Positions 1-64,000 of a DNA stretch of 64,000 nucleotides are shown here, one piece after another; within the stretch, counting starts at the first letter, position 1; the number at the start of each line of letters is the position of its first letter. The position numbers and the translations under genes are program-made. Under the pieces are notes generated by a model, which did not search any database, was not told where the DNA came from, and saw nothing but the letters and a program-made list of their open reading frames with translations. The stretch is taken from assembly GCF_017726655.1 (NCBI RefSeq), contig NZ_CP072309.1, positions 248,001-312,000 of the forward strand. The letters are read 5' to 3'. Source of the DNA: Agrobacterium tumefaciens (GTDB taxonomy: Bacteria > Pseudomonadota > Alphaproteobacteria > Rhizobiales > Rhizobiaceae).

Positions 1-858
1 TGAAAGCCCTTCCTTGGTGTTGAAGACAAAGACCGGGAACCCGAAGGGCTTCAGCATGAGCGGCTGCGACGCCGAAGACGACTTCACCTTGTCGAAGGAT
101 TCAACGGGGATGGAATCGACGTAGTCATATTGTCCCGAGACAGCCGCCTCAACGCGTGTGTTCGGATCGGGCACCGGCACAAAGCGGATTTCATCGAGAT
201 ATTGATGGCGCGCGCCACCGTAACCGTCGCTTTCGCCGTCGCGGGATTTGTAGCCATCGAAACGAACGAGCTGGATATATTGGTCGGCCTTGCGCTCCTT
301 CAACATATAGGGGCCGGTGCCGATGAATTCGGCCATCGGCTCCGCCTGCTTTTCAGCCGGGAGAATGATGGCGGCGGAATTGTTGAAAGCGAGGAGCGAC
401 GTAAGCGGCGCATAGGGCTGCTTGAGGGTGATCGCGACCGTTCCGGCGTCGGGTGCGGAGATGTTCTCGATAAATCCGGCTGCCTGTTTGCCACGCGAGG
501 CAATCTTCATCCAGCGTCCGAGCGAGGCGACGACGTCTTCCGATGTCATGTCGCTGCCGTCATGGAATTTGATGCCCTGGCGCAGCTTGATCGTGTAGGT
601 CTTGCCATCGGCGCTAATCTCCGGCAGCGCCTCCGCCAGAAGCGGCGTCACCTTCCAGCTCTTGTCGAAGGTGTAGAGCGTTTCGAAGATATGCTGCGTG
701 ACGATGCCGACAAGATCGGCCGTTGACGCCATCGGATCGAGTGTCGGCGGCTCGCCGATCGTCGCGACATTGATCACGCCGCCCTTCTCTTGGGCCATCA
801 ACACACCCGGTGCAAGCAGCAAAGCGGCAGTGGCGAGAAATGCGAGTTTACGTCTCAT
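1..858 (-). CDS. Peptide ABC transporter substrate-binding protein, family 5 (partial, C-terminus off window)
   Basis: The periplasmic solute-binding subunit of a dipeptide/oligopeptide-type ABC importer. The reading frame is open from an ATG at 858 (minus strand) to the window edge, giving the first 286 residues. It starts MRRKLAFLATAALLLAPGVLMAQ, a clear Sec signal peptide, and continues with INVATIGEPPTLDPMAST. The LDP motif near the mature N-terminus and the later FHDGSDMTSEDVV stretch are typical of SBP_bac_5 (DppA/OppA/NikA) proteins of about 500-540 residues, so roughly 45% is missing. A GGGAG ribosome site lies just upstream. The permease and ATPase genes, if present, would be off the left edge. 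The substrate cannot be inferred. It is transcribed leftward, away from the efflux genes. Confidence 0.9.
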   Translation of the reverse strand, partial: MRRKLAFLATAALLLAPGVLMAQEKGGVINVATIGEPPTLDPMASTADLVGIVTQHIFETLYTFDKSWKVTPLLAEALPEISADGKTYTIKLRQGIKFHDGSDMTSEDVVASLGRWMKIASRGKQAAGFIENISAPDAGTVAITLKQPYAPLTSLLAFNNSAAIILPAEKQAEPMAEFIGTGPYMLKERKADQYIQLVRFDGYKSRDGESDGYGGARHQYLDEIRFVPVPDPNTRVEAAVSGQYDYVDSIPVESFDKVKSSSASQPLMLKPFGFPVFVFNTKEGLS

Positions 859-1262
859 GGTCAAGCTCCCAGCTCTTACGTGTTCCATTATTATGTTATA
901 TGCATCTTTATAACAGAATATATCGATAAGACGCCTTGTCAATCACAATGCGTGCGACGAAGCACTCGAAGATCGGGATTGTCGTCGCGGGAGTGGAAAA
1001 GGTCCGCAGCGGCCTTGTGAGGTTAGGATGTGTCTGGAGCCTCCAGATGTGGAGATGCGAGTGATACTCGCGGGGTCTGTCCTGAGCGACCAACCGTTGC
1101 ATTGCCTATGAGGCAGGGCTTTCGCTGCCCGGCAGCCATATGCGCCATTACAAAAGTTTAAGGTGATTTTGCAGCGCATTGGGTGTCTTGTGGAGGAAAG
1201 CTGCTCCCAAGGCTTGCCGCACATGTTCGGGAAACATGTAATCTCATTCGCGGAATCGTCAG
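859..1262. promoter_or_regulatory. Divergent intergenic region with AT-rich inverted repeat GTTATA-N8-TATAAC
   Basis: This is a 404-bp gap between the divergent SBP gene and the efflux operon. An AT-rich block at about 885-935 holds a perfect 6-bp inverted repeat, GTTATA at 895-900 and TATAAC at 909-914, only about 40 bp upstream of the SBP start. It is well placed for an operator or promoter of that gene. The right half (950-1262) is GC-rich and I found no convincing gene in it. Confidence 0.4.
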
Positions 1263-2537
1263 ATGAAACGTTTCTGGACCGCCCTTAGCGTTCTTGCCAT
1301 CGCAGCCGCCGGCGGCTGGTATTTCAGGGATCGCCTGCCACTCGACAAAATCCCCTATTTCAAACAGTTTGCCGTCACGCCGCAGCCAACCGGCGCGGAA
1401 ACCGCAGCGCAATCGACCCAGAACGGCCAGCCTGCCCGGCAGCAGGGGCAAAGACAAGGTGGGCGGCGCAACGGAGCACCGCCGACGGTCAGCACCATTG
1501 CCGTCAGCAAGGCGACACTGCCAATGGATGCGACAGCGACCGGTTGGGCAGTCGCAGCCGACATCACCAATATTGCACCTCTTCAAGCTGGCCTTGTCAC
1601 CGAAATCGCGGCGAAGGACGGCCAGCATATCAAGGCTGGCGATCTGATCCTCAAGATGGACGATCGCATCGCACGCGCCGCAGTGGACAAGGACAAGGCC
1701 AATATTGCCGCCGATCAGGCCACGCTTGAGCAGACGGAGGCAGCTTTCCAGCGTGCCGCGAACCTCGTCAAGCAAAGCGCCGAGTCCCAGCAGGTGCTGG
1801 ACCAGGCAAGAGCGGCCCGCGAGAGCGCCAGCGCAAAGATCGACGCGGATAAGGCAACGCTTGCATCGGATCAGGTGACGCTCGAGCATATGGAAATCCG
1901 CGCGCCCTTCGATGGCCGGCTGGGCGATATCACGGTTAGTCCCGGTGCCTATCTCAGCGCCGGCATCAATATTGTGACGATCACCAAATATGATCCCATT
2001 TCGGTAAGCTTCCGGCTTTCCCAGCGGTACCTGCCGCAATTGCGTGAAGGCATCGCGAAGGATACCGCTGTCGATGTCGATCCCGCCGCGACCGGCGGTG
2101 AGGCCATGTCCGGCGCGCTGCGTTTTTACGACAATACGGTCGACCAGGCATCCGGTACGGTCTTGGCCAAGGCGGAATTCAAGAATGATCGCGGCCTTTT
2201 GTGGCCCGGCCAGTCCGTTAATGTCACGGCTCACTTCATTTCAGACGACGAGATGATCATCGTGCCGACCGTTGCCGTGCGACCGGGGCCGAAGGGCAAC
2301 TTCGTTTATACCGTCGATAATGATCACCATGCGCATATGACCCCCGTGGAGGTCGCCCGCTCCAATGGAGATTCGACCGCCTTAGCAGGCGGCCTCAATG
2401 GCGGCGAACACGTGATCGTCGAAGGACAGTCCGGACTCGCCGATGGTCAGACTGTGGTCGAGCAGTTTTCCGATAAGGGCGGCACAGCCGGTAACCTGTC
2501 CGCCAACATCCAGCAGGACAAGGTGGGCAGCCAATGA
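1263..2537 (+). CDS. RND efflux membrane fusion (periplasmic adaptor) protein
   Basis: A periplasmic adaptor that links an inner-membrane RND pump to an outer-membrane channel. The 424-residue protein has an N-terminal membrane anchor (about residues 5-22), a Gln/Pro-rich linker, and the HlyD/AcrA split biotinyl-lipoyl fold (APLQAGLVTEIAAKDGQHIKAGDLILKMD, then IRAPFDGRLGDITVSPGAYL). Between these is a helical hairpin rich in Ala, Lys and Asp, and a beta-barrel/MPD tail follows (about residues 230-390). Length is normal for the family. It overlaps the pump gene by 4 bp (ATGA), so the two are co-translated. No TolC-like gene or TetR/MarR regulator is adjacent. The family assignment is firm but the substrate is unknown. 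Confidence 0.93.
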   Translation: MKRFWTALSVLAIAAAGGWYFRDRLPLDKIPYFKQFAVTPQPTGAETAAQSTQNGQPARQQGQRQGGRRNGAPPTVSTIAVSKATLPMDATATGWAVAADITNIAPLQAGLVTEIAAKDGQHIKAGDLILKMDDRIARAAVDKDKANIAADQATLEQTEAAFQRAANLVKQSAESQQVLDQARAARESASAKIDADKATLASDQVTLEHMEIRAPFDGRLGDITVSPGAYLSAGINIVTITKYDPISVSFRLSQRYLPQLREGIAKDTAVDVDPAATGGEAMSGALRFYDNTVDQASGTVLAKAEFKNDRGLLWPGQSVNVTAHFISDDEMIIVPTVAVRPGPKGNFVYTVDNDHHAHMTPVEVARSNGDSTALAGGLNGGEHVIVEGQSGLADGQTVVEQFSDKGGTAGNLSANIQQDKVGSQ

Positions 2538-5500
2538 TCCCAAGTTTCTGCATCAACCGCCCTGTCGCCACCACGCTTCTTGCCATCGGCCTCGTGCTGG
2601 CCGGGCTTGCGGGCTTCCGCCTGCTGCCCGTCGCCGCCCTGCCGAAGGTGGATTTTCCAACGATCAACGTCTCTTCATCGCTGTCTGGCGCTTCGCCACA
2701 AACCATGGCGACATCGGTGACGACGCCGTTGGTCAAACAATTCGAGACCATTCCAGGCGTTAGCGAAATCAGCGCCACGAACACGCTCGGCAACAGCTCG
2801 ATCGTGCTTCAGTTCGACCTCAATCGTGATATCGACGCCGCCGCGGCCGATGTTCAGGCCGCAATCTCACGCGCACAACGGCAATTGCCGAGCAACATGA
2901 CGACGACGCCGAGCTATCGCAAGACGAACCCGGCCGATGCGCCAGTGTTGCTGCTTGCCGTCAACAGCAAGGAAATGCCCACCAGCAAGGTGGATGAGAT
3001 CGCCGAAAACATCATCTCACCGCTTCTCTCCACCATCTCGGGCGTTGCCCAGGTCAGTATTTATGGCGCGCAGACCTATGCGGTCCGTATCGGTCTCGAT
3101 CCAGCGCAGCTTCAGGCAAGAGGCCTTGGTGTCGACACTGTCACAACGGCCATTGCCCAGGCCAACAATCAGGTGCCTGTCGGCGCGCTCCAGGATGATA
3201 ATCAACGGCTGACGATCGAGGCTGATACGCAGCGGACCAACGCAGACGCCTTCCGCTCGCTGGTCGTTTCAACCACCAATGGCGCAAGGATCCACCTCGG
3301 CGATATCGCCAATGTCACCGACAGCATCGACAACACCAATGCCGGCAGTTGGTTCGATGGCGACCAGGCGATCATTCTCGCCGTGCAGCGTCAGCCCGAC
3401 GCCAACACGGTAGAGGTTGTCGACGCCATCAAAGAGAAGTTGCCCGCGCTGCGGCAGCAATTACCGCCTTCTGTGAATATCAACGTGATGAACGACGCTT
3501 CGACAGCGATCAAGGATGCGATCTCCGACGTTCAGTTCACGCTGTTTCTGACCATCGGCCTTGTAGTTGCGGTCATATACCTCTTTACCGGCCACCTCAC
3601 CGCAACCATTATTCCCGGCCTTGCGGTGCCGCTGTCGCTCATCACGGCTTTCGGCATGATGTATGTGCTTGGCTACAGTATCGATAACATCTCCCTGCTC
3701 GGCCTGACTTTGTCCGTGGGGCTGGTGGTGGATGACGCGATCGTCATGCTGGAGAACATTCTGCGCCTGCATGAGGAGGGCCTGCCGATGCGCGAGGCTG
3801 CGCTGCAGGGTGCCGCGGAAGTCAGCGGCACTATCCTGTCGATGTCGGTCTCGCTGGTTGCCGTTTTCATCCCCATCCTGTTGATGGGCGGTGTGATTGG
3901 CAGGCTCTTCAACGAATTCGGCATGGTCGTCACGCTCGCGATCATGGCATCGGCGCTGGTTTCACTGACGGTGACGCCCATGCTCGCCTCGCGTCTCTCC
4001 GGCCACACTTCCAAACCGCCGGCGATCATTCGCTGGTTCGATGCCGGGTTCGAACGCACGCTGCGTGGCTATGGCCGCGCGGTCAGCTGGTGTCTTTCCC
4101 ACCGTGGTATCGTGCTCGCGTCTTTTCTCGCGTCCATCGCTGCATCTGCCTTCCTCTTTGAAACGCTGCCGTCGAGCTTTTTCCCGCAGGAAGATATTGG
4201 CCGCCTTTCCGTTTCGACACAGGCGCGAGAGGATATTTCCTATACGGCGATGCGTGATCTTCAGGCGCAGGTCGCCGACCAGATTCGGAAAAATCCGGCC
4301 GTTGTTCATGTCACTTCCATTGTCGGCGGCAATTCCCGCAACCCGCTGAACAACGGGTCGATGTTCGTGGAACTGAAACCCAAGGAAGAGCGTGCTCCGC
4401 TGAGCCAGGTGCTGGCGGAACTGGGGCAGACAACATCAAAGGTCGCAGGCATCCGCACCTACATCAATCCGCAGCAAAGCCTGCGTTTCGGCGGACGCAG
4501 CTCCGCAAGTCAATATCAGCTCGTGGTTCAGGGCCTGAACGCCGACACGACGACCGAGTGGTCGAACAAGCTGATGGAGGCGATGCGCCGCGACCACACA
4601 TTTACCTCCGTCACATCCGACGCCCAGAATGGCGCGATCGCAGCCACCATTTCGGTTGATTCAGAAAAAGCCGCGGCCTTCGGCATTACCAATGACCAGC
4701 TGCGCAAGACGCTGGAAATGTCTTTCGGCGGTTATACGGCAGCGCAAATCCAGTCGACTGGCGATAGTTACGACGTCATCGTCGAATTTGACAGCTCCAA
4801 ACCCTGGAGCGCTGATTTTCTCAGCGACATCAATATCCTCTCCGCCAAGTCAGGCGTCCTCGTTCCGCTGTCCAACTTTGCTTCGCTCACGCGCACGCAG
4901 GCGCCTGTCACCATCAACCAGACGGGCCAGCTTGTCTCCACTACCATCTCCTTCAACCTACCGGATGGGGTCGCGCTTTCCGATGCCACAAGCCGGATCG
5001 ACCAGATCAAAACGACCATCGGTCTGCCGCAGGATGTCTTCACCAGCTATGGCGGCACGGCGGCGATCTTCCAGCAGAGTCAAGGGAATACCGGCATCCT
5101 CATTTTGGCAGCTGTGTTGACGATCTACGTTGTGCTGGGCGTGCTCTATGAAAGCTTCATCCACCCGCTGACCATCCTCTCCGGCCTGCCGGCCGCTGCC
5201 TTTGGCGCACTGGTAGCGCTTAAGGTGATGGGCATGGATTTCTCGATCATTGCGCTGATCGGCCTCTTGATGCTGATCGGCATCGTCAAGAAAAATGCGA
5301 TCATGATGATCGACGTGGCAGTGGAGCTCATACGCGAAAAGGGCGAGGCGCCGGCGACCGCCATTCACGAAGCCTGCGTCCGGCGTTTCCGGCCGATCAT
5401 GATGACGACCTTCTGCGCCCTTCTCGGGGCCCTGCCCATCGCACTCGGCTCCGGCGCAAGTTCGGAACTGCGCCAACCACTTGGCATCGCGGTGGTCGGT

Positions 5501-5674
5501 GGTCTTATCGTCTCGCAATTGCTGACGCTCTTCATCACGCCCGTCATTTTTGTGGAAATGGACCGATTTGGCCGGTTCCTGTCAGGGTTGTTTTCCCGCA
5601 AGAAAAATGTCGAGCCCCATGCGCCACAGCAGGAACCGGGCGCGAAACCTGAGCCGGATTCCGTAGCGGCCTAG
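2534..5674 (+). CDS. RND multidrug efflux pump, HAE-1 family (MdtB/MdtC-like)
   Basis: The proton-driven inner-membrane pump of a tripartite efflux system. It has 1046 residues, the usual RND length, with TM1 near residues 10-28, a large periplasmic loop, TM2-6 from about residue 335, and the second half repeating the pattern. The TM4 motif GLVVDDAIVMLEN carries the paired Asp of the proton relay. The second half has the matching GIVKKNAIMMID segment with its Lys. The opening (INRPVATTLLAIGLVLAG, then PVAALPKVDFPTI) resembles MdtC more than AcrB. It is downstream of and overlaps the adaptor gene. The last 4 bp overlap the stop of the convergent IalB gene. Substrate range cannot be read from sequence. 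Confidence 0.93.
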   Translation: MIPSFCINRPVATTLLAIGLVLAGLAGFRLLPVAALPKVDFPTINVSSSLSGASPQTMATSVTTPLVKQFETIPGVSEISATNTLGNSSIVLQFDLNRDIDAAAADVQAAISRAQRQLPSNMTTTPSYRKTNPADAPVLLLAVNSKEMPTSKVDEIAENIISPLLSTISGVAQVSIYGAQTYAVRIGLDPAQLQARGLGVDTVTTAIAQANNQVPVGALQDDNQRLTIEADTQRTNADAFRSLVVSTTNGARIHLGDIANVTDSIDNTNAGSWFDGDQAIILAVQRQPDANTVEVVDAIKEKLPALRQQLPPSVNINVMNDASTAIKDAISDVQFTLFLTIGLVVAVIYLFTGHLTATIIPGLAVPLSLITAFGMMYVLGYSIDNISLLGLTLSVGLVVDDAIVMLENILRLHEEGLPMREAALQGAAEVSGTILSMSVSLVAVFIPILLMGGVIGRLFNEFGMVVTLAIMASALVSLTVTPMLASRLSGHTSKPPAIIRWFDAGFERTLRGYGRAVSWCLSHRGIVLASFLASIAASAFLFETLPSSFFPQEDIGRLSVSTQAREDISYTAMRDLQAQVADQIRKNPAVVHVTSIVGGNSRNPLNNGSMFVELKPKEERAPLSQVLAELGQTTSKVAGIRTYINPQQSLRFGGRSSASQYQLVVQGLNADTTTEWSNKLMEAMRRDHTFTSVTSDAQNGAIAATISVDSEKAAAFGITNDQLRKTLEMSFGGYTAAQIQSTGDSYDVIVEFDSSKPWSADFLSDINILSAKSGVLVPLSNFASLTRTQAPVTINQTGQLVSTTISFNLPDGVALSDATSRIDQIKTTIGLPQDVFTSYGGTAAIFQQSQGNTGILILAAVLTIYVVLGVLYESFIHPLTILSGLPAAAFGALVALKVMGMDFSIIALIGLLMLIGIVKKNAIMMIDVAVELIREKGEAPATAIHEACVRRFRPIMMTTFCALLGALPIALGSGASSELRQPLGIAVVGGLIVSQLLTLFITPVIFVEMDRFGRFLSGLFSRKKNVEPHAPQQEPGAKPEPDSVAA

Positions 5675-6252
5675 CGCATTTCCTCAAGGCGTTTCAACGC
5701 CTGGGGAAACCCTTTTCCCTGCAGCTGAAACGAGACAATGCGACCCTGCAGATCGGGCGCCTCGATTGTGAGTGTCTGTTCCGCCTTCAGCGCCGAGACC
5801 AGCTCGACAAAGGGCGAGAAGGAAACAACGCAGCCAACCGGTAAGCAAGTGCTGACCTGCACCTCCTGCAAGCGCATATTTCCCGATTTGACGGAAAAGA
5901 GCTTGGTGACGGCCAGACCAAAGGGCAGAACCATCGTGCCAGCAAGCTTCCCCGGTGCTTCTTCACCGGCGAGCCGGAACTCCACGGAAACGACGAGCTT
6001 GCGGGTCTTCTCCTCCAATTGCACCTGGGCCATCGCGCAGGTCCGCTTCGTCTCCTGCGTCGCGCCAGAGGCTTTCTCGGGGCCATCGTCATTTCCGGGT
6101 GCAGTACAGGCGAGCTGCCAGCTTCCGTGAGCCTCGTGCAAGGATGCTGCGCCTTGCGACGTCTCCTGTGCAGCTGCGATGTCGAGAGAAAATGCGACGA
6201 ACAGCAAAGTGAAAGCCATAGCACTTGCGCAACGCGTCTTTTTACACCGCAT
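5671..6252 (-). CDS. Invasion-associated locus B (IalB) family protein
   Basis: A secreted or periplasmic protein of the alphaproteobacterial IalB family (193 residues), named after the Bartonella erythrocyte-invasion protein. Its role in plant-associated bacteria is not settled. Residues 1-28 form a signal peptide (MAFTLLFVAFSLDIAAAQ). The domain follows with SWQLACTAPG, the TCAMAQ motif, and VSTCLPVGCVVSFSPF. The four Cys can form disulfides, and the GCVVSF segment is typical of the family. The ATG overlaps the autotransporter stop (TGATG, 1 bp), so translation is probably coupled and the gene belongs to that operon. The 3' end overlaps the convergent RND pump stop by 4 bp. Family assignment is good; function is open. 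Confidence 0.85.
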   Translation of the reverse strand: MRCKKTRCASAMAFTLLFVAFSLDIAAAQETSQGAASLHEAHGSWQLACTAPGNDDGPEKASGATQETKRTCAMAQVQLEEKTRKLVVSVEFRLAGEEAPGKLAGTMVLPFGLAVTKLFSVKSGNMRLQEVQVSTCLPVGCVVSFSPFVELVSALKAEQTLTIEAPDLQGRIVSFQLQGKGFPQALKRLEEMR

Positions 6253-9200
6253 CAGAAACGAACCCCAAGTTCGGCGGCAGCGGACTGATCCATCAGGCCA
6301 GCGCCGAAAACTGCACCATAACGGAATGTCAACGTGGCGGACGGCGTGAGATCGTAGCTTAGCCCCAGATTAAGTATTGCTGCGTCTCGCGAACCTGTAG
6401 TGCTCGCGATCGAAAACGCCTCCCCGCCGTCGTAGAAAAGGCTGCTGCCCATCGCAGTGTCGCCGTAATTGTGACGCCAGGCGAGATCGAACATTGCGCG
6501 GCCAAGCATGCCTCCCAGCGCGACATCCCTTGTGATGCGCGCACCGAGCGTCGTGGAAAGCTGTTCGTAGCGTGCAGACGCTGAGGACACGGCGGCGATC
6601 CCGCCTTTTTCGCCAAAAGCGTCGGTACGGCTGTTTACGTAGGCGATGTTGGCATAGGGCTCGACATGGGTCAGATCGAAATCGAAACGCCAGGCTGCTT
6701 CGGCAAAGACCTGCGACGTCGAGCCGTCATAGCTGGCGGAGAGGTTTTCGCTGAGTGTCGAGAAAGAGACAGAGCGGCGCGTATCCATATCCTGAAAGGC
6801 ATGGATCGCCCCAAACCGCAGAGACGCAGGCCCGATCATTGTGCCCGCATAAGCAGCCACATAATAACTGTCGACCTCTGCTGAAGCAGCAAATGTCGTC
6901 TGGTCAATCCTCTCGTGGCTGTAACCGCCCGCCACACCGGCGCGCCAACTTTTCCCGAGCTCACCATCAAGTCCGAAGAGAATGCCGCCGTCCTTGCTAT
7001 CAACCGATGACCCATTGCCATCGCCATCAACACGTCCACGCGACCCGAAACCACTGGTCCAGAAGCTCGGCGATCCTTCATCCTCGAACAAGAAGTCCCC
7101 GTCGTGCTTCCCATAAGCGACGGGCATGATTGGCCGTGCATCGATGCTGTCGAAGGCGCGGCGCAGCCGATCCAGAATAACGTCCCGGGTCTGGCTGCTG
7201 CGATTGACCAGGGTCATGGCAACCGACGGATGGATTTCTCCGGCAAGCTGCGAAAATGCCAGTTGCGTTTCACCGCCCTGAAGGAAAATGGCGGACTGAT
7301 ACAGGGCTGCATTTTCTCCGAGGGCCTGAACGGCGTTGGCCGCTGCTCGGGCATTTGCTGTGGTGGTTTGCGCGGCAAGAGATCCGGGGGCCGACGATGT
7401 CGGGCTGAACGACAGATAAGCGGTGCCAGTGTCGTCGCTCTTTGCGACGGTCGCGGTCAGATAGGCAAAATTCTCATCGATGCGGGCGAAAGCGCCGGTT
7501 ATGCCTCCCGTCGCAGTGAGGATCCGGTAGCGCGTGTTCAGACTGAAAGCAGATCGGTTCGTCAGCGGCGTGACGACGAGAGTTACGTCATTGGCGATTG
7601 TTACGGTGCCGTTCACCGCAAGCCTGTCGGAATTACCGGCGGTATCTATATCAACCGCATATTTGCCGCCCGCAGCGAATGTGGCGTCGCCTGTCGATGT
7701 CAACGTACCAAGCGGATTGCCCGGAGCCAGCGTACCGCCCGTACCGATAGCAAGGCCGGCAACAGTACCCGTACCGCCGAGCGTCGCGCCGTCGCCCACT
7801 GAAACCGCGCTCGCCAACGAGCCATTGACGCTCAGTTTTCCGCCTGAGACCGTCGTCGGCCCCAGATAAGTGCTGACGGCCGAGAGTTCGAGGTCGCCTG
7901 CGCCGGTCTTTTCGAAGCTGCCCGTGCCGTGAATCGCATTCGAAAGCCTCCCGGCGCCATCCACGACCAACGCCGCGTCATTGGCGATCTCGCCGGAGCC
8001 AAAGCTTCCCGCGGTTCCCTTCAAGGTACCGCCGGATATCGTAGTGCCGCCGGAATAGCTGTTGTTTCCAGAAAGCGTCGTCACGCCATTTTCCGCAACA
8101 ACGCTGCCCGCTCCCGAAATATCGGCCTTGACGAGGTAGGCAGTCTCAGAGTGATTGAAAACGATCCGGCCAGCGCCGGCTCCAAAGCTGATCGCCTGAG
8201 CATCGATGGTACCGGCCGAACGGGCCGTTTGTCCGGAAGCTGCGCCGACATTCAAGACGCCAGCCGAACCGGCAGAGGACGCAATGAGGATGGTAGGCGC
8301 CGCGAGCGCTGCGCCGCCTGTTACTTCAACGCTGCCGTCCCCGGCAGAGCCGATGACCAGGGTGTCGTCAACGGAGACGCGCGAGCCGATGCCGTTGACG
8401 AGGACGGCACCATCAGACCCCGCCGAATATCCCACGGAAAGCTGATGGGCATCGAGCGACGCACCGTTCGTCACAATCAAACTGCCGAAACCGGATTGTC
8501 CGACCGTCATGCGGCCGGAGGCCCCAAGGCCGTTATCGACGTAAGCCGTTATATTCGAGCCGGCACCGGTGATGGTCATCGTTCCCGATGAGCCGGAGAG
8601 ATCCCCCAGGACCACCTGCCCCGACCGGATATTTCCGCCGGCGCTGGCTGTAACCTCGGCCGAAGCCGTGTCCTGATAACCGGCGATCAAAGTGCCGGTC
8701 ATCGTCCAGCTGGAGCCACCGCCGGTAACGGTGACCGATGATGACGAACCGCTGAGCGCAGCGACGACACCGTTTCTACTCTCGACAGCGCCCCCGGCTT
8801 CAACCGACATCACAGCGTTGCCACTGCGACCGACGATAATGTCGCCCGCGCTGCGCAACGTGCTGCCAGCGCCGGAAATCCGGGCGGAGCCCTTACTGGC
8901 GGCACTATTGCCGAGTACGACGGCTTGACTGCTGACGATGCCGCCACCCGTGACGGTCAGGGACCCGGTGCCGGCATCGCCGATCGCAAGTCCGCCACTG
9001 CCGACCGTTAAGGCCGATCCCTCGCCATCGATGCTGGCTGCCCCGGTCGCCCCGGCAACAGAGCCGAGCCGGGCGGCGGTGCTCTTAACCGTGCCACCGG
9101 CGGTCACATTCAAGGTTCCGTTGCCGGAAGCCCCACCGGGATCGGCGACATCGCCACCGACCTGAAGATTGCCCGTGACCCATGTAGACCCGTCGCCGGC

Positions 9201-10226
9201 AACGCTCGCAACGGAAGTGGAATGGCGTCCGATGATGGCGCTGTCGCTGGTCGCTGACGCCGCTGCCTCAACAGTAAGGTGCGCACTGCCCTCGTTTCCG
9301 ACGACCAACTGACCGGTTTCCAGTGCCGAGCCAAGCCTGCTAAGGGTGACTTGGCTTCCCGACGCGGAGGAAAGATTGGCAATGACGGTCGTGGTTTCGC
9401 TGAGGAGTTTTCCGCCTCCCGTCACCGTCAGTGTGCTGACACCGGCATTGCCGATGACGGTGCCGGCCGCAACCGTCCAGCGGCTGCCGACGCCGGATAT
9501 AAGCGCGTCACCTTCCGTTCCTGTCGCCTCGCCCAGAACGGCCCTGTCGCTATTTACCGTGCTTCCGGCAAGAATTTTCAGGTCGCCCCTGCCGCCGCTG
9601 CCGGATGGCGCGGCGCTGGCACCGTATCCCACAAAGATCGTGCCTGCTGTAACAAGAGTGGACGAGTTGTCGAGTGTCAGGGAGCCGTTCCCTGTTGCCC
9701 CTTCGCCGATGTAGACGGTGCCGGTCGAGGTCGCGCTACCGTGTAAAAGGGAGAGGGTACCGACGCCGTTACCTCCGACCGATAAGAGACCGTGGTTTTG
9801 AAGGGTCGCGCCCGAGAACGTGACGGTGCCGCCAATTCCCGCGCCGACCCCAACGCTGAGCGAATTTGAAAACAGGCTCCCATTGATAACCAAAGTACCG
9901 GACGAAACTTGTCCGACCGTGACGGAATTGGCCATGGCAGATGTGCTGGTCGCGAGGACCGGGCCATCGCCGTTGATCAACACGTCATCGCCGGCATCGG
10001 GCACCCGGGCTGAGGGTGCCCAGTTCGTCGAGGTAGACCAATCGCCGCCCGGAACGCCGTTCCAGTTCAGGGTTTCCGCCCAAGCACTCTGACCAGGGCT
10101 AACGGAAAGCAGGATCGACAAAAACCAGCCTGTACCGAACGCTGAATGGCGGCCGGCAGCTTTTCTGCACGCAAGACTTTCCGGAGAGGTTTCCCTTTCC
10201 AAAAAGAGGCAGAAACAACCGGACAT
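6252..10226 (-). CDS. Autotransporter (type Va) with beta-helix passenger and C-terminal barrel
   Basis: A 1324-residue self-secreting surface protein. The N-terminus carries a long signal sequence (about 50 residues, cleaved near SAWA-ET). The passenger (about 55-1040) is a Gly/Ser/Thr-rich series of roughly 60-70-residue repeats built on G-S-L-T-V-T-G-G-G and A-R-I-S-G-A-G-S-T-like units, consistent with a right-handed beta helix. It ends with SGGTTISGGTLKG-type autotransporter repeats and a NSDRLAVNGTVTI segment. Residues about 1050-1324 form the 12-strand barrel, ending in the characteristic terminal Phe (ELGVRF). The start has an AGGGAAG ribosome site. It is transcribed with the IalB gene. 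Probably an adhesin, but no adhesin domain is recognisable. Confidence 0.92.
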   Translation of the reverse strand: MSGCFCLFLERETSPESLACRKAAGRHSAFGTGWFLSILLSVSPGQSAWAETLNWNGVPGGDWSTSTNWAPSARVPDAGDDVLINGDGPVLATSTSAMANSVTVGQVSSGTLVINGSLFSNSLSVGVGAGIGGTVTFSGATLQNHGLLSVGGNGVGTLSLLHGSATSTGTVYIGEGATGNGSLTLDNSSTLVTAGTIFVGYGASAAPSGSGGRGDLKILAGSTVNSDRAVLGEATGTEGDALISGVGSRWTVAAGTVIGNAGVSTLTVTGGGKLLSETTTVIANLSSASGSQVTLSRLGSALETGQLVVGNEGSAHLTVEAAASATSDSAIIGRHSTSVASVAGDGSTWVTGNLQVGGDVADPGGASGNGTLNVTAGGTVKSTAARLGSVAGATGAASIDGEGSALTVGSGGLAIGDAGTGSLTVTGGGIVSSQAVVLGNSAASKGSARISGAGSTLRSAGDIIVGRSGNAVMSVEAGGAVESRNGVVAALSGSSSSVTVTGGGSSWTMTGTLIAGYQDTASAEVTASAGGNIRSGQVVLGDLSGSSGTMTITGAGSNITAYVDNGLGASGRMTVGQSGFGSLIVTNGASLDAHQLSVGYSAGSDGAVLVNGIGSRVSVDDTLVIGSAGDGSVEVTGGAALAAPTILIASSAGSAGVLNVGAASGQTARSAGTIDAQAISFGAGAGRIVFNHSETAYLVKADISGAGSVVAENGVTTLSGNNSYSGGTTISGGTLKGTAGSFGSGEIANDAALVVDGAGRLSNAIHGTGSFEKTGAGDLELSAVSTYLGPTTVSGGKLSVNGSLASAVSVGDGATLGGTGTVAGLAIGTGGTLAPGNPLGTLTSTGDATFAAGGKYAVDIDTAGNSDRLAVNGTVTIANDVTLVVTPLTNRSAFSLNTRYRILTATGGITGAFARIDENFAYLTATVAKSDDTGTAYLSFSPTSSAPGSLAAQTTTANARAAANAVQALGENAALYQSAIFLQGGETQLAFSQLAGEIHPSVAMTLVNRSSQTRDVILDRLRRAFDSIDARPIMPVAYGKHDGDFLFEDEGSPSFWTSGFGSRGRVDGDGNGSSVDSKDGGILFGLDGELGKSWRAGVAGGYSHERIDQTTFAASAEVDSYYVAAYAGTMIGPASLRFGAIHAFQDMDTRRSVSFSTLSENLSASYDGSTSQVFAEAAWRFDFDLTHVEPYANIAYVNSRTDAFGEKGGIAAVSSASARYEQLSTTLGARITRDVALGGMLGRAMFDLAWRHNYGDTAMGSSLFYDGGEAFSIASTTGSRDAAILNLGLSYDLTPSATLTFRYGAVFGAGLMDQSAAAELGVRF

Positions 10227-10259
10227 TCAATCTTCCCTAATGAGCGCCGAACGACATCC

Positions 10260-10276
10260 ATGATTCGGCGAATCAT
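10260..10276. promoter_or_regulatory. Perfect palindrome ATGATTCG-g-CGAATCAT upstream of autotransporter
   Basis: A 17-bp perfect palindrome (8-1-8) lies 34 bp upstream of the autotransporter ATG. Its size, symmetry and position suit a dimeric repressor or activator site. The regulator is not evident; no dedicated regulator gene is adjacent. The rest of the 10227-10433 gap shows nothing else clear. Confidence 0.5.
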
Positions 10277-10433
10277 TTCTTCACCGAACCAGGTGCATTA
10301 AGCCATTTTGGAAAGTGAGCGCCAGCTATAACGTCACGACGACAGGGTTTTACTTTGAACACCTGGATCAGTGCCGGGAAATGCGGGCGACTGCAGCTGA
10401 TATCTTGCGTGAAACGCTGGCGACATCGCAGGT

Positions 10434-10958
10434 TTACTGACGGGCAAATCTCCCGAAGGCCCCACCCGAAAAGCACAGCGGATCGCCATCGCGATGGGCC
10501 GCGCGAAGCACTTCGCCGACGATGATCGTGTGGTCGCCCGCATCATGGGCAGCAGCCTTGCAGCATTCGAAACGCGCAAGCGTTCCGGGGATGACCGGCA
10601 CGCCTTCGTCGTTCAGTTCCCAGTCCAGATCGTCAAAGGCGCGTCCGTTGCGGGTAAAGCGTGCGCTCAACACATCCTGATCAGCGCTCAGCACATGGAT
10701 CGCGAAATGCGTCGCGCCATTGAAGGCTGAATAACGCGACGAACTTTTGGCCGGCGACCATAGCACCAGAGGCGGATCAAGCGACACGGACGCAAAGCTG
10801 TTGACCGTCATGCCAATTGGACCCTCAGGTGTGGTTGCGGTCACGACAGTCACACCCGTCGTGAAAGCGCCGAGCGCATTGCGAAAGCTGCGGCTGTTTT
10901 CGCCGCCAGGGACGAATACATGCTCATCCTGCCTCTTGATTGCTTCCGCCACTGTCAT
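10434..10958 (-). CDS. smoA: Flavin reductase of sulfoquinovose monooxygenase (SmoA-like)
   Basis: An NAD(P)H-dependent FMN reductase that supplies reduced FMN to the adjacent flavin monooxygenase. It is 174 residues from the ATG at 10958; a GTG one codon upstream is possible. It matches the flavin-reductase-like FMN-binding fold: NALGAFTTGVTVVTA near residues 27-41, MTVNSFASVSLDPPLVLWS near 49-67, and FAIHVLSADQ. The ATG overlaps the smoB stop by one base (TGATG), which indicates translational coupling. Third gene of smoC-smoB-smoA. The combination with an SsuD-type monooxygenase, an aldo-keto reductase, a GntR regulator and a sulfoquinovosidase is the sulfo-SMO set known from Agrobacterium. 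That context, not the reductase itself, gives the specific name. Confidence 0.85.
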   Translation of the reverse strand: MTVAEAIKRQDEHVFVPGGENSRSFRNALGAFTTGVTVVTATTPEGPIGMTVNSFASVSLDPPLVLWSPAKSSSRYSAFNGATHFAIHVLSADQDVLSARFTRNGRAFDDLDWELNDEGVPVIPGTLARFECCKAAAHDAGDHTIIVGEVLRAAHRDGDPLCFSGGAFGRFARQ

Positions 10959-11851
10959 CACGGCACCTCTTTTCCAATCGCAAGGGTGTAGAGTTCAAAC
11001 CACGTCTGGCGATCCATTGTCACGCGAAGCGCATCGGCCGCCGCTCTGATCCGTTCGAGATTATTCGTGCCGAGAACCGGCACGATCTTTGCCGGATGGC
11101 GCATCAGCCAGGCAATTGCGACCGCGGTCGCGTCGACACCCTGCTCCTCGCCGATACGCTGCAAGGCAGCCATGGTGCCGCCATGCGCGCCGGAGAAGAG
11201 CGATCCGCCGCCGAGCGGCGACCAGGCCATGGGCGATATGCGTCTTTCCTGAAGGTAGGCGAGATCGCCATTTATGAGGGAATCGGTGGCAAGCAGGCTC
11301 ATTTCGATCTGGTTCGTCACCAACGGGTTGCTCATGGCCGATTGCAGCAGCGAAAAATCCCACGGGCGGAAATTGGAGACGCCAACCGCCTTGACCTTGC
11401 CCGACGCCACCAAAGCATCAAGTGCCTTGCCGGTTTCTTCCGCGTCGATCAGCGGGTCGGGGCGGTGAATGAGCAGCAGATCGACATGGTCAGTCCCCAT
11501 GTCACGCAGCGACGCCTCGACCGACGCATTAATATGGCCCGCGGTGGTGTCGTAATGCTTGACGCGGGCGGTGGCGTGGCGGCCGGCCGGCGCGACGATG
11601 CCGCATTTGGTGACGATTTCGATTTTGTCGCGCAAACCTGGCGCGGCTTTCAATCCGGCGCCAAGAATGGCTTCTGCCGTGTATCCGCCATAGATATCGG
11701 CCTGATCAATTGTTGTGATGCCCTGCGCGAGGCAGGCCTCGATCTTCGCCTGGACATGCGTCGGGGAGGTGTCTGCGTCGTCACCAATGCGCCACATCCC
11801 GTAAACGATGCGGCTGAGTTCAAGCGTGTCAGAAAGACCGATACGTTCCAT
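10958..11851 (-). CDS. smoB: Aldo-keto reductase, 6-oxo-glucose reductase (SmoB-like)
   Basis: In the sulfo-SMO pathway this enzyme reduces 6-dehydroglucose, left after C-S cleavage of sulfoquinovose, to glucose with a nicotinamide cofactor. The 297-residue protein is a single TIM-barrel aldo-keto reductase. The catalytic tetrad is visible as Asp49, Tyr54 (in IDQADIYGG), Lys82 (in VTKCG) and His129 (in LLLIHRPDP). The C-terminal cofactor segment VPVLGTNNLERI is typical of the YdhF-like branch. Its ATG overlaps the smoC stop by one base and its own stop overlaps smoA in the same way, so the three genes form a tightly coupled operon. The biochemical role is transferred from the described Agrobacterium pathway. 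Confidence 0.87.
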   Translation of the reverse strand: MERIGLSDTLELSRIVYGMWRIGDDADTSPTHVQAKIEACLAQGITTIDQADIYGGYTAEAILGAGLKAAPGLRDKIEIVTKCGIVAPAGRHATARVKHYDTTAGHINASVEASLRDMGTDHVDLLLIHRPDPLIDAEETGKALDALVASGKVKAVGVSNFRPWDFSLLQSAMSNPLVTNQIEMSLLATDSLINGDLAYLQERRISPMAWSPLGGGSLFSGAHGGTMAALQRIGEEQGVDATAVAIAWLMRHPAKIVPVLGTNNLERIRAAADALRVTMDRQTWFELYTLAIGKEVP

Positions 11852-13008
11852 CAGTGGCGTTCCCCGTTGCCGAGCGGCGTCGCTGGCGTTTCAGAAGGCA
11901 CCCGGCCGTAGGCGTGTGGCAGGGAGCAGGTTTTCATCTGCGGCAACACCTTGGTGCCGAAGTGTTCCGCCTCGTCGAGATGCGGATAACCGGACAGAAT
12001 GAAGGCGCGGATACCCATCTTCTGGTAGTCCTCCAGCGCCGAAAGAACCTGATCCGTCGAGCCGACCAGCGCTGCACCGCAGCCGGAGCGCGCCCGGCCG
12101 ATGCCGGTCCACAGATTGGGTTCGACATAACCGAACTTGTCAGCGAGTTCGCGGGCCCGCGCCTGATGCGAAACGCCGAGTGAACCGCTGTCATGGGCGC
12201 GGCTGCGGATCAACTGGCCGTACTCATCGTCGAGCCTAGAGACCAGGTGCTCTGCGTATTCGCGGGCTTCCTGTTCGGTATCCCGCACGATCATGTGCAC
12301 ACGCAGACCATAATCCAGCGTACGACCATGGGCGGCAGCGCGCTCATTGACGGCGCGCATGCGGTCCGCCAGTTGGTCCTTTGTTTCAGGCCACATCAGA
12401 TAGACGTCGCACTGCGCGCCACAAAGTTCAAGCGCGTCCGGAGAGTAACCACCGAAATAAAGAAGCGGGCCGCCGTTCTGCTGGTAGGGTTTCGCCGGTT
12501 CGGTCGATACACCCTTGAACTGGTAAATCTCGCCATCGTGGTCGATGGTGTCGCGGGTCCAGGCCTGCCGCAAAATTTCGACGACCTCGTGGCTGCGCTT
12601 GTAACGGAAGGCGCTGTCGGCGACCTCTCCCGGAAAATCCGAGCTGATGACATTCAGCGTCAGGCGGCCCTTCAGCATGTGGTCGAGCGTTGCAACGGTG
12701 CGCGCGAGCATGATCGGCTGCATTTCACCGCAGCGGATCGCGGCAAGGAAATTGATGCGGTCGCTGATCGGCGCACAACCGGCGACGAAGCTCAGCGTAT
12801 CCTGCCCGACCTGATAGGACGAAGGGCAGAGAATGTTGCGGAAGCCCAGCTCCTCGGCTTTCTTGACGATATCGGAGCAATGCTCGAAGCTGGAGCGCAG
12901 ACTTCCGTCCGGTACGCCGAGATAGGCGTAATCATCGGAACATAATGCGGAAAACCAGGAGACCTCGGCAGCATCAAGATCAGCAGATGTAACGGGCACG
13001 ACAGTCAC
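11851..13008 (-). CDS. smoC: FMNH2-dependent sulfoquinovose monooxygenase (SmoC-like, SsuD/luciferase family)
   Basis: A two-component flavin monooxygenase that oxidatively cleaves the C-S bond of sulfoquinovose, releasing sulfite and 6-oxo-glucose, using FMNH2 from SmoA. The 385-residue protein has the bacterial-luciferase/alkanesulfonate monooxygenase barrel: LGVPDGSLRSSFEH near the start, then AAIRCGEMQPIMLARTVATLDHMLKGRLTLNVISSD and RRSHEVVEIL-type segments, and GTPEQVL-like GSTDQVLSALEDY near residue 318. The start is a GTG at 13008, supported by a strong GAGGAGG site 6 bp upstream. First gene of the operon, divergent from smoD. An SsuD acting on alkanesulfonates is the alternative, but the neighbouring sulfoquinovosidase and aldo-keto reductase favour SmoC. 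Confidence 0.87.
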   Translation of the reverse strand: MTVVPVTSADLDAAEVSWFSALCSDDYAYLGVPDGSLRSSFEHCSDIVKKAEELGFRNILCPSSYQVGQDTLSFVAGCAPISDRINFLAAIRCGEMQPIMLARTVATLDHMLKGRLTLNVISSDFPGEVADSAFRYKRSHEVVEILRQAWTRDTIDHDGEIYQFKGVSTEPAKPYQQNGGPLLYFGGYSPDALELCGAQCDVYLMWPETKDQLADRMRAVNERAAAHGRTLDYGLRVHMIVRDTEQEAREYAEHLVSRLDDEYGQLIRSRAHDSGSLGVSHQARARELADKFGYVEPNLWTGIGRARSGCGAALVGSTDQVLSALEDYQKMGIRAFILSGYPHLDEAEHFGTKVLPQMKTCSLPHAYGRVPSETPATPLGNGERH

Positions 13009-13064
13009 GCAATTCCTCCTCAGGGCTGCTCTCGTTTTTCTTGCATAGCATCAAGAAATATGTA

Positions 13065-13082
13065 AATCAATGATGTATCAAT
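13065..13082 (-). promoter_or_regulatory. Candidate SmoD operator, copy 1 (smoC-smoD divergent promoter)
   Basis: Read on the minus strand this is ATTGATACATCATTGATT. It lies in the 102-bp gap between the divergent smoC and smoD starts, about 57 bp upstream of smoC and 28 bp upstream of the smoD ATG. It matches an element upstream of smoI (13933-13950) at 16 of 18 positions; only the two central bases differ. The direct half-repeat ATTGAT recurs 11 bp apart in each copy. Shared only by the regions flanking this regulon as far as I can see, it is a good candidate for the GntR-type SmoD. Confidence 0.65.
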
Positions 13083-13110
13083 TTTTGTTTTGGGGCTAGG
13101 GAAACAGCAT

Positions 13111-13815
13111 ATGAAACGCGCTGGCGGCAGTCTGCCAATGTATATCCAGATCGCCGAAATGCTGGTGCGCGAGGTGGCAGCCGGCCGGTTGATGGACGGC
13201 GAGAAGCTCGCACCGGAGCGCGATATGGCGCTCAATCTAGGCATCGCAGTTGGCACTTTGCGCAAAGCCCTTGCCGAATTGCAGGAACGGGGCCTCCTGG
13301 AGCGCATACAGGGGTCCGGCAATTACATTCGCGCCATCAGTGATCCGCAGAGCGTCTACGCTTTCTTCCGGCTGGAACTTGTCGAAGGCGGCGGTCTACC
13401 GACGGCGGAGGTCCTTAGTGCTGCGAGGCTACCCAAACCTTCCGCCCTGCCCTCCTTCGGAACCTCCAACGAGGGGCACCGTATTCGCCGCCTGCGGCGC
13501 ATCGCCGGCAAACCGGCAGCGCTCGAGGAAATCTGGCTCGACGGCTCCTACGTCGACACTATCGCCACCGAAAACCTGTCGGAATCCCTCTACCTCTATT
13601 ACCGCACACGCCTCAATCTCTGGATATCGAAGGCGGAGGATCGCATCGATCTCGGCAGCGTGCCGGATTGGGCGCCGGGCATTTTCGGCCAGAAAGCCGG
13701 CGCGTCTGTGCCTCGCGTTCTGCGCCTTAGCCACGCGCAGGATGGGGCCGTCGCTGAGGTCTCATGGACCTGGTTCGACCACACCATTGCACAATACGTT
13801 TCGCGCATACGCTGA
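13111..13815 (+). CDS. smoD: GntR-family (HutC subfamily) regulator of the sulfoquinovose cluster (SmoD-like)
   Basis: A transcriptional regulator of 234 residues, expected to control the smo genes in response to sulfoquinovose or a derivative. Residues about 5-72 are the GntR winged helix (PMYIQIAEMLVREVAAGRL, then LAPERDMALNLGIAVGTLRKAL and GLLERIQGSGNYI). The rest is a UTRA-type effector domain (HRIRRLRRIAGKPAALEEIWLDGSYV and ending VSWTWFDHTIAQYVSRI). I start at the ATG at 13111 with an AGGGA site about 10 bp upstream rather than an in-frame TTG at 13090, which would add seven residues and reduce the space for the divergent promoter. An 18-bp element in its own promoter region recurs before smoI. 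Effector and operator are inferred. Confidence 0.85.
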   Translation: MKRAGGSLPMYIQIAEMLVREVAAGRLMDGEKLAPERDMALNLGIAVGTLRKALAELQERGLLERIQGSGNYIRAISDPQSVYAFFRLELVEGGGLPTAEVLSAARLPKPSALPSFGTSNEGHRIRRLRRIAGKPAALEEIWLDGSYVDTIATENLSESLYLYYRTRLNLWISKAEDRIDLGSVPDWAPGIFGQKAGASVPRVLRLSHAQDGAVAEVSWTWFDHTIAQYVSRIR

Positions 13816-14109
13816 AGACCTTGAAATCGCGCGCGCTTTGCACTGGCCAAGGAGAGCGATATGCACAACAGGATCAAGCATAAAATTAATATCATCAGAG
13901 CCCTGATCGTTTCAGCTTTGCCAAAAATGGAAATTGATACACTATTGATTTCCCCTCCATGATGGTTAATATCTCAGAGGCAGGCGGGGCGTGAACCCAA
14001 GGCATCGGCTTTCAACGGCGGCAAATTCGGAAGAGCCGATGCGCCAGAATTGAAGCTTGATATCGGCCACCGCATCCATTCGACGGCCTTGATGGCCAAA
14101 GGCAAAGTC
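13816..14109. other. smoD-smoI gap where the sulfoquinovose ABC importer genes are absent
   Basis: This 294-bp stretch separates smoD from smoI. In the Agrobacterium sulfo-SMO cluster as I recall it, the ABC importer (smoEFGH) sits between these genes; here nothing of that size exists. The first part (13816-13955) is AT-richer and carries the 18-bp element. From about 13963 the frame of smoI stays open upstream of its start with coding-like codons (GREPKASAFNGGKFGRAD is visible), which might be a remnant of a deleted gene or an unused extension. No complete gene is present. Confidence 0.5.
13933..13950 (+). promoter_or_regulatory. Candidate SmoD operator, copy 2 (upstream of smoI)
   Basis: ATTGATACACTATTGATT lies 160 bp upstream of the chosen smoI ATG. 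It is the same element as in the smoC-smoD gap, with 16 of 18 bases identical and CT in place of TC at the centre. Its presence suggests that smoI has its own SmoD-controlled promoter and is not simply read through from smoD. Confidence 0.65.
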
Positions 14110-16104
14110 ATGCATTTTGAAAAGACGAGAGCCGGCTTTACGCTCTCAATCGGCAACCGCGCCATCCTGTCCCATTCGCCCGATAAGCCCGCCTTCTTTG
14201 CCGGTCTGGGCAAGGAGCGGATGGAGATGTACCGCGGCAATTTCGATATCGAAGACTACGTCATCGAAAGGACTGCCCTGCGGTATGCCGAAGTCAGTGA
14301 CGGCGCAGTGACGCTCTCATCTGAGAAGGGTCAGGTGCCGCGCCTGCGCCTGACACTGGACGGTCATGCAATTCGTCTGACCGCGCTGGACGACACTATC
14401 AACCGCCTCTGGCTGCGTGTCGTTGCTGAAACGGATGAACACGTCTGGGGCGGAGGCGAACAGATGTCCTATTTCGACATGCGCGGCCGCCGTTTCCCGC
14501 TCTGGACCTCAGAACCGGGCGTCGGCCGGGACAAGACGACCGAAATCACCTTCAAATCCGACCTCAGCGGCAAGGCCGGCGGCGATTATTACAACACCAA
14601 CTATCCACAACCCACCTACCTCTCGTCGCGCAAATATGCCCTGCACGTAGAAACGAGCGCTTATTCCGTTTTCGATTTCCGCAATGGCGATTTCCACGAG
14701 ATCGAGATCTGGGCCATCCCCGAAAAAATCGAGCTTTTCGCCGGTGACCGGTTTACAGACATTGTTTCAGCCCTGTCGCTGCGGTTCGGGCGGCAGCCCG
14801 AATTGCCTGATTGGGTCTATAATGGCGCGATCATCGGTTTAAAGGATGGCGTCAACTCCTTCGCCCGACTGGAAAAAATCCGCGCTGCCGGAACGAAGGT
14901 TTCAGGCCTCTGGTGCGAGGACTGGGTGGGACTTCGCCAGACATCCTTCGGCGCGCGGTTGTTCTGGGACTGGCAGGCAAACGAAACCCGTTACCCGCAT
15001 CTGCGCCAGAAAATCGCCGAGCTTGCGGATCAGGGCGTCCGGTTCCTCGGCTATGTGAACCCCTATCTTTGCGTCGACGGCCCGCTCTTCCCGATCGCTG
15101 AAGCGGCCGGTTATTTCGCCACCGACGCCGAGGGCAAAACGGCGCTGGTGGATTTTGGCGAGTTCGATTGCGGCGTGGTCGACTTCACCAACCCGGCTGC
15201 CGCTGACTGGTTCGCCGAGGCGATCATCGGCAAGAATATGCTGGATTTTGGCCTCTCGGGCTGGATGGCCGATTTCGGCGAATATCTGCCGATCGATATC
15301 AAGCTTGCGAACGGCGTCGACGCCAAGCTGATGCACAATGCCTGGCCCACGCTCTGGGCCGAGGTCAATGCGAAAGCCGTGGAAAGCCGCGGCAAGACCG
15401 GCGAAGCCCTGTTCTTCATGCGCGCAGGCTTCACCGGCGTGCAGGCCCATTGCCCGCTCATCTGGGGCGGCGACCAGTCGGTCGATTTCTCCCGTCACGA
15501 CGGCCTTGTCACCGTCATTTGCGGCGCGCTCTCATCCGGGCTCATGGGCAACGCCTACCACCACTCCGATATTGGCGGCTATACCAGCCTTTTCGGCAAT
15601 GTGCGGACGGCGGAACTCATCATGCGCTGGACGGAGATGGCCGCCTTCACCCCGGTCATGCGCACCCACGAGGGCAACAGACCGCGCGACAACCTGCAGA
15701 TCGATCAGGATGAAGCGGTTCTTTCCCATTTCGCCCGCATGAGCGCGATCTATGTCGCGCTCGCTCCCTATCTGAAATCGCTTTCCGCCGAAGCGGCAAA
15801 GACGGGCCTGCCGGTGCAGCGGCCGCTTTTCCTGCATTACGAGAACGAGTTGCAGACCTATGCCATTCAGGACTGCTATCTCTATGGCGAGGACATGCTG
15901 GTCGCACCGGTCTGGAAGGCGGGCGAAACGCAACGCTCGCTCTACCTTCCGGGTGACGGCGAATGGGTGCATCTCTGGAGCGGCGCGCATTATCTGGGCG
16001 GACGGGAGATATCCGTCGAAGCGACACTTGGCGAGCCCGCGGTATTCTATCGCGCAGATAGCAATCACCGTCAGCTATTTGAACGGCTTCGCACCATCGA
16101 CTAA
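14110..16104 (+). CDS. smoI: Sulfoquinovosidase, GH31 (SmoI-like)
   Basis: A retaining alpha-glycosidase that releases sulfoquinovose from sulfoquinovosyl glycerol or diacylglycerol, derived from plant sulfolipid. I start at the ATG at 14110 (664 residues, the length I recall for the Agrobacterium enzyme); a TTG at 14050 would add 20 residues. With this numbering every sulfonate-site residue of the Agrobacterium KERWY set is present: Lys245, Glu270 (in WCEDW), Arg283 and Trp286 (in ARLFWDW) and Tyr491. The nucleophile is Asp388 (in WMADFGEYLP) and the acid/base is Asp455 (in WGGDQS), 67 residues apart as in YihQ. This makes it a sulfoquinovosidase rather than an ordinary alpha-glucosidase. 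Likely SmoD-regulated through the element at 13933. A hairpin follows 15 bp after the stop. Confidence 0.95.
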   Translation: MHFEKTRAGFTLSIGNRAILSHSPDKPAFFAGLGKERMEMYRGNFDIEDYVIERTALRYAEVSDGAVTLSSEKGQVPRLRLTLDGHAIRLTALDDTINRLWLRVVAETDEHVWGGGEQMSYFDMRGRRFPLWTSEPGVGRDKTTEITFKSDLSGKAGGDYYNTNYPQPTYLSSRKYALHVETSAYSVFDFRNGDFHEIEIWAIPEKIELFAGDRFTDIVSALSLRFGRQPELPDWVYNGAIIGLKDGVNSFARLEKIRAAGTKVSGLWCEDWVGLRQTSFGARLFWDWQANETRYPHLRQKIAELADQGVRFLGYVNPYLCVDGPLFPIAEAAGYFATDAEGKTALVDFGEFDCGVVDFTNPAAADWFAEAIIGKNMLDFGLSGWMADFGEYLPIDIKLANGVDAKLMHNAWPTLWAEVNAKAVESRGKTGEALFFMRAGFTGVQAHCPLIWGGDQSVDFSRHDGLVTVICGALSSGLMGNAYHHSDIGGYTSLFGNVRTAELIMRWTEMAAFTPVMRTHEGNRPRDNLQIDQDEAVLSHFARMSAIYVALAPYLKSLSAEAAKTGLPVQRPLFLHYENELQTYAIQDCYLYGEDMLVAPVWKAGETQRSLYLPGDGEWVHLWSGAHYLGGREISVEATLGEPAVFYRADSNHRQLFERLRTID

Positions 16105-16119
16105 AGGCTTTGCCCCTTG

Positions 16120-16144
16120 CGTCACCCCGTCAGGCGGGGTGACG
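16120..16144. terminator. Perfect 10-bp hairpin between convergent smoI and TadG-like gene
   Basis: CGTCACCCCG (16120-16129), a 5-nt loop and CGGGGTGACG (16135-16144) form a perfect stem. It follows the smoI stop by 15 bp and also overlaps the last codons of the convergent TadG-like gene, so it could end smoI transcription. No long T tract is present. Confidence 0.5.
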
Positions 16145-17423
16145 TGATGGCCTTCTTGAAAAGCGCGGTCATCGCGTCGCTGATACCCTGCGACGGGCTG
16201 ACCTCGAAGAACAGGCCCGGCGAAGCGCATTGCTGCATGCGTGTGCCGATTTCCGACTGAAACGGCTTGATCCAGCTATTATACCAGTCATTGGTCGGCA
16301 GCGGCAAATAGGTGGTGTAGAGTACGGCGATGCGAAAGCCCTTTTCTTTCAGCTTCGTGCAATATTTGAGGTCGATCGGTTCCTGACAGCGACCGCCCGT
16401 CGTTTTTTTGGTGCAGGTCGAGGGCTTGTAACTATCGCCGACGCCATCGGTTACGAAGAAGACGATCTTCTCCGGACTCGCCGAACTCGCGCCTGTGCCG
16501 GAGTTACCGATCTTGTCCCCGATCTGGGTCAGCGCCCGGTCGAAATCCGTCTGCTGGTCGTTGTTGAATCCCTGCTTGGGGATAGACATCAGGTCAACTT
16601 CGGCGGCTTTCTTCTTCGCCGTCGCCAGATCCGATGTCAGTGGCACAACTTCAAGCAGCTTCGTATCTTCGGCTTTTTCCCCAAAGGAATAGACTGCCAT
16701 ACGATATTGATTGCTGCTTTTGCGCATGGACTTCGCCGTATCCATAAGGCTCGCTGTCGCCTTTGCGACCACATTGATGCGCGTGGTCACGCCGAGACGT
16801 TTTGCCTTGTAGTAATAGCTGTTGGTATCCACCACACCGTCCTTCACGATGTGACAGGCGAAAGCGCATTTATCGCTCGTATTTGCGACCATGGTGGCAA
16901 CATCGGTCGGGGTCGCGCCCACACCCATGGACGGCGTGTTGTCCAGAAGCACGTAAAAATCGCTGAAGGTTTCCGTTTCATATTTGGCGGTGGCAGAGCC
17001 AGAAACCGTGAAGAGATCTTTTCCCAGTATCTTGGAAAGCGTGGTATCGACAGAGGCCTTGAAGTTGACGGAAGAGACAATCGCATTACCGCTTTTTGTC
17101 ACCTCTATATCGAGAGACAAAAGCGAGTAATCGGGATTGGCTCGCTCATTGCTTCTGAAAAAGGCGGCGCCTTCGTCGCCGCCAAGCGTAATGACGCCAT
17201 CTGCGGACATCTCCTTTGCCTTGTGAACGCTTGCCGAGCTATCGGAGACCACCGCCAGAGCCGCCGCATCCGCCGCCCTCTGCAGGTCGGATTTTACGGT
17301 CATGCTGTGCGTTACATCCAGCGCAACGCCGGCGGTACCGATGAGCGGCACCAAAAGCAAAGCAGTTAGAATTCCGAAATTACCCGATCTGTCCTGCCAG
17401 ATATTTTTCAAGTTTGCCCCCAA
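16122..17423 (-). CDS. TadG-like pilus-assembly/vWA domain protein, paralog 1
   Basis: A 433-residue membrane-anchored protein. Residues about 8-55 are the TadE/TadG-type N-terminus (DRSGNFGILTALLLVPLIGTAGVALD), with one TM helix and a prepilin-like Asp/Glu region. A von Willebrand factor A domain follows from about residue 150 (YVLLDNTPSMGVGATPTD, later FFVTDGVGDSYKP). The MIDAS motif reads D-N-T-P-S, with Thr where DxSxS has Ser; its neighbour has the canonical form. It ends GISDAMTALFKKAITSPRLTG. It is 127 bp from, and clearly paralogous to, the next gene. No Tad/Flp pilus genes are in the window, so a pilus role is only inferred from the N-terminal domain. Confidence 0.85.
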   Translation of the reverse strand: MGANLKNIWQDRSGNFGILTALLLVPLIGTAGVALDVTHSMTVKSDLQRAADAAALAVVSDSSASVHKAKEMSADGVITLGGDEGAAFFRSNERANPDYSLLSLDIEVTKSGNAIVSSVNFKASVDTTLSKILGKDLFTVSGSATAKYETETFSDFYVLLDNTPSMGVGATPTDVATMVANTSDKCAFACHIVKDGVVDTNSYYYKAKRLGVTTRINVVAKATASLMDTAKSMRKSSNQYRMAVYSFGEKAEDTKLLEVVPLTSDLATAKKKAAEVDLMSIPKQGFNNDQQTDFDRALTQIGDKIGNSGTGASSASPEKIVFFVTDGVGDSYKPSTCTKKTTGGRCQEPIDLKYCTKLKEKGFRIAVLYTTYLPLPTNDWYNSWIKPFQSEIGTRMQQCASPGLFFEVSPSQGISDAMTALFKKAITSPRLTG

Positions 17424-17550
17424 AGCGTTTGGAGACAGAACTTAGAAAAAGACCGTTGAAAGGCAGTTTCGAAGGATAACTAATTTTCGCTAAATCTAAT
17501 TTCCTAAATAACTAAATGTCGATCCGATAAACCTTCCGCTATGCTGGTCA

Positions 17551-18873
17551 TCACCCGGTCAGGCGTGGCGAGCTGATCGCCTTCTTAAAAAGCGCCGACA
17601 TGGCCTCGCTGATACCCTGCGAGGGGCTGACTTCGAAAAACAGGCCAGGGGAGGCGCAGGCTTGCATGCGTGGGCCGATCTCCGTTTCGAATGGTGCGAT
17701 CCAATTATCGTAGTGCTGATTACCAGGAAGCGGGAGGTAAGTGGTGTAAAGCACGGCGATACGGAAGCCTTGTTTTTTGAGGTTGTCGCACAGCTTGGTG
17801 TCTATGGGTTCCTGGCAGCGTCCATTCCAAATCTTTTTCTTGGTACATGCGGCTTTTGCAGCATCGGCCACGCCATCCGACACGAAGAAAAGGATTTTTT
17901 CAGGTGTAGCGGAACTCGCGCCACTTCCCGATGTTCCCATCTTCGGTATTATCCTCGTCAGTGCACGGTCGAAATTCGTATGCTGGTCGCTTTTATAATT
18001 GTGGCCTGGAACTGACATCAACTCAATTCCTCTGATCTTTTTTTTGGCCGCCTGCAAATCCGAGGTACGCGAGACAATCTCCGGAAGGTCTTTGTTAAAA
18101 AAGGCATCCTCTGCTGTCTTTCCGAAAGTGTAGACAGCAATGCGATACTGATCAGGTTTTTTGCGCGTGTCCTGAGCCGTGTCCATCAAACTCGCGGTCG
18201 CCTTTGCAACCACGTCGATGCGCGTCGTCGCGTTGATGTATCCCTTCGCCTGCGGATCCTTGTTTTTGAGCCGGAAATAGCTGCTGTTGGGATCGGAAGA
18301 TCCGTCCGCCAACGTGACATGGCAGGCGAACTGACAACCGAGGGCGGCTTTCATCGTGGCCACATCGGCGGGCGTTGCGCCGACGCCCATGGAAGGCGAG
18401 TTGTCGAGCAGCAGATAGAAGTCGGTATAGGTTTCCGTCTCATATTTGGCAGTTGCGTTGCCGGAAACAGTCAGGAAATCCTTTCCCAGGACTCTGGAGA
18501 GAGTTGTATTGAGCGAAGCCTTAAAACTCACTGACGATTCGATCACGGTGTTATTCTTCTTCACCTGTATATCGAGCGCCAATAGGCGATATTCCGGGTT
18601 CCCCCGCTGATTGCTGTGAAAAAAAGCTTCAGCCTCTTCCTTTCCAACCGAAACGACGCCGTTGCTGGCCATTCGCCGTGCAGCCTCGGCACTGGCTGAA
18701 CTTTCCGCAACCACGGCCAGAGCCGCAGAATCCGCTGCCATCTGAAGATCGGATTTCACGCTCATGGCTCGAACGACATCCAGCGCAACGCCGGCGGATC
18801 CGATGATCGGTATGATCAACAAAGCACTCAGAATCGCAAAATTTCCAGACTTGTCCCGCCAGATGTTTTTCAA
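17551..18873 (-). CDS. TadG-like pilus-assembly/vWA domain protein, paralog 2
   Basis: A 440-residue paralog of the downstream gene, with the same architecture: an N-terminal TM/TadG segment (DKSGNFAILSALLIIPIIGSAGVALD), a middle region, and a vWA domain with a canonical MIDAS (YLLLDNSPSMGVGATPAD) and FFVSDGVADAAKA. The C-terminal 20 residues are nearly identical between the two (GISEAMSALFKKAISSPRLTG). This points to tandem duplication. Spacing of 127 bp with an AT-rich gap suggests that each has its own promoter, though read-through is possible. It contains several Cys pairs in the vWA domain. Expected to sit in the inner membrane with the vWA domain outside. Function not established by context. 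Confidence 0.85.
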   Translation of the reverse strand: MKNIWRDKSGNFAILSALLIIPIIGSAGVALDVVRAMSVKSDLQMAADSAALAVVAESSASAEAARRMASNGVVSVGKEEAEAFFHSNQRGNPEYRLLALDIQVKKNNTVIESSVSFKASLNTTLSRVLGKDFLTVSGNATAKYETETYTDFYLLLDNSPSMGVGATPADVATMKAALGCQFACHVTLADGSSDPNSSYFRLKNKDPQAKGYINATTRIDVVAKATASLMDTAQDTRKKPDQYRIAVYTFGKTAEDAFFNKDLPEIVSRTSDLQAAKKKIRGIELMSVPGHNYKSDQHTNFDRALTRIIPKMGTSGSGASSATPEKILFFVSDGVADAAKAACTKKKIWNGRCQEPIDTKLCDNLKKQGFRIAVLYTTYLPLPGNQHYDNWIAPFETEIGPRMQACASPGLFFEVSPSQGISEAMSALFKKAISSPRLTG

Positions 18874-19061
18874 GCTCAGCTCCGAATTATTAGAATTCGG
18901 ATAAGGTTTATTTCAGTGTCGTTGCGATATAGTTTATCTATATAACTAATTACCAATAAATCCGATATTACTAATAACTATATTTAAGTAATATATAGAA
19001 GACCTATGATCTGTCGGCGGAGCCGTTGACATTTTTAGATCATGTCCTACAAAACAATCTC

Positions 19062-19147
19062 TTCCGAGGGGAGCACCTGACGGTGCTGAGATGGCGATGA
19101 GCCGGACCCTTGAACCTGATCCGGGTCATGCCGGCGTAGGAACGGAA
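19062..19147 (+). promoter_or_regulatory. TPP riboswitch (THI element)
   Basis: The conserved thi-box elements are all present in order: GGGGAGC near 19068, CTGAGA at 19086-19091, ACCCTTGAACCTGAT at about 19106-19120, and GCCGGCGTAGGAA ending near 19142. TTCCG (19062-19066) pairs with CGGAA (19143-19147) to close helix P1. It lies 137 bp before a thiamine-precursor transporter and thiM-thiE-thiD, so thiamine pyrophosphate should repress this operon. No terminator is evident after it, which points to control of translation. Confidence 0.95.
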
Positions 19148-19225
19148 CTGTCGCGCCTTCAAGGGGCTGCCCATTCTCTTCTCCGCTATGCTTGATCTAT
19201 GTGATCGTCACATCTGGAGACGACG

Positions 19226-19273
19226 ATGATGCTGAACACTTCCTCCCTTCGCACGTGGTGCGTTTGCGTCTGA
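19226..19273 (+). CDS. Possible 15-codon leader ORF between TPP riboswitch and thiX
   Basis: Reads MMLNTSSLRTWCVCV. A GGAG ribosome site sits 6-7 bp before the ATG. Its stop region (TGAGGA) overlaps the ribosome site of the permease gene, so translation could be coupled. ATCGTC (19204-19209) can pair with GACGAT (19222-19227), which would enclose the GGAG and cover the ATG: a plausible riboswitch output hairpin. The ORF is short and may be chance. Confidence 0.35.
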   Translation: MMLNTSSLRTWCVCV

Positions 19274-19283
19274 GGACCGGCTC

Positions 19284-20069
19284 ATGCGTGCCACCCATGC
19301 GCTGAATGGTGTCGGTCTTCTGCTGCTTCTCTGGCAGGCGGGAACATGGCTGCTTGCGCCGCCGCGTTATATTCTGCCATCGCCCGCCGATGTCGCCGCC
19401 GCCTTTTGGCGCCAGCCCCGTTTCCTGTTCGGCCAGGCCATGGTGACATCAGGCGAAATGGCGCTCGGTCTCGCGGCAGGCGTTACCGCTGGTATTTTCG
19501 TTGCCTTTACTATTGCCGCTACCCCGCGCTTCGGCCGCCTCGTCTGGCCCATGGTTCTGGTGTTGCAGGCCCTCCCGGTCTTCGTGCTCGCCCCAATCCT
19601 CGTCCTCTGGTTTGGCTTCGGCATGGCTTCAAAAGTGGTTATGACGGCGATCATCATCTTCTTTCCCGTCGCTTCTGCTTTCACCGATGGCCTCAACCGC
19701 ACGGACCGCGCCATCCTCGACGCCGCCTCGCTGACACAGGCAAGTCATTGGCAGATCCTCACACAGCTGCGCGTGCCACTGGCGCTGCCCTCGCTTATTT
19801 CCGGGCTGAGGGTCGCCGCACCACTCGCCCCGCTCGGCGCCGTCATCGGCGAATGGGTCGGCGCATCGGCCGGGCTTGGTTTCGTGATGATCCAGTCCAA
19901 TGCCCGTATGCAGACAGATACCATGTTCGCCGCCATGCTCATTCTGGCCGTCATGGCCGTGCTGCTCAGGCTGATCGTCGACCGGGCGACAGCCAATCTG
20001 GCCCCCTGGGCCAAGGAAACAGAACACACCATTCCTTTCAGATATTTACGGAGACTGTCGGCACCATGA
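19284..20069 (+). CDS. ABC transporter permease for thiamine/pyrimidine precursor (ThiX-like)
   Basis: The inner-membrane permease of an importer for a thiamine pyrimidine precursor. It has 261 residues and about six TM helices, and belongs to the SsuC/TauC-type BPD_transp_1 family. The EAA-loop region reads DAASLTQASHWQILTQLRVPLALPSLISGLRVAAPLAPLGAVIGEW. The start ATG at 19284 is preceded by GAGGA. The riboswitch upstream, the ThiY-like binding protein overlapping it by 4 bp (ATGA), and thiM-thiE-thiD downstream define the substrate class. The ThiZ-type ATPase is not encoded here, which is unusual; an ATPase elsewhere would have to be shared. Confidence 0.87.
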   Translation: MRATHALNGVGLLLLLWQAGTWLLAPPRYILPSPADVAAAFWRQPRFLFGQAMVTSGEMALGLAAGVTAGIFVAFTIAATPRFGRLVWPMVLVLQALPVFVLAPILVLWFGFGMASKVVMTAIIIFFPVASAFTDGLNRTDRAILDAASLTQASHWQILTQLRVPLALPSLISGLRVAAPLAPLGAVIGEWVGASAGLGFVMIQSNARMQTDTMFAAMLILAVMAVLLRLIVDRATANLAPWAKETEHTIPFRYLRRLSAP

Positions 20070-21016
20070 AACGAACGCTTCTTTCCCTCGCCATCGCCGC
20101 GGCAAGCGTCCTTGCGCCCATGCAATCTGAGGCCGCCGACAAGCTGACTGTGTTGCTTGAATGGTTCGTGAATCCTGATCATGCCCCGATGGTGATAGCC
20201 AGGGAACGCGGCCTGTTCACCGAGGCCGGGCTGGAAGTGGAACTGGTGCCGCCAGCCGATCCCTCCGCAGTGCCGCGCCTTGTCTCGGCGAAACAGGCCG
20301 ATATCGGCGTACATTACCAGCCAAACCTTTATCTCGACCACGAAGCCGGCCTGCCACTCGTGCGTTTCGGCACGCTGGTGGAAACACCGCTCAACACCGT
20401 TACGGTTCTCGCCGATGGGCCGATCAAGAGCCTGAAGGACCTGAAAGGCAAAAAGGTCGGTTTTTCCGTTTCCGGGTTCGAGGATGCGATGCTGAAGCGG
20501 ATGCTGGAGAAAGACGGGTTGACGAAGGACGATGTCGAACTCGTCAATGTCAATTTCTCACTCTCGCCGTCGCTGATCGCCGGCAAGGTGGACGCCACGC
20601 TTGGCGGTTTCCGCAACTTCGAACTGACGCAGATGAAGCTTGAGGGCCATGAAGGACGATCTTTCTTTCCCGAAGAAAACGGGGTGCCTGCCTATGACGA
20701 GCTGATCTTCGTCACTCATCGCGAACTGACCACGGACAGCCGCCTGCCACGCTTTCTTTCCGCCGTGGAACAGGCCGCGATCTACATTACCAACCATCCG
20801 CAGGAAGCCTGGCAACTCTTCATCAAGGCCTATCCGAACCTTGATGACGCGCTGAACAAGCACGCCTTTTTCGACACGCTGCCGCGTTTTGCCAAGCGCC
20901 CGGCGGCACTCGACCGCGCCCGATACACCCGTTTCGGCGCTTTCATGCAGGAGATGCAGCTGATCAAGCAGGCCCCCGCAGCGGAGGATATTGCCGTGGA
21001 GTTGCAACAGCCATGA
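20066..21016 (+). CDS. ABC transporter substrate-binding protein, ThiY/NMT1-like (pyrimidine precursor)
   Basis: The periplasmic binding protein for a hydroxymethylpyrimidine precursor such as N-formyl-aminopyrimidine. It has 316 residues from the ATG overlapping the permease stop. Residues 1-24 are a signal peptide (ending MQSEAADK). The NMT1/THI5-like domain starts LTVLLEWFVNPDHAPMVIARERGLF and includes VSAKQADIGVHYQPNLYL and KKVGFSVSGFEDAML, all typical of ThiY proteins. It is followed by thiM with a 4-bp overlap. Control by the TPP riboswitch is expected. The exact ligand is inferred from family and operon. Confidence 0.88.
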   Translation: MKRTLLSLAIAAASVLAPMQSEAADKLTVLLEWFVNPDHAPMVIARERGLFTEAGLEVELVPPADPSAVPRLVSAKQADIGVHYQPNLYLDHEAGLPLVRFGTLVETPLNTVTVLADGPIKSLKDLKGKKVGFSVSGFEDAMLKRMLEKDGLTKDDVELVNVNFSLSPSLIAGKVDATLGGFRNFELTQMKLEGHEGRSFFPEENGVPAYDELIFVTHRELTTDSRLPRFLSAVEQAAIYITNHPQEAWQLFIKAYPNLDDALNKHAFFDTLPRFAKRPAALDRARYTRFGAFMQEMQLIKQAPAAEDIAVELQQP

Positions 21017-21753
21017 GCGGCGATTTCCCGACAGCGGCTAAGGCCGCCGAAATTCTGGACCGCGTGCGGCAAACGCGCCCACGCGTCCATTGCCTGATGA
21101 ATACCGTGGTGCAAAAATTCACCGCCGACGGCATCACCGTCGTCGGCGGCATTCCCTCCATGACGACCTCACTCGAGGAAATCGAAAGCTTCGTTGCCAG
21201 GGCGGATGCGTTGACCGTCAACCTCGGCACGCTGGACTCGGAGCGACGTAAGGTCATTCGCATCGCGATCGAAATCGCAAATGCATCTGGCAAGCCGTGG
21301 ATCGTCGACCCCGTGCATGTCGACTATTCACCCTCGCGGCTGGCGTTCGCGCGCGAACTCATTGCGCTTTCCCCTGCCGTTGTACGCGGCAATCACGCCG
21401 AAATGACCCTGATCGGCGACGTCCCCAACGTCGTCAGGATCGAGACCGGTCCTGTGGATCATCTTGGCGATGCAACGCGCAGCGTGAGGATCGTCAACGG
21501 CCATCCCTGGATGGCAAAGGTCACCGGTACGGGTTGCCTCTCGGGCGGTGTCATCGCCGCCTTCATGGCGGTGGAGAAAGACGCGCTGGCGGCGGCGGCT
21601 TCTGCCCTTGCCGTGACAGGCGTCTGCGCCGAACTCGCCGCCAAACAGGCGCGCGGCCCGGGCACTTTCGAACCGGCTTTTCTGGATGCGCTTTCCGAGA
21701 TTTCCGGTGACGCCATCATCAACCACGCGAGGATAGAGAATGCACAAGGTTGA
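21013..21753 (+). CDS. thiM: Hydroxyethylthiazole kinase
   Basis: Phosphorylates 4-methyl-5-(2-hydroxyethyl)thiazole in thiamine salvage. The 246-residue ribokinase-fold protein has the family opening (VHCLMNTVVQKFTADGI, where most members have VH-I/C-TN-V), GGIPSMTTSLEEIESF, IVDPVHVDYSP, RGNHAEMTLI, and the anion-hole and catalytic motif VTGTGCLSGG with its Cys near residue 176. Length is slightly shorter than the E. coli enzyme (262). Overlaps thiY by 4 bp and thiE by 14 bp. The role is salvage of thiazole, working with ThiD and ThiE to give thiamine phosphate. Confidence 0.92.
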   Translation: MSGDFPTAAKAAEILDRVRQTRPRVHCLMNTVVQKFTADGITVVGGIPSMTTSLEEIESFVARADALTVNLGTLDSERRKVIRIAIEIANASGKPWIVDPVHVDYSPSRLAFARELIALSPAVVRGNHAEMTLIGDVPNVVRIETGPVDHLGDATRSVRIVNGHPWMAKVTGTGCLSGGVIAAFMAVEKDALAAAASALAVTGVCAELAAKQARGPGTFEPAFLDALSEISGDAIINHARIENAQG

Positions 21754-22402
21754 TTACCGTCTGAACGCGCTGGTCGACGCAAGCCTCGGCGATGTTGCGC
21801 CTTTGCCGGAGCTTGCTCTGGCGGCAGCACTCAATGGGGCAACGATTTTGCAATATCGCGACAAGCATGGTTCGACCCGGGACATGATCGACAATGCCCG
21901 CGCCATTCAAGCGGCTATTGCCGGTACAGGTGTGCCTCTGGTCATCAACGATCGGGTGGATGTCGCGCTCGCCTCCGGCGCAGATGGGGTTCATCTCGGC
22001 GCAGACGATATGGATGCGCAGGCTGCACGACGCATCCTAGGGGAAAAGGCGATCATCGGCCTCACCGTCAAGAACCGCACCGACGCCGAACGGGCGGCTT
22101 CCATGCCCGTCGATTACGCGTGCATTGGTGGCGTGTTTGAAACTGTCTCCAAAGTCAATCCTGACAAGCCGGTGGGCGTCGATGGTTTTTCGACGCTGCG
22201 CGCGTTTTTGAGGGAGTCGCGGCCTGAAATGCCTGTCGGTGCGATCGCCGGCATCGATCTTGCGCGTGTACCGGCCGTCATTGACGCGGGGGCGGACGGT
22301 GTTGCAGTCATTTCCGCCATTTTCCGCGCAGCCGATATTGCGAGTGCAGCGCGCGACTTCCGTTCAACAATCGACGCCGCGCTGAAAGCGAGACAGCCAT
22401 GA
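21740..22402 (+). CDS. thiE: Thiamine phosphate synthase
   Basis: Joins HMP pyrophosphate and thiazole phosphate to make thiamine phosphate. The 220-residue TIM-barrel protein has the diphosphate/Mg motifs LQYRDKHG near residue 37, VINDRVDVALASGADGVHLGADD near 70-92, and GLTVKNRTDA. Two motifs deviate from the usual: GGVFETVSKVNP stands where most have G-P-I/V-F-x-T-x-T-K, and AIAGID where most have AIGGI. The catalytic Arg, Asp and Lys are kept. It lies between thiM and thiD with overlaps on both sides, so the operon is translationally coupled. Confidence 0.92.
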   Translation: MHKVDYRLNALVDASLGDVAPLPELALAAALNGATILQYRDKHGSTRDMIDNARAIQAAIAGTGVPLVINDRVDVALASGADGVHLGADDMDAQAARRILGEKAIIGLTVKNRTDAERAASMPVDYACIGGVFETVSKVNPDKPVGVDGFSTLRAFLRESRPEMPVGAIAGIDLARVPAVIDAGADGVAVISAIFRAADIASAARDFRSTIDAALKARQP

Positions 22403-23196
22403 CATCCATCGCATTGACCATCGCCGGTTCCGATAGCGGCGGCGGCGCGGGCATCCAGGCCGACATCAAGACCTTCTCCGCCTTGGGCGCCTACGCCGCA
22501 AGTGTCATCACGGCCATTACCGCCCAGAATACACGCGGTGTGACGGCTGTTGAGGATATATCCGTCGTCACCATCGTCGCGCAGATGGATGCTGTTTTTT
22601 CCGATCTCGACGTCGACGCTGTCAAAATCGGCATGGTCTCGCGGATCGAAACCATCGCGGCCATTGCTGAACGGCTTCGGCAGCAGTCACAGCCGGTGGT
22701 GCTTGATCCCGTCATGGTGGCGACTTCGGGCGACCGGCTGCTGCAGGAAGATGCCATCGAGACGTTGCAGCGCGAGCTTTTACCGCTCGCCACCATCGTC
22801 ACACCGAACCTACCCGAAGCGGCGCTGCTGGCGGGAGCCCCGATTGCGGAAACGGAGCAGGAGATTACCCGCCAGGCCGAGCTGATCCTGAAAACCGGCG
22901 CGAAGGCGGTGCTTATCAAGGGCGGGCATGGCGATGGACCTGAGAGCACGGATTATCTCTTCGCGGATGGTACCATGCGGGCGCTTTCTGCACCAAGGGT
23001 GGACACGAAAAACGACCACGGCACCGGCTGTACGCTGGCAGCGGCGATTACGGCGCATCTTGCGATGGGACATGAATTGCGGGAGGCGGTCGGGCTTGCG
23101 AAGGATTATCTGAACGGCGCGCTCGATGCCGGCAGGGGGCTTGCCGTTGGACATGGGCGGGGGCCGGTGCATCATTTTTATCGGTGGTGGGGGTGA
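22399..23196 (+). CDS. thiD: Hydroxymethylpyrimidine/phosphomethylpyrimidine kinase
   Basis: Carries out the two phosphorylations of HMP to HMP-PP. It has 265 residues and the standard ribokinase-like fold. It starts IALTIAGSDSGGGAGIQADIKTFSALG, which is the family signature, includes DPVMVATSGDRLL and VTPNLPEAALL, and ends with the ATP/anion-hole motif KNDHGTGCTLAAAI and Gly/His-rich GLAVGHGRGPVHHF. The start overlaps the thiE stop by 4 bp (ATGA). It closes the riboswitch-controlled operon. A hairpin element lies about 50 bp after its stop. Confidence 0.95.
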   Translation: MTSIALTIAGSDSGGGAGIQADIKTFSALGAYAASVITAITAQNTRGVTAVEDISVVTIVAQMDAVFSDLDVDAVKIGMVSRIETIAAIAERLRQQSQPVVLDPVMVATSGDRLLQEDAIETLQRELLPLATIVTPNLPEAALLAGAPIAETEQEITRQAELILKTGAKAVLIKGGHGDGPESTDYLFADGTMRALSAPRVDTKNDHGTGCTLAAAITAHLAMGHELREAVGLAKDYLNGALDAGRGLAVGHGRGPVHHFYRWWG

Positions 23197-23247
23197 CATC
23201 GATACGTTGACTGTGGGGTATTGACACCGTGAGCAAGCCGCTTGTCG

Positions 23248-23269
23248 ATCTCCCCCTTGAGGGGGAGAT
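23248..23269. repeat. Perfect 9-bp stem-loop ATCTCCCCC-TTGA-GGGGGAGAT between convergent genes
   Basis: This short palindrome lies in the 114-bp gap between the ends of thiD and the lrp-like gene. It resembles, from memory, short intergenic palindromes found many times in rhizobial and Brucella genomes (flanked by CTTGTCG and GTCCGGC). It may also end transcription in both directions. Repeat status cannot be confirmed from one copy. Confidence 0.5.
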
Positions 23270-23310
23270 GTCCGGCAGGACGGAGAGCGTGAGCCGCACA
23301 CTCCGCCCCA

Positions 23311-23769
23311 TCACCGCGCCTTCGGCGTCGCCAGCACATTCCGGATCGCAAAACTCGAATGAATGCGCGAAACCCCCGGCAGTTTCGACAGGATCTCCTT
23401 GTGAATCCGCTCGAAATCCCCCGCACTTTCCGCCTCGCAGCGCAGGAAATAATCCGAACCGCCTGTCATCAGATAACATTCGCGGATTTCCGGATAACGT
23501 CGTACCGCATTCTCGAAACGGTTAAGGAAATCCTCCGTCTGACGGTCGAGCGTGATCTGCACGATAACCGAAATCACCTCGCCGCCGGCAAGACCGCTGG
23601 TCAGGGCGGTATAGCCGCGAATAATTCCTTCCCGCTCGAGAATATCGACGCGGCGTAAACACGCCGACGGCGAAAGCCCGACCTCTGTGGCAAGCTTTGC
23701 GTTGCTGATGCGGGCATTCAGCCGAAGCAGGCGGATGATGTGGCGGTCGGTCGCATCGAGGGACGACAT
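23311..23769 (-). CDS. Lrp/AsnC family transcriptional regulator
   Basis: A local regulator, probably of the divergent alanine racemase/D-amino-acid dehydrogenase genes, responding to an amino acid such as alanine. It has 152 residues from the ATG at 23769; a TTG four codons upstream is possible. The N-terminal HTH is DATDRHIIRLLRLNARISNAKLATEVGLSPSACLRRV. The RAM effector domain follows (VISVIVQITLDRQTEDFLNRFE, then ECYLMTGGSDYFLRCEAES, and the usual IHSSFAIRNVL tail). Divergent orientation 127 bp from the racemase gene matches the known Lrp-like DadR arrangement, which is the basis for the inferred target. Confidence 0.92.
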   Translation of the reverse strand: MSSLDATDRHIIRLLRLNARISNAKLATEVGLSPSACLRRVDILEREGIIRGYTALTSGLAGGEVISVIVQITLDRQTEDFLNRFENAVRRYPEIRECYLMTGGSDYFLRCEAESAGDFERIHKEILSKLPGVSRIHSSFAIRNVLATPKAR

Positions 23770-23801
23770 AGAAAATTCCAATTGATCAACGGAAATTGCG
23801 T

Positions 23802-23817
23802 GATTTCATACTTTATC
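23802..23817. promoter_or_regulatory. Candidate Lrp-type site GAAAT-N6-ATTTC in lrp-dadX intergenic region
   Basis: GAAAT (23802-23806) and ATTTC (23813-23817) form an inverted repeat in the AT-rich divergent promoter region, the layout often bound by Lrp/AsnC proteins. The gap also holds TTTCTTCGAACAATCGCC-like AT-rich stretches. The site is a guess from symmetry and position. Confidence 0.35.
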
Positions 23818-23896
23818 GCATTTTCTTCGAACAATCGCCAAGAAATTCGATAATCGTTGCAATACCCTCAGAGGATAAAAACGAGGGTGAACGACC

Positions 23897-25063
23897 ATGG
23901 ACATGCAGATCAGCCGCCAGCAGGCCGCCGGTGGTGCAAGCGGCCATCTAACCATCGATCTGGGCGCATTGCGCGATAACTATCTGACCCTTGCGGCGAT
24001 GGCACCAGCATCGCAGACGGCCGCCGTCGTGAAGGCCGATGCCTATGGCCTCGGCGCGGATATCGTCTCGCAGACCTTGTTCGAGGCGGGTTGCCGCAAT
24101 TTCTTTGTCGCCCATATCGACGAGGCGCTGGCACTCAGGCTCCGGCTTTCGGCCGAAGCACGGATTTTCGTCCTCAATGGTTTGCAGCCCGGCAACGAAA
24201 CCTCCTGCGCCGCCATGGCCATCACCCCGGTTTTGAATTCGCTGGAACAGATCGCCCAATGGTCGGACCATGCCAGAAAGCTTGGCAAGACGCTCAGCGC
24301 CGCCGTGCAGATCGATACCGGCATGTGCCGCCTTGGGCTCTCCCCCGAAGAGCTAGGAATCCTCTCCGCCCAGCCGCAGCTGCTCGATGGAATTGATACA
24401 GCCTTCGTCATGAGCCATCTCGCCTGTGCCGACGAGCCGGATCATGCTTCGAATGCCGCGCAGCTCGCCGTGATGCGCAAGGCCGCCACCGCCTTTTCTG
24501 ATACACTGGTGTGTTTTTCCAATTCGGGCGGCATTTTTCTCGGCAATGACTATCATAATGCTTTGCTGCGCCCCGGCATCGCGCTTTATGGCGGTGCGCC
24601 TTCCGCTGCCGGCCCCAACCCGATGAAGCCGGTCGTCCATCTCGATCTCGCCGTCATCCAGACCCGTACTGTTCCCGCCGGCTCGCTGGTCGGTTACGGC
24701 GGATCTTTTACGGCGAGCGGTCCGACACGGCTTGCGACCATCGCTGCCGGTTATGCCGATGGCTTGCCGCGTTCGCTCAGCAATCGCGGCGCCGCGTGGT
24801 ACAATGGCGTGCGCCTGCCAATTGCCGGGCGCGTTTCCATGGACAGCATCATTCTCGATATATCCGCCCTGCCCGAGGGAACATTGACGCAGGGCAGCCT
24901 CGTGCAGATGATCGGGCCGGATCAGACACTGGAAGACATCGCCGAGGATGCGGGCACGATTGCCTATGAGATTCTGACCGGCCTCGGTCGCCGTTACCGC
25001 CGCAGCTACATTCAGCCGGGCATGAGCCCGGCAACCGATTCCACATCAGCCTTTGACAAGTGA
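23897..25063 (+). CDS. dadX: Alanine racemase (catabolic, DadX-like)
   Basis: A PLP enzyme that interconverts L- and D-alanine. It has 388 residues. The PLP Lys is Lys46 in [15 protein letters not shown]. The substrate/PLP-site motifs [37 protein letters not shown] (with the catalytic Tyr of the partner site in the usual region) and [11 protein letters not shown] follow in order. An ATG at 23897 with GAGGGTG upstream is chosen; an ATG two codons later is possible. Only 7 bp separate it from dadA, so the pair converts L-alanine to D-alanine and then to pyruvate. Lrp-type regulation is likely from the divergent gene. Confidence 0.93.
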
Positions 25064-25070
25064 GACGATC

Positions 25071-26327
25071 ATGAACGTCACTATCCTCGGAGCCGGCGTT
25101 GTCGGCGTGACCTCTGCCTGGTACCTGGCCAAAGCCGGACACAAGGTAACGGTGATCGACCGCCAGCCGGCTGCGGCGCTGGAAACCAGTTTCGCCAATG
25201 CGGGCGAAGTGTCGCCCGGTTATTCCTCGCCATGGGCGGCGCCCGGCATTCCGGTTAAGGCCATGAAGTGGCTGTTCATGAAGCACGCACCGCTCATCAT
25301 CCGGCCGACGGCGGATCCCGCCGCCTGGCGCTGGATGAGCCAGATGCTACGCAACTGCACCTCGGCGCGTTATGCCATCAACAAGAGCCGCATGGTGCGC
25401 GTTGCCGAATATAGCCGTGATTGCCTGATGGCGCTTCGCGAAGAAACTGGCATCGACTATGACCAGCGCATGCAAGGGACCCTCGAAGTATTCCGCACCC
25501 AGAAGCAGTTTGATGCCATCGGCAAGGATGTGGACGTACTGACGGCGGGCGGCGTGCCGTTCGAGATTCTCGACCGCGATGGCTGCGCCGCCATAGAGCC
25601 CGGGCTCGCACCCGCCAAGGAGAAGATCGTCGGGGGCCTGCGACTGCCCGGCGACGAAACCGGCGATTGCTTCATGTTCACGACGGAACTTGCCCGCATG
25701 GCCGAAGAAGCGGGCGTCACCTTCCTTTACGACACCGGCATCATGCGGCCGATTGTTGAGGGCGGTCGCATCACGGCCGTAGAGACCACACGCGGCCTGA
25801 TGGAGGCCGATATCTTCGTCGCGGCACTCGGCAGCTACTCTCCGCAGTTCGTGAAGCAGCTCGGCATCACTTTGCCGGTCTATCCGGTGAAGGGCTATTC
25901 CATCACTGTTCCGATCGTCAATGAAGCGCGGGCTCCCGTCTCGACGGTCATGGACGAAACGTTCAAGGTCGCGATTACCCGTCTCGGCTCTCGGATCCGC
26001 GCCGGCGGCATGGCGGAAATCGCGGGTTTCAGCAAGGATTTGCCGGCAGCACGCCAGGAAACGCTGGCCCACTCCGTCGAAGACCTGTTCGGCGGTGCGG
26101 GTGATCAGAGCCAGGCGAAGTTCTGGTGCGGCCTGCGCCCGATGACGCCCGACGGTACGCCGGTCATCGGCGCCACTCGCTACAGCAATCTTTATCTCAA
26201 CACCGGTCACGGCACGCTCGGCTGGACAATGTCCTGTGGCTCGGCCCGTGTTCTGGCTGACCTCATCAGTGGTGAAAAGCCGGAAATCGACACCCACGAC
26301 CTTGCCATCAGCCGTTACGCTGCCTGA
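25071..26327 (+). CDS. dadA: D-amino acid dehydrogenase small subunit-like (DadA)
   Basis: An FAD-dependent, membrane-associated dehydrogenase that oxidises D-alanine and other D-amino acids to 2-oxo acids and ammonia. It has 418 residues from the ATG at 25071. The FAD-binding beta-alpha-beta motif opens the protein ([17 protein letters not shown]). Family landmarks follow: [46 protein letters not shown], and the C-terminal [34 protein letters not shown]. Length equals that of typical DadA. It follows dadX by 7 bp. A 9-bp-class hairpin lies between it and the convergent GntR gene. Confidence 0.95.
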
Positions 26328-26345
26328 GCGCAATGCAAAAGCCCT

Positions 26346-26366
26346 ATCCCGCCGGCAAGGCGGGAT
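26346..26366. terminator. 8-bp hairpin ATCCCGCC-GGCAA-GGCGGGAT between convergent dadA and GntR gene
   Basis: A perfect 8-bp stem with a 5-nt loop starts 18 bp after the dadA stop and ends 9 bp before the end of the convergent regulator gene. There is no T tract, so factor-independent termination is only possible, not shown. Confidence 0.4.
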
Positions 26367-26375
26367 GGACAGCGA

Positions 26376-27086
26376 TCAAAGAGCCAATGCGTCCCTGAGC
26401 GCCAGCCCTTCCTTCATGCGAAGGTCGAGATCGGCTTCGATGTGGTCGAGGTGCCGCAGCATCAGCGCACGGGCTTTTGCCGCATCCTTCGCCTCCAGCG
26501 CATCCAGTAGGTCGGCGTGGTCATTATGGCCGCAGCTCGAAACACCAGACCGACCGTAAAGCGCGATGACCAGCGACGAACGGGCGACCAACTCATCCAT
26601 GAATTTTTCGAGGATGGCGTTGCCGGCAAGCGAGGCGAGCATCAGATGAAAATCACCGGATGCCTTGATTTCCGCACGCCTTGCGCTTGGCCCGCGCTCA
26701 TGCTGATGGCGGCTTTCCTCGACAAGGTGCTCCCTCAGACGCTTCACCGCCGCAGGTGTGATCTTTTCGATTGCCGCGTCCACGACGCCGGGCTCGATCA
26801 GCCGGCGCGAGGCAAAAACCTGCCGCGCCTCATCTGGGGTGGGATTGGAAACGAAGGCGCCGCGATTACGCTCCGTCTTCACCAGCCCTTCGTAAGCCAG
26901 CATCTGAAGCGCTGCGCGCACGACCGTGCGGCTGACATCGAAGAGCGTTCCAACCTCGGCTTCCGACAACTTCGTTCCGGGAGACAGGCGCCGGTCGACA
27001 ATGGCGTCCCGAAGCGTGTCGCGGATGGCCTGCGCGCGATCCTCATGCGAACTGTCCGGATTGAATGATATGTGGGAAAGGCTCAT
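26376..27086 (-). CDS. GntR-family regulator, FadR (FCD) subfamily
   Basis: A DNA-binding regulator of 236 residues. I use the ATG at 27086 (MSLSHISFN) with an AGGA site; the frame stays open 30 codons upstream but that region has no typical start. Residues about 15-80 are the winged helix (RLSPGTKLSEAEVGTLFDVSRTVVRAALQMLAYEGLVKTERNRGAFV). The FCD all-helical effector domain follows (ARQVFASRRLIEPGVVDAAIEKI, FHLMLASLAGNAILEKFMDEL, HNDHADLLDALEAKDAAKARALMLRHLDHIEADL) with the His/Asp metal-ligand pattern of the family. It is convergent to dadA, so dadXA is not an obvious target. Function unknown beyond the family. Confidence 0.88.
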   Translation of the reverse strand: MSLSHISFNPDSSHEDRAQAIRDTLRDAIVDRRLSPGTKLSEAEVGTLFDVSRTVVRAALQMLAYEGLVKTERNRGAFVSNPTPDEARQVFASRRLIEPGVVDAAIEKITPAAVKRLREHLVEESRHQHERGPSARRAEIKASGDFHLMLASLAGNAILEKFMDELVARSSLVIALYGRSGVSSCGHNDHADLLDALEAKDAAKARALMLRHLDHIEADLDLRMKEGLALRDALAL

Positions 27087-27265
27087 CTCTGCGTCCTGTT
27101 GCACCTTGAGTTCTAGCGCGAAGTTCGGCGCGCGCAAACAGGAATTGCGGAGCGCCGCCGCTCCGCCACAATTCATTCAGCATCCGTTCAGCAGCCAGCC
27201 TGTAATTCCTTAACCATCGAATTTGCAACTGGCAGCGTCCTGCCACTTGGATGGAAGAACAAACC

Positions 27266-27778
27266 ATGTCGTCCTTTGCAGCTAAAACAATTCTGACAAT
27301 TGCCGTCGCCGCCGCCACGATCGTTCCCCTGAGCAGCGCTTCCGCCGGAGACTGGGACCGCCATGATCGCCGCGATGCTGCCCTTCTCGGCGGCGTGCTC
27401 GGCCTCGCCGCTGGTGTCGCCGTCGGTTCCGCATTGTCCCGCCCCGCACCGGTCGATGACGAGCGCGTCTATATCGACCCGCCGCGTCGCTACGAGCCGA
27501 GCTACGTCTATGAAGAGCCGGATTATCGTTATTACCGGCCGCAACCGCAGCCGGTTTACCGCCCCGCTCCGGTCTATCGCCCGGCACCGGTTTACCGTGC
27601 GCAGCCGGTCTACGACACCAATCCCGGTTACTACCAGCCGCGCCGCACGTACCGTACCATCGAGCCGTGGACGAACGCTTGGTACGACTATTGCTCGCAG
27701 CGGTATCGCAGCTTCAATTCCCGCTCCGGCACCTATGTCGGCAATGACGGTCAGCGTCATTTCTGCGTAGCGGGCTGA
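27266..27778 (+). CDS. BA14K-family secreted protein
   Basis: A small exported protein of the BA14K family (named after a Brucella immunoreactive protein). It has 170 residues from the ATG at 27266, preceded by GGAAG. Residues 1-27 form a signal peptide (ending SSASAGDW). A Gly/Ala-rich hydrophobic stretch follows (LLGGVLGLAAGVAVGSAL, about 38-56), then a Tyr/Pro/Arg-rich repeat region with PVYRPAP units (about 90-125). The C-terminal BA14K motif is WYDYCSQRYRSFNSRSGTYVGNDGQRHFC. Role unknown; related proteins have been linked to the cell envelope. A strong terminator follows. Confidence 0.88.
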   Translation: MSSFAAKTILTIAVAAATIVPLSSASAGDWDRHDRRDAALLGGVLGLAAGVAVGSALSRPAPVDDERVYIDPPRRYEPSYVYEEPDYRYYRPQPQPVYRPAPVYRPAPVYRAQPVYDTNPGYYQPRRTYRTIEPWTNAWYDYCSQRYRSFNSRSGTYVGNDGQRHFCVAG

Positions 27779-27815
27779 TCAAAGACATTTCGACGCCTTC
27801 AGTGTCTTCTTTTTT

Positions 27816-27848
27816 AAAGCCGCGGGCGGAAACCTCCGCGGCTTTTTC
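27816..27848. terminator. Rho-independent terminator after BA14K gene
   Basis: AAAGCCGCGG (27816-27825), a 10-nt loop and CCGCGGCTTT (27836-27845) form a perfect 10-bp stem that runs into TTTTT on the plus strand, with a matching A-rich 5' side. It can serve the BA14K gene and, from the other strand, the end of dctD. Confidence 0.85.
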
Positions 27849-27866
27849 ATGAGCACAGCATACTGC

Positions 27867-29231
27867 CTACACTGCACCGCTCTTCACATAATCGCCGCGG
27901 TTGATGCCGTGACGTTGCAGCTTGTCGTAGAAGGTCTTTCGGGCGATGCCGAGCGTCGCGATGGTTTCCGCCACGTCGCCATTGGCCTGTTCCAGCGTTT
28001 CACGAATGATCCGCGCTTCGATCTCGTCCATGCGCTCCGGCAGGGTGCCGGAGGAAGGCAGAGCAGCTTGTGATGCAGGAGCTCCGACTGGGCCCGTCTC
28101 CAGCCCCAGCACCACCCTTTCGGCAAAGTGCCCGAGTTCGCGCACATTGCCCGGCCAATCATGGTCATTCAGGTGACGCGAGATAGCAGCGCCGATCTGC
28201 GGCACCGGCATGTTGAAGCGGTTCGCAGCTTTGGCAACAAAATGCGAGAACAGCAAAGGGATATCCGGCTTTCGTTCGCGCAATGGCGGGATCGAAAGCG
28301 TGACGACGTTCAAACGGTAATAGAGGTCTTCACGGAAGGTGCCCCGCTCGGCGGGATCGCCAAGATCGACCTTCGCGGCTGCCACGACACGAATATCAAC
28401 CGGCCGTTCGTCATTCGACCCCAGCGGCGAAACTTCCCGCATTTCAAGCACGCGCAGCATCTTCACCTGCACGGCGAGCGGCATGCTTTCAATCTCGTCC
28501 AGAAAGAGCGTTCCGCCGCTCGAATGTTCGATACGCCCGACCCGCTTTTTCTGAGCGCCGGTAAAAGCGCCCGCCTCGTGGCCAAAAAGCTCGCTTTCGA
28601 TCACCGTTTCCGGCAATGCGCCACAATTCAGCGCCACGAAATTTCCCTTAGCGCGCTTCTTGCTCCACCGGTGAAGCGCCGTCGCGACCACTTCCTTGCC
28701 GCTGCCCGTTTCGCCTGCCACCAGCACATCCACATCCGTATCGGCAATGTGGCGCAGCGTCGTGCGCAGGCGTTCCATGGCTGGCGTCTGGCCAATCAGA
28801 GGAAGGTCGTCCTCAGCCTGCCCCGCCGCCCGGCGAAGCGCGCGGTTCTCCAGCACGAGACGGCGCTTTTCCAGAGCCCTGCGTGCGCTTTCAACCATAC
28901 GTTCGGCGGGAAAGGGCTTTGCAATGAAGTCGTAAGCGCCGTTATGAAGTGCATCGACGGCCATTGGCACTTCCCCATGGCCGGTGATGAGGATGACGGG
29001 CAGATCCGCATCAATCTTGCGGACATGATCGAAGAACTCGAGCCCCGTCATGCCCGGCATCCGCACGTCCGATATGATGACGCCATCGAAATCGTCGTTC
29101 AACGCCGCGAGCGCCTGCTCGGCGCGGGGAAAAGACGTGACGGACAGTCCGTCCAGCTCCAGCGTCTGGACCATGGCTTTTCTCAGCTGGGAGTCATCAT
29201 CAACCAGGAATATGGTTCCAGTCGTCGTCAT
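27867..29231 (-). CDS. dctD: C4-dicarboxylate sigma-54 response regulator
   Basis: An NtrC-type activator that, when phosphorylated by DctB, drives dctA from a sigma-54 promoter. It has 454 residues: a receiver domain (1-120) with Asp55 in [10 protein letters not shown], then an AAA+ domain with Walker A GETGSGKE, the sigma-54 contact GAFTGA, and Walker [15 protein letters not shown] Fis-type HTH lies at the C-terminus ([31 protein letters not shown]). It is immediately downstream of dctB (1 bp apart). The -24/-12 promoter and two matching inverted repeats before dctA support its function as DctD. Confidence 0.94.
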
Positions 29232-29232
29232 G

Positions 29233-31071
29233 TCATGCTCGCTTCAGAAATACGGAAAAACAGGTGCCCGCCTCGCCGCTTGCCACCTCGATCCGCCCGC
29301 CGTAATCGGACGCAATATCGTTCGAGATGACGAGACCAAGGCCAAGGCCGCCTTCCTTGGATGTATTGAAGGGGGAAAACAGCTGGGCGCGGATGGCGTC
29401 GGGAATGCCGGTGCCATTGTCGCTGACAGAAATTACGATCCTCTCGCCTTCCTCACGTACACGCACCTCAACTCTCGATTTTTCAATTGTTTCCGCGGCT
29501 TCGAGCGCGTTCTGCAACAGGTTGATCAGGATCTGTTCAAGCCGGATGCGGCTGCCCAAAACCATCAAATCCTGATCCGGCAACACGATATCAAGAGCAT
29601 CCATCTGACCGGAAAAACGGCTGCGCAACAGCACGACAGCGCCTTCGATGACTGACCTGACACTCACGGGCTCGGCAGCGGTACGCCCCTTGCGCGCAAG
29701 GATTTTCAGATCGGTGGTTATGGTGCCAATACGCTCGGTCAGGGCCGCAATATCCTCAAGGTTTTCGGTAACCTCCGCGAGACGATCACGCTTGAGCAGG
29801 GTCCGCGCATTGTCGGCAAAGGCGCGGATCGTGGCGACTGGCTGGTTGATCTCATGCGCCACACCCGCTGCCACCTGTCCGAGGATGGAAAGGCGGTTGG
29901 CCTGCACCAGTTCATGCTGCACATTGCGCAGTTCGCCGGTGGTTTTCTGGTGAAGGGCGATTTCCGCCTGCAAGTGGTCGCGTGTCTTCGTCAGATCGCG
30001 GGTCCGCTCCTGCACCTTCATTTCGAGTTCCAGACGGGCTCGTTGCTCCTCTTCCTTTTCCCTTAGCGCCTTATGCCTGCGCCATAGCCACAAAGCGGAG
30101 ATCGCCACGAGCGGCATCAACGTCGCCAGCGCCACCACCCTGCCCTCCCTTATGGACGCATTGAGCGCCGGCGCGACTGGCTGAAGATAATGCAGCGTCC
30201 ACGACGTCGTTGGAACGGGAACTTCCAGGCGCAGGTAATCGCCGCGCTCTTTCACCGGCGCATCAACGTGGATGAGAGGAATTGCCTCGCCAGAGCGTCG
30301 CGCCGCCCGAAAAGGAAGGGTGGAGAGCGTCTCATTGCCGAATTGAAGGCTCTCGGAGATGATTTTTCGCCGCGCCTCATCGATTGGCGACACGGTCCTG
30401 AACCGCCATTCCGGCACGCTGGTCATCAGCACGACGCCGTTCCTGTCAACGACATAGACCGGCTTGCCGCCGATGTTCCAGTCCGTTTCAAGCCGATTGA
30501 ACTCGACCTTGGCGATGACGACACCAAGCGCGCGACCATCCGCAGCATCGATGCGGCGGGAAATATAGAGCCCGGGCCGGCGGCTGACATTTCCGAGCGC
30601 GTAATGTTCGGACATGCCATCCTTCATTGCCTGCCGGAAGTACTCGCGGAAGGCATAGTTTGAGCCGACGAAACTATCCGCCTCCCGCCAGTTGCTCGAG
30701 GCTATGGTCAAGCCCGTCGGTCCGGTGACATAGATGACCGATGCTTGCGTGCCTTCGATCAGCCCCTCCAGCTTTTTATTCAGCCGATCGAGTGCGGGCG
30801 GACCACCGCCATCAAGTGCCGCAGCAATATCAGGATCACCCGATAAGACCAGCGGAATGGCGCGCGGCCGCTCCAGTGCAACATTCAAAAGCGCGATCTT
30901 CAGCTCCGCATCGGTCGCCGCTTCGGAACCCGCCTTGCGAAGGGCCTGATTGCGGGCGATATCATCGGCGACAAGCAGCACACCAAGACCGACGAGCAAC
31001 CAGAGGCCGGCCAGCGCCAGCCACTGTGCCTGCCGCCTGGCGCGGGAATTCAGGGTGCGGTTCTCGGTCAT
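29233..31071 (-). CDS. dctB: C4-dicarboxylate sensor histidine kinase
   Basis: A membrane sensor of succinate, malate and fumarate that phosphorylates DctD. I use the ATG at 31071 (MTENRTLNS; 612 residues). A TM helix at about 16-36, a periplasmic double-PAS (sCache) domain of about 260 residues, a second TM near 300-320, a coiled-coil stretch ([26 protein letters not shown]), a HisKA domain with [16 protein letters not shown], and a HATPase domain with DNGTGIP and [13 protein letters not shown] follow in order. This is the canonical DctB layout and size. One bp before dctD. Its start lies 8 bp from the first DctD-type repeat, so autoregulation by DctD is possible. Confidence 0.93.
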
Positions 31072-31078
31072 GGCCTTA

Positions 31079-31131
31079 TTGTGCGGATTCACACACAGGC
31101 CGCAAGCATTTTTGTCCGGGATTCCGCACAA
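31079..31131 (+). promoter_or_regulatory. Two DctD-type upstream activating sites
   Basis: Site 2 (31112-31131) is TTGTCCGG-GATT-CCGCACAA, an inverted repeat with 7 of 8 pairs matching. Site 1 (31079-31098) begins TTGTGCGG-ATTC and has a weaker right arm. They lie about 73-125 bp upstream of the -24/-12 promoter, a typical place for tandem DctD sites. Confidence 0.7.
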
Positions 31132-31203
31132 ACGGTCAAGCACTCCCAAAGCCTGAATAAAAACTACTATTTAAATCAGTCAGTTGCGGCAAATAATCAA
31201 GTC

Positions 31204-31219
31204 TGGCATGCGTATTGCA
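31204..31219 (+). promoter_or_regulatory. Sigma-54 (-24/-12) promoter of dctA
   Basis: TGGCATGCGTATTGCA has the invariant GG and GC exactly 10 bp apart and matches the TGGCAC-N5-TTGCA consensus at nearly all positions. It lies 88 bp before the dctA ATG and downstream of the DctD-type repeats. Confidence 0.9.
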
Positions 31220-31307
31220 CATGACTCCTCAATCGGCGCGAAGCCGTCAACGACACGGCGATCCCGGGAGGCCAATCAAGGCAGGGTGAGGCCGAGGAGG
31301 AAAAAAC

Positions 31308-32654
31308 ATGATCGATACGACAGCCGTGGCCGCGGGCCACGCCAAACTGCCATTTTACAAGCACCTGTATTTCCAGGTTCTCGTGGCCATCATCGCCGGT
31401 ATCGCGCTCGGCCATTTCTATCCGGCCTTCGGTGAAGAGCTGAAGCCGCTCGGCGACGGCTTCATCCGCCTCGTCAAGATGATCATCGCACCGGTGATCT
31501 TCCTCACCGTCGCAACCGGTATTGCCGGCATGAACGACATGAAGAAGGTCGGACGTGTGGCCGGCAAAGCCATGATCTACTTTCTGGTCTTCTCCACCCT
31601 TGCGCTCATCGTTGGCCTCATCGTCGCCAACACCGTGCAGCCCGGCGCCGGTATGAACATCGATCCGGCCACGCTGGATGCCAAGGCCGTCGCGACCTAC
31701 GCCGACAAAGCCCATGAGCAGACGATTACCGGCTTCCTGATGAACATCATCCCGACGACCATCGTGGGTGCTTTCGCCAGCGGCGATATCCTGCAGGTGC
31801 TGTTCTTCTCGGTGCTCTTCGGCATCGCGCTCGGCGTCGTCGGCGAGAAGGGTAAGCCCGTCACCGATTTCATGCATGCCCTGATGTATCCGATCTTCAA
31901 GCTGGTTGCGATCCTGATGAAGGCCGCCCCCATCGGCGCTTTCGGCGCGATGGCCTTCACCATCGGTAAATACGGCATCTCGTCCGTCACCAACCTTGCG
32001 ATGCTGATCGGCACCTTCTACGTCACGTCTTTCCTGTTCGTGTTCGTGGTCCTCGGCGCTGTCTGCCGTTACAACGGGTTCTCCATCGTTGCGCTCATCC
32101 GCTATATCAAGGAAGAACTGCTGCTGGTTCTCGGTACCTCGTCTTCCGAGGCTGCCCTGCCCGGCCTGATGAGCAAGATGGAAAAGGCCGGCTGCAAGCG
32201 CTCCGTCGTCGGTCTCGTCATCCCCACCGGTTACTCTTTCAACCTTGACGGCACCAACATCTACATGACGCTGGCAGCCCTCTTCATCGCGCAGGCAACC
32301 GGCATTCATCTCTCCTTCGGTGAACAGATCCTGCTGCTTCTGGTCGCCATGCTCTCCTCCAAGGGCGCGGCCGGCATCACCGGTGCGGGCTTCATCACGC
32401 TTGCGGCAACGCTCTCCGTCGTGCCTTCCGTTCCGGTTGCCGGTATGGCGCTGATCCTCGGCATCGACCGCTTCATGTCCGAGTGCCGCGCGCTGACCAA
32501 CTTCGTCGGCAATGCGGTCGCCACCATCGTCGTCGCCCGCTGGGAAGGCGAACTGGATCAGGACCAGCTTGCCCGCGTTCTGAGCGGCAAGGAAGAATTC
32601 ACCGGCATCGCCGATGTGGATCAGCTCCCGGCTTCTGTGCAGCCGGCAGAGTAA
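31308..32654 (+). CDS. dctA: C4-dicarboxylate transporter DctA
   Basis: A sodium- or proton-coupled inner-membrane symporter for succinate, fumarate and malate, of the DAACS (glutamate transporter-like) family. It has 448 residues and about eight TM helices plus two re-entrant loops. Signature segments are [18 protein letters not shown] (serine-rich hairpin HP1), [23 protein letters not shown] (TM7 with NxDGT), and [20 protein letters not shown] (HP2). A GAGGAGG ribosome site precedes the ATG. Expression by DctB/DctD and sigma-54 is indicated by the upstream sites. In rhizobia this transporter feeds growth on plant-derived dicarboxylates. Confidence 0.97.
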
Positions 32655-32707
32655 TACGACCTCCCAAGGTCCTGCCTGTGCCGGCTCGTCCGGGCAGGCA
32701 TTGCATG

Positions 32708-32741
32708 AAGGCCGACGCATCGCCTCGATGCGTCGGCCTTT
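32708..32741 (+). terminator. Rho-independent terminator after dctA
   Basis: AAGGCCGACGCATCG and CGATGCGTCGGCCTT form a perfect 15-bp stem with a 3-nt loop, followed by TTGTCGTTT. It begins 53 bp after the dctA stop. Confidence 0.85.
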
Positions 32742-32833
32742 GTCGTTTGCGCAACGACCTAAAAATGGTTTTATCGGACACACAGTGAGATTGGCCACAT
32801 CGGCATAAAACCGTTTTGACGAGAGTAGCGCTT

Positions 32834-33271
32834 ATGAGAAACATTTTTCTGGCATGGCAATTCTGGGCCTTGTTATCGGCGGCCTTCGCGGCCCTCACTG
32901 CCATTTTCGCCAAAATTGGCATCGAGAATGTCAATTCTGATTTCGCCACGTTTATCCGCACCATGGTCATTCTCGCTGCCGCCGGCTTGATGGTCTACGT
33001 CACCGGCAACTGGCAACAGCCTTCCACCATCTCCGGCAAAACCTGGATTTTCCTAGTCCTGTCAGGCCTGGCGACGGGCGCATCCTGGATATGCTATTTC
33101 CGGGCGCTGAAAATCGGCGATGCCGCCCGCGTTGCGCCCATAGATAAGCTGAGCGTCGTCTTCGTCGCGGTTTTTGCAGTGCTGTTTCTGGGCGAAAAGC
33201 TCTCGCTGCCGAATTGGCTCGGCGTGGTGCTGATCGCCTGCGGCGCGGTTCTTGTCGCGTACCGCGGCTAG
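32834..33271 (+). CDS. Single-domain EamA (DMT superfamily) transporter
   Basis: An inner-membrane transporter of 145 residues with about five TM helices, one EamA repeat instead of the usual two. It starts MRNIFLAWQFWALLSAAFAALTAIFAKIGIENV and carries the family features RTMVILAAAG, SWICYFRALKIGDAARVAPIDKLSVVFVAVFAVLFLGEKL. I use the ATG at 32834 rather than an in-frame TTG six codons upstream. Such half-size members are thought to work as dimers. Substrate unknown. It stands alone: a strong dctA terminator precedes it and a hairpin overlapping its stop follows. Confidence 0.85.
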   Translation: MRNIFLAWQFWALLSAAFAALTAIFAKIGIENVNSDFATFIRTMVILAAAGLMVYVTGNWQQPSTISGKTWIFLVLSGLATGASWICYFRALKIGDAARVAPIDKLSVVFVAVFAVLFLGEKLSLPNWLGVVLIACGAVLVAYRG

Positions 33272-33300
33272 TGTCGGCCCTAATGGAGCGACCGACACTA
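33269..33300. terminator. Hairpin TAGTGTCGG-N14-CCGACACTA between convergent EamA and aminotransferase genes
   Basis: A perfect 9-bp stem with a 14-nt loop begins in the EamA stop codon and ends 10 bp before the aminotransferase stop. It is well placed to end transcription in both directions, but has no T tract. Confidence 0.4.
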
Positions 33301-33310
33301 CGCTCAAGTA

Positions 33311-34663
33311 TCAGCCCCGGGCCTGCAATGCCTTGTCAAGACCGCGCCTCACCCCGGAAAACAGCTCATCCAGCTGCTCGGCCGTGATGATCAGCGGCGG
33401 GCAGAAGCAGATGGATTCGCCAATAGGCCGGGTAATGACGCCTTCGCTTTCGATAGCGGCGGCCAGCGCAAGCGTTGTGTCGCCCGGCTTCATGCCCTCC
33501 CACGGCTTCACTTCCAGCGCACCGATAAGGCCTATGCCGCGCGAGGAATGGATGAGCGGATGATCGGCAAGAGCCTTCAGATGATCGAGAAACTTTCCTT
33601 CCAGGCGCGCGACATTGCCGACCAGATCGCGCTCCTGAATGATCTTCAGGTTCTCAAGGCCCACTGCAGTCGCAACCGGATGGCCGGAGGCGGTGTAACC
33701 GTGGCCGAAAGAGCCGATCCGGTCTGATTCATCGGCGATCGGCTGATAGAAATCATCGTTCATGATGATGGCCGAGAGCGGCATATAGGATGACGAAATC
33801 TGCTTTGAGACGACAAGCACGTCGGGTTTGATGTCGTAGGTCTCGCAGGCAAACATCTTGCCGGTACGGCCAAAACCACAGATGACCTCATCAACCACCA
33901 GCAGGATGTCATACTTTTTCAGGATCGCCTGCACGCCTTCCCAATATCCTTCGGGCGGCAAGAGAACGCCACCCGCGCCCATGACAGGTTCACCCCAGAA
34001 GGCGGCGATGGTCTCGGGACCTTCGCGGAGGATCAGGTCTTCCAGTTCCCCAAGAATACGCGCGGTGAAGTCTGCCTCGCTTTCCCCATCCTTTCCAAAG
34101 TGGACATAGGAGGGGCAGGCCGTATGCAGCATGCGGTCCAGCGGCAGGTCAAAGCTCTCATGATTGCGCGGCAGACCGGTGATAGAGGCCGACGCGATGG
34201 TTACCCCATGATAGCCCTTGATGCGGCCGATGATCTTTTTCTTGTCCTTTTTGCCAAGCGCATTCGAGCGATACCAGACCATTTTGGCGACAAGGTCGTT
34301 GGCCTCCGAGCCGGAGGAGGTGAAATGCACCTTCGACATGGGCACAGGCGCAAGCTTGATCAGCAGTTCCGCCAGATCGACGGACGGGCCATGGGTCTTG
34401 TAGGAGAAGGTGTGGTAATAGGGCAGCTTCTGCATCTGCTTCGTTGCCGCATCAACCAGCCGCTTTTCGCCGAAACCGAGCGCTACCGACCACAGCCCTG
34501 CCATCGCCTCGATATAGCGCTTGCCGCTGCTGTCGGTCACATAGACGCCCTCGCCGCTTTCGATCACCAGACCGCCGGTCTTTTCGAATTTGCGCAGGTT
34601 GACGTTCGGGTGCATCTGATAGGCGATATCGCGTGCCTCGACGGAATTCGGCAGGATGGTCAT
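33311..34663 (-). CDS. Class III aminotransferase (omega-amino acid/amine:pyruvate type)
   Basis: A PLP-dependent omega-transaminase of 450 residues. Landmarks are HPNVNLRKFEKTGGLVIESGEGVYV, a substrate-gate region MAGLWSVALGFGEKRL, TSSGSEANDLVAKMVWYR (PLP phosphate), GYHGVTIASASITG, AFWGEPVMGAGGV, LVVDEVICGFGRTGKMF (the Asp that pairs with the pyridine ring), and the Schiff-base Lys near residue 290 in VVSKQISSSYMPLSA. These match enzymes that move amino groups from amines or beta-alanine-like donors to pyruvate. It is followed downstream by nothing co-directional and preceded by an SDR gene 35 bp away on the same strand, which could process the aldehyde or keto product. Exact substrate unknown. 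Confidence 0.9.
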   Translation of the reverse strand: MTILPNSVEARDIAYQMHPNVNLRKFEKTGGLVIESGEGVYVTDSSGKRYIEAMAGLWSVALGFGEKRLVDAATKQMQKLPYYHTFSYKTHGPSVDLAELLIKLAPVPMSKVHFTSSGSEANDLVAKMVWYRSNALGKKDKKKIIGRIKGYHGVTIASASITGLPRNHESFDLPLDRMLHTACPSYVHFGKDGESEADFTARILGELEDLILREGPETIAAFWGEPVMGAGGVLLPPEGYWEGVQAILKKYDILLVVDEVICGFGRTGKMFACETYDIKPDVLVVSKQISSSYMPLSAIIMNDDFYQPIADESDRIGSFGHGYTASGHPVATAVGLENLKIIQERDLVGNVARLEGKFLDHLKALADHPLIHSSRGIGLIGALEVKPWEGMKPGDTTLALAAAIESEGVITRPIGESICFCPPLIITAEQLDELFSGVRRGLDKALQARG

Positions 34664-34698
34664 CGATGAGGGCTCCGTTTCGGTTGATGTCCAAGGCG

Positions 34699-35433
34699 TC
34701 AGACGTGCTGTCCGCCATTGATGTGGATTTCTGCGCCGTTGATATAGCTCGATTGATCCGAGCAGAGGAAATAGATGGTTTGCGCCACCTCGGCCGTCGT
34801 CCCGAGACGCCCCAGCGGCACCTGCGCATCCACCAGTTCGGCGGTGCCGGGGGAAAGAATGGCCGTGTTGATCTCGCCTGGCGCTATGGCGTTGGCGCGC
34901 ACGCCACGCGGGCCGAATTCATGAGCCAGTTCGCGCGTGAGCGCCGCCAGCCCAGCCTTGGAGGCGGCATAAGCGACGCCGGCAAAGGGATGAACCCGCG
35001 AGCCGACAATGGAAGTGACATTGACGATTGAGCCCTTGGCCGCTTCCAGTTCCGGCAGAAGGGCGCGCGCAAGAAGCGCCGTCGAAACAAGGTTGACGTT
35101 CATGACCCGCGTCCAGATTTCCGCCGTTGTATCCGCCACCCCTAGCCGACTGCCGCCTTCACCCTTAGGCGAAATCCCGGCATTGTTGACAAGAGCTGCA
35201 AGCTTGCCGTCGGGCAGGCGCGAGCGCACCTCATCCGCCAGCTCATCGATCCGGGACAAATCCTCGAGATCAGCCTGAATGTGGCTTTCCCTGGCAGAGG
35301 GCCAGCGGCATTCCTCGGAAAAAGGCTGCCGCGATACGGTGAGGATCCTCCAGCCTTTTTCCTGAAAAAGCTTGACGGTGGCATGCCCGATGCCGCGGCT
35401 CGCGCCGGTGAGAAGCATGAAGGGAACAGCCAT
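34699..35433 (-). CDS. Short-chain dehydrogenase/reductase (SDR)
   Basis: An NAD(P)-dependent oxidoreductase of 244 residues with the classical SDR pattern: cofactor motif TGASRGIGHA near residues 9-18, NNAGIS near 83-88, catalytic Ser in VNVTSIVG, and YAASKAG for Tyr/Lys, ending ICFLC-like YFLCSDQSSYINGAEIHINGGQ. The ATG at 35433 has a GGAG site. It lies upstream of the class III aminotransferase (35-bp gap), so the two probably share a transcript and may act on the same carbonyl compound. Substrate cannot be named from sequence. Confidence 0.9.
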   Translation of the reverse strand: MAVPFMLLTGASRGIGHATVKLFQEKGWRILTVSRQPFSEECRWPSARESHIQADLEDLSRIDELADEVRSRLPDGKLAALVNNAGISPKGEGGSRLGVADTTAEIWTRVMNVNLVSTALLARALLPELEAAKGSIVNVTSIVGSRVHPFAGVAYAASKAGLAALTRELAHEFGPRGVRANAIAPGEINTAILSPGTAELVDAQVPLGRLGTTAEVAQTIYFLCSDQSSYINGAEIHINGGQHV

Positions 35434-35733
35434 GTGAGAACTCCTGTGCCATGCGATCCGTTAAGCCGGACACATTCAGCGTCGCATGTTAAAGGGCTGC
35501 AAGCGGCTGGCAAGGTCTTTTCTGTCGCACTGCGGCAATCTCTGGATCGGCCATGAGCTCATCCCATGCGAGACCCCACGCTCAATCCGCGCAGGTTTCC
35601 GATTTCGCAAAATCTCCGCCAGCCCGAAAGACAAGGGGGTAAGTGGTCGCGCCCGCCAAAGGTTTTGCATTGGCGATGACGCCCTGTAAGTTGCGGCGGG
35701 ATAACCCGGCCCGAAAGCTTGCGAGGACGTCAA
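35434..35733. other. 300-bp divergent intergenic region, no gene recognised
   Basis: It separates the SDR gene (leftward) from the amidohydrolase gene (rightward) and should hold both promoters. I found no strong palindrome or riboswitch. Short open frames on both strands lack ribosome sites and family features. Confidence 0.5.
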
Positions 35734-36888
35734 ATGTTTCTGACCAACAAGGAGATGCTCGACCTAATCGAGCTTCGTCATGATCTTCATCGTCACCCGG
35801 AAGTTTCCGGCGAGGAGAAAGAAACCGCACGGCGCATTTGTGCTTTCCTTGAGCACGCGCAGCCCGACCATGTCTTGACCGATTTCGGCGGCCACGGCGT
35901 TGCGGCCATCTATGATAGCGGCAAAGCCGGCCCGGCAATCCTCATCCGTTCCGAACTCGACGCTTTGCCCATTCACGAGAAAAGTGAGGTGGATCACCGA
36001 TCGGTTACCGATGGCAAAGGCCATCTTTGCGGTCATGACGGACATTCTACCATTCTGACGGCATTGGCGTTGGGTCTTTCCCGCGAGCGGCCGGCGACCG
36101 GCCGGGTGATCCTTCTCTACCAGCCCGCAGAAGAGAACGGCGCGGGCGCAGCGGCCGTCCTCGCCGATCCTCGCTTCGAACAGATCAAGCCCGATTTTTC
36201 CTTTTCACTGCACAATCTGCCCGGCCTCCCACTTGGCTTTGTCAGCGTGACGGCGGGGCCGGTCAATTGCGCATCGCGTGGCATCAAGATTAGGCTCTCC
36301 GGTAAAACCGCTCATGCCTCTTCACCCGAGCACGGCATCTCGCCAATGCGGGCAATCTCGCAGTTGATGCCAGCCTTGGCTCAACTCGGTTCAGGCTTTC
36401 CGCCCGAGCCTGATTTTTCGATGGTCACCATCACCCACGCGGTCATGGGAGAAGCTGCTTTCGGTATTTCGCCGGCGGACGCTGAAATCTGGGCGACCCT
36501 GCGAACGCTGACGGACGCCCGGATGGAAAAGCTCTGCGAGGCAGTGGAATCACTCGCGAGACAGATTGCAAGCGATCAAAAGCTAACGCTTGAGATGGCT
36601 TATGACGATGTTTTCCTGCATTGCGAAAATGCTTCTGATGCGGTCGACCATATCCGTCGAGCGCTGGACGACGAGAATATAGCCCACGGTTCCGAAGGCC
36701 TGCCGATGCGGGCCTCGGAGGACTTCGGCCGATTTCGTGCCGTTTCCTCCTCCGCCATGTTCTTCCTGGGTGCAGGCAGAGACTACCCCAACCTGCACAA
36801 TCCGGATTACGATTTTCCAGACGCGTTGATCGGCATCGGTGCACGCATCTTCATGCGCCTGATCCGCAACCTGACAAAAGCGACATAG
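35734..36888 (+). CDS. M20-family amidohydrolase (hippurate hydrolase/N-acyl amino acid deacylase type)
   Basis: A zinc- or manganese-dependent deacylase or carboxypeptidase of 384 residues that probably removes an acyl group from an amino acid or auxin-type conjugate. The ATG at 35734 follows GAGGACG; a TTG five codons upstream is less likely. Metal and catalytic motifs: LRHDLHRHPEVSGEE, IRSELDALPIHE, LCGHDGHSTIL, YQPAEENGAGA (Glu-Glu), then the dimerisation domain (SGKTAHASSPEHGISPM) and MRASEDFGRF plus FFLGAGRDYPNLHNPDYDF at the C-terminus. It stops 3 bp from the end of the convergent TPR gene. Substrate unknown. Confidence 0.9.
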   Translation: MFLTNKEMLDLIELRHDLHRHPEVSGEEKETARRICAFLEHAQPDHVLTDFGGHGVAAIYDSGKAGPAILIRSELDALPIHEKSEVDHRSVTDGKGHLCGHDGHSTILTALALGLSRERPATGRVILLYQPAEENGAGAAAVLADPRFEQIKPDFSFSLHNLPGLPLGFVSVTAGPVNCASRGIKIRLSGKTAHASSPEHGISPMRAISQLMPALAQLGSGFPPEPDFSMVTITHAVMGEAAFGISPADAEIWATLRTLTDARMEKLCEAVESLARQIASDQKLTLEMAYDDVFLHCENASDAVDHIRRALDDENIAHGSEGLPMRASEDFGRFRAVSSSAMFFLGAGRDYPNLHNPDYDFPDALIGIGARIFMRLIRNLTKAT

Positions 36889-36891
36889 CGA

Positions 36892-39237
36892 TCAGCCGCC
36901 CTGGGGGCCGTTGCTCGGCCGGGCAGCACGGACGGCGGCGAGCCCCCTGATACCATCCTTGTTACCGATCGCGGTCAGGCTCTCGAAAATCTGGGCGGCC
37001 TCACCATATCGCTTCATCGCAAGATAGGAATAACCACGCAGCACCATCAGATCCGTGCGCTCATCCGCAAGCCGTGCACGCTGGTCGAGCAGGAGCAGCG
37101 TCTCGGCATAGCGTTTCGACTGGAAGGCGGAGACCGCGCGATCCGCAAGGATGGACACCTGCAACTCGGTCGCGCGAGGGCGGTCCAAGCTCGACTTCGT
37201 CGCCGAGACGGCCGCGTGATCCGTGAGGCCCATGCGCAGATAAGCAAGGCTCTGGCCGTACGCCGCGTCGCTTTTCACCGTCGAATGACCGCTCTCAATT
37301 GCTGATTCAAAGGCTTTCAGTGCCTCCGCCGGCCGGTTCGTTTCCATCAGGCACCAGCCGAGATCGAGGGCCTGCTGCGGCGGCAGACGCTGCGGATCAG
37401 GATAAGCCGTACAGGACCGTGGTCGTGAGGCCGCGCTCGTGTCCCTTTGTGCTTGCGCGGGCCTGCGTGCCTGCTTGCGGGCAGCTTCCGGCTGCTGTGC
37501 GACAGCAGGGGCATAGGTCACCGCAGTCTCGCTCTGGGGTGCATATGTGGGGACCGGCGTTGTCGCCTGGGCCGCCGCGGTTATGGGCGCAACCGGCTGG
37601 CCGGTCTGCTCCACCATACGCGCGGTTCCGACATCGGCGATGCGTTGCGAGCGACCGCCCCACTGCTGCTGGATCCCGCGTAGACCGGCGAGATTACGCA
37701 GATCGTGATAGCTGACTGCTATTCCATAGGCAGATGGTTCATCGTCCGGCTTCCAGCCAAGGGCTGTGCTAAACCATTGCAGGGCGAGCGGGGTCTGCCG
37801 AAAAGCCAGCGAATACCACCCGAACTGCTGGGCGGTCGCCGCATCCTTACGGGCTACCGTTTCGGCAGCGATGCGTTGCAATACATCAGGCGGCAACGCG
37901 ACCGGTGGCTGCAGCGCAAGAAGATTGGCCGTTGCGGCAAGATAGGTGGCACGCGCATCGTCGGAAGCGCCCCGCCACTTAAACATGACATCTTCTGCCT
38001 CGCGCGGCTCGTTGCGATCAATCAGGGCGAGCGCCAATCCCTGGGATGCCGATGCGCTATCTTCCTCTTCCCGCGCCTTGCGGAACCACTTTTCCGCCTC
38101 GGTCATGTTTTTCTGGCGAATGTAATACCAGCCCAGCAGGAGGGCATCGCTTGAAAGCTTGTCGGTCTCTGCCAGCCTTTCAAGCCGCATCACATAGGCT
38201 GAGGGAACGGTCGCGACCTGCTCCTCGCCATCTTTTGGCTTTTCTCCGGCTTTGGCCACAAACTGGCGGGCGAGATCGTTCTTGACGGGTTCGAACTCGA
38301 GCTGACCATCCGCGCCGGGTTTCTCCTTGGCCAGCAATTCGTCCATCATCTCGGCCGGCAGGAGCGCCGATGCCTTCTGCACCGTGGCGAGCCTGTCGTT
38401 TGCGGCAGTGCAATTATTGAGAATGTACAGATAGGCGTCGCGCGCGCGTCCCATCCGGTCCGTATTGGCGAAAGCCTCCGCTACCCGCCACAGGACGTCG
38501 ACCTCGCCGCAGGTCAAGAGGCCAGGATTACCGGCCGCCGTGTCCACCACCGTGGCATATTGCTTGAGGTCGGAGGCATTGACGAGACGTTGACGCGCCT
38601 CGGCGAGGGAAAGCATGCCCATCAGATTGTCCGGCGGCTGCCAGTCTGGCTCGGCCTGCTGGCGATCGGCAATGGCCTTCCTCACCTCTGCATAGCGGCC
38701 ATCCGTGTAGAGCTGCCACATGGCATCGAGTTTCGGATCGCCGTTTTCGGGGACGGCGAGAGGATCAGCAGGCGGCGTCCAGTTGGGATAAAGCGCGCGA
38801 AGGCGTGCGATTTCCGCCTGGAGGCGCTGGGTGTCTCCCTTCGCCGCAAAATAGCGCAACGCGCTCAGATCGACGTCGGGCATACCGTCCGATTTCGGCT
38901 GCGACGCGCGCGGCGGCGGCGAAACGGTTGATGGTGCCTGCACCGTCTGGGGCTCATCCCCCGGACCACGGGACTGTTGTGCGGGCACCGGATCGGATGC
39001 CGGCACCGTGACGGGCGGCGTTGCAGGCTGCGTCACCTGCGCCATTTCGCGGTTCTTGACGAACGCATTTATCTGCGCCGGATTGGCGGCTGGCGAAATG
39101 CGCTGTACGGCCCTGTTGTCCCCCACTGCGGAGGTGTGGACGTCCGATACTCGTCCGAGAATGGTGTCACGCCAATGGAAGGCCGCGAGCGCCACCAGGA
39201 CGAGGATGAGAGCCGAGGTGGACAAAGGCTTGTTCAT
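36892..39237 (-). CDS. TPR-repeat protein of the cellulose operon
   Basis: A 781-residue protein with one N-terminal TM/signal segment (about 8-24), a Pro/Gln/Thr-rich linker (about 50-120), and Sel1/TPR-like helical repeats over the rest (for example SSDALLLGWYYIRQKNMTEAEKWFRKAREEE and CLMETNRPAEALKAFESAIESG). I use the ATG at 39237 because it gives the same ATGA overlap with celC as the other junctions in this operon; an ATG two codons upstream also exists. It resembles the TPR part of BcsC but has no C-terminal outer-membrane barrel. Expected in the periplasm, anchored in the inner membrane, possibly helping cellulose export. Its role here is inferred from position. Confidence 0.8.
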   Translation of the reverse strand: MNKPLSTSALILVLVALAAFHWRDTILGRVSDVHTSAVGDNRAVQRISPAANPAQINAFVKNREMAQVTQPATPPVTVPASDPVPAQQSRGPGDEPQTVQAPSTVSPPPRASQPKSDGMPDVDLSALRYFAAKGDTQRLQAEIARLRALYPNWTPPADPLAVPENGDPKLDAMWQLYTDGRYAEVRKAIADRQQAEPDWQPPDNLMGMLSLAEARQRLVNASDLKQYATVVDTAAGNPGLLTCGEVDVLWRVAEAFANTDRMGRARDAYLYILNNCTAANDRLATVQKASALLPAEMMDELLAKEKPGADGQLEFEPVKNDLARQFVAKAGEKPKDGEEQVATVPSAYVMRLERLAETDKLSSDALLLGWYYIRQKNMTEAEKWFRKAREEEDSASASQGLALALIDRNEPREAEDVMFKWRGASDDARATYLAATANLLALQPPVALPPDVLQRIAAETVARKDAATAQQFGWYSLAFRQTPLALQWFSTALGWKPDDEPSAYGIAVSYHDLRNLAGLRGIQQQWGGRSQRIADVGTARMVEQTGQPVAPITAAAQATTPVPTYAPQSETAVTYAPAVAQQPEAARKQARRPAQAQRDTSAASRPRSCTAYPDPQRLPPQQALDLGWCLMETNRPAEALKAFESAIESGHSTVKSDAAYGQSLAYLRMGLTDHAAVSATKSSLDRPRATELQVSILADRAVSAFQSKRYAETLLLLDQRARLADERTDLMVLRGYSYLAMKRYGEAAQIFESLTAIGNKDGIRGLAAVRAARPSNGPQGG

Positions 39238-40289
39238 CGGCATTCCCCGTTATTCCTTGCCAGAAACGACAATGCCAGAAGATGCAATGTGGAAGGATAA
39301 TAAAGCGTTGGCTGGAAGTTCTTGAGATCGTCGGAGATTGCGGGCCCGCCGCTGGCGCAGGCCGCAAGCGCCGGAATAATACGGTAGCCTGGATCCGATA
39401 AAACGTCTTTCACGGCACCGGTCTTCAAATCGAAGGTTCCGGCAGCACCGCTCTCCAGCGTCATGCCGCCTTTCAGCCGGGATAGCAGTTCAGGTGAGCC
39501 CATCTTCGCTCTGGCGAGATAAAGCGGGATCCGAATGGCATTATAACCGAACTCCGGCGGAAAACCGGATGCTGGCTGCGGCTTTGTTTTCACGGATACC
39601 CAGTCCGCCGGCAGTTTTTTGTCACTGAATGCAAACGCTGCGATCTGCGCCACACCGTCATCAGCCACCGTTTTCCAGAGCGGCGACGGCACGAGGAGAT
39701 CGAGAACGGGAAACGCCTCGAAAATCAGATAGGAGGGATTGACGACAGGGCCATCGGTCCGGTCAGCCTCGTCGAAACCGCTGGCGGCCGGCAAAAGCAA
39801 CGTGCGCCCACCACGCTGCACAACGGTCTTTTTAAGGACGGCGGAGGCAATGGCAGCGGCTGCTTCGGCATAGTCCTGACGGTTCCATTGACCGGCAGCA
39901 AGCGCCAGCGCGTAAGCAATCAGGATATCGCCATCCGTGGCGTTGTTGATATCGGTGACATGCGGCTTGGTGCGTGGGTCCCATTTCCAAGCAGAAAGTC
40001 CGTCATCACGGACCAAAAGCTCCGTGCGCGTGAAACTCCAGATCAGTTCGAAGTCGGAAAGATCATCTGCAAGCACGGCAAGCCACATGCCATAGCCCTG
40101 TCCCTCGCTGTGACTGATGTTGCCATTGCCGGTATCGATGATACGGCCGCCAGAATCCAGGAAGGCGTCCTTATAGGCAGCCCAAGCCTCGGGCGAGACC
40201 GAGGCGGCGTGTGTGGCAGATATGTTGGTGAAAATTGCCATGACGGACAGAAGGGTGAGGATTGCCAGTTTTGAAATCGCGCTCTTCAT
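39234..40289 (-). CDS. celC: Cellulose-operon endoglucanase, GH8 (CelC/BcsZ)
   Basis: A periplasmic endo-1,4-beta-glucanase of family GH8 (351 residues), required for normal cellulose production in Agrobacterium. Residues 1-28 are a signal peptide (ending ATHAAS). The GH8 landmarks are DTGNGNISHSEGQGYGMWLAVL, with the general-acid Glu, and NNATDGDILIAYALALAAGQW with an active-site Asp, followed by NPSYLIFEAFPVLD and FGYNAIRIPLYLAR. Overlaps celB by 4 bp and the downstream TPR gene by 4 bp. The name follows the Agrobacterium cel gene order (celA, celB, celC). Confidence 0.93.
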   Translation of the reverse strand: MKSAISKLAILTLLSVMAIFTNISATHAASVSPEAWAAYKDAFLDSGGRIIDTGNGNISHSEGQGYGMWLAVLADDLSDFELIWSFTRTELLVRDDGLSAWKWDPRTKPHVTDINNATDGDILIAYALALAAGQWNRQDYAEAAAAIASAVLKKTVVQRGGRTLLLPAASGFDEADRTDGPVVNPSYLIFEAFPVLDLLVPSPLWKTVADDGVAQIAAFAFSDKKLPADWVSVKTKPQPASGFPPEFGYNAIRIPLYLARAKMGSPELLSRLKGGMTLESGAAGTFDLKTGAVKDVLSDPGYRIIPALAACASGGPAISDDLKNFQPTLYYPSTLHLLALSFLARNNGECR

Positions 40290-42772
40290 CTGTGCCGCCC
40301 CATCATCCGCAGCATCGTAAACGTGGCAAGGCCAAGAAGTGACACGAAACCGATAAACGCCAGTGAATAAGACAGAACATTGGACGACAACCAGTTCGCC
40401 GCGACCAGCCGCCAGTTGGAGAAGGAAAACGCCCGCGTGATGTAAAAATGCGGCCGCTCCACCTCAACCGTTTCAACCTTTTCGGCAGCGGCATCGTAAG
40501 CTGCCACACGCCCCGTTACGCTGCGCCAGCGGTCTTCCCGCGTCATTGCCGCCATGCCGTCAAACAGCTCGGCCGAAGACGGGGCGGTCGCCAGCGTCCA
40601 CACTCCATTGCCGGACGGGCTGAGGCCCTGCGCCAGCATGAAAGACACATTGCCGGGTGGCGCATAAGCCTGTTCGGCCGCTGGCAGGAAGCGCAGCGTT
40701 TCCGAGCTGAGGTCGAAATTCCGCTTCATCCACTCCTCGAGGGACGACACCTGCCCCTCCCAGACGCCGCCGTCCACCCTCTCGCGCCAGTCGTTGAAAA
40801 GAGTTTCGCTACCCTGCGTCGGCGCCTGGACACCTGCACCCATCTTCCACGAGATCTGACTGGAAGGCACAAGGTTGAACTGACCGATCAGGGCCTGCGG
40901 GAATTGCGAGATCGTTCCGACGAACAACGCGTCACGATCGCCGATCACCAGCGGGGACGCTACGGTCTCGATGTCGATGGGATGGCCCGCCACGCTCGCC
41001 AGCCGGCTGACCAGCGTGGCGGCGGCAGACATGGTGTCCGTGTCGAAGCGATCGAGCGAAAGCGCAACCGGCGTTCCGCCGGTCCGGTAAGGTTGTCCGG
41101 CGCCTGCCATCGCCGCCAAATCCGGCTTGAGGCCGATCTGGGCGTAATCGGGGATATGAAGTTCCGAGGTATCGAACAGGGCAAAGCGCGGGGTGGTGCT
41201 GGCGGGCGCACCGGGAGCGCAGGCCTGATCCTGTGCCGTCATCAACACGGCCTCGATGCTCACCTTGTTCGGCCCGGGCTTGAAGTGGCGCATCGTCACC
41301 TTGATCGGCAGATGCCGGAAAATCCCGCCGCCATTATTGGAGATCGGCACAGTGGAGGCGATCTCGTCATTGACGTAGATATCCACATGGCTCCCTGGCA
41401 AGACCTGTGACGAATAGGCGGCATCGAGGAGAAGCGATGCCTCGCCATAGGCGGAGGCGTAAAAATCGGCCGGCATGCCGACGTAGAATTCGTTGCGGAA
41501 TCGCCGTCCGCCGAATTCGGCGCTTTCAATGCCAAGTTCGGAAAGCGCGATCCGCCGATCCGACATGACGAGCGGCACGTCGGGCGCATGCCAGCCGCGG
41601 GTCGAGAAGGTGGTTCGCTGCGCACCCGGCGTACGCGAGATCGTTGAAAACAGCGTCTCTATCGCCGCCTGAACCGCCTGCGGCGTGGGGCCGCTCACAA
41701 AAAGAGGCGAAAAACCGCCCGGCGCCGTCGCACCAAATCCGGCAAAGGCGCCCGCCGATGCCTCTGGCGGCAGAGTGCCGGCCATACCAGCAATTTCGCG
41801 GGCTGTACCCGCAAAGACCGTCAACGTGCCGGCCTTTCGCTCGGCGGAGGGAGCCGTCACGAAACGGATGGTCTGATTGGGCATCTGCGTTCTGAGCGCG
41901 AGCGCCTGCGAAAGCCGCAGAAGAGAATCTGCGAATGCCGGATTGCCGAGCGCCGGCGCGACAATCTCGATTGAGGTCATCGCCTTGCCATCCGGTCCGG
42001 TAGACTGAATGTCGTCGATATTGGCAAAGCTTCCGGCGACGTCCGCATTGAAGCCAATATAGGTACTTGCGGGGTCGATTTCCGTCCACAGATCGTAGGT
42101 GGACTGGATTGTGCAGTCGGTTCTGTGTCGTTGCTCCACACCCAGTCTCACGACATTCGAGCCAACCTGCAAAACGCCAGGCGGTATTTTCAGGGAAACA
42201 TTGCCTTCGGTCTCAGGCGCTTCGATGCGCGCCGGCTCAAGCGGCACGTTGTTGAGGCTGACCTTCAAATTCGAGCTTTCCGGCGCAACCACGATCGCGT
42301 TCTGGTAGCCAATATTGAGCGTAACTGCCGCATTCACCTGCTCAGGCGTCAGGTAGACGCTCCATTGCCGGCGGTCTATCTCGCCGGAAAGGCTGAGTTT
42401 CTCATAGGGGAGGATATAACGGCGGCGGCTGTCGGCGCTGGTTGTCGACGCGGGCTCCGTAACCGGCCTCGTGGCATCCTGCCGCTGCGGAGCAGAAACC
42501 GGTGGGGGCGCTGGAACGGCCGGTCGCTGTTGTGGGGCTGGCTGCGCCGAGACGGGTGGCGGGCTGGATGGCTGGGACGGCGCTGTCGCCGGCATCTGGG
42601 CAGGGGGCAGCGCCCGCGGCGGCGGTGGCGTCGCGGGCGGGCGCTGGATGGGCGCAGTCTGGGCAGGCCGTTCCGGAGACATGTCGAAGGGCGATTGCGC
42701 CATCGCGCCCGTTGCCGTGACAGTCAATAGGAGCAGTGCAAGAGAATCCCGAACGGGTTTGTGGCCGGTCAT
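40286..42772 (-). CDS. celB: Cellulose synthase periplasmic subunit (CelB/BcsB)
   Basis: The periplasmic, membrane-anchored partner of the cellulose synthase catalytic subunit. It has 828 residues from the ATG at 42772, which overlaps the celA stop by 4 bp. A signal peptide (about 1-25) is followed by a long Pro/Ala/Gln-rich segment (about 30-110). The repeated carbohydrate-binding and flavodoxin-like domains of BcsB follow (for example SLNNVPLEPARIEAP, LKIPPGVLQVGSNVVRL, RNEFYVGMPADFYASAYGEASLLLDAAY, VPISNNGGGIFRHLPIKV). A C-terminal TM helix lies near 795-818, the part that docks onto BcsA. Normal length for the family. Confidence 0.94.
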   Translation of the reverse strand: MTGHKPVRDSLALLLLTVTATGAMAQSPFDMSPERPAQTAPIQRPPATPPPPRALPPAQMPATAPSQPSSPPPVSAQPAPQQRPAVPAPPPVSAPQRQDATRPVTEPASTTSADSRRRYILPYEKLSLSGEIDRRQWSVYLTPEQVNAAVTLNIGYQNAIVVAPESSNLKVSLNNVPLEPARIEAPETEGNVSLKIPPGVLQVGSNVVRLGVEQRHRTDCTIQSTYDLWTEIDPASTYIGFNADVAGSFANIDDIQSTGPDGKAMTSIEIVAPALGNPAFADSLLRLSQALALRTQMPNQTIRFVTAPSAERKAGTLTVFAGTAREIAGMAGTLPPEASAGAFAGFGATAPGGFSPLFVSGPTPQAVQAAIETLFSTISRTPGAQRTTFSTRGWHAPDVPLVMSDRRIALSELGIESAEFGGRRFRNEFYVGMPADFYASAYGEASLLLDAAYSSQVLPGSHVDIYVNDEIASTVPISNNGGGIFRHLPIKVTMRHFKPGPNKVSIEAVLMTAQDQACAPGAPASTTPRFALFDTSELHIPDYAQIGLKPDLAAMAGAGQPYRTGGTPVALSLDRFDTDTMSAAATLVSRLASVAGHPIDIETVASPLVIGDRDALFVGTISQFPQALIGQFNLVPSSQISWKMGAGVQAPTQGSETLFNDWRERVDGGVWEGQVSSLEEWMKRNFDLSSETLRFLPAAEQAYAPPGNVSFMLAQGLSPSGNGVWTLATAPSSAELFDGMAAMTREDRWRSVTGRVAAYDAAAEKVETVEVERPHFYITRAFSFSNWRLVAANWLSSNVLSYSLAFIGFVSLLGLATFTMLRMMGRHR

Positions 42773-44958
42773 TTCACGGCTCCCGCAGGCTTGACCTCTT
42801 TCGCCCCCGGCCGAAGCGCCTTGCCGAGGTAATAAAGGCCACGTTGCGTCTGGAAGAGCGCTATCGCGAGAAAAATTGCCGTGCCGCGGATGAGGCCGGG
42901 GTTTTTGCGGCGAACGCGCTGGAATTCGCTCCACTGCTCCGAATTGGCAAAAATGAGATCCGCGATCAGGCGATGATCGACGGCGCGCTGCGGCGAGAAG
43001 GTGCAACCGATCGAAAGGAAGCCATCGCCTTTCGCCGTGCGCACCACTTTGACAGGCATGGATTCCGGCACGCCCTCGCTATGTGGCTTCACCTTGACGA
43101 TGGCGGTCGAGCCTTTTTCGATGCCGGCGGCACCTTCGTACAGGTTGATGAGCAGACCATGCACCGAAACATTGTCGATCGACGCCGGTACCCACGTATC
43201 GCTGCCCTCTAGCTTGACTTCGCAACGCCGCTTGACGGTGATGCGTCGCGAAGCCGATTTGTCGCCGCGTTCGGAGACGACACCGAGCGCGCAGCCCGCA
43301 AAGATGAGGTTGAGCAGGTTCCACCCACCGACCACGAGCGTCACATCCGCCTTGTAGGGTTCGCTGTAAATTCGCCACGCGGCAAAGGCCATCGCCACCA
43401 GCAACAGACCGAAAATGACGAAGAACGGTCGGCTGATTTCCGAAAGGCGCGCCTCTGCGATCGATTCATCCTTGGCCGTTACCTTGAAGGTCGGTTTGCC
43501 GGGATTGAAGATCACGGAAACGACGGCCGGCAGCAGGTGAACCGTCTGCACATACTCATAAAGTTCCGAAATCCACGGCCAGCGGAAGCTGCCATAGAGA
43601 TAGTTCTGCATCATCAGGTTCACGAGCATGTAGGCCGCCGTGTATGCCAGAAACTCGCCGCCCGACGCGACGAAAATCTGCAGATCGAAGAACAGGTAGA
43701 AGAGCGGCGCGAACAGAAAGATCGTGCGCGGGAACGGAAACAACCAGAACAGCGTCGACGACATGTAGCAGAGACGTTGCGTCACCGAGAGGCCCCGCTT
43801 GAACAGCGGCTGACGGAAGATCAGGATCTGCATCATGCCCTGCGCCCAGCGGCTGCGCTGGCCGATGAAGCTCGCAAAGGTCGCTGGCTGCAAACCGGCG
43901 ATCAGCGGCTTGTCGACATAAATGCTGTTCCAGCCGCGGGAATGCAGCGCCAGCGCCGTTTCGCAATCCTCCGTGATGCTGACGCCGCTGAAGCCGTCCG
44001 TCTCCAGAAGCGCCTCGCGCCGCAGCACGGCGGCTGAACCACAAAAGAAGGCGCCGTTCCATTTATCGAGACCGCGCTGGATGATGCCGTAAAACATCTC
44101 GTTTTCGCTCGGCATCGTCTCAAAGGTGCGCAGATTGCGCTCGATAGGATCGGGATTGACGAAGAAATGCGGCGTCTGGACGAGAAAGAGACGTGGATCT
44201 TCCTGGAAGTAACCCACTGTCTCGAGCAGAAAGTCGCGCGCGGGTGCGTGGTCGGCGTCAAATACCGTCACGAGTTCCCCGGTCGAATGAGCAAGACCGT
44301 TATTGAGGTTTCCGGCCTTGGCATGCACGTTGCGCTCGCGCGTGAGGTATCGCACATCGAGGTCTTCGCAGAGCTTCTTCAGTTCTTCATGGCGGCGCTG
44401 CGCCGCCTGTGCCTCGACGATGTTGCTGGCATTGCGCTTCTGTACCGAGCCGCCATCATCCAGCAGCCATACGGTGAAACGATCTGCCGGATAATCCATG
44501 TTCTTCGCAGCCGCCAGCGTATTGGCCAGAAGCTCGGAATCCTCGTTATAGGTCGGGACGAAAACATCGACCGTCGGCCGGTAGTCAGGCGCGCCGGGTC
44601 TCGTCTTGCGCGACGGCAACGGCATGGACACGATGACAAGGCTGAGGCCCAGCATGACGACGCTGTACATTTCCGCGAGATAAAGCAGAAATCCCGGAAT
44701 GAAGTTTTCGAGCTGGTTGACCGGCGGCAGCGTACTCGTGGTGCGCCAGTAAACGTAACGTAGAACAATCGCCGTACCGAATCCGAGCGCGATGAGGCGC
44801 CAAGCGCCCTGCCCGTTGAAGCTCTTGATCGTCGCCAGAAGGATGAGCGAAATCGCGGTCGCCACCAGATGCGTCTGCAGGCTGATCGGCATCGTGATGA
44901 TGGCCAGCACGCAAAGCGATACAAGTAACCAGACGATGATTGTTATGGCCTTGCTCAT
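42769..44958 (-). CDS. celA: Cellulose synthase catalytic subunit (CelA/BcsA)
   Basis: The inner-membrane GT2 enzyme that polymerises UDP-glucose to cellulose and extrudes it. I use the ATG at 44958 (729 residues, as I recall for Agrobacterium CelA); an in-frame ATG at 44985 would add nine. TM helices flank a glycosyltransferase domain with TVWLLDDGGS, DxD in VFDADHAPARDF, the TED motif in SITEDCETAL, and QxxRW in IGQRSRWAQGM. After more TM helices a PilZ domain follows with RRITVKRRCEV and DNVSVHG, the RxxxR and D-x-S-x-x-G c-di-GMP ligands. Activity should depend on c-di-GMP. First gene of the overlapping celA-celB-celC-TPR run. Confidence 0.96.
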   Translation of the reverse strand: MSKAITIIVWLLVSLCVLAIITMPISLQTHLVATAISLILLATIKSFNGQGAWRLIALGFGTAIVLRYVYWRTTSTLPPVNQLENFIPGFLLYLAEMYSVVMLGLSLVIVSMPLPSRKTRPGAPDYRPTVDVFVPTYNEDSELLANTLAAAKNMDYPADRFTVWLLDDGGSVQKRNASNIVEAQAAQRRHEELKKLCEDLDVRYLTRERNVHAKAGNLNNGLAHSTGELVTVFDADHAPARDFLLETVGYFQEDPRLFLVQTPHFFVNPDPIERNLRTFETMPSENEMFYGIIQRGLDKWNGAFFCGSAAVLRREALLETDGFSGVSITEDCETALALHSRGWNSIYVDKPLIAGLQPATFASFIGQRSRWAQGMMQILIFRQPLFKRGLSVTQRLCYMSSTLFWLFPFPRTIFLFAPLFYLFFDLQIFVASGGEFLAYTAAYMLVNLMMQNYLYGSFRWPWISELYEYVQTVHLLPAVVSVIFNPGKPTFKVTAKDESIAEARLSEISRPFFVIFGLLLVAMAFAAWRIYSEPYKADVTLVVGGWNLLNLIFAGCALGVVSERGDKSASRRITVKRRCEVKLEGSDTWVPASIDNVSVHGLLINLYEGAAGIEKGSTAIVKVKPHSEGVPESMPVKVVRTAKGDGFLSIGCTFSPQRAVDHRLIADLIFANSEQWSEFQRVRRKNPGLIRGTAIFLAIALFQTQRGLYYLGKALRPGAKEVKPAGAVK

Positions 44959-45046
44959 CCAGAAACTTTCCGTTGTGTTCCCCATCCGGACTTTTCGACC
45001 GGCGTTCCTGCTTTTCGCGTCTCGGCTTTCTCGTTGGGTCCGGCGC

Positions 45047-46036
45047 TCACCTGCATCCTGAGGTCGCTCCCGAACCGGACAGGCACGCTGGCGACGGAAT
45101 GACCACCTGCTGAACCTGCGAAGCATTGGCTGGACGGGCACTGTTGACCTGCGCTGCGCCCGTCTCTGAACGTCTCGCGGGCTGGACCGGCGCGCCCACC
45201 GAGGTCGGCGACGGAATGGCGACTGCTGCAACGGGCGGCAGGGGTTGTGGTTCCGGTTGCGAGGGCGCTGCAACCGCAACGCGGCGGATTGGCCGGACCG
45301 GCACACTGGCGGTCACTTCGCCGCCCGGCCGCATCGGCACATCCTCTGACTTGATCGGATAGACCGGTTTCCCGGGACGGCCAAGATTCGGGTCAACGGC
45401 ACGCGGCGTGCCGTAGGGGTTCCAGCTGGGCGACGCATAGGTGCCGGTGATGGTGTAATTATACATGACGGCGAGCAGACGCTCCATGCTCGCGCCGGAC
45501 TGGCACAGCCGCAGCCGTACCTTGATGCGACCGAGATTGCGGAAGTCCTGCCGCATGCTTTCCGGGGACCGAATATCCTGCCAGCCATAAAGGCAGGTAT
45601 CATCACCCCTTCCCTGGCCGGCGGCATAGGAGAAGGCACCGTAAGCGTTCTGGAAATAATTTGCCGTCATGGCGATGTTCTGGCCCGGAAACTCCGCGCG
45701 GATTTCGCGCGCGACGGAAGCGGCGCGAAATCCGCTAAAGGAAAGAGTATCGCCGCCCGTGTCACCCGCCTGCTGCGGACCAAAAAACTCCGCCTTCAGA
45801 TAATTCTGACCGGGCGTCGCAGCCTCCGAGCGCAAGATGACCTGCTGCGCAATGGCGTTGGAATAGGTACGATTGACCACAGTGACGATTTCCGGGCCAC
45901 CGGGTGGCGGAAAAATCAGCGCCTCGGAAGGCGACGCCATCTGCGCGCCTCCGAACGACCGAACGCCCGCAGGAGTATTGCAGCCGGAAAGCACTGCAAT
46001 AGAAAACAGCAATGAAGTATAGGCAGAAAATTTCAC
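45047..46036 (-). CDS. bcsN: Cellulose biosynthesis protein BcsN (lipoprotein)
   Basis: An alphaproteobacterial cellulose-locus lipoprotein of 329 residues if the GTG at 46036 is used. That start puts a lipoprotein signal (FSAYTSLLFSIAVLSGC) at the N-terminus with a clear lipobox Cys near residue 19 and an AAGGGG site about 10 bp upstream. The open frame extends 32 codons further upstream without such features. The middle shows a conserved domain (SEALIFPPPGGPEIVTVVNRTYSN, AMTANYFQNAYGAFSYAAG, DDTCLYGWQDI), and the tail is Pro/Val-rich. It lies 88 bp upstream of celA on the same strand. The protein is known only from such loci; its role in cellulose secretion is not well defined. Start position uncertain. 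Confidence 0.85.
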   Translation of the reverse strand: MKFSAYTSLLFSIAVLSGCNTPAGVRSFGGAQMASPSEALIFPPPGGPEIVTVVNRTYSNAIAQQVILRSEAATPGQNYLKAEFFGPQQAGDTGGDTLSFSGFRAASVAREIRAEFPGQNIAMTANYFQNAYGAFSYAAGQGRGDDTCLYGWQDIRSPESMRQDFRNLGRIKVRLRLCQSGASMERLLAVMYNYTITGTYASPSWNPYGTPRAVDPNLGRPGKPVYPIKSEDVPMRPGGEVTASVPVRPIRRVAVAAPSQPEPQPLPPVAAVAIPSPTSVGAPVQPARRSETGAAQVNSARPANASQVQQVVIPSPACLSGSGATSGCR

Positions 46037-46374
46037 TGCCTTGCGCCCCTTTATGTCCCCACCGCCGCCAAGGTTAGAAAGAGACCGAATCACTAACGAC
46101 CAGACCATTCCTACGAAATACGTGAGGACCAAGAATAAGCAATCGCAAATTTACGTTGTAATTTCTGATACTTTATGGATAGCGAATCGCCGCACTCAAC
46201 CCCTATCTGTCTTAAAAAGATCGTGGAACCATTCGGTTCCCTGAAGGGTTCGCTTTTCGACAGGGCTGTAATTGCGCGGTTGTATCGCTGGAGTGCCATT
46301 GTCTATCTGCGCTCATTGCCACGCCCTGTTGTATTGACGACCATGATCCAAGCGTAAAAACAGAGAGTTACCTT
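46037..46374. promoter_or_regulatory. Divergent bcsN / sugar isomerase intergenic region with GGAACC-ATTC-GGTTCC repeat
   Basis: A 338-bp gap that should hold the cellulose-operon promoter (leftward) and that of the isomerase (rightward). A perfect inverted repeat, GGAACC (46225-46230), four bases, GGTTCC (46235-46240), lies about 135 bp before the isomerase start and 190 bp before bcsN. The bcsN side is AT-rich (46120-46190). No small gene was recognised. Confidence 0.4.
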
Positions 46375-47559
46375 ATGACAGTGCAATTTCCGAGCGTTTC
46401 GCAGAAGCTTGCCGAAGAGACCGGAACACTCCGCAAGTGGCTGCATGACGACGCACTGCCGTTGTGGTGGGAGGCGGGGTCGGCCCGTCCGGACGGCGGC
46501 TTCCACGAGCGTCTCGACCAGAATGCGAAGCCGGTTTTTGCCGATAATCGCCGCGCCCGCGTGCAGCCGCGGCAGGCCTATTGCTTCGCCGCCGCGGGCC
46601 AGCATGGCTGGCAGGGACCGTGGAAAGACGCGGTGGTCCACGGCCTCTCGTGGTTCGAGAAGGTCTATCGCCTTGAAAACGGCCTTTACGGCAACCTCGC
46701 AGACCAGACCGGCAAGCTGATCGACCCATCGTTCGATCTCTACAATCAGGCCTTTGCACTTTTTGCTGCAGCACAGGCAGCATCTACGCTTCCAGAGCGA
46801 CGGGAAGAGATGCGTGCCCGCGCGCTCGAAATCCTTGCCGTGCTTGAGCGCGACTATAGACACCCGGTTGCAGGCTTCGAGGAAGAAAATCCGCCGCGCA
46901 CGCCGCTTTGCTCCAATCCGCATATGCACCTCTTCGAGGCCATGCTGGCCTGGGAGCAGGAGGACCCGACCGGTCCATGGTCGGCTTTTGCAGACGAGAT
47001 TGCGGGACTGGCGCTCACCCGGTTCATCGACAGTGGCAATGGCGGATTGCGGGAGTTCTTCGAGCACGACTGGACGCCGCATCACAGCGAGAAAGGCCGG
47101 ATCATGGAGCCGGGCCACCAGTTCGAATGGGCCTGGCTGCTGGTGCGCTGGGGTAGCCTGCGGGGAAATGCCGAGGCCATCCAGAAAGCTGGAAGGCTGT
47201 TCGAGATCGGCGAGAAATATGGCATCTGCCCGCGCCGCAAGGTTGCGGTGATGAGCCTTTACGACGATTTTTCGGTGCATGACGGGCTGGCGCGGCTGTG
47301 GCCGCAGACGGAATGGCTGAAGGCCGCAGTGCGACTGGCAAGCGTCACCGGCGGCGAGGAGCGACAGCGTTACCTTGCCTCCGCCCTCAGCGCCATCGGT
47401 GCATTGCAACCGTTCCTCGACACGCCGGTCAAGGGTCTCTGGTTCGACAAATGGCCGGCGGACAAGCCGATGATCGATGAACCCGCACCAGCAAGCAGCT
47501 TCTACCACATCGTCTGCGCCATCTATGAGGCTGAGGCAGTGTTGGCAGTTGACCTATAA
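46375..47559 (+). CDS. AGE-family sugar epimerase/isomerase (mannose isomerase-like)
   Basis: An (alpha/alpha)6-barrel enzyme of the N-acylglucosamine 2-epimerase family, 394 residues. It most likely interconverts mannose and fructose or a related sugar. Landmarks are WWEAGSARPDGGFHERL, RRARVQPRQAYCFAAAG, the catalytic-His motifs NPHMHLFEAMLAW (near residue 182) and EPGHQFEWAWLL (near 244), and SSFYHIVCAIYEA at the C-terminus. It is divergent from the cellulose operon and ends against the convergent polysaccharide operon, so a link to either is only positional. The substrate (mannose, glucose or N-acyl sugar) cannot be fixed from sequence. Confidence 0.88.
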   Translation: MTVQFPSVSQKLAEETGTLRKWLHDDALPLWWEAGSARPDGGFHERLDQNAKPVFADNRRARVQPRQAYCFAAAGQHGWQGPWKDAVVHGLSWFEKVYRLENGLYGNLADQTGKLIDPSFDLYNQAFALFAAAQAASTLPERREEMRARALEILAVLERDYRHPVAGFEEENPPRTPLCSNPHMHLFEAMLAWEQEDPTGPWSAFADEIAGLALTRFIDSGNGGLREFFEHDWTPHHSEKGRIMEPGHQFEWAWLLVRWGSLRGNAEAIQKAGRLFEIGEKYGICPRRKVAVMSLYDDFSVHDGLARLWPQTEWLKAAVRLASVTGGEERQRYLASALSAIGALQPFLDTPVKGLWFDKWPADKPMIDEPAPASSFYHIVCAIYEAEAVLAVDL

Positions 47560-47572
47560 CAGCAAGCCACTA

Positions 47573-47593
47573 ACGAGCGGCATCGCCGCTCGT
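47573..47593. terminator. Hairpin ACGAGCGGC-ATC-GCCGCTCGT between convergent genes
   Basis: A perfect 9-bp stem with a 3-nt loop sits 13 bp after the isomerase stop and 14 bp before the end of the convergent hydrolase gene. It is suitable for ending both transcripts. Confidence 0.5.
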
Positions 47594-47607
47594 CTGCTTG
47601 ATGCCGG

Positions 47608-48570
47608 TCACACCTTGGCCGGGCGCACCACGCGCCAGTCAGGTCGACCGAGATTATGCGGCCAGGGATGGACATCCTTGTCGTTGAAATAGACGACTTC
47701 TTCCAGCCTTGGAAAATCCGCCTGCTTCAGCGTCACGTCGTTCATCCATGGCCGGACATAAGAATCGCTGCCTTCATAACCAAGTTCAGCGACCCAAACT
47801 GGCTTATTGAAGGTTTCGACGAGTCCGTACCCCTTGCGCAGGAGATCGGTGAAGGTCTGTGGCGCGCCATATTCGATCTTGTCGTAGTCCTCGAGACCGA
47901 AAACCGAGAGACCAACCAGATCCGCGTAGCCGTCACCGGGGTAGTAGGCCCGAAGACCGTCCAGACCCTTGGGTGACCACATCACTTTGACACCAGGGAC
48001 AGCCTTGCGGGTCATATCCACGACGCGTTTATAGGCGGTGATGTAATCCCGCGGGTTCCAGCCCGACCACGAGAAGCGGCCAGTCGTGTCTTCCATTTCC
48101 TGTCCCCAGCGCAGGATCAGCGGGCTCTTCATCGCGGACATGCGTGCGGCGATCGCCTGCATGTTCTTGTCGTAGTCTCCGCTCAGAACCTTGCGCCGCA
48201 GTTCGTCGGAACTCAGCCGCCAGTTCACGTCCCATGACCAGGGTTCGACCGTGATCATAACCTTGCGTTTGCGCTCCAGCGCGTAGGCATCCGCAAGCGC
48301 CAGGCTGTCGAGATCGACGTCTTCCCAGGGCAGGAACAGATGTTCCGTCGCCACCCCGGCCTGACCGGTAAAATCCCCATGCGGATCGTAGGCGCCGAAA
48401 CGAATGCCATCTGCATGCAACGTCGGGCGTTTGTCTGCAAGTGTCTTCATGCCCGTGGAGGTCATGGGGGCGACCCCTTGCGCGTCGAGCTTGAACACCG
48501 GAGACATTCCGGCGGTAAAGGCTGCGGCGGCGCCACTCGCGAACAGAAGTGTTCGTCTTGTTATCTGCAT
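47608..48570 (-). CDS. GH26-like secreted glycoside hydrolase
   Basis: A probable endo-beta-glycanase of 320 residues, last gene of the polysaccharide operon. The N-terminus has a Tat-like signal (TRRTLLFASGAAAAF). The TIM-barrel body has the GH26-type acid/base motif RWGQEMEDTTGRFSWSG (Glu near residue 155) and a nucleophile candidate in VWVAELGYEGSD, with SWDVNW and MWSPKG between. GH26 enzymes act on beta-mannans and mixed-linkage beta-glucans. In this context it may trim or release the polymer made by the GT2 two genes upstream. Distant from well-known mannanases, so the substrate is open. Confidence 0.75.
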   Translation of the reverse strand: MQITRRTLLFASGAAAAFTAGMSPVFKLDAQGVAPMTSTGMKTLADKRPTLHADGIRFGAYDPHGDFTGQAGVATEHLFLPWEDVDLDSLALADAYALERKRKVMITVEPWSWDVNWRLSSDELRRKVLSGDYDKNMQAIAARMSAMKSPLILRWGQEMEDTTGRFSWSGWNPRDYITAYKRVVDMTRKAVPGVKVMWSPKGLDGLRAYYPGDGYADLVGLSVFGLEDYDKIEYGAPQTFTDLLRKGYGLVETFNKPVWVAELGYEGSDSYVRPWMNDVTLKQADFPRLEEVVYFNDKDVHPWPHNLGRPDWRVVRPAKV

Positions 48571-48583
48571 GACACCTTACTCC

Positions 48584-49087
48584 TTACCTTGTTGCCATCA
48601 TCGCCTTGTCGTAAGCGGCGATCTGCGGCGTGACATCGTCCTTACGGACGAGTTTGAGGAACTCATCACCGGGCCGTGGCGGGTTATGCCGGAACACGTA
48701 CCATTGCCCGCCCTGCTTGCGCTGGTAGAGCACGTTGCCGATGCGGCCATGGTCGAAGCAGGTATCGGCCTTGCCGCTTCCGGTCGCAGCCTTCCAGGTC
48801 GCGCGCATGCACAGGGTACCGTTGGCATCGACGGTCCAGCGGCCTTCACCGATGGACTTTTTGCCCTTTTCTTCCGTTGCGGCGATGAATTTGCGGCCGT
48901 CGGCAATGAACCGGCCGCCGCCCGTATCCCATTTCCAGGTCTTGTCGAAATACATCTCTACGACCTCGCTGGTTCTTAGTGGCTTCGGCGTCTTCGTGCC
49001 GCCTGCAGCATGGACGACGCTAGGCGCTGCCACCGCAAGACACAGTACGAAAGCGGAGAATCCGCATGTGCTTATTGTTGTTTTCAT
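48584..49087 (-). CDS. Small exported protein, DUF995-like
   Basis: A 167-residue exported protein of unknown function. The ATG at 49087 follows a strong GGAGGAGG site and is preferred over one six codons upstream. Residues 1-27 form a signal peptide (ending PSVVHAAGG). The rest has TSEVVEMYFDKTWKWDTGGGRF, GEGRWTVDANGTLCMRATWKA and a DTCFDH/WYVFRHNPPRPGDEF pattern with two Cys, which I associate from memory with the rhizobial DUF995 family. The fold looks like a small beta-rich domain. It sits between the GT2 and GH26-like genes (14 bp after the GT2 stop), so it probably helps make or export the same polysaccharide. Confidence 0.7.
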   Translation of the reverse strand: MKTTISTCGFSAFVLCLAVAAPSVVHAAGGTKTPKPLRTSEVVEMYFDKTWKWDTGGGRFIADGRKFIAATEEKGKKSIGEGRWTVDANGTLCMRATWKAATGSGKADTCFDHGRIGNVLYQRKQGGQWYVFRHNPPRPGDEFLKLVRKDDVTPQIAAYDKAMMATR

Positions 49088-49101
49088 CACAGCCTCCTCC
49101 T

Positions 49102-51039
49102 TCATTGTCCGACCCTATTGTCGGCCAGCATGATCTCTCCAGTCGCCACCGCGGGTGGTGGCGGCATCATCGGTTCCGCCTGCATCTCCGGCGGGCCGCC
49201 CAATCCAGGCACGGAGATGCGCAGTTTTAGGCGCACCGATCTCGCACCTTCCACGCCCGCACCGGCGACCGTGAACCGCGTTTCGGTAAAACTCACATAG
49301 GGCTGCCCATGCGACAGGGCCTCCAGGCCGCCGATCGCGTGGTGACTGAGTTGGACGGCGCTCCCCGTCACCAGCAGCAGCGAACAGGCAGCGGCGGACG
49401 CACCGCCGCGCAGGGCGGGAAGCTTCGGAACACCGTTTTCCATGGCGTGGCGGATGAGTAGAAATACCGACAGCCCGGCATAGATCGCCACGTTAACGGC
49501 AGCGAAAACGAAGAATCCTTCGGCCCCGTTTTCCCGTGGCGCCAGCACCATGGCGAGAAGGCTGAGCGCTGCGAGAACGATGTAAGGGGCGACGACTCTG
49601 AGAGGCAGCGGCGGCTTTGCCTGCGTGCCCTTCGGCGTGATGCGGAAATCAACGAAATTGCCGCGGACCGTGTCACGTATCGCCGCCAGCACGCCCATCA
49701 GCGACCAGGGCCACCGCAGGAACAGAAACACCATCGCTTCCCAGCTGAAGAGCTTGGCATCATGCGGGCGAAAAGAGCCCGTGCCGCGCCAGAAGAAGGC
49801 GAACACGATCATGATCAGTGACGCGGGCAGGAAATGCGCCAGAAACGCCGGATAGGATGCATTGACCAGCACATTCCCCCTGAGCAACGCAACCGCCGGG
49901 AGCACGAACATCAGCGCCATGAAGCTGGAAAACAGCGGGTACCAGAGCTGCGAAAACAGGAATTGGAACCTCAGCCTCGGGGGCAGCTTCGGCACGTAGC
50001 GCCGCGAATATTGCAGCAGAATGGTCATCAGGCTGCGCGACCACTGAAATTCCTGGACGATGAGATCTGCGAAGGTCGTCGGCCCGTCGCCATGGGCGAT
50101 GGCGTTGACGGCGTGGACGCCGCGCCAGCCGCCGGCATTCATCAGAAGCGTCGTGGAGTGGTCCTCGGCAAGCTCCGGCCCGAGGCCGCCAACCTCGCGC
50201 AGGGCTTTCGTGCGCACGGCATAGTGCGAACCGATGCAGAGCGGCGCCCAGCCATTATTATAACCCAGCTGCAGCGCGCCATGCAGGCTCGCCTCGGCAT
50301 AGAGCCTGCCGCGGGCGGCCCAACTTTCACCGGCGTTAGCGTCGCAGATGCTCGGAGCCGAAACATATCCAACCGCCGGATCGGCAAAGGGACGCATGAT
50401 CTCACGGAGATAATCGGGTTGAGGCACATGGTCGGCATCGAACTGCGCGACGAAATCATAACGTTCATAACCGTAATGATCGTAGAAATAGGCAAGATTG
50501 CCTTCCTTGCAGCGTGTGCGCCGCGGCCAGGTCTTGCGATGATAGTCGGCGACGCCCTGCCGGGTTGAAACGAAAACCCCGTGCGCGCCGCACCATTTCA
50601 GCGTCTGGGCATCCGGCGCTTCATCGGCCAGCCAGACATCGAACTCAAGACCCTTTTGCTCGAGCATGGCAAGCAGCGTCTTTTCCACGACCGCAAAAGG
50701 TTCCGAGGGCGCCTTGGTGACGACCATCGCCATCCGGCCGTGCGGCAGCGGCGAACGCCGGTCGACGACCTTCGCGTTCAGAAAGATGAAGATGAAATAG
50801 GAGGGCAGAAGCGTGATCCACGCGAGCGTGACCGTGACGATCGTGTAATAGGGCCAGTCGACCACCCGGTCGCGGTCGAGCCACCAGATCCAGAAGTAAG
50901 CAAGCGTTACCAGCCAGCCACCGATGCCGAGCAGATAGGCGATACGGTTCCAGCCGGCAAAGACAGGCAGCATCCGCAAGTGGACGGCCCCTGCAGCGGC
51001 GGCGGCTTTGGGCACCGAAGGAATGGCGTGTCCCTTCAT
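49102..51039 (-). CDS. Processive GT2 glycosyltransferase with multiple TM helices (QxxQW variant)
   Basis: A membrane polysaccharide synthase of 645 residues, related to cellulose, hyaluronan and chitin synthases. Two TM helices (about 30-90) precede the GT-A domain: FDVWLADEAPDAQT, the DxD motif in QFDADHVPQPDYL, and LAEDHSTTLL as the acceptor-site Asp. Where processive enzymes have QxxRW it reads QEFQWSRS, so the Arg is replaced by Gln; DNA confirms CAG. Further TM helices follow (about 350-540), then a C-terminal periplasmic-looking tail. No PilZ domain. It overlaps galE by 4 bp, and the upstream UXS-like and GalE genes suggest xylose- or galactose-containing sugar nucleotides. The polymer is unknown. 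Confidence 0.85.
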   Translation of the reverse strand: MKGHAIPSVPKAAAAAGAVHLRMLPVFAGWNRIAYLLGIGGWLVTLAYFWIWWLDRDRVVDWPYYTIVTVTLAWITLLPSYFIFIFLNAKVVDRRSPLPHGRMAMVVTKAPSEPFAVVEKTLLAMLEQKGLEFDVWLADEAPDAQTLKWCGAHGVFVSTRQGVADYHRKTWPRRTRCKEGNLAYFYDHYGYERYDFVAQFDADHVPQPDYLREIMRPFADPAVGYVSAPSICDANAGESWAARGRLYAEASLHGALQLGYNNGWAPLCIGSHYAVRTKALREVGGLGPELAEDHSTTLLMNAGGWRGVHAVNAIAHGDGPTTFADLIVQEFQWSRSLMTILLQYSRRYVPKLPPRLRFQFLFSQLWYPLFSSFMALMFVLPAVALLRGNVLVNASYPAFLAHFLPASLIMIVFAFFWRGTGSFRPHDAKLFSWEAMVFLFLRWPWSLMGVLAAIRDTVRGNFVDFRITPKGTQAKPPLPLRVVAPYIVLAALSLLAMVLAPRENGAEGFFVFAAVNVAIYAGLSVFLLIRHAMENGVPKLPALRGGASAAACSLLLVTGSAVQLSHHAIGGLEALSHGQPYVSFTETRFTVAGAGVEGARSVRLKLRISVPGLGGPPEMQAEPMMPPPPAVATGEIMLADNRVGQ

Positions 51040-52019
51040 GACCGCACCTCCAGCCCGAAACCGGGGCCAGCTGTGCGGATGATGGTGTCTATATCGGAGC
51101 GCGTGGGAGTGAAACCGAGGGTTTCTTCCGCACGTTTGATATCCGCAAACAGCGCGGGCGGGTCGCCGGCACGCCGGGCGCGGAAATGGACTGGCACCTC
51201 CTGCCCCGTGACACGGTGGATGGCGCGAATGATATCCCCCACCGAGGTACCGCGGCCGGACCCCAGATTGACCCGCAGCGTCTCCCCGCCATCTATGAGA
51301 TATTTGACAGCGGCGACGTGCGCATCGGCAAGATCGCTGACGTGGATGTAATCACGAACGCACGTGCCATCGGTGGTGTCATAATCCGCACCGAAAACGT
51401 CCAGTTGCGGCAGCTTGGCAGCGGCAGCCATCAGCGCACGCGGGATCAGATGGGTTTCAGGCTCGTGCCGTTCATAAAGCTCGCCATCCGGATCGGCTCC
51501 CGCCGCATTGAAGTAGCGCAATGCCACGAACCGCAGGCCATAGGCAGCGGCATAGTCTTCCAGCGCCATCTCGAAAATCAGCTTGGTTCGCCCGTAAGGG
51601 TTGACCGGCATCTGCGCAGTTTCCTCGCGGATCGGCAATTGCGGCGGCACGCCATAGGTTGCGCAGCTGGAAGAAAACACCAGACCGCCGATATTTTCGT
51701 CGAGGCAGGCATCCAGCAGCGCCAGGCTCCCGGCAACATTGTTGCGGTAATATTTGCGCGGATCCTCCACGGATTCACCGACATAGGCATTGGCCGCACA
51801 ATGGATGACGAAGGATGGCGCGAATTCCCGGAGCGTTGCTCTCAGGGGGCGGTTGTCGAGAATGTCGCCCTCGACAAAGGGACCCCATCGAACCGAATCC
51901 GCATGGCCGGTCGAAAGATTGTCGTATGCGATGGGCCTGAAGCCGGATCGAGCAAGCGCCTTGCAGATGTGGCTGCCTATGAAGCCGGCCCCGCCCGTGA
52001 CGAGGATTGTGCGTGGCAT
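51036..52019 (-). CDS. galE: UDP-glucose 4-epimerase
   Basis: Interconverts UDP-glucose and UDP-galactose. It has 327 residues from the ATG at 52019 (MPRTILVTGGAGFIGSH), 1 bp after the upstream gene's stop. The NAD motif GGAGFIGSH, the catalytic SSSCATYG region and YGRTKL (YxxxK), RYFNAAGADPDGELYERHEPETHLIPR and GTCVRDYIHVSDLADAHV are all typical of GalE. Second gene of the five-gene operon; the product sugar nucleotide presumably feeds the GT2. A housekeeping galE may exist elsewhere. Confidence 0.93.
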   Translation of the reverse strand: MPRTILVTGGAGFIGSHICKALARSGFRPIAYDNLSTGHADSVRWGPFVEGDILDNRPLRATLREFAPSFVIHCAANAYVGESVEDPRKYYRNNVAGSLALLDACLDENIGGLVFSSSCATYGVPPQLPIREETAQMPVNPYGRTKLIFEMALEDYAAAYGLRFVALRYFNAAGADPDGELYERHEPETHLIPRALMAAAAKLPQLDVFGADYDTTDGTCVRDYIHVSDLADAHVAAVKYLIDGGETLRVNLGSGRGTSVGDIIRAIHRVTGQEVPVHFRARRAGDPPALFADIKRAEETLGFTPTRSDIDTIIRTAGPGFGLEVRS

Positions 52020-52020
52020 G

Positions 52021-53043
52021 TCATGCGACCTCCGCCACGGCCTTGCCTGCCAGCATCGCATCGAAATAAGCGATGGTTCTCTCCAGGCCAATTTCAAGCG
52101 GTACGCGCGGCTGCCATCTCAGCAACTCGTTTGCCCGTGAGATATCGGGGCGACGTTGCTGGGGGTCGTCGACCGCCGCAGCCAGATGCACGATGCGCGA
52201 CCGTGAGCCCGTCATGCGGATGACGATATCGGCCAGTTGCCGCACCGGAATTTCCGTGGGGTTACCAAGGTTGATCGGCCCGGTGCAGTCTTTCGACTTC
52301 GCCGAGAAGCGCAGGAAGCCGTCGATGAGGTCATCGACATAGCAGAAGGACCGCGTCTGGCTGCCATCGCCGTAAATGGTAATGTCGTCGCCCTTCAGCG
52401 CCTGGACGATGAAATTCGAAACGACGCGGCCGTCATCAGGGCGCATACGCGGCCCATAGGTGTTGAAGATACGCCCCACCTTGATGTCGACGCCAAAAGT
52501 TCGGTGATAATCGAAAAACAGCGTTTCGGCGCTGCGCTTGCCTTCATCGTAGCAAGCTCGCGGCCCGATTGTATTTACATTGCCGAAATAGGTTTCGGGC
52601 TGCGGATTGACATGAGGATCGCCATAAACCTCCGAGGTCGAAGACTGTACGACAGTTGCACCGCACTTGCGCGCCACCTCAAGCACGTTGACCGCGCCAA
52701 GCACATTCGTCAGCAGCGTGCCGACAGGGTCGCGCTGGTAGTCGGGCGGCGACGCTGGTGAAGCGAAATTGAAGATCAGCGATACATCGATATCATAGGG
52801 CTTGCGAACATCGTGCTCGACCAGCGAAAACCGCTTATTTTCCCGCAAATGGGCAACATTTGCCGTGCGTCCGGTGGAAAGATCGTCGAGGCAAATCACC
52901 TCGTGGCCGCTGCTCAGCAGGCGCTCGCAAAGATGGGAGCCCAAAAAACCGGCCCCACCATTAACGAGGACACGTTGACCAGGTTTCCATTCCGAATAAA
53001 TGGTTACGCCATTGTCGTGATCGTTGGGAACGAAATTACGCAT
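52021..53043 (-). CDS. UDP-glucuronate decarboxylase-like (UDP-xylose synthase) SDR
   Basis: An extended SDR of 340 residues that probably converts UDP-glucuronate to UDP-xylose. The ATG at 53043 follows GGGAG. The NAD motif is RVLVNGGAGFLGSHLCERLL; note VNGGAG where most have VTGGAG. The hallmark UXS segments follow: FASPASPPDYQRDPVGTL, STSEVYGDPHVNPQPETYFGNVNTIGPRACYDEGKR (with YxxxK), RIFNTYGPRMRPDDGRVVSNFI and GDGSQTRSFCYVDDLIDGF. These fit UXS better than GalE or dTDP-glucose dehydratase. First gene of the operon, with a 395-bp AT-rich upstream region. Confidence 0.9.
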   Translation of the reverse strand: MRNFVPNDHDNGVTIYSEWKPGQRVLVNGGAGFLGSHLCERLLSSGHEVICLDDLSTGRTANVAHLRENKRFSLVEHDVRKPYDIDVSLIFNFASPASPPDYQRDPVGTLLTNVLGAVNVLEVARKCGATVVQSSTSEVYGDPHVNPQPETYFGNVNTIGPRACYDEGKRSAETLFFDYHRTFGVDIKVGRIFNTYGPRMRPDDGRVVSNFIVQALKGDDITIYGDGSQTRSFCYVDDLIDGFLRFSAKSKDCTGPINLGNPTEIPVRQLADIVIRMTGSRSRIVHLAAAVDDPQQRRPDISRANELLRWQPRVPLEIGLERTIAYFDAMLAGKAVAEVA

Positions 53044-53438
53044 GACACACGTCTCCCCATGAGGAATCAGCACAGCTGATCCAACTACCTTTGATCAAAC
53101 TTCAGATTGCACGGCATTTTGAATATCGCCCTCCGGTTTTTACTTCTTCTGGAGGAATTAATATTCACATTCGAAACTTTTCAACTTCCATGATAGGCAC
53201 AGTGAAAGACAGGTCAACTCTATTTTATCGAAATATTACAATTGATTACCCTAGATTTCTCGAAATAACCCGTCAGTTTAATCCTTTTTAATTATGCCTC
53301 TATTATGCCTATCTTATTGAGCATTAGCGCAAGCTTCGCTCAACCCGTCGGGTCTATGTTGGTTTTGTAAGGCTCGGTCCACCGGGAAAAACCGCCCGGC
53401 GAGATGCGACAGACAGTCGGTTTCAGGGGACATAAACC
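53044..53438. other. AT-rich divergent intergenic region upstream of polysaccharide operon
   Basis: This 395-bp gap is clearly lower in GC than its surroundings, especially 53130-53330. It should carry the promoter of the leftward polysaccharide operon and of the rightward lipoprotein gene. TTATGCCT is directly repeated near 53293-53311. A weak open frame (53091-53291) has no family features and I do not call it. Confidence 0.5.
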
Positions 53439-53783
53439 ATGAATGAAATGCCTTATTCCCATAGCGGCAAAACACGCCATTTTCGCCTGGCGCTTGTTGC
53501 CGCAGCACTCGCAACTTTGACTTTCGCAACGGCATCATGTTCCGTTGTCGAAGACGCTGTTCTGATCAAGGCCGCGTCTGCCGACAGCGCAACCGTCAAG
53601 ACCCGGGTTGCTCAGTCGAAGGCATCCTATGGCTATCAAAAAACCGGCAACGCGGCCGTTACTCTTGTCGCCGATGCCGCAGACACGCCAGCGGTATCAC
53701 GGCAGCCTTCCTGGGGCTCATCTCCATACATCTGCTCGCCGAGCGGATTCGGGCAGAAATCCCGCTGCTTCCTGAGACCCTGA
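53439..53783 (+). CDS. Small lipoprotein with conserved C-terminal SPYICSPSGFG motif
   Basis: A 114-residue exported protein. A signal segment (about 18-32, ALVAAALATLTFATASC) ends in a lipobox-like A-S-C, so Cys33 could be lipidated. The C-terminus SWGSSPYICSPSGFGQKSRCF resembles the tail of many small rhizobial secreted proteins, with two Cys that could pair. A good AGGGGACAT ribosome site precedes the ATG. It lies between the polysaccharide operon and the LuxR gene, convergent with the latter (52 bp apart). I do not recognise a function. Confidence 0.7.
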   Translation: MNEMPYSHSGKTRHFRLALVAAALATLTFATASCSVVEDAVLIKAASADSATVKTRVAQSKASYGYQKTGNAAVTLVADAADTPAVSRQPSWGSSPYICSPSGFGQKSRCFLRP

Positions 53784-53835
53784 GCCTTCGGAAAAACCGG
53801 GGAGCTGGCGTCGGGGCTGATGGTCGCCCTGACGC

Positions 53836-54609
53836 TCAGTTCTTCCAGCCGCCGGAGACCGTCGCGTCTTCATCTTTACTGAAGAAGCGCGACGCGGCCT
53901 CCGTGCGGTTGCGCACGTTCATTTTCTTATAAATATTGCGAACGTGAACCTTGACGGTGTTCTCGGACAGACGAAGCCGATCGGCGATGATCTTGTTTTG
54001 CGTACCCTTGCAAAGCAGGTCAAGAATTTGCACTTCGCGCGTCGTTAGCGCCGCCATCTCGCTCTTGGACGCGGCCAAGGCATCGGCGCGGTTGGCGATC
54101 ACACGGTCGTCCTGCACGCTCTTGGTGCTGACGGAAGAGGTATGGGGCGTAAGCCTGCCGAGAAGAGCTGCCGGAAAATGCTCCCCGCCCTTCATGAGCA
54201 GATCCACCGCCGCCATGAACACATCGAGCCTCAGGTTGAGCGGTAGCACGCCATCAATGACACGCATTCCCACCAGCGTCTTCAGCGACTCCTCGAACTT
54301 GTCGATTGTTTCCACAACAAGCGCGATCGGGGCATCCGGGTGCTTTTCACGAACATCAGAAAGAACAGCCTGCAGGCGCTCTCCTGCCATACGGTAAGGC
54401 AGAACCAACCGCACATCGTTGCCGTAATCCTCCTCGACCTCGCCTGACGAGGGAATACTCACCACAGCGAACGATGGGAACTTTTTGCCCAGCGCCTCCA
54501 TGAGACACTCGGAAAAAAGGTCCGGGTCCGCTATCACCAATACTGTACCATTTATAGGAATCCCGGCGGTTTTTTGTTTAGCCGTATAATCTGACGTTCC
54601 CATGAACAT
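53836..54609 (-). CDS. LuxR/NarL-type regulator with pseudo-receiver N-terminus
   Basis: A DNA-binding regulator of 257 residues. The ATG at 54609 (MFMGTSDY) has a GGGAGG site; the frame is open 39 codons further upstream but without a start context. The C-terminal HTH is ALTTREVQILDLLCKGTQNKIIADRLRLSENTVKVHVRNIYKKMNV. The N-terminal 140 residues look like a receiver fold (GTVLVIADPDLFSECLMEALGKKF) but lack an acceptor Asp where DLVLLDxxMP would be (here VRLVLPYRMA), so phosphorylation is unlikely. It sits between the polysaccharide operon and the type I secretion locus and could regulate either. Confidence 0.85.
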   Translation of the reverse strand: MFMGTSDYTAKQKTAGIPINGTVLVIADPDLFSECLMEALGKKFPSFAVVSIPSSGEVEEDYGNDVRLVLPYRMAGERLQAVLSDVREKHPDAPIALVVETIDKFEESLKTLVGMRVIDGVLPLNLRLDVFMAAVDLLMKGGEHFPAALLGRLTPHTSSVSTKSVQDDRVIANRADALAASKSEMAALTTREVQILDLLCKGTQNKIIADRLRLSENTVKVHVRNIYKKMNVRNRTEAASRFFSKDEDATVSGGWKN

Positions 54610-55508
54610 TGACGCCTCCCTCAAGGGCTTACGCGTTACTATCTTTTGGTTGTACAGTCTCTTGCCCGCAGAGTACCCCTCCTCCCCGGATAGCCAGGGA
54701 CGATTTTCCGCGTCATGCCATGTCAACTATTATTAATCACCCGTTAATTCAGACACGCTAATACGAAAAGCTGTGTAAATAAATGGCCCAAACGGGTTAT
54801 TTTTTACAATTGACATACAAAATAGGTTACGGCGGGATAGAATCGTTCATCCTCATTCTACCCCTGAAACAAGCACCGCGAAAAAACTTTCCCTTTGGTT
54901 TCACTATCTCGAAGAGCGGAACTTTAGGTTGATATTCGGCCGCATAGCCCTGATGCGCAAGATGCGCGGGCTGTGCGATTCTGGGATGAAGACGCCTTCC
55001 ATCCAAAATAAACCATGTTTCCGGAAAACCCGGATATTTCTGGCTACGGCTCGAATTTTCAGCGAACTTGACCGCTGAAAGGCACCCGAAAGACTATACT
55101 TTCGCAACAAGCGCCATGGTGTCTAACCCAAATTGATAACTAGGAAGCAAAATTTTTCTGCGGCACAGTCTGACCGTCGCTGAACGGCGGCTGACGAAAA
55201 GATGCTTCCGGTCCTGACGTGTGTTTGAAGGCACCGGTCTCTCTTCAAGAAACAAGCAAGTGAAAAAGACGAGGCCACCGCGCTCCCCATCGGAGCGAGG
55301 AACGGATTTGTGCGCCGTTTTAACGAGTAGCGCACAAGGGCTGAATGACAAGAGCCCGGCTACGGGCCGATACCAAGCCGCAGATGATGCGTCATGAGTC
55401 CATCTGCAAACATCAATCTTCATACTATTCGGGGCAGGCGCGATAAAATCCCATTTGAGATGAGAGGGATTTCGAAAGCTGCTCCGAGCTTTTTCGGAGG
55501 AAATCGAA
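54610..55508. other. 0.9-kb gene-free region upstream of the type I secretion locus
   Basis: This is the longest stretch without a gene in the window. The first third (54720-54850) is AT-rich, with TTGACA at 54809-54814, and could contain the divergent promoter of the LuxR gene. The rest is of mixed composition and has only unsupported short frames. It ends in a GGAGG site 8 bp before the next ATG. A long untranslated leader, a small RNA or several regulator sites are possible; none is shown by sequence alone. Confidence 0.5.
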
Positions 55509-56474
55509 ATGGGTTACAAGCCACAGCCTGCTGGCGACGACATCACCAAGATCGGCGCACTTTCCGAGGGTTTTGCTAACACCTCGACCAACGACGCCGA
55601 TGTCGACGACAGCAATGTTGGTACCGCGAACGGCGAAAACCGCAACAACGATTACAGCGACAACAGCACGGACAACAGCTCGCATGTTGATCTCGACGCT
55701 ACGGTCGATGTGGCTGTTGGCAACGGTGACAATCGCGACAACGACTACGACTGGAGCTACGAAAGCAAGTCGTACAGCGACAACGACACCATCACCAAGA
55801 CGACCACCATCAACGACAACGACACCGACTATGACTGGAGCTACAGCTCCAAGTCCTACAGCGACAACGACACCACTGTGCAGACGATTACGGAAACGGA
55901 TACCAAGACGTTCTCCTACTCCGACAACGACACGTCAGTGGCGACGACCACCACCACCGGCAGCTTCAACTCGTCAGACAGCTACTACACGTCCGATGAC
56001 GACTTCGGCAACGTTGGGGGTGTAGCGGATGTCGGCAATCTCGGCATCGCCGGCGGGGACCTCACCTTCAACCTGGGTGACGACTTCTCCTTCACTCTTG
56101 ATGTCGACAACATCCTCAACAGCTCGCTCAATGGCGAAGGCAACGACACCGGCTTCAGCATGGTGCAGGCCAACCACCTGGCGGACCAGGATCAGGCCTG
56201 GGACGTCGACATGCAGAACGGTGGCGCTCAAAACCACCTCAGCGCCAATGCCGGCGACGCCTATGGTGCTGAAGGCATGGACGGCAATTGCTGGGACCTC
56301 AACGCCGGCGACGACGCAGCAGGTTCGAGCACGGCAGATGCATCGGCAATCCTGGCAAACTCCGGCTTCCATCTGGAACTGGTGCAGGGCGCCAACATGC
56401 TCTCCAACGCTGTTGACGTCACGATCACAGGCGGCAACTCCAGCGTTTCGGACGTTGGTGAAGATCACTCCTGA
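55509..56474 (+). CDS. Asp/Ser/Thr-rich acidic repeat protein, putative type I secretion substrate
   Basis: A 321-residue protein of very low complexity, rich in Asp, Asn, Ser and Thr and nearly free of basic residues and Cys. There is no Sec signal peptide. Residues about 79-150 hold tandem repeats built on D-Y-D-W-S-Y-x-S-K-S-Y-S-D-N-D-T; the first two copies are 28 residues (84 bp) apart and a shorter third follows 20 residues on. The second half (about 165-321) is Gly/Asp/Asn-rich without the GGxGxDxUx RTX nonapeptide. The ATG has a GGAGG site. It stands first in a run with an exporter and HlyD protein, so export is inferred. A 12-bp hairpin after its stop may keep its transcript partly separate. 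Confidence 0.75.
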   Translation: MGYKPQPAGDDITKIGALSEGFANTSTNDADVDDSNVGTANGENRNNDYSDNSTDNSSHVDLDATVDVAVGNGDNRDNDYDWSYESKSYSDNDTITKTTTINDNDTDYDWSYSSKSYSDNDTTVQTITETDTKTFSYSDNDTSVATTTTTGSFNSSDSYYTSDDDFGNVGGVADVGNLGIAGGDLTFNLGDDFSFTLDVDNILNSSLNGEGNDTGFSMVQANHLADQDQAWDVDMQNGGAQNHLSANAGDAYGAEGMDGNCWDLNAGDDAAGSSTADASAILANSGFHLELVQGANMLSNAVDVTITGGNSSVSDVGEDHS

Positions 56475-56494
56475 TATCCACCCTTCGTGAAACG

Positions 56495-56522
56495 AACTGC
56501 ACCGGCACGCGCCGGTGCAGTT
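56495..56522 (+). terminator. 12-bp hairpin between the two putative secreted-protein genes
   Basis: AACTGCACCGGC (56495-56506) and GCCGGTGCAGTT (56511-56522) form a perfect 12-bp stem with a 4-nt loop, 21 bp after the stop of the acidic repeat protein. No T tract follows. It could act as a partial terminator or mRNA stabiliser, giving more of the first product. Confidence 0.6.
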
Positions 56523-56622
56523 TGCGGTTGATCGACCAGGTCAGGCAAATGACACACCGTCCTTGAGACAGGTGCGACAGCCTCTCCCCGTCCCTGCCGC
56601 AATGATCAGGGAGGGATCATCA

Positions 56623-58638
56623 ATGCATATCGACAAGATTTCCGACATGATCGCACATTTCATCGGACTGTTTGATACGGTTATCGATGAAGCGCGTCTC
56701 AGAGCCAATCTGACCGAAGGGCACGTTCGTTCCGCTCCGGACAGATTAGCGGCGGATGAAGCAGCGGGGCTGCCCGACAAGAATTATGACGTTCCGCTTC
56801 AGGACTACGAACCCGGCGTCAACTACCGGGCCGGCTATTACGATTTCGACTATGTCCGACCGCACTTCGCTCGCGGCGTCGAACACGACAGCCAGCACCT
56901 CGCGAACAATGTTCCCGCTGACATGTCTGTCAGCAATTTCCGCTTCCCCGGCCGCACTTCATTTGAAGAAGAGCGCGAGTTGGTGGTTCACACCGGTCCA
57001 GGCTCCGTCATCGGTCATCTTTCCCAGGTCAATATTCTTCAGGACGATGACTATCTGAACATGACGGATGGTCCGAATGTGGCACGCGACACCTCTTTCG
57101 TGACGCAACGGACCGTGGAATTCTATAACGAGGCGTCCGTCTTTACGCCGTTTTCCACCTTCCAGCGCGTCGATGGTTACGATGCCCTGCAGGCGCTGGC
57201 CAAATCCGCGCACGACTATATCGATCATGCCCGCGAAAGCGGCGTAACCTCCCTCGGCACCGGCGCGGATCAGGATTTCGTTCTGGCCGGCCATGATATC
57301 AACGGCCTTTACATCAACGGAGAATTGGCCCAGGCCAAGCCGACGCTTGACGAACTCATGCCGGATCGGGGCATCGCCAAGCCCGCCGAGGCGCCTGAAA
57401 AAAGCGAGGTTTCGCTGCACGAAGACAGCCCTGCCGGCAACAGCCTTGATGTTGCCGCGGGCGCCAATGTCGTCGCCAACATCGCCACGCTGATCAATAC
57501 CGGCGTCATGACCTCCGTAACGGCTGTTATGGGCGATTATCACCAGATCGACGCGATCACTCAGTCCTATGTCTATAGCGACCGGGACGAGATCGACTCT
57601 GTCTTCACGCGGTCCGGTGATCAGGCGGCCACCGCCGCCTATAACATCGCCAGTTTCGAGCGGACCGTTTTTCCGGGTGCCGAGAAGGATGCGGGCGGCG
57701 ACGACAATGGCGAACCGCCGACATTTCCCACAGCGTGGCGCGTGAGTGTCCTGGAAGGCGACGTCTCCTTCGTTCACTGGATCGAACAATATCAATTCGT
57801 CAGCGACAACGACACGATGACGGTAACGACCTCGGGCGCCAGCGTCAGCCTGCTGACGGGCGGTAATGCGACACTCAACGTCGCCAATTTCCTCGGCATC
57901 GGCATGCAGTACGATCTCGTCATCGTCGGCGGTCATGTGCTCGACATGAACATCATCAGCCAGGTCGCCGTGCTTTACGACAATGACTGGGTTCGGGCCA
58001 ATCCGGATGCCCCTGAGGGTGCCACCGTCCAGTCAAGCAACAACCTGCTCTGGAACGACGCCACAATCCACAATGTCGGCAGCAACGAACGTTTCGAGAC
58101 GATGCCCGACTACATGAATCAGACAGTGACCGCGATCAACGAGCGCGACCCCAACATGCCGGACGGCTTGGCCCATGATGCTAATTTCGCCGGTTATCAG
58201 GGGCTCAACGTCCTCTACATCACCGGCAATCTCTACGATGTCAGCATCATCAAGCAGGTCAGTGTGCTCGGCGATTCCGACGATGTGACGCAGGCCGCGG
58301 CCAGGGTTATCGAGAACAACGAGGATGCGACCGTCCATATCGACACCGGCAGCAACGCCGTCGTCAATCTCGCACAGATCATCGATTACGACAGCTTCGG
58401 ATCAACGACATATGTCGCCGGCGGCGTCTATTCCGACGCGATACTCATCCAGGGCGGCATTATCGAAAATGACATGTCGCAACCCCAGCACGGCCAGCTT
58501 GCAAACGAGGTCATCGCCTTTCTTCACGACGATCCGGCCACAATCGAAAACGAATCCGATGGCGTCATCAATGCCGGCCATGACCTGTCCTGGTCGAACG
58601 CGCATTCCGCCGACGTCATGCAGACGGTGACCGCGTAG
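56623..58638 (+). CDS. Putative type I secreted protein with about 45-residue beta-rich repeats
   Basis: A 671-residue acidic protein without signal peptide or RTX motifs. The ATG at 56623 follows GGGAGGG. The N-terminal 90 residues include a helical segment (DKISDMIAHFIGLFDTVIDEARL). From about residue 285 at least three, perhaps four, modules share the pattern G-[AGS]-N-x(3-4)-N-[IVL]-A...V-x-G...I-x-Q-x-x-V...D: examples start GANVVANIATLINTG, GGNATLNVANFLGIG and GSNAVVNLAQIIDYD. Shorter versions contain VLYITGNLYDVSIIKQVSVLGDSDD. The C-terminus is SWSNAHSADVMQTVTA. Just upstream of the ABC exporter. I do not recognise the family; secretion through the adjacent system is inferred. Confidence 0.75.
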   Translation: MHIDKISDMIAHFIGLFDTVIDEARLRANLTEGHVRSAPDRLAADEAAGLPDKNYDVPLQDYEPGVNYRAGYYDFDYVRPHFARGVEHDSQHLANNVPADMSVSNFRFPGRTSFEEERELVVHTGPGSVIGHLSQVNILQDDDYLNMTDGPNVARDTSFVTQRTVEFYNEASVFTPFSTFQRVDGYDALQALAKSAHDYIDHARESGVTSLGTGADQDFVLAGHDINGLYINGELAQAKPTLDELMPDRGIAKPAEAPEKSEVSLHEDSPAGNSLDVAAGANVVANIATLINTGVMTSVTAVMGDYHQIDAITQSYVYSDRDEIDSVFTRSGDQAATAAYNIASFERTVFPGAEKDAGGDDNGEPPTFPTAWRVSVLEGDVSFVHWIEQYQFVSDNDTMTVTTSGASVSLLTGGNATLNVANFLGIGMQYDLVIVGGHVLDMNIISQVAVLYDNDWVRANPDAPEGATVQSSNNLLWNDATIHNVGSNERFETMPDYMNQTVTAINERDPNMPDGLAHDANFAGYQGLNVLYITGNLYDVSIIKQVSVLGDSDDVTQAAARVIENNEDATVHIDTGSNAVVNLAQIIDYDSFGSTTYVAGGVYSDAILIQGGIIENDMSQPQHGQLANEVIAFLHDDPATIENESDGVINAGHDLSWSNAHSADVMQTVTA

Positions 58639-58715
58639 CTCTGACTGGCGGGGCGGCATGCGCCCTGCGAAGTCGAACCGCAGACACCGTGAGAACACCG
58701 AGGGGACGGATAAAA

Positions 58716-60917
58716 ATGGATCATATATCAAGAAAAACCATTGCCGATGGGCAATCGCTGGACCTGCCGCTTGATCAGGACGTGGAAGACAGCAAACTGA
58801 CAGCCGCCTGCATTTCAGCCATCAACGAAGCCGTGGAAAACCTGCGCCATCTCTCCGGTTCAGACCAGGAATCAAGAGTGACATCAGCGCCCACTCAGTC
58901 CCCTCCCTCACAGGCTCTTTACCAGCCGCAGATAAAAGCGTCCCAGGCGGAGCAATTGCGGGATATTCCCTCGGCAAAACCAGCCCCGCAGCCAGACCGG
59001 CAACCCGCCTCCCCACCACAACCGCAGGCCAAGGTCGACAGTCCCGACCTGCCTTTCGTCAAGACCATCGACAATAATGTCGGTCCAATTCGTGAAAATG
59101 AACGCCGTGCGGCAACAGGTGGTGGCGGCAAAGAGCCAATAGAGAATGGCAACGGAGGTGGTGGTGGCGGCGGTGGAAGCCAGAGTGGCTTTCACAAGCG
59201 CAGCGAGCCGATCAACTTCGCCGCAAGCCTTGCCAAAGGCATCGCCGCGGTCCGGCGCAACATGGTGGTGGTGATGCTGTTCACCATCGCCATCAACATC
59301 CTGCTGCTCGCCATTCCTCTTTATCTGTTCCAGATTTCCGACCGCGTGCTGACCAGCCGCTCCATGGATACGCTCGTCATGCTGACGGTCGCGGTCCTCG
59401 GCGCTGTTCTGTTGCAGGCCTTCATGGATGCCATCCGCCGCTTCATTCTGATGCGCACTGCCGTTGAACTGGAAGTCCAGCTTGGGGCACCCATTCTATC
59501 GGCCGCTGCCCGCGCCTCACTGCACGGCAGCGGCAAGGATTATCAGATCCTCCAGGATCTTCAGCAACTGCGCGGCTTTCTGACATCGGGCACGCTGATT
59601 GCGTTTCTAGATGCACCGCTGATGCCGCTCTTCATCGTGGTGGTCTATCTCGTCCATCCGCACCTCGGCATCATCATCATGGTCTGCTGCGCCGTCCTTT
59701 TTGGCATTGCCTGGCTCAACCAGCGTTTTACCGCACGGCAATTTGCCGAGGCATCCGGTTATGCCAGCCGCGCCAACTTCCACCTCGACTCTATGTCGCG
59801 CAATTCGCAGATCATCAATGCGCTCGCCATGATCCCCGAGGCGGTGAAGATGTGGGGCCGCGAAACCGCAGGCTCCCTCAAGTCGCATGTGGCGGCGCAG
59901 GATCGCAACATCATGTTCTCGGGCGTCTCCAAGGCTGCCCGCATGATCACCCAGGTGGCGCTGCTTGGCTGGGGCGCGCATCTGTCGCTGTCGGGTGAGT
60001 TGACGGGCGGTATGGTGATCGCGGCTTCGATCATTTCCGGCCGCGCGCTTGCGCCCATCGAAGGCGCAATCGAAGGCTGGCACCAGTTCAACAAATCCGC
60101 AGCCTCCTACGGTCGCATCAAGCAGCTTCTCGTCAACTCGCCGCTGAACTTTCCTCGCCTTCGCCTCCCCAATCCCGAAGGGCGGCTCGATGTGGAGCGC
60201 ATCCTCTTCGTGCCGCCGCCACAGAAAAAGGTGATCTTGAACGGCATTTCTTTTTCGCTGAAAAAAGGCGAGTCGCTGGCAATTATCGGCAACTCCGGCT
60301 CCGGCAAGACGACGCTCGGCAAAATGCTCGTGGGCTCCATCCTGCCGACATCCGGCAATGTGCGCCTTGACCTCATGGATCTGCGCAACTGGGACCAGCG
60401 GCAGTTCGGCGAAAGCATCGGTTACCTGCCGCAGGACGTGCAGCTTTTCCCCGGCACCATCAAGGCCAATATCTGCCGCATGCGTGACGACGTCGAGGAC
60501 CGACAGATTTATGAAGCCGCCGTGCTGGCCGACGTACACGAGCTGATCGCTGGCTTTCCTCAAGGGTACGAGACCGTGGTTGCCGCCGATGGCGCACCGC
60601 TCTCCGGTGGCCAGAAGCAGCGCATCGCGCTTGCCCGCGCCTTCTTCGGCGATCCGAAATTCGTTGTGCTTGACGAGCCGAACTCCAATCTGGATACGGC
60701 TGGCGAACAGGCTCTGGCAAAAGCCCTGCTGCACGCCAAGAAGCAGGGCATTACGACCGTCACCATCACCCAACGTCCGGCGCTTCTGCAATGCGTCGAC
60801 AAGATCATGGTGCTGAAGGACGGGTCCGTCGCCATGTTCGGTGAAAGATTGGATGTGCTGAAAGCGCTGTCCGGCAACGGCCGTCCGGGCAGCCAGTCCC
60901 CGCAGATCGAGGGTTGA
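58716..60917 (+). CDS. Type I secretion ABC exporter (PrtD-like) with long N-terminal extension and H-loop Gln
   Basis: The inner-membrane ABC transporter of a type I secretion system (fused TM domain and ATPase), 733 residues. About 160 N-terminal residues are an unstructured Pro/Gln-rich stretch ending in a poly-Gly linker; no C39-like peptidase. The TM domain runs from about 180 to 460. The ATPase has Walker A GNSGSGKT (525-532), Q-loop YLPQDVQLFPG, signature LSGGQ (629-633) and Walker B FVVLDEP (Asp653, Glu654). The H-loop reads TITQRPALLQ, with Gln in place of the switch His. It lies 77 bp after the putative substrate gene and 8 bp before the HlyD gene. No TolC gene nearby. Confidence 0.9.
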   Translation: MDHISRKTIADGQSLDLPLDQDVEDSKLTAACISAINEAVENLRHLSGSDQESRVTSAPTQSPPSQALYQPQIKASQAEQLRDIPSAKPAPQPDRQPASPPQPQAKVDSPDLPFVKTIDNNVGPIRENERRAATGGGGKEPIENGNGGGGGGGGSQSGFHKRSEPINFAASLAKGIAAVRRNMVVVMLFTIAINILLLAIPLYLFQISDRVLTSRSMDTLVMLTVAVLGAVLLQAFMDAIRRFILMRTAVELEVQLGAPILSAAARASLHGSGKDYQILQDLQQLRGFLTSGTLIAFLDAPLMPLFIVVVYLVHPHLGIIIMVCCAVLFGIAWLNQRFTARQFAEASGYASRANFHLDSMSRNSQIINALAMIPEAVKMWGRETAGSLKSHVAAQDRNIMFSGVSKAARMITQVALLGWGAHLSLSGELTGGMVIAASIISGRALAPIEGAIEGWHQFNKSAASYGRIKQLLVNSPLNFPRLRLPNPEGRLDVERILFVPPPQKKVILNGISFSLKKGESLAIIGNSGSGKTTLGKMLVGSILPTSGNVRLDLMDLRNWDQRQFGESIGYLPQDVQLFPGTIKANICRMRDDVEDRQIYEAAVLADVHELIAGFPQGYETVVAADGAPLSGGQKQRIALARAFFGDPKFVVLDEPNSNLDTAGEQALAKALLHAKKQGITTVTITQRPALLQCVDKIMVLKDGSVAMFGERLDVLKALSGNGRPGSQSPQIEG

Positions 60918-60925
60918 GGATCGTC

Positions 60926-62284
60926 ATGTTCAAGAAGAAAAATGCCGTCGCAGAGGTCAAACCGCAGGGTCAGCTGGAATGGTACAGCGAGGTTCCCCGC
61001 TCCATTCGCCTGCACAGTTCGATTGGCCTTGCCGTTTTGCTCGCCTCCTTTGGCGGCTTTGGCTACTGGGCGGGCACAGCTCCGCTGTCCTCCGCCATCA
61101 TCGCACAGGGCAGCTTCGTCGCCACGGGCAACAACAAGGTTGTTCAGCATCTGGAAGGCGGCATCATCAAGGAAATGATGGTGAGCGAAGGCGACACTGT
61201 GAAGGTCGGCGATGTGCTTCTCACACTCGACAAGACGACCGCCCTTGCCAATGAGCGCATGCTGCAATTGCGCCGTCTGCGCCTCGAAACCATCGTCACG
61301 CGACTGCGCGCCGAAGCACAGGGGGAAAAGAACTTCAAGGTTCCCGAGATCGTGATGAAGGAGGCGGGCGATCCCGATATCAAATCCATCATCCAAAGCC
61401 AGAACATCGTCTTTCACAGCAAGCTCGTAAAGCTGGAAGAGCAGCTGAACCTCATCAACAAGAACATAAAGTCACTTGAGTTTCGGTATGCAGGGTATGA
61501 TGGGCAGAAGCAGTCCTTCGACCGGCAGCTGGCGCTTCTCACCCAGGAACGCGATTCCAAGGAGCGACTAGCCAAGGACGGCGTCATTCGCAAGACGGAC
61601 ATGCTGGCGCTCGAGCGCGCAATCGCCGATGCCATGGGCGATATCGCCCGTCTGACGGGTGAGATGAACCAGAGCGAAGCGGAGATCGCCAAATTCAAGC
61701 AGGAAGCCATCATCGCCGTCAACGCCAACAAGCAGGCGGCGCTGGATGCTCTTGAGACTGCGGAAGCCGATCTCGACAGCGTGCGCGAACAGGTACGCGG
61801 CGCCGCCGAAGTGCTGGAACGCACCGTCATCCGCTCCCCCGTCAACGGCACGGTCGTGCGCGCTTATTACCATACACCCGGCGGCGTCATCACGACGGGC
61901 AAGCCGATCATGGAAATCCTGCCGGCGCATGTTCCGCTGATCCTCGAAGCGCAGGTGCTCCGAACCTCCATCGACCAGCTGCATGAAGGCCAGACGGCAG
62001 CAATCCGCCTCTCGGCGCTGAACCGCCGCACCACGCCGGTTCTCAACGGCAAGGTCTTCTACGTGTCGGCGGACAGCATCGAAGAAAATGCCGGTCTCCA
62101 GGTAAAGGATGTCTATATCGTTCGTGTGCAGATCCCTGACGAAGAAATCGCCAAGGTCCATAATTTCCACCCCGTGCCCGGCATGCCGGCCGATGTCCTG
62201 ATCCAGACGTCAGAGCGTACCTTCTTCGAATATCTGACGAAGCCGATCGCCGACAGCATGTCGCGCGCCTTCAAGGAAAGATGA
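60926..62284 (+). CDS. HlyD-family type I secretion periplasmic adaptor
   Basis: The membrane fusion partner of the ABC exporter, 452 residues from the ATG at 60926 with GAGG just upstream (a TTG four codons earlier is less likely). A single TM helix (about 32-50) follows a short cytoplasmic tail. The lipoyl half-motif GNNKVVQHLEGGIIKEMMVSEGDTVKVGDVLLTLD, a long coiled coil (about 95-290), the second half IRSPVNGTVVRAYYHTPGGVITTGKPIMEILP, and a C-terminal VRVQIPDEEI-containing domain are typical of PrtE/HlyD proteins. 4-bp overlap with the next gene. Together with the exporter it should form a trans-envelope channel with a TolC-like protein encoded elsewhere. Confidence 0.93.
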   Translation: MFKKKNAVAEVKPQGQLEWYSEVPRSIRLHSSIGLAVLLASFGGFGYWAGTAPLSSAIIAQGSFVATGNNKVVQHLEGGIIKEMMVSEGDTVKVGDVLLTLDKTTALANERMLQLRRLRLETIVTRLRAEAQGEKNFKVPEIVMKEAGDPDIKSIIQSQNIVFHSKLVKLEEQLNLINKNIKSLEFRYAGYDGQKQSFDRQLALLTQERDSKERLAKDGVIRKTDMLALERAIADAMGDIARLTGEMNQSEAEIAKFKQEAIIAVNANKQAALDALETAEADLDSVREQVRGAAEVLERTVIRSPVNGTVVRAYYHTPGGVITTGKPIMEILPAHVPLILEAQVLRTSIDQLHEGQTAAIRLSALNRRTTPVLNGKVFYVSADSIEENAGLQVKDVYIVRVQIPDEEIAKVHNFHPVPGMPADVLIQTSERTFFEYLTKPIADSMSRAFKER

Positions 62285-62862
62285 ATAAATTACAGCAGTG
62301 TAGACTGTCTTTCGGTGGTGCGTCGACCTATAATGACCTCCTCGGTGCCGGGCTCGGGAGAAGCAAAATGGCGGTAATGTCGGACGTATTGCTGCTGGTC
62401 GGCAGGTTGAATTACGTGTGGACCAACACCGAAAGCCTGATGATCTATCTGATCGTCCATCTCCTGAAAGTGGACAAGGAGGCCGCCATCGTCGTGTTCC
62501 TCACCCTCAATACCACGCGCGCGCGCATGGACCTGATTGAGCGACTGGCAAAGCTTCCCACCTCCGATGCAAAGGATCGCAAGACGATCCTGTCCATCAT
62601 GGCACGCCTGAAGAAGGAAGCGAAAACGCGCAACAAATATAATCACTGCATTTATTCGTTCGACGAGAAGGGCGAAATCGCCAGCACGCAGTTGATGCGG
62701 TTGGTGGAAGATGACAGGCAGGTGCGCTACGGCAAGGTGGAAAAGATGGACGAGAAGGAAATCGAGCACCTCGAAAAATCCATTGCCGACATCGTTGCGG
62801 TCAGTAAGGACATGTGGAGTTTCATCCACGCCAGCCCGCATGTCTCAGCGGATTATCTCTAG
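62281..62862 (+). CDS. Unrecognised 193-residue protein co-encoded with type I secretion system
   Basis: A protein of 193 residues with no signal peptide or TM helix. It starts at an ATG overlapping the HlyD stop by 4 bp (ATGA); an ATG at 62368 would remove 29 residues. It is mostly helical and charged: LVGRLNYVWTNTESLMIYLIVHLLKVDKEAAIVVFLTLNTTRARMDLIERLAKL near residues 38-92, then RLKKEAKTRNKYNHCIYSFDEKGEI, and a C-terminal helix with EKMDEKEIEHLEKSIADIVAV. I do not recognise a family. Tight coupling to the secretion genes suggests a cytosolic accessory or chaperone. Its stop overlaps that of the convergent polysaccharide gene. Confidence 0.7.
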   Translation: MNKLQQCRLSFGGASTYNDLLGAGLGRSKMAVMSDVLLLVGRLNYVWTNTESLMIYLIVHLLKVDKEAAIVVFLTLNTTRARMDLIERLAKLPTSDAKDRKTILSIMARLKKEAKTRNKYNHCIYSFDEKGEIASTQLMRLVEDDRQVRYGKVEKMDEKEIEHLEKSIADIVAVSKDMWSFIHASPHVSADYL

Positions 62863-64000
62863 GCTTTTGTCTGTAGTCGCATGCCGATCGCCGGATGAAG
62901 CTCGCTACCCCGCGCTGCCCTTGCCGGAAGACACAGCTTGCCCGCCGCGAAATAGAGCAGGAATGAGCCTATCTGGTACGGGAAGATGATGTCGATCTCG
63001 ACGAATGACCGGACGACAAACAGTGCGCAGATCGCAAATAGGATGACGCCCTGCGGATCGCTCCTGCGCATCAGAACCGAGCGAAGATGCCCGAGCAGGG
63101 TACCGTAGAGCACGATCGCAAGCAAAACCATGCCGACGAAGCCGTTTTCGACAACCGTTTCGATATAGGTATTATGGAAATGGAAGCCGCTGCGGCCGGT
63201 AATGAAGAAATCATTCCACAGCCTTTCTGCATCCGCAAAACCCACCACCCAGAAACCTTGGTACCCGACACCCAGGATGGGATTCTGTTTTGCCGCCTCG
63301 ATACCCTGCTGCCATAGATAGGTGCGGCCGGTCAGCGTCGAGTCCTTGCCGAAAATGCCGAGGATGGCGTCTAGCAGGCCAAACTGCAGGGACGCCACAG
63401 CCAAGAGAGCGCCGAGACCGCCGAGCGCAAAAAACGTGATCTTGCGGTTGGCAGGGGACAGCATGCCCATCGGAATGAAACCGACGATGAGGGCAACCGC
63501 AGCCGCCGTGGTGATGGCTGATGTCGCAGACTGCGACGCCAGCAAACTATAGGCAGACAACAGGCCCGTAACGCCGGCAATCGGTAACCAAATGCCTCGC
63601 TGCTTCAGAACCAACACGGAGGATGCGGCGAAGATGACGCCAAGCGACGCATAAAAGCCGAGCTGGTTCTTAGAGGAGAAAGCACCAACGAAACTATAGG
63701 TGCCATCAAGCGCGTCGAAGAGATAGATGCCGAAGAGAAGCGAATAAAGCAGCACAAGGGCGATGCCGATGAGCGCACCCCGTGTCATCGTCCGTATGGA
63801 AATTACCCGCATGGCGATGAGCGCGCAGACAATATGCGTCATATATTGGATTGAAGCGCGCATGGTCACGGAGACCGCCTCTGACCAGAAGCTCGACAGG
63901 ACGGTGAGGATGCCGAAAGCGAATATCCATAAGTAGCGCGGATAATTGCCAAGCACCCGCCGGTAATCTACGAGCACAAGCGGCAGCCACAGGCCATAAT
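62859..64000 (-). CDS. O-antigen ligase/polymerase-like membrane protein (partial, N-terminus off window)
   Basis: An inner-membrane protein of the Wzy_C/WaaL family that joins or polymerises surface polysaccharide. The frame is open to the right edge (upstream residues read YGLWLPLVLVDYRR), so the N-terminus is missing and the 380 residues here are partial. At least eight TM helices are visible. The signature periplasmic loop reads SSTLTGRTYLWQQGIEAAKQNPILGVGYQGFW, followed by RSGFHFHNTYIETVVENGFVGM, with the conserved Arg, His and the HN-Y-E pattern. Convergent with, and overlapping by 4 bp, the type I secretion operon's last gene. Substrate unknown. Confidence 0.88.
   Translation of the reverse strand, partial: YGLWLPLVLVDYRRVLGNYPRYLWIFAFGILTVLSSFWSEAVSVTMRASIQYMTHIVCALIAMRVISIRTMTRGALIGIALVLLYSLLFGIYLFDALDGTYSFVGAFSSKNQLGFYASLGVIFAASSVLVLKQRGIWLPIAGVTGLLSAYSLLASQSATSAITTAAAVALIVGFIPMGMLSPANRKITFFALGGLGALLAVASLQFGLLDAILGIFGKDSTLTGRTYLWQQGIEAAKQNPILGVGYQGFWVVGFADAERLWNDFFITGRSGFHFHNTYIETVVENGFVGMVLLAIVLYGTLLGHLRSVLMRRSDPQGVILFAICALFVVRSFVEIDIIFPYQIGSFLLYFAAGKLCLPARAARGSELHPAIGMRLQTKA

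Follow-up and report, generated by a model that had tools for sequence, protein, structure and literature searches.

A sulfo-SMO sulfoquinovose cluster of Agrobacterium tumefaciens with an apparently precise deletion of the smoEFGH importer module

The window analysed here, a 64,000-nucleotide stretch of Agrobacterium tumefaciens DNA (C2:248001-312000 of a 5.08-Mb, two-contig, 100%-complete genome), carries a sulfo-SMO cluster for the plant sulfosugar sulfoquinovose (SQ) from which the ABC module for SQ-glycerol, smoEFGH, appears to have been precisely deleted. The reading favoured here, with moderate confidence, combines this deletion with a pathway that still works on substrate brought in by a generalist importer. 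SQ or its glycerol glycoside would be taken up, probably with reduced affinity, by a generalist sugar importer whose genes lie elsewhere. SmoI would then free SQ, SmoC together with SmoA would cleave the C-S bond to give sulfite and 6-oxo-glucose, and SmoB would make glucose, in the roles that these enzymes have in the published pathway. SmoD would still control smoCBA and smoI, leaving regulated expression probably intact.

Loss of the importer makes this a genuine, if modest, variation on an established pathway. A set of enzymes for a sulfur-cycling route described only recently is found here apart from its importer, which behaves as a modular unit open to loss and exchange. Strains of this kind would be scored as SQ degraders wherever SQ use is predicted from SmoB and SmoC alone, so that whether they can take up SQ is a real question. 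At the level of titles and the first part of abstracts, no report of importer loss in Agrobacterium sulfo-SMO clusters was found, the 2022 PNAS sulfo-SMO paper and the SmoF structure paper lying outside that coverage.

Retained genes and the missing importer

Five sulfo-SMO genes stand at the locus:

10434..10961, minus strand: smoA, flavin reductase (PF01613, 129 bits)
10958..11851, minus strand: smoB, aldo/keto reductase (6-oxo-glucose reductase; PF00248, 185 bits)
11851..13008, minus strand: smoC, sulfoquinovose monooxygenase (PDB 7olf, 873 bits, and 7oh2, 786 bits, each over 385/385 aa)
13090..13815, plus strand: smoD, GntR/UTRA regulator (PF00392 and PF07702)
14110..16104, plus strand: smoI, GH31 sulfoquinovosidase (SQase) with KERWY residues (5ohs/5ohy)

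The initial annotation had described smoA, smoB, smoC, smoD and a KERWY sulfoquinovosidase as all present; they are intact, and Pfam domains (Flavin_Reduct, Aldo_ket_red, Bac_luciferase, GntR with UTRA, and GH31 for smoA, smoB, smoC, smoD and smoI, respectively), PDB matches and the active-site residues agree with this. SmoA and SmoB are 83-95% and 85-95% identical, respectively, to their counterparts in the 22 closest congeners (L135-L156). SmoI matches 5ohs/5ohy at about 1450 bits over 663 residues; these entries, titled 'Alpha-glucosidase yihQ', are presumably the A. tumefaciens enzyme. All five KERWY residues are found (K245, E270, R283, W286, Y491), in a motif and numbering that we take to be those of SQases, partly after the initial annotation. 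The spacing of 294 bp claimed for smoD and smoI was reproduced from the smoD stop to the ATG at 14110; the start in the open reading frame list is an in-frame TTG upstream, at 14050, and homologs align from the ATG. SmoC and SmoB, whose joint presence is the criterion for the sulfo-SMO pathway in the available part of PMC13372026, thus occur here together, accompanied by the SmoA flavin reductase and the GH31 KERWY SQase.

The genes flanking the cluster are the same in A. pusense L006. Adjoining smoA, at 6252-10226, an open reading frame reads as a 1324-aa autotransporter-like repeat protein, with a 1323-aa counterpart in the same place in L006. The interval from smoI to the ABC genes that follow holds a pair of similar genes (16122-18873), of which the first has a Tad (TadE/G-like) domain; different congeners have both, one or neither of this pair 3' of smoI.

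The importer genes had been said to stand between smoD and smoI in Agrobacterium, and this is the usual arrangement: all of smoEFGH occupies the interval in 31 of 34 congener loci, as it does in A. pusense L006. Of the other three, L166 (genome G004) and L167 (G010) lack smoEFGH there, and L160 is interrupted by a contig end, with SmoF of the same genome on another contig. None of the four genes is linked to the window locus. The reported absence extends genome-wide for SmoF and SmoG: a search with the SmoF of L006 (6486-7736; 859 bits to PDB 7nbz, named SmoF) gave no ortholog, the best match being 36% identical, and SmoG likewise gave none, its best match (37%) belonging to the same system as the 36% SmoF paralog. 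SmoE and SmoH were assessed at the locus only, because MalK-type ATPases and such permeases are abundant. Across 39 genomes of the genus, smoC (E <= 1e-100) is present in 35 and SmoF (>=78% identity) in 32, that is, in 32 of the 34 smoC-bearing congeners other than the window genome. The three genomes that have smoC and lack SmoF are the window genome, G004 and G010; four congeners (G018, G022, G025, G032) have neither. An arrangement shared by most close relatives, which the initial annotation had named as a possible refutation, is not what the genus shows.

Comparison of window positions 13700-14300 with seven congeners by blastn locates the scar. The match runs through smoD into the smoE leader, reaching 14081-14083 at best, and resumes at 14098 with the smoH stop region, followed by smoI:

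14081..14098, no strand: deletion junction, where the smoE leader meets the smoH stop region (blastn against seven congeners; L137 sequence)

In L137 the missing stretch corresponds to 5264-9622, about 4.36 kb, beginning about 33 bp ahead of smoE and ending with the smoH stop. The deletion places smoI directly behind the old importer (smoE) promoter site. The absence of smoEFGH is, on comparative evidence, a derived deletion cut at gene boundaries, because the window groups with importer-bearing A. pusense and retains a second 21-bp site before the smoE slot. An assembly deletion at 13.9 kb, which had been named as a possible refutation, fits poorly with these data; the junction itself is at about 14081-14098. 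The nearest SmoD protein cluster, P0001 at 99%, comprises 6 sequences. Comparison with one genome per species leaves some room for an assembly or strain artefact; the two-contig, 100%-complete genome, the break at gene boundaries and a leader that has diverged on the retained side make this very improbable.

A repeat-mediated deletion was considered, given that the 7-base sequence CGCCGGT is found on either side of the missing stretch in L137. This mechanism is not claimed, since about 0.4 chance matches are expected by our own estimate and the predicted product mismatches the window. At the same intergenic spot, L135 (G015) carries an insertion of about 7.4 kb (4961-12522) between smoD and an intact smoE operator, containing a 950-aa open reading frame that reads as autotransporter-like and a CSS-motif/EAL protein.

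In a tree of smoA-D and smoI, the window is joined to the importer-bearing A. pusense locus L136 with 100% support, and L166 and L167 are joined to the importer-bearing L168, also with 100% support. Two deeper nodes on the path of the window are supported at 67 and 83, and the outgroup (L032, L065, L074) is itself without SmoEFGH. By parsimony, there were apparently two independent importer losses in the genus, one in the window lineage and one in that of G004 and G010, and both spare all five other smo genes. No importer common to G004 and G010 was seen in the 16 kb on the smoA side of each (first residues read by eye); the smoI side was listed from L166 only.

Probable operators and constraint on the retained genes

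Two conserved sites in the window are probable SmoD operators, judging from their position and distribution:

13064..13084, minus strand: probable SmoD operator of smoCBA, AAATTGATACATCATTGATTT, the conserved site before smoC
13931..13951, plus strand: probable SmoD operator of the lost smoE promoter, AAATTGATACACTATTGATTT, a conserved site now ahead of smoI

In 65 of the 70 loci L016-L085 (all but L072, L073, L078, L082 and L083), the 21-bp site AAATTGATACAYYATTGATTT is found ahead of smoC with up to two mismatches; the importer-bearing congener loci, 31 in number, also have it ahead of smoE. With up to three mismatches, the window genome contains exactly two such sites, at window positions 13064(-) and 13931(+), and no third. 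Both are found in 32/32 SmoF-bearing congeners, three of which (G003, G005, G006) also have one site with two mismatches elsewhere. A single site is present in each of the importer-less G004 and G010 and in 14/14 further SmoF-less genomes (nine with adjacent smoD and smoI, five with TRAP clusters); the four congeners without smoC have none, and a reversed control pattern had no match in the same genus genomes. The window thus has the two SmoD-type sites, before smoC and before the smoE slot, of the Agrobacterium type. Since importer-bearing congeners have two sites and importer-less ones have one, the second site of the window marks the lost importer promoter. The leader retained 3' of smoD has a mean identity of only 0.607 to relatives, compared with 0.827 among the relatives themselves (lowest pair 0.555), and the operator within it is unchanged at 21/21 positions, for which a rough chance figure is 0.607^21 = 2.8e-5. 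The conserved site offers a handle on SmoD regulation; no report of a SmoD operator was found in titles and the first part of abstracts, a coverage outside which the main 2022 PNAS paper falls.

Constraint on the remaining genes was estimated as mean pairwise NG86 dN/dS in a set of 23 genomes, that of the window plus 22 close congeners; pairs with dS <=0.15 or undefined were dropped, and 20-22 pairs involve the window. Values for the window, with the range of the others and rank, are 0.071 (0.061-0.086; 4/23) for smoI, 0.042 (0.024-0.058; 17/23) for smoA, 0.050 (0.034-0.067; 20/23) for smoB and 0.020 (0.009-0.026; 19/23) for smoC; the control, an ABC permease from the neighbourhood, ranks 6/19. 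These four smo genes lie within the range of relatives, with smoA, smoB and smoC toward the upper side of normal, in averages that also take in evolution before the deletion; as the deletion is undatable, part of the purifying signal predates it. The value for smoD is 0.094 (0.041-0.060), the highest of 23 and about twice that of relatives, which could reflect relaxed constraint. At otherwise invariant sites, smoD has 10 private changes compared with at most two in any of the 22 others, a count inflated by the long terminal branch of the window (0.116); nine of the ten lie outside the Pfam GntR stretch. The corresponding counts for the window and the highest other sequence are 3 and 2 for smoA, 7 and 6 for smoB, 5 and 2 for smoC, and 5 and 5 for smoI.

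The behaviour of smoD bears on decay, the main rival to a working pathway. In this scenario, loss of the importer came first and SQ can already no longer be used effectively, the enzymes surviving only because too little time has gone by. Both the raised dN/dS of smoD and its private changes, in the inflated count just given, would fit, as would the four of 39 congeners lacking smoC and SmoF, which indicate that absence of the whole pathway occurs. However, dN/dS of smoI, smoA, smoB and smoC inside the range of relatives, an operator intact amid a strongly diverged leader, and two apparently independent losses that both spared the five other genes speak against decay, which is considered unlikely although it merits serious weight. 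A broader extension of the working-pathway reading is entertained tentatively, at somewhat less than an even chance: agrobacteria would have dropped the sulfosugar importer at least twice, selection would have kept the pathway and its regulation, a generalist importer, or one of a kind not recognised here, would bring in SQ or its glycoside, and the fast evolution of SmoD would represent re-tuning to another inducer level.

Importers beyond the genus and candidates in the window genome

Parts of the published work (PMC9594981, PMC10755693, PMC13372026, PMC12421959) describe sulfo-SMO/ASMO enzymes, GH188 SQases in such clusters and sulfosugar ABC importers. Species loci with smoC were compared for the best 80 of 531 confirmed (from at least 597 matched stretches), categories being defined by similarity cut-offs within about 10 kb on each side; 12 of the 80 are flagged as cut (L014, L018, L030, L045, L056, L061, L072, L075, L076, L080, L082, L084). 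Among these best 80, SmoEFGH accompanies GH31 in 23 and a GH188-like SQase in one. Linked TRAP genes occur in 22 (21 with GH188-like, one without an SQase seen) and a different ABC importer in 19 (18 with GH188-like, one without an SQase seen). No importer was seen in nine loci with GH31, five with GH188-like and one with neither (L018, cut). The GH188-like label rests on matches to 8qc2/8qc3 (about 390 bits) and 8zn9 (540 bits), entries that carry only oxidoreductase names and that we take to be GH188-related. A further sugar-type ABC binding protein stands in seven of the nine GH31 loci of the no-importer class (L032 and six others, 57-97% like that of L032), so that "none seen" refers only to the three importer types named here. 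Sulfo-SMO clusters with another importer, or with none seen, are common outside the genus.

Within the best 80 of 531, 56 genomes are without linked SmoEFGH, and none of the 45 searched contains SmoF at E <= 1e-70; the same query finds 32 in the genus, as a positive control. That other species keep these enzymes without SmoF counts in favour of a working pathway in the window genome. Outside the genus, SmoEFGH thus seems often to be replaced by other importers. Since a linked TRAP or other ABC system is present in many relatives that lack SmoF, the success of such relatives does not prove that an importer is dispensable. In 21 TRAP loci of the best 80 (L022, L026, L039, L043 and 17 others), the TRAP genes typically stand just after smoA and the Gfo/Idh/MocA (GH188-like) gene just after smoD. 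Their recurrence with smoC makes a TRAP-type SQ importer likely.

These exchanges lend some plausibility to a dedicated unlinked SQ importer of an unrecognised family having taken over in the window genome. The best local candidate is the ABC system of the 36% SmoF paralog (SBP_bac_1; C2:324875, about 61 kb away), whose neighbours read as permeases, a MalK-type ATPase, a ThuA-like protein and a MocA-like protein. It keeps Arg345, Ser43 and Gly166, numbers that are presumably those of the SmoF structure work, and has Glu at the Thr220 position; the pocket letters were checked in alignment, and placement at residues 12-13 shifted between two alignments. As a repurposed SQ importer, this paralog was rejected: all ten compared pocket letters are identical in the window genome and 12 fetched orthologs, and the system is found in 33/39 congeners, including SmoF-bearing and smoC-less ones. 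The SmoF-like binding protein that the initial annotation had suggested seeking elsewhere in the genome thus comes down to a paralog of another system. No close TRAP relative is present (best DctP match, 25%), and the sole match to a YihO-type (MFS_2) carrier scores 24.5 bits, under the cut-off of 27 bits that MFS_2 proteins exceed in 12/14 control genomes. With the lack of a third SmoD-type site, these results leave a dedicated replacement importer unsupported by the sequence searches, and such a takeover is regarded as improbable. Of the two alternatives raised at the outset, loss of the importer is upheld by the scar, the surviving operator and the 31/34 intact congener loci, while the searches described here detected no dedicated unlinked transporter.

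Relation to other cluster types

The window shares orthologs of SmoA-D and SmoI, their order and strands, and the probable operator pair with the Agrobacterium-type smoABCDEFGHI, and differs from it in the deletion of smoEFGH and in smoI lying directly behind the smoE promoter site. Clusters of the Neorhizobium/Xaviernesmea type (9/80 of the best 80 of 531) resemble the window in that a GH31 smoI adjoins smoD without linked SmoEFGH, and no SmoF was found in 9/9 of their genomes. Unlike the window, they have a smoD-smoI gap of 21-25 bp and a single operator, and hence no scar of a lost promoter. The TRAP clusters with a GH188-like SQase (21/80 of the best 80 of 531) share the smoC/smoD core and a SmoD-type site, but have another linked importer and another SQase family.

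In six loci (L034, L037, L038, L041, L058, L066), smoC and smoD stand next to a different ABC system, and neither a close smoA nor a close smoB lies within 10 kb. A KduI-family protein and an 842-aa protein without Pfam domains are found in 6/6 and a GH88 protein in 5/6, and SmoC in these loci possibly serves another sulfosugar. The KduI-family, 842-aa and GH88 genes also stand in smoA-bearing loci.
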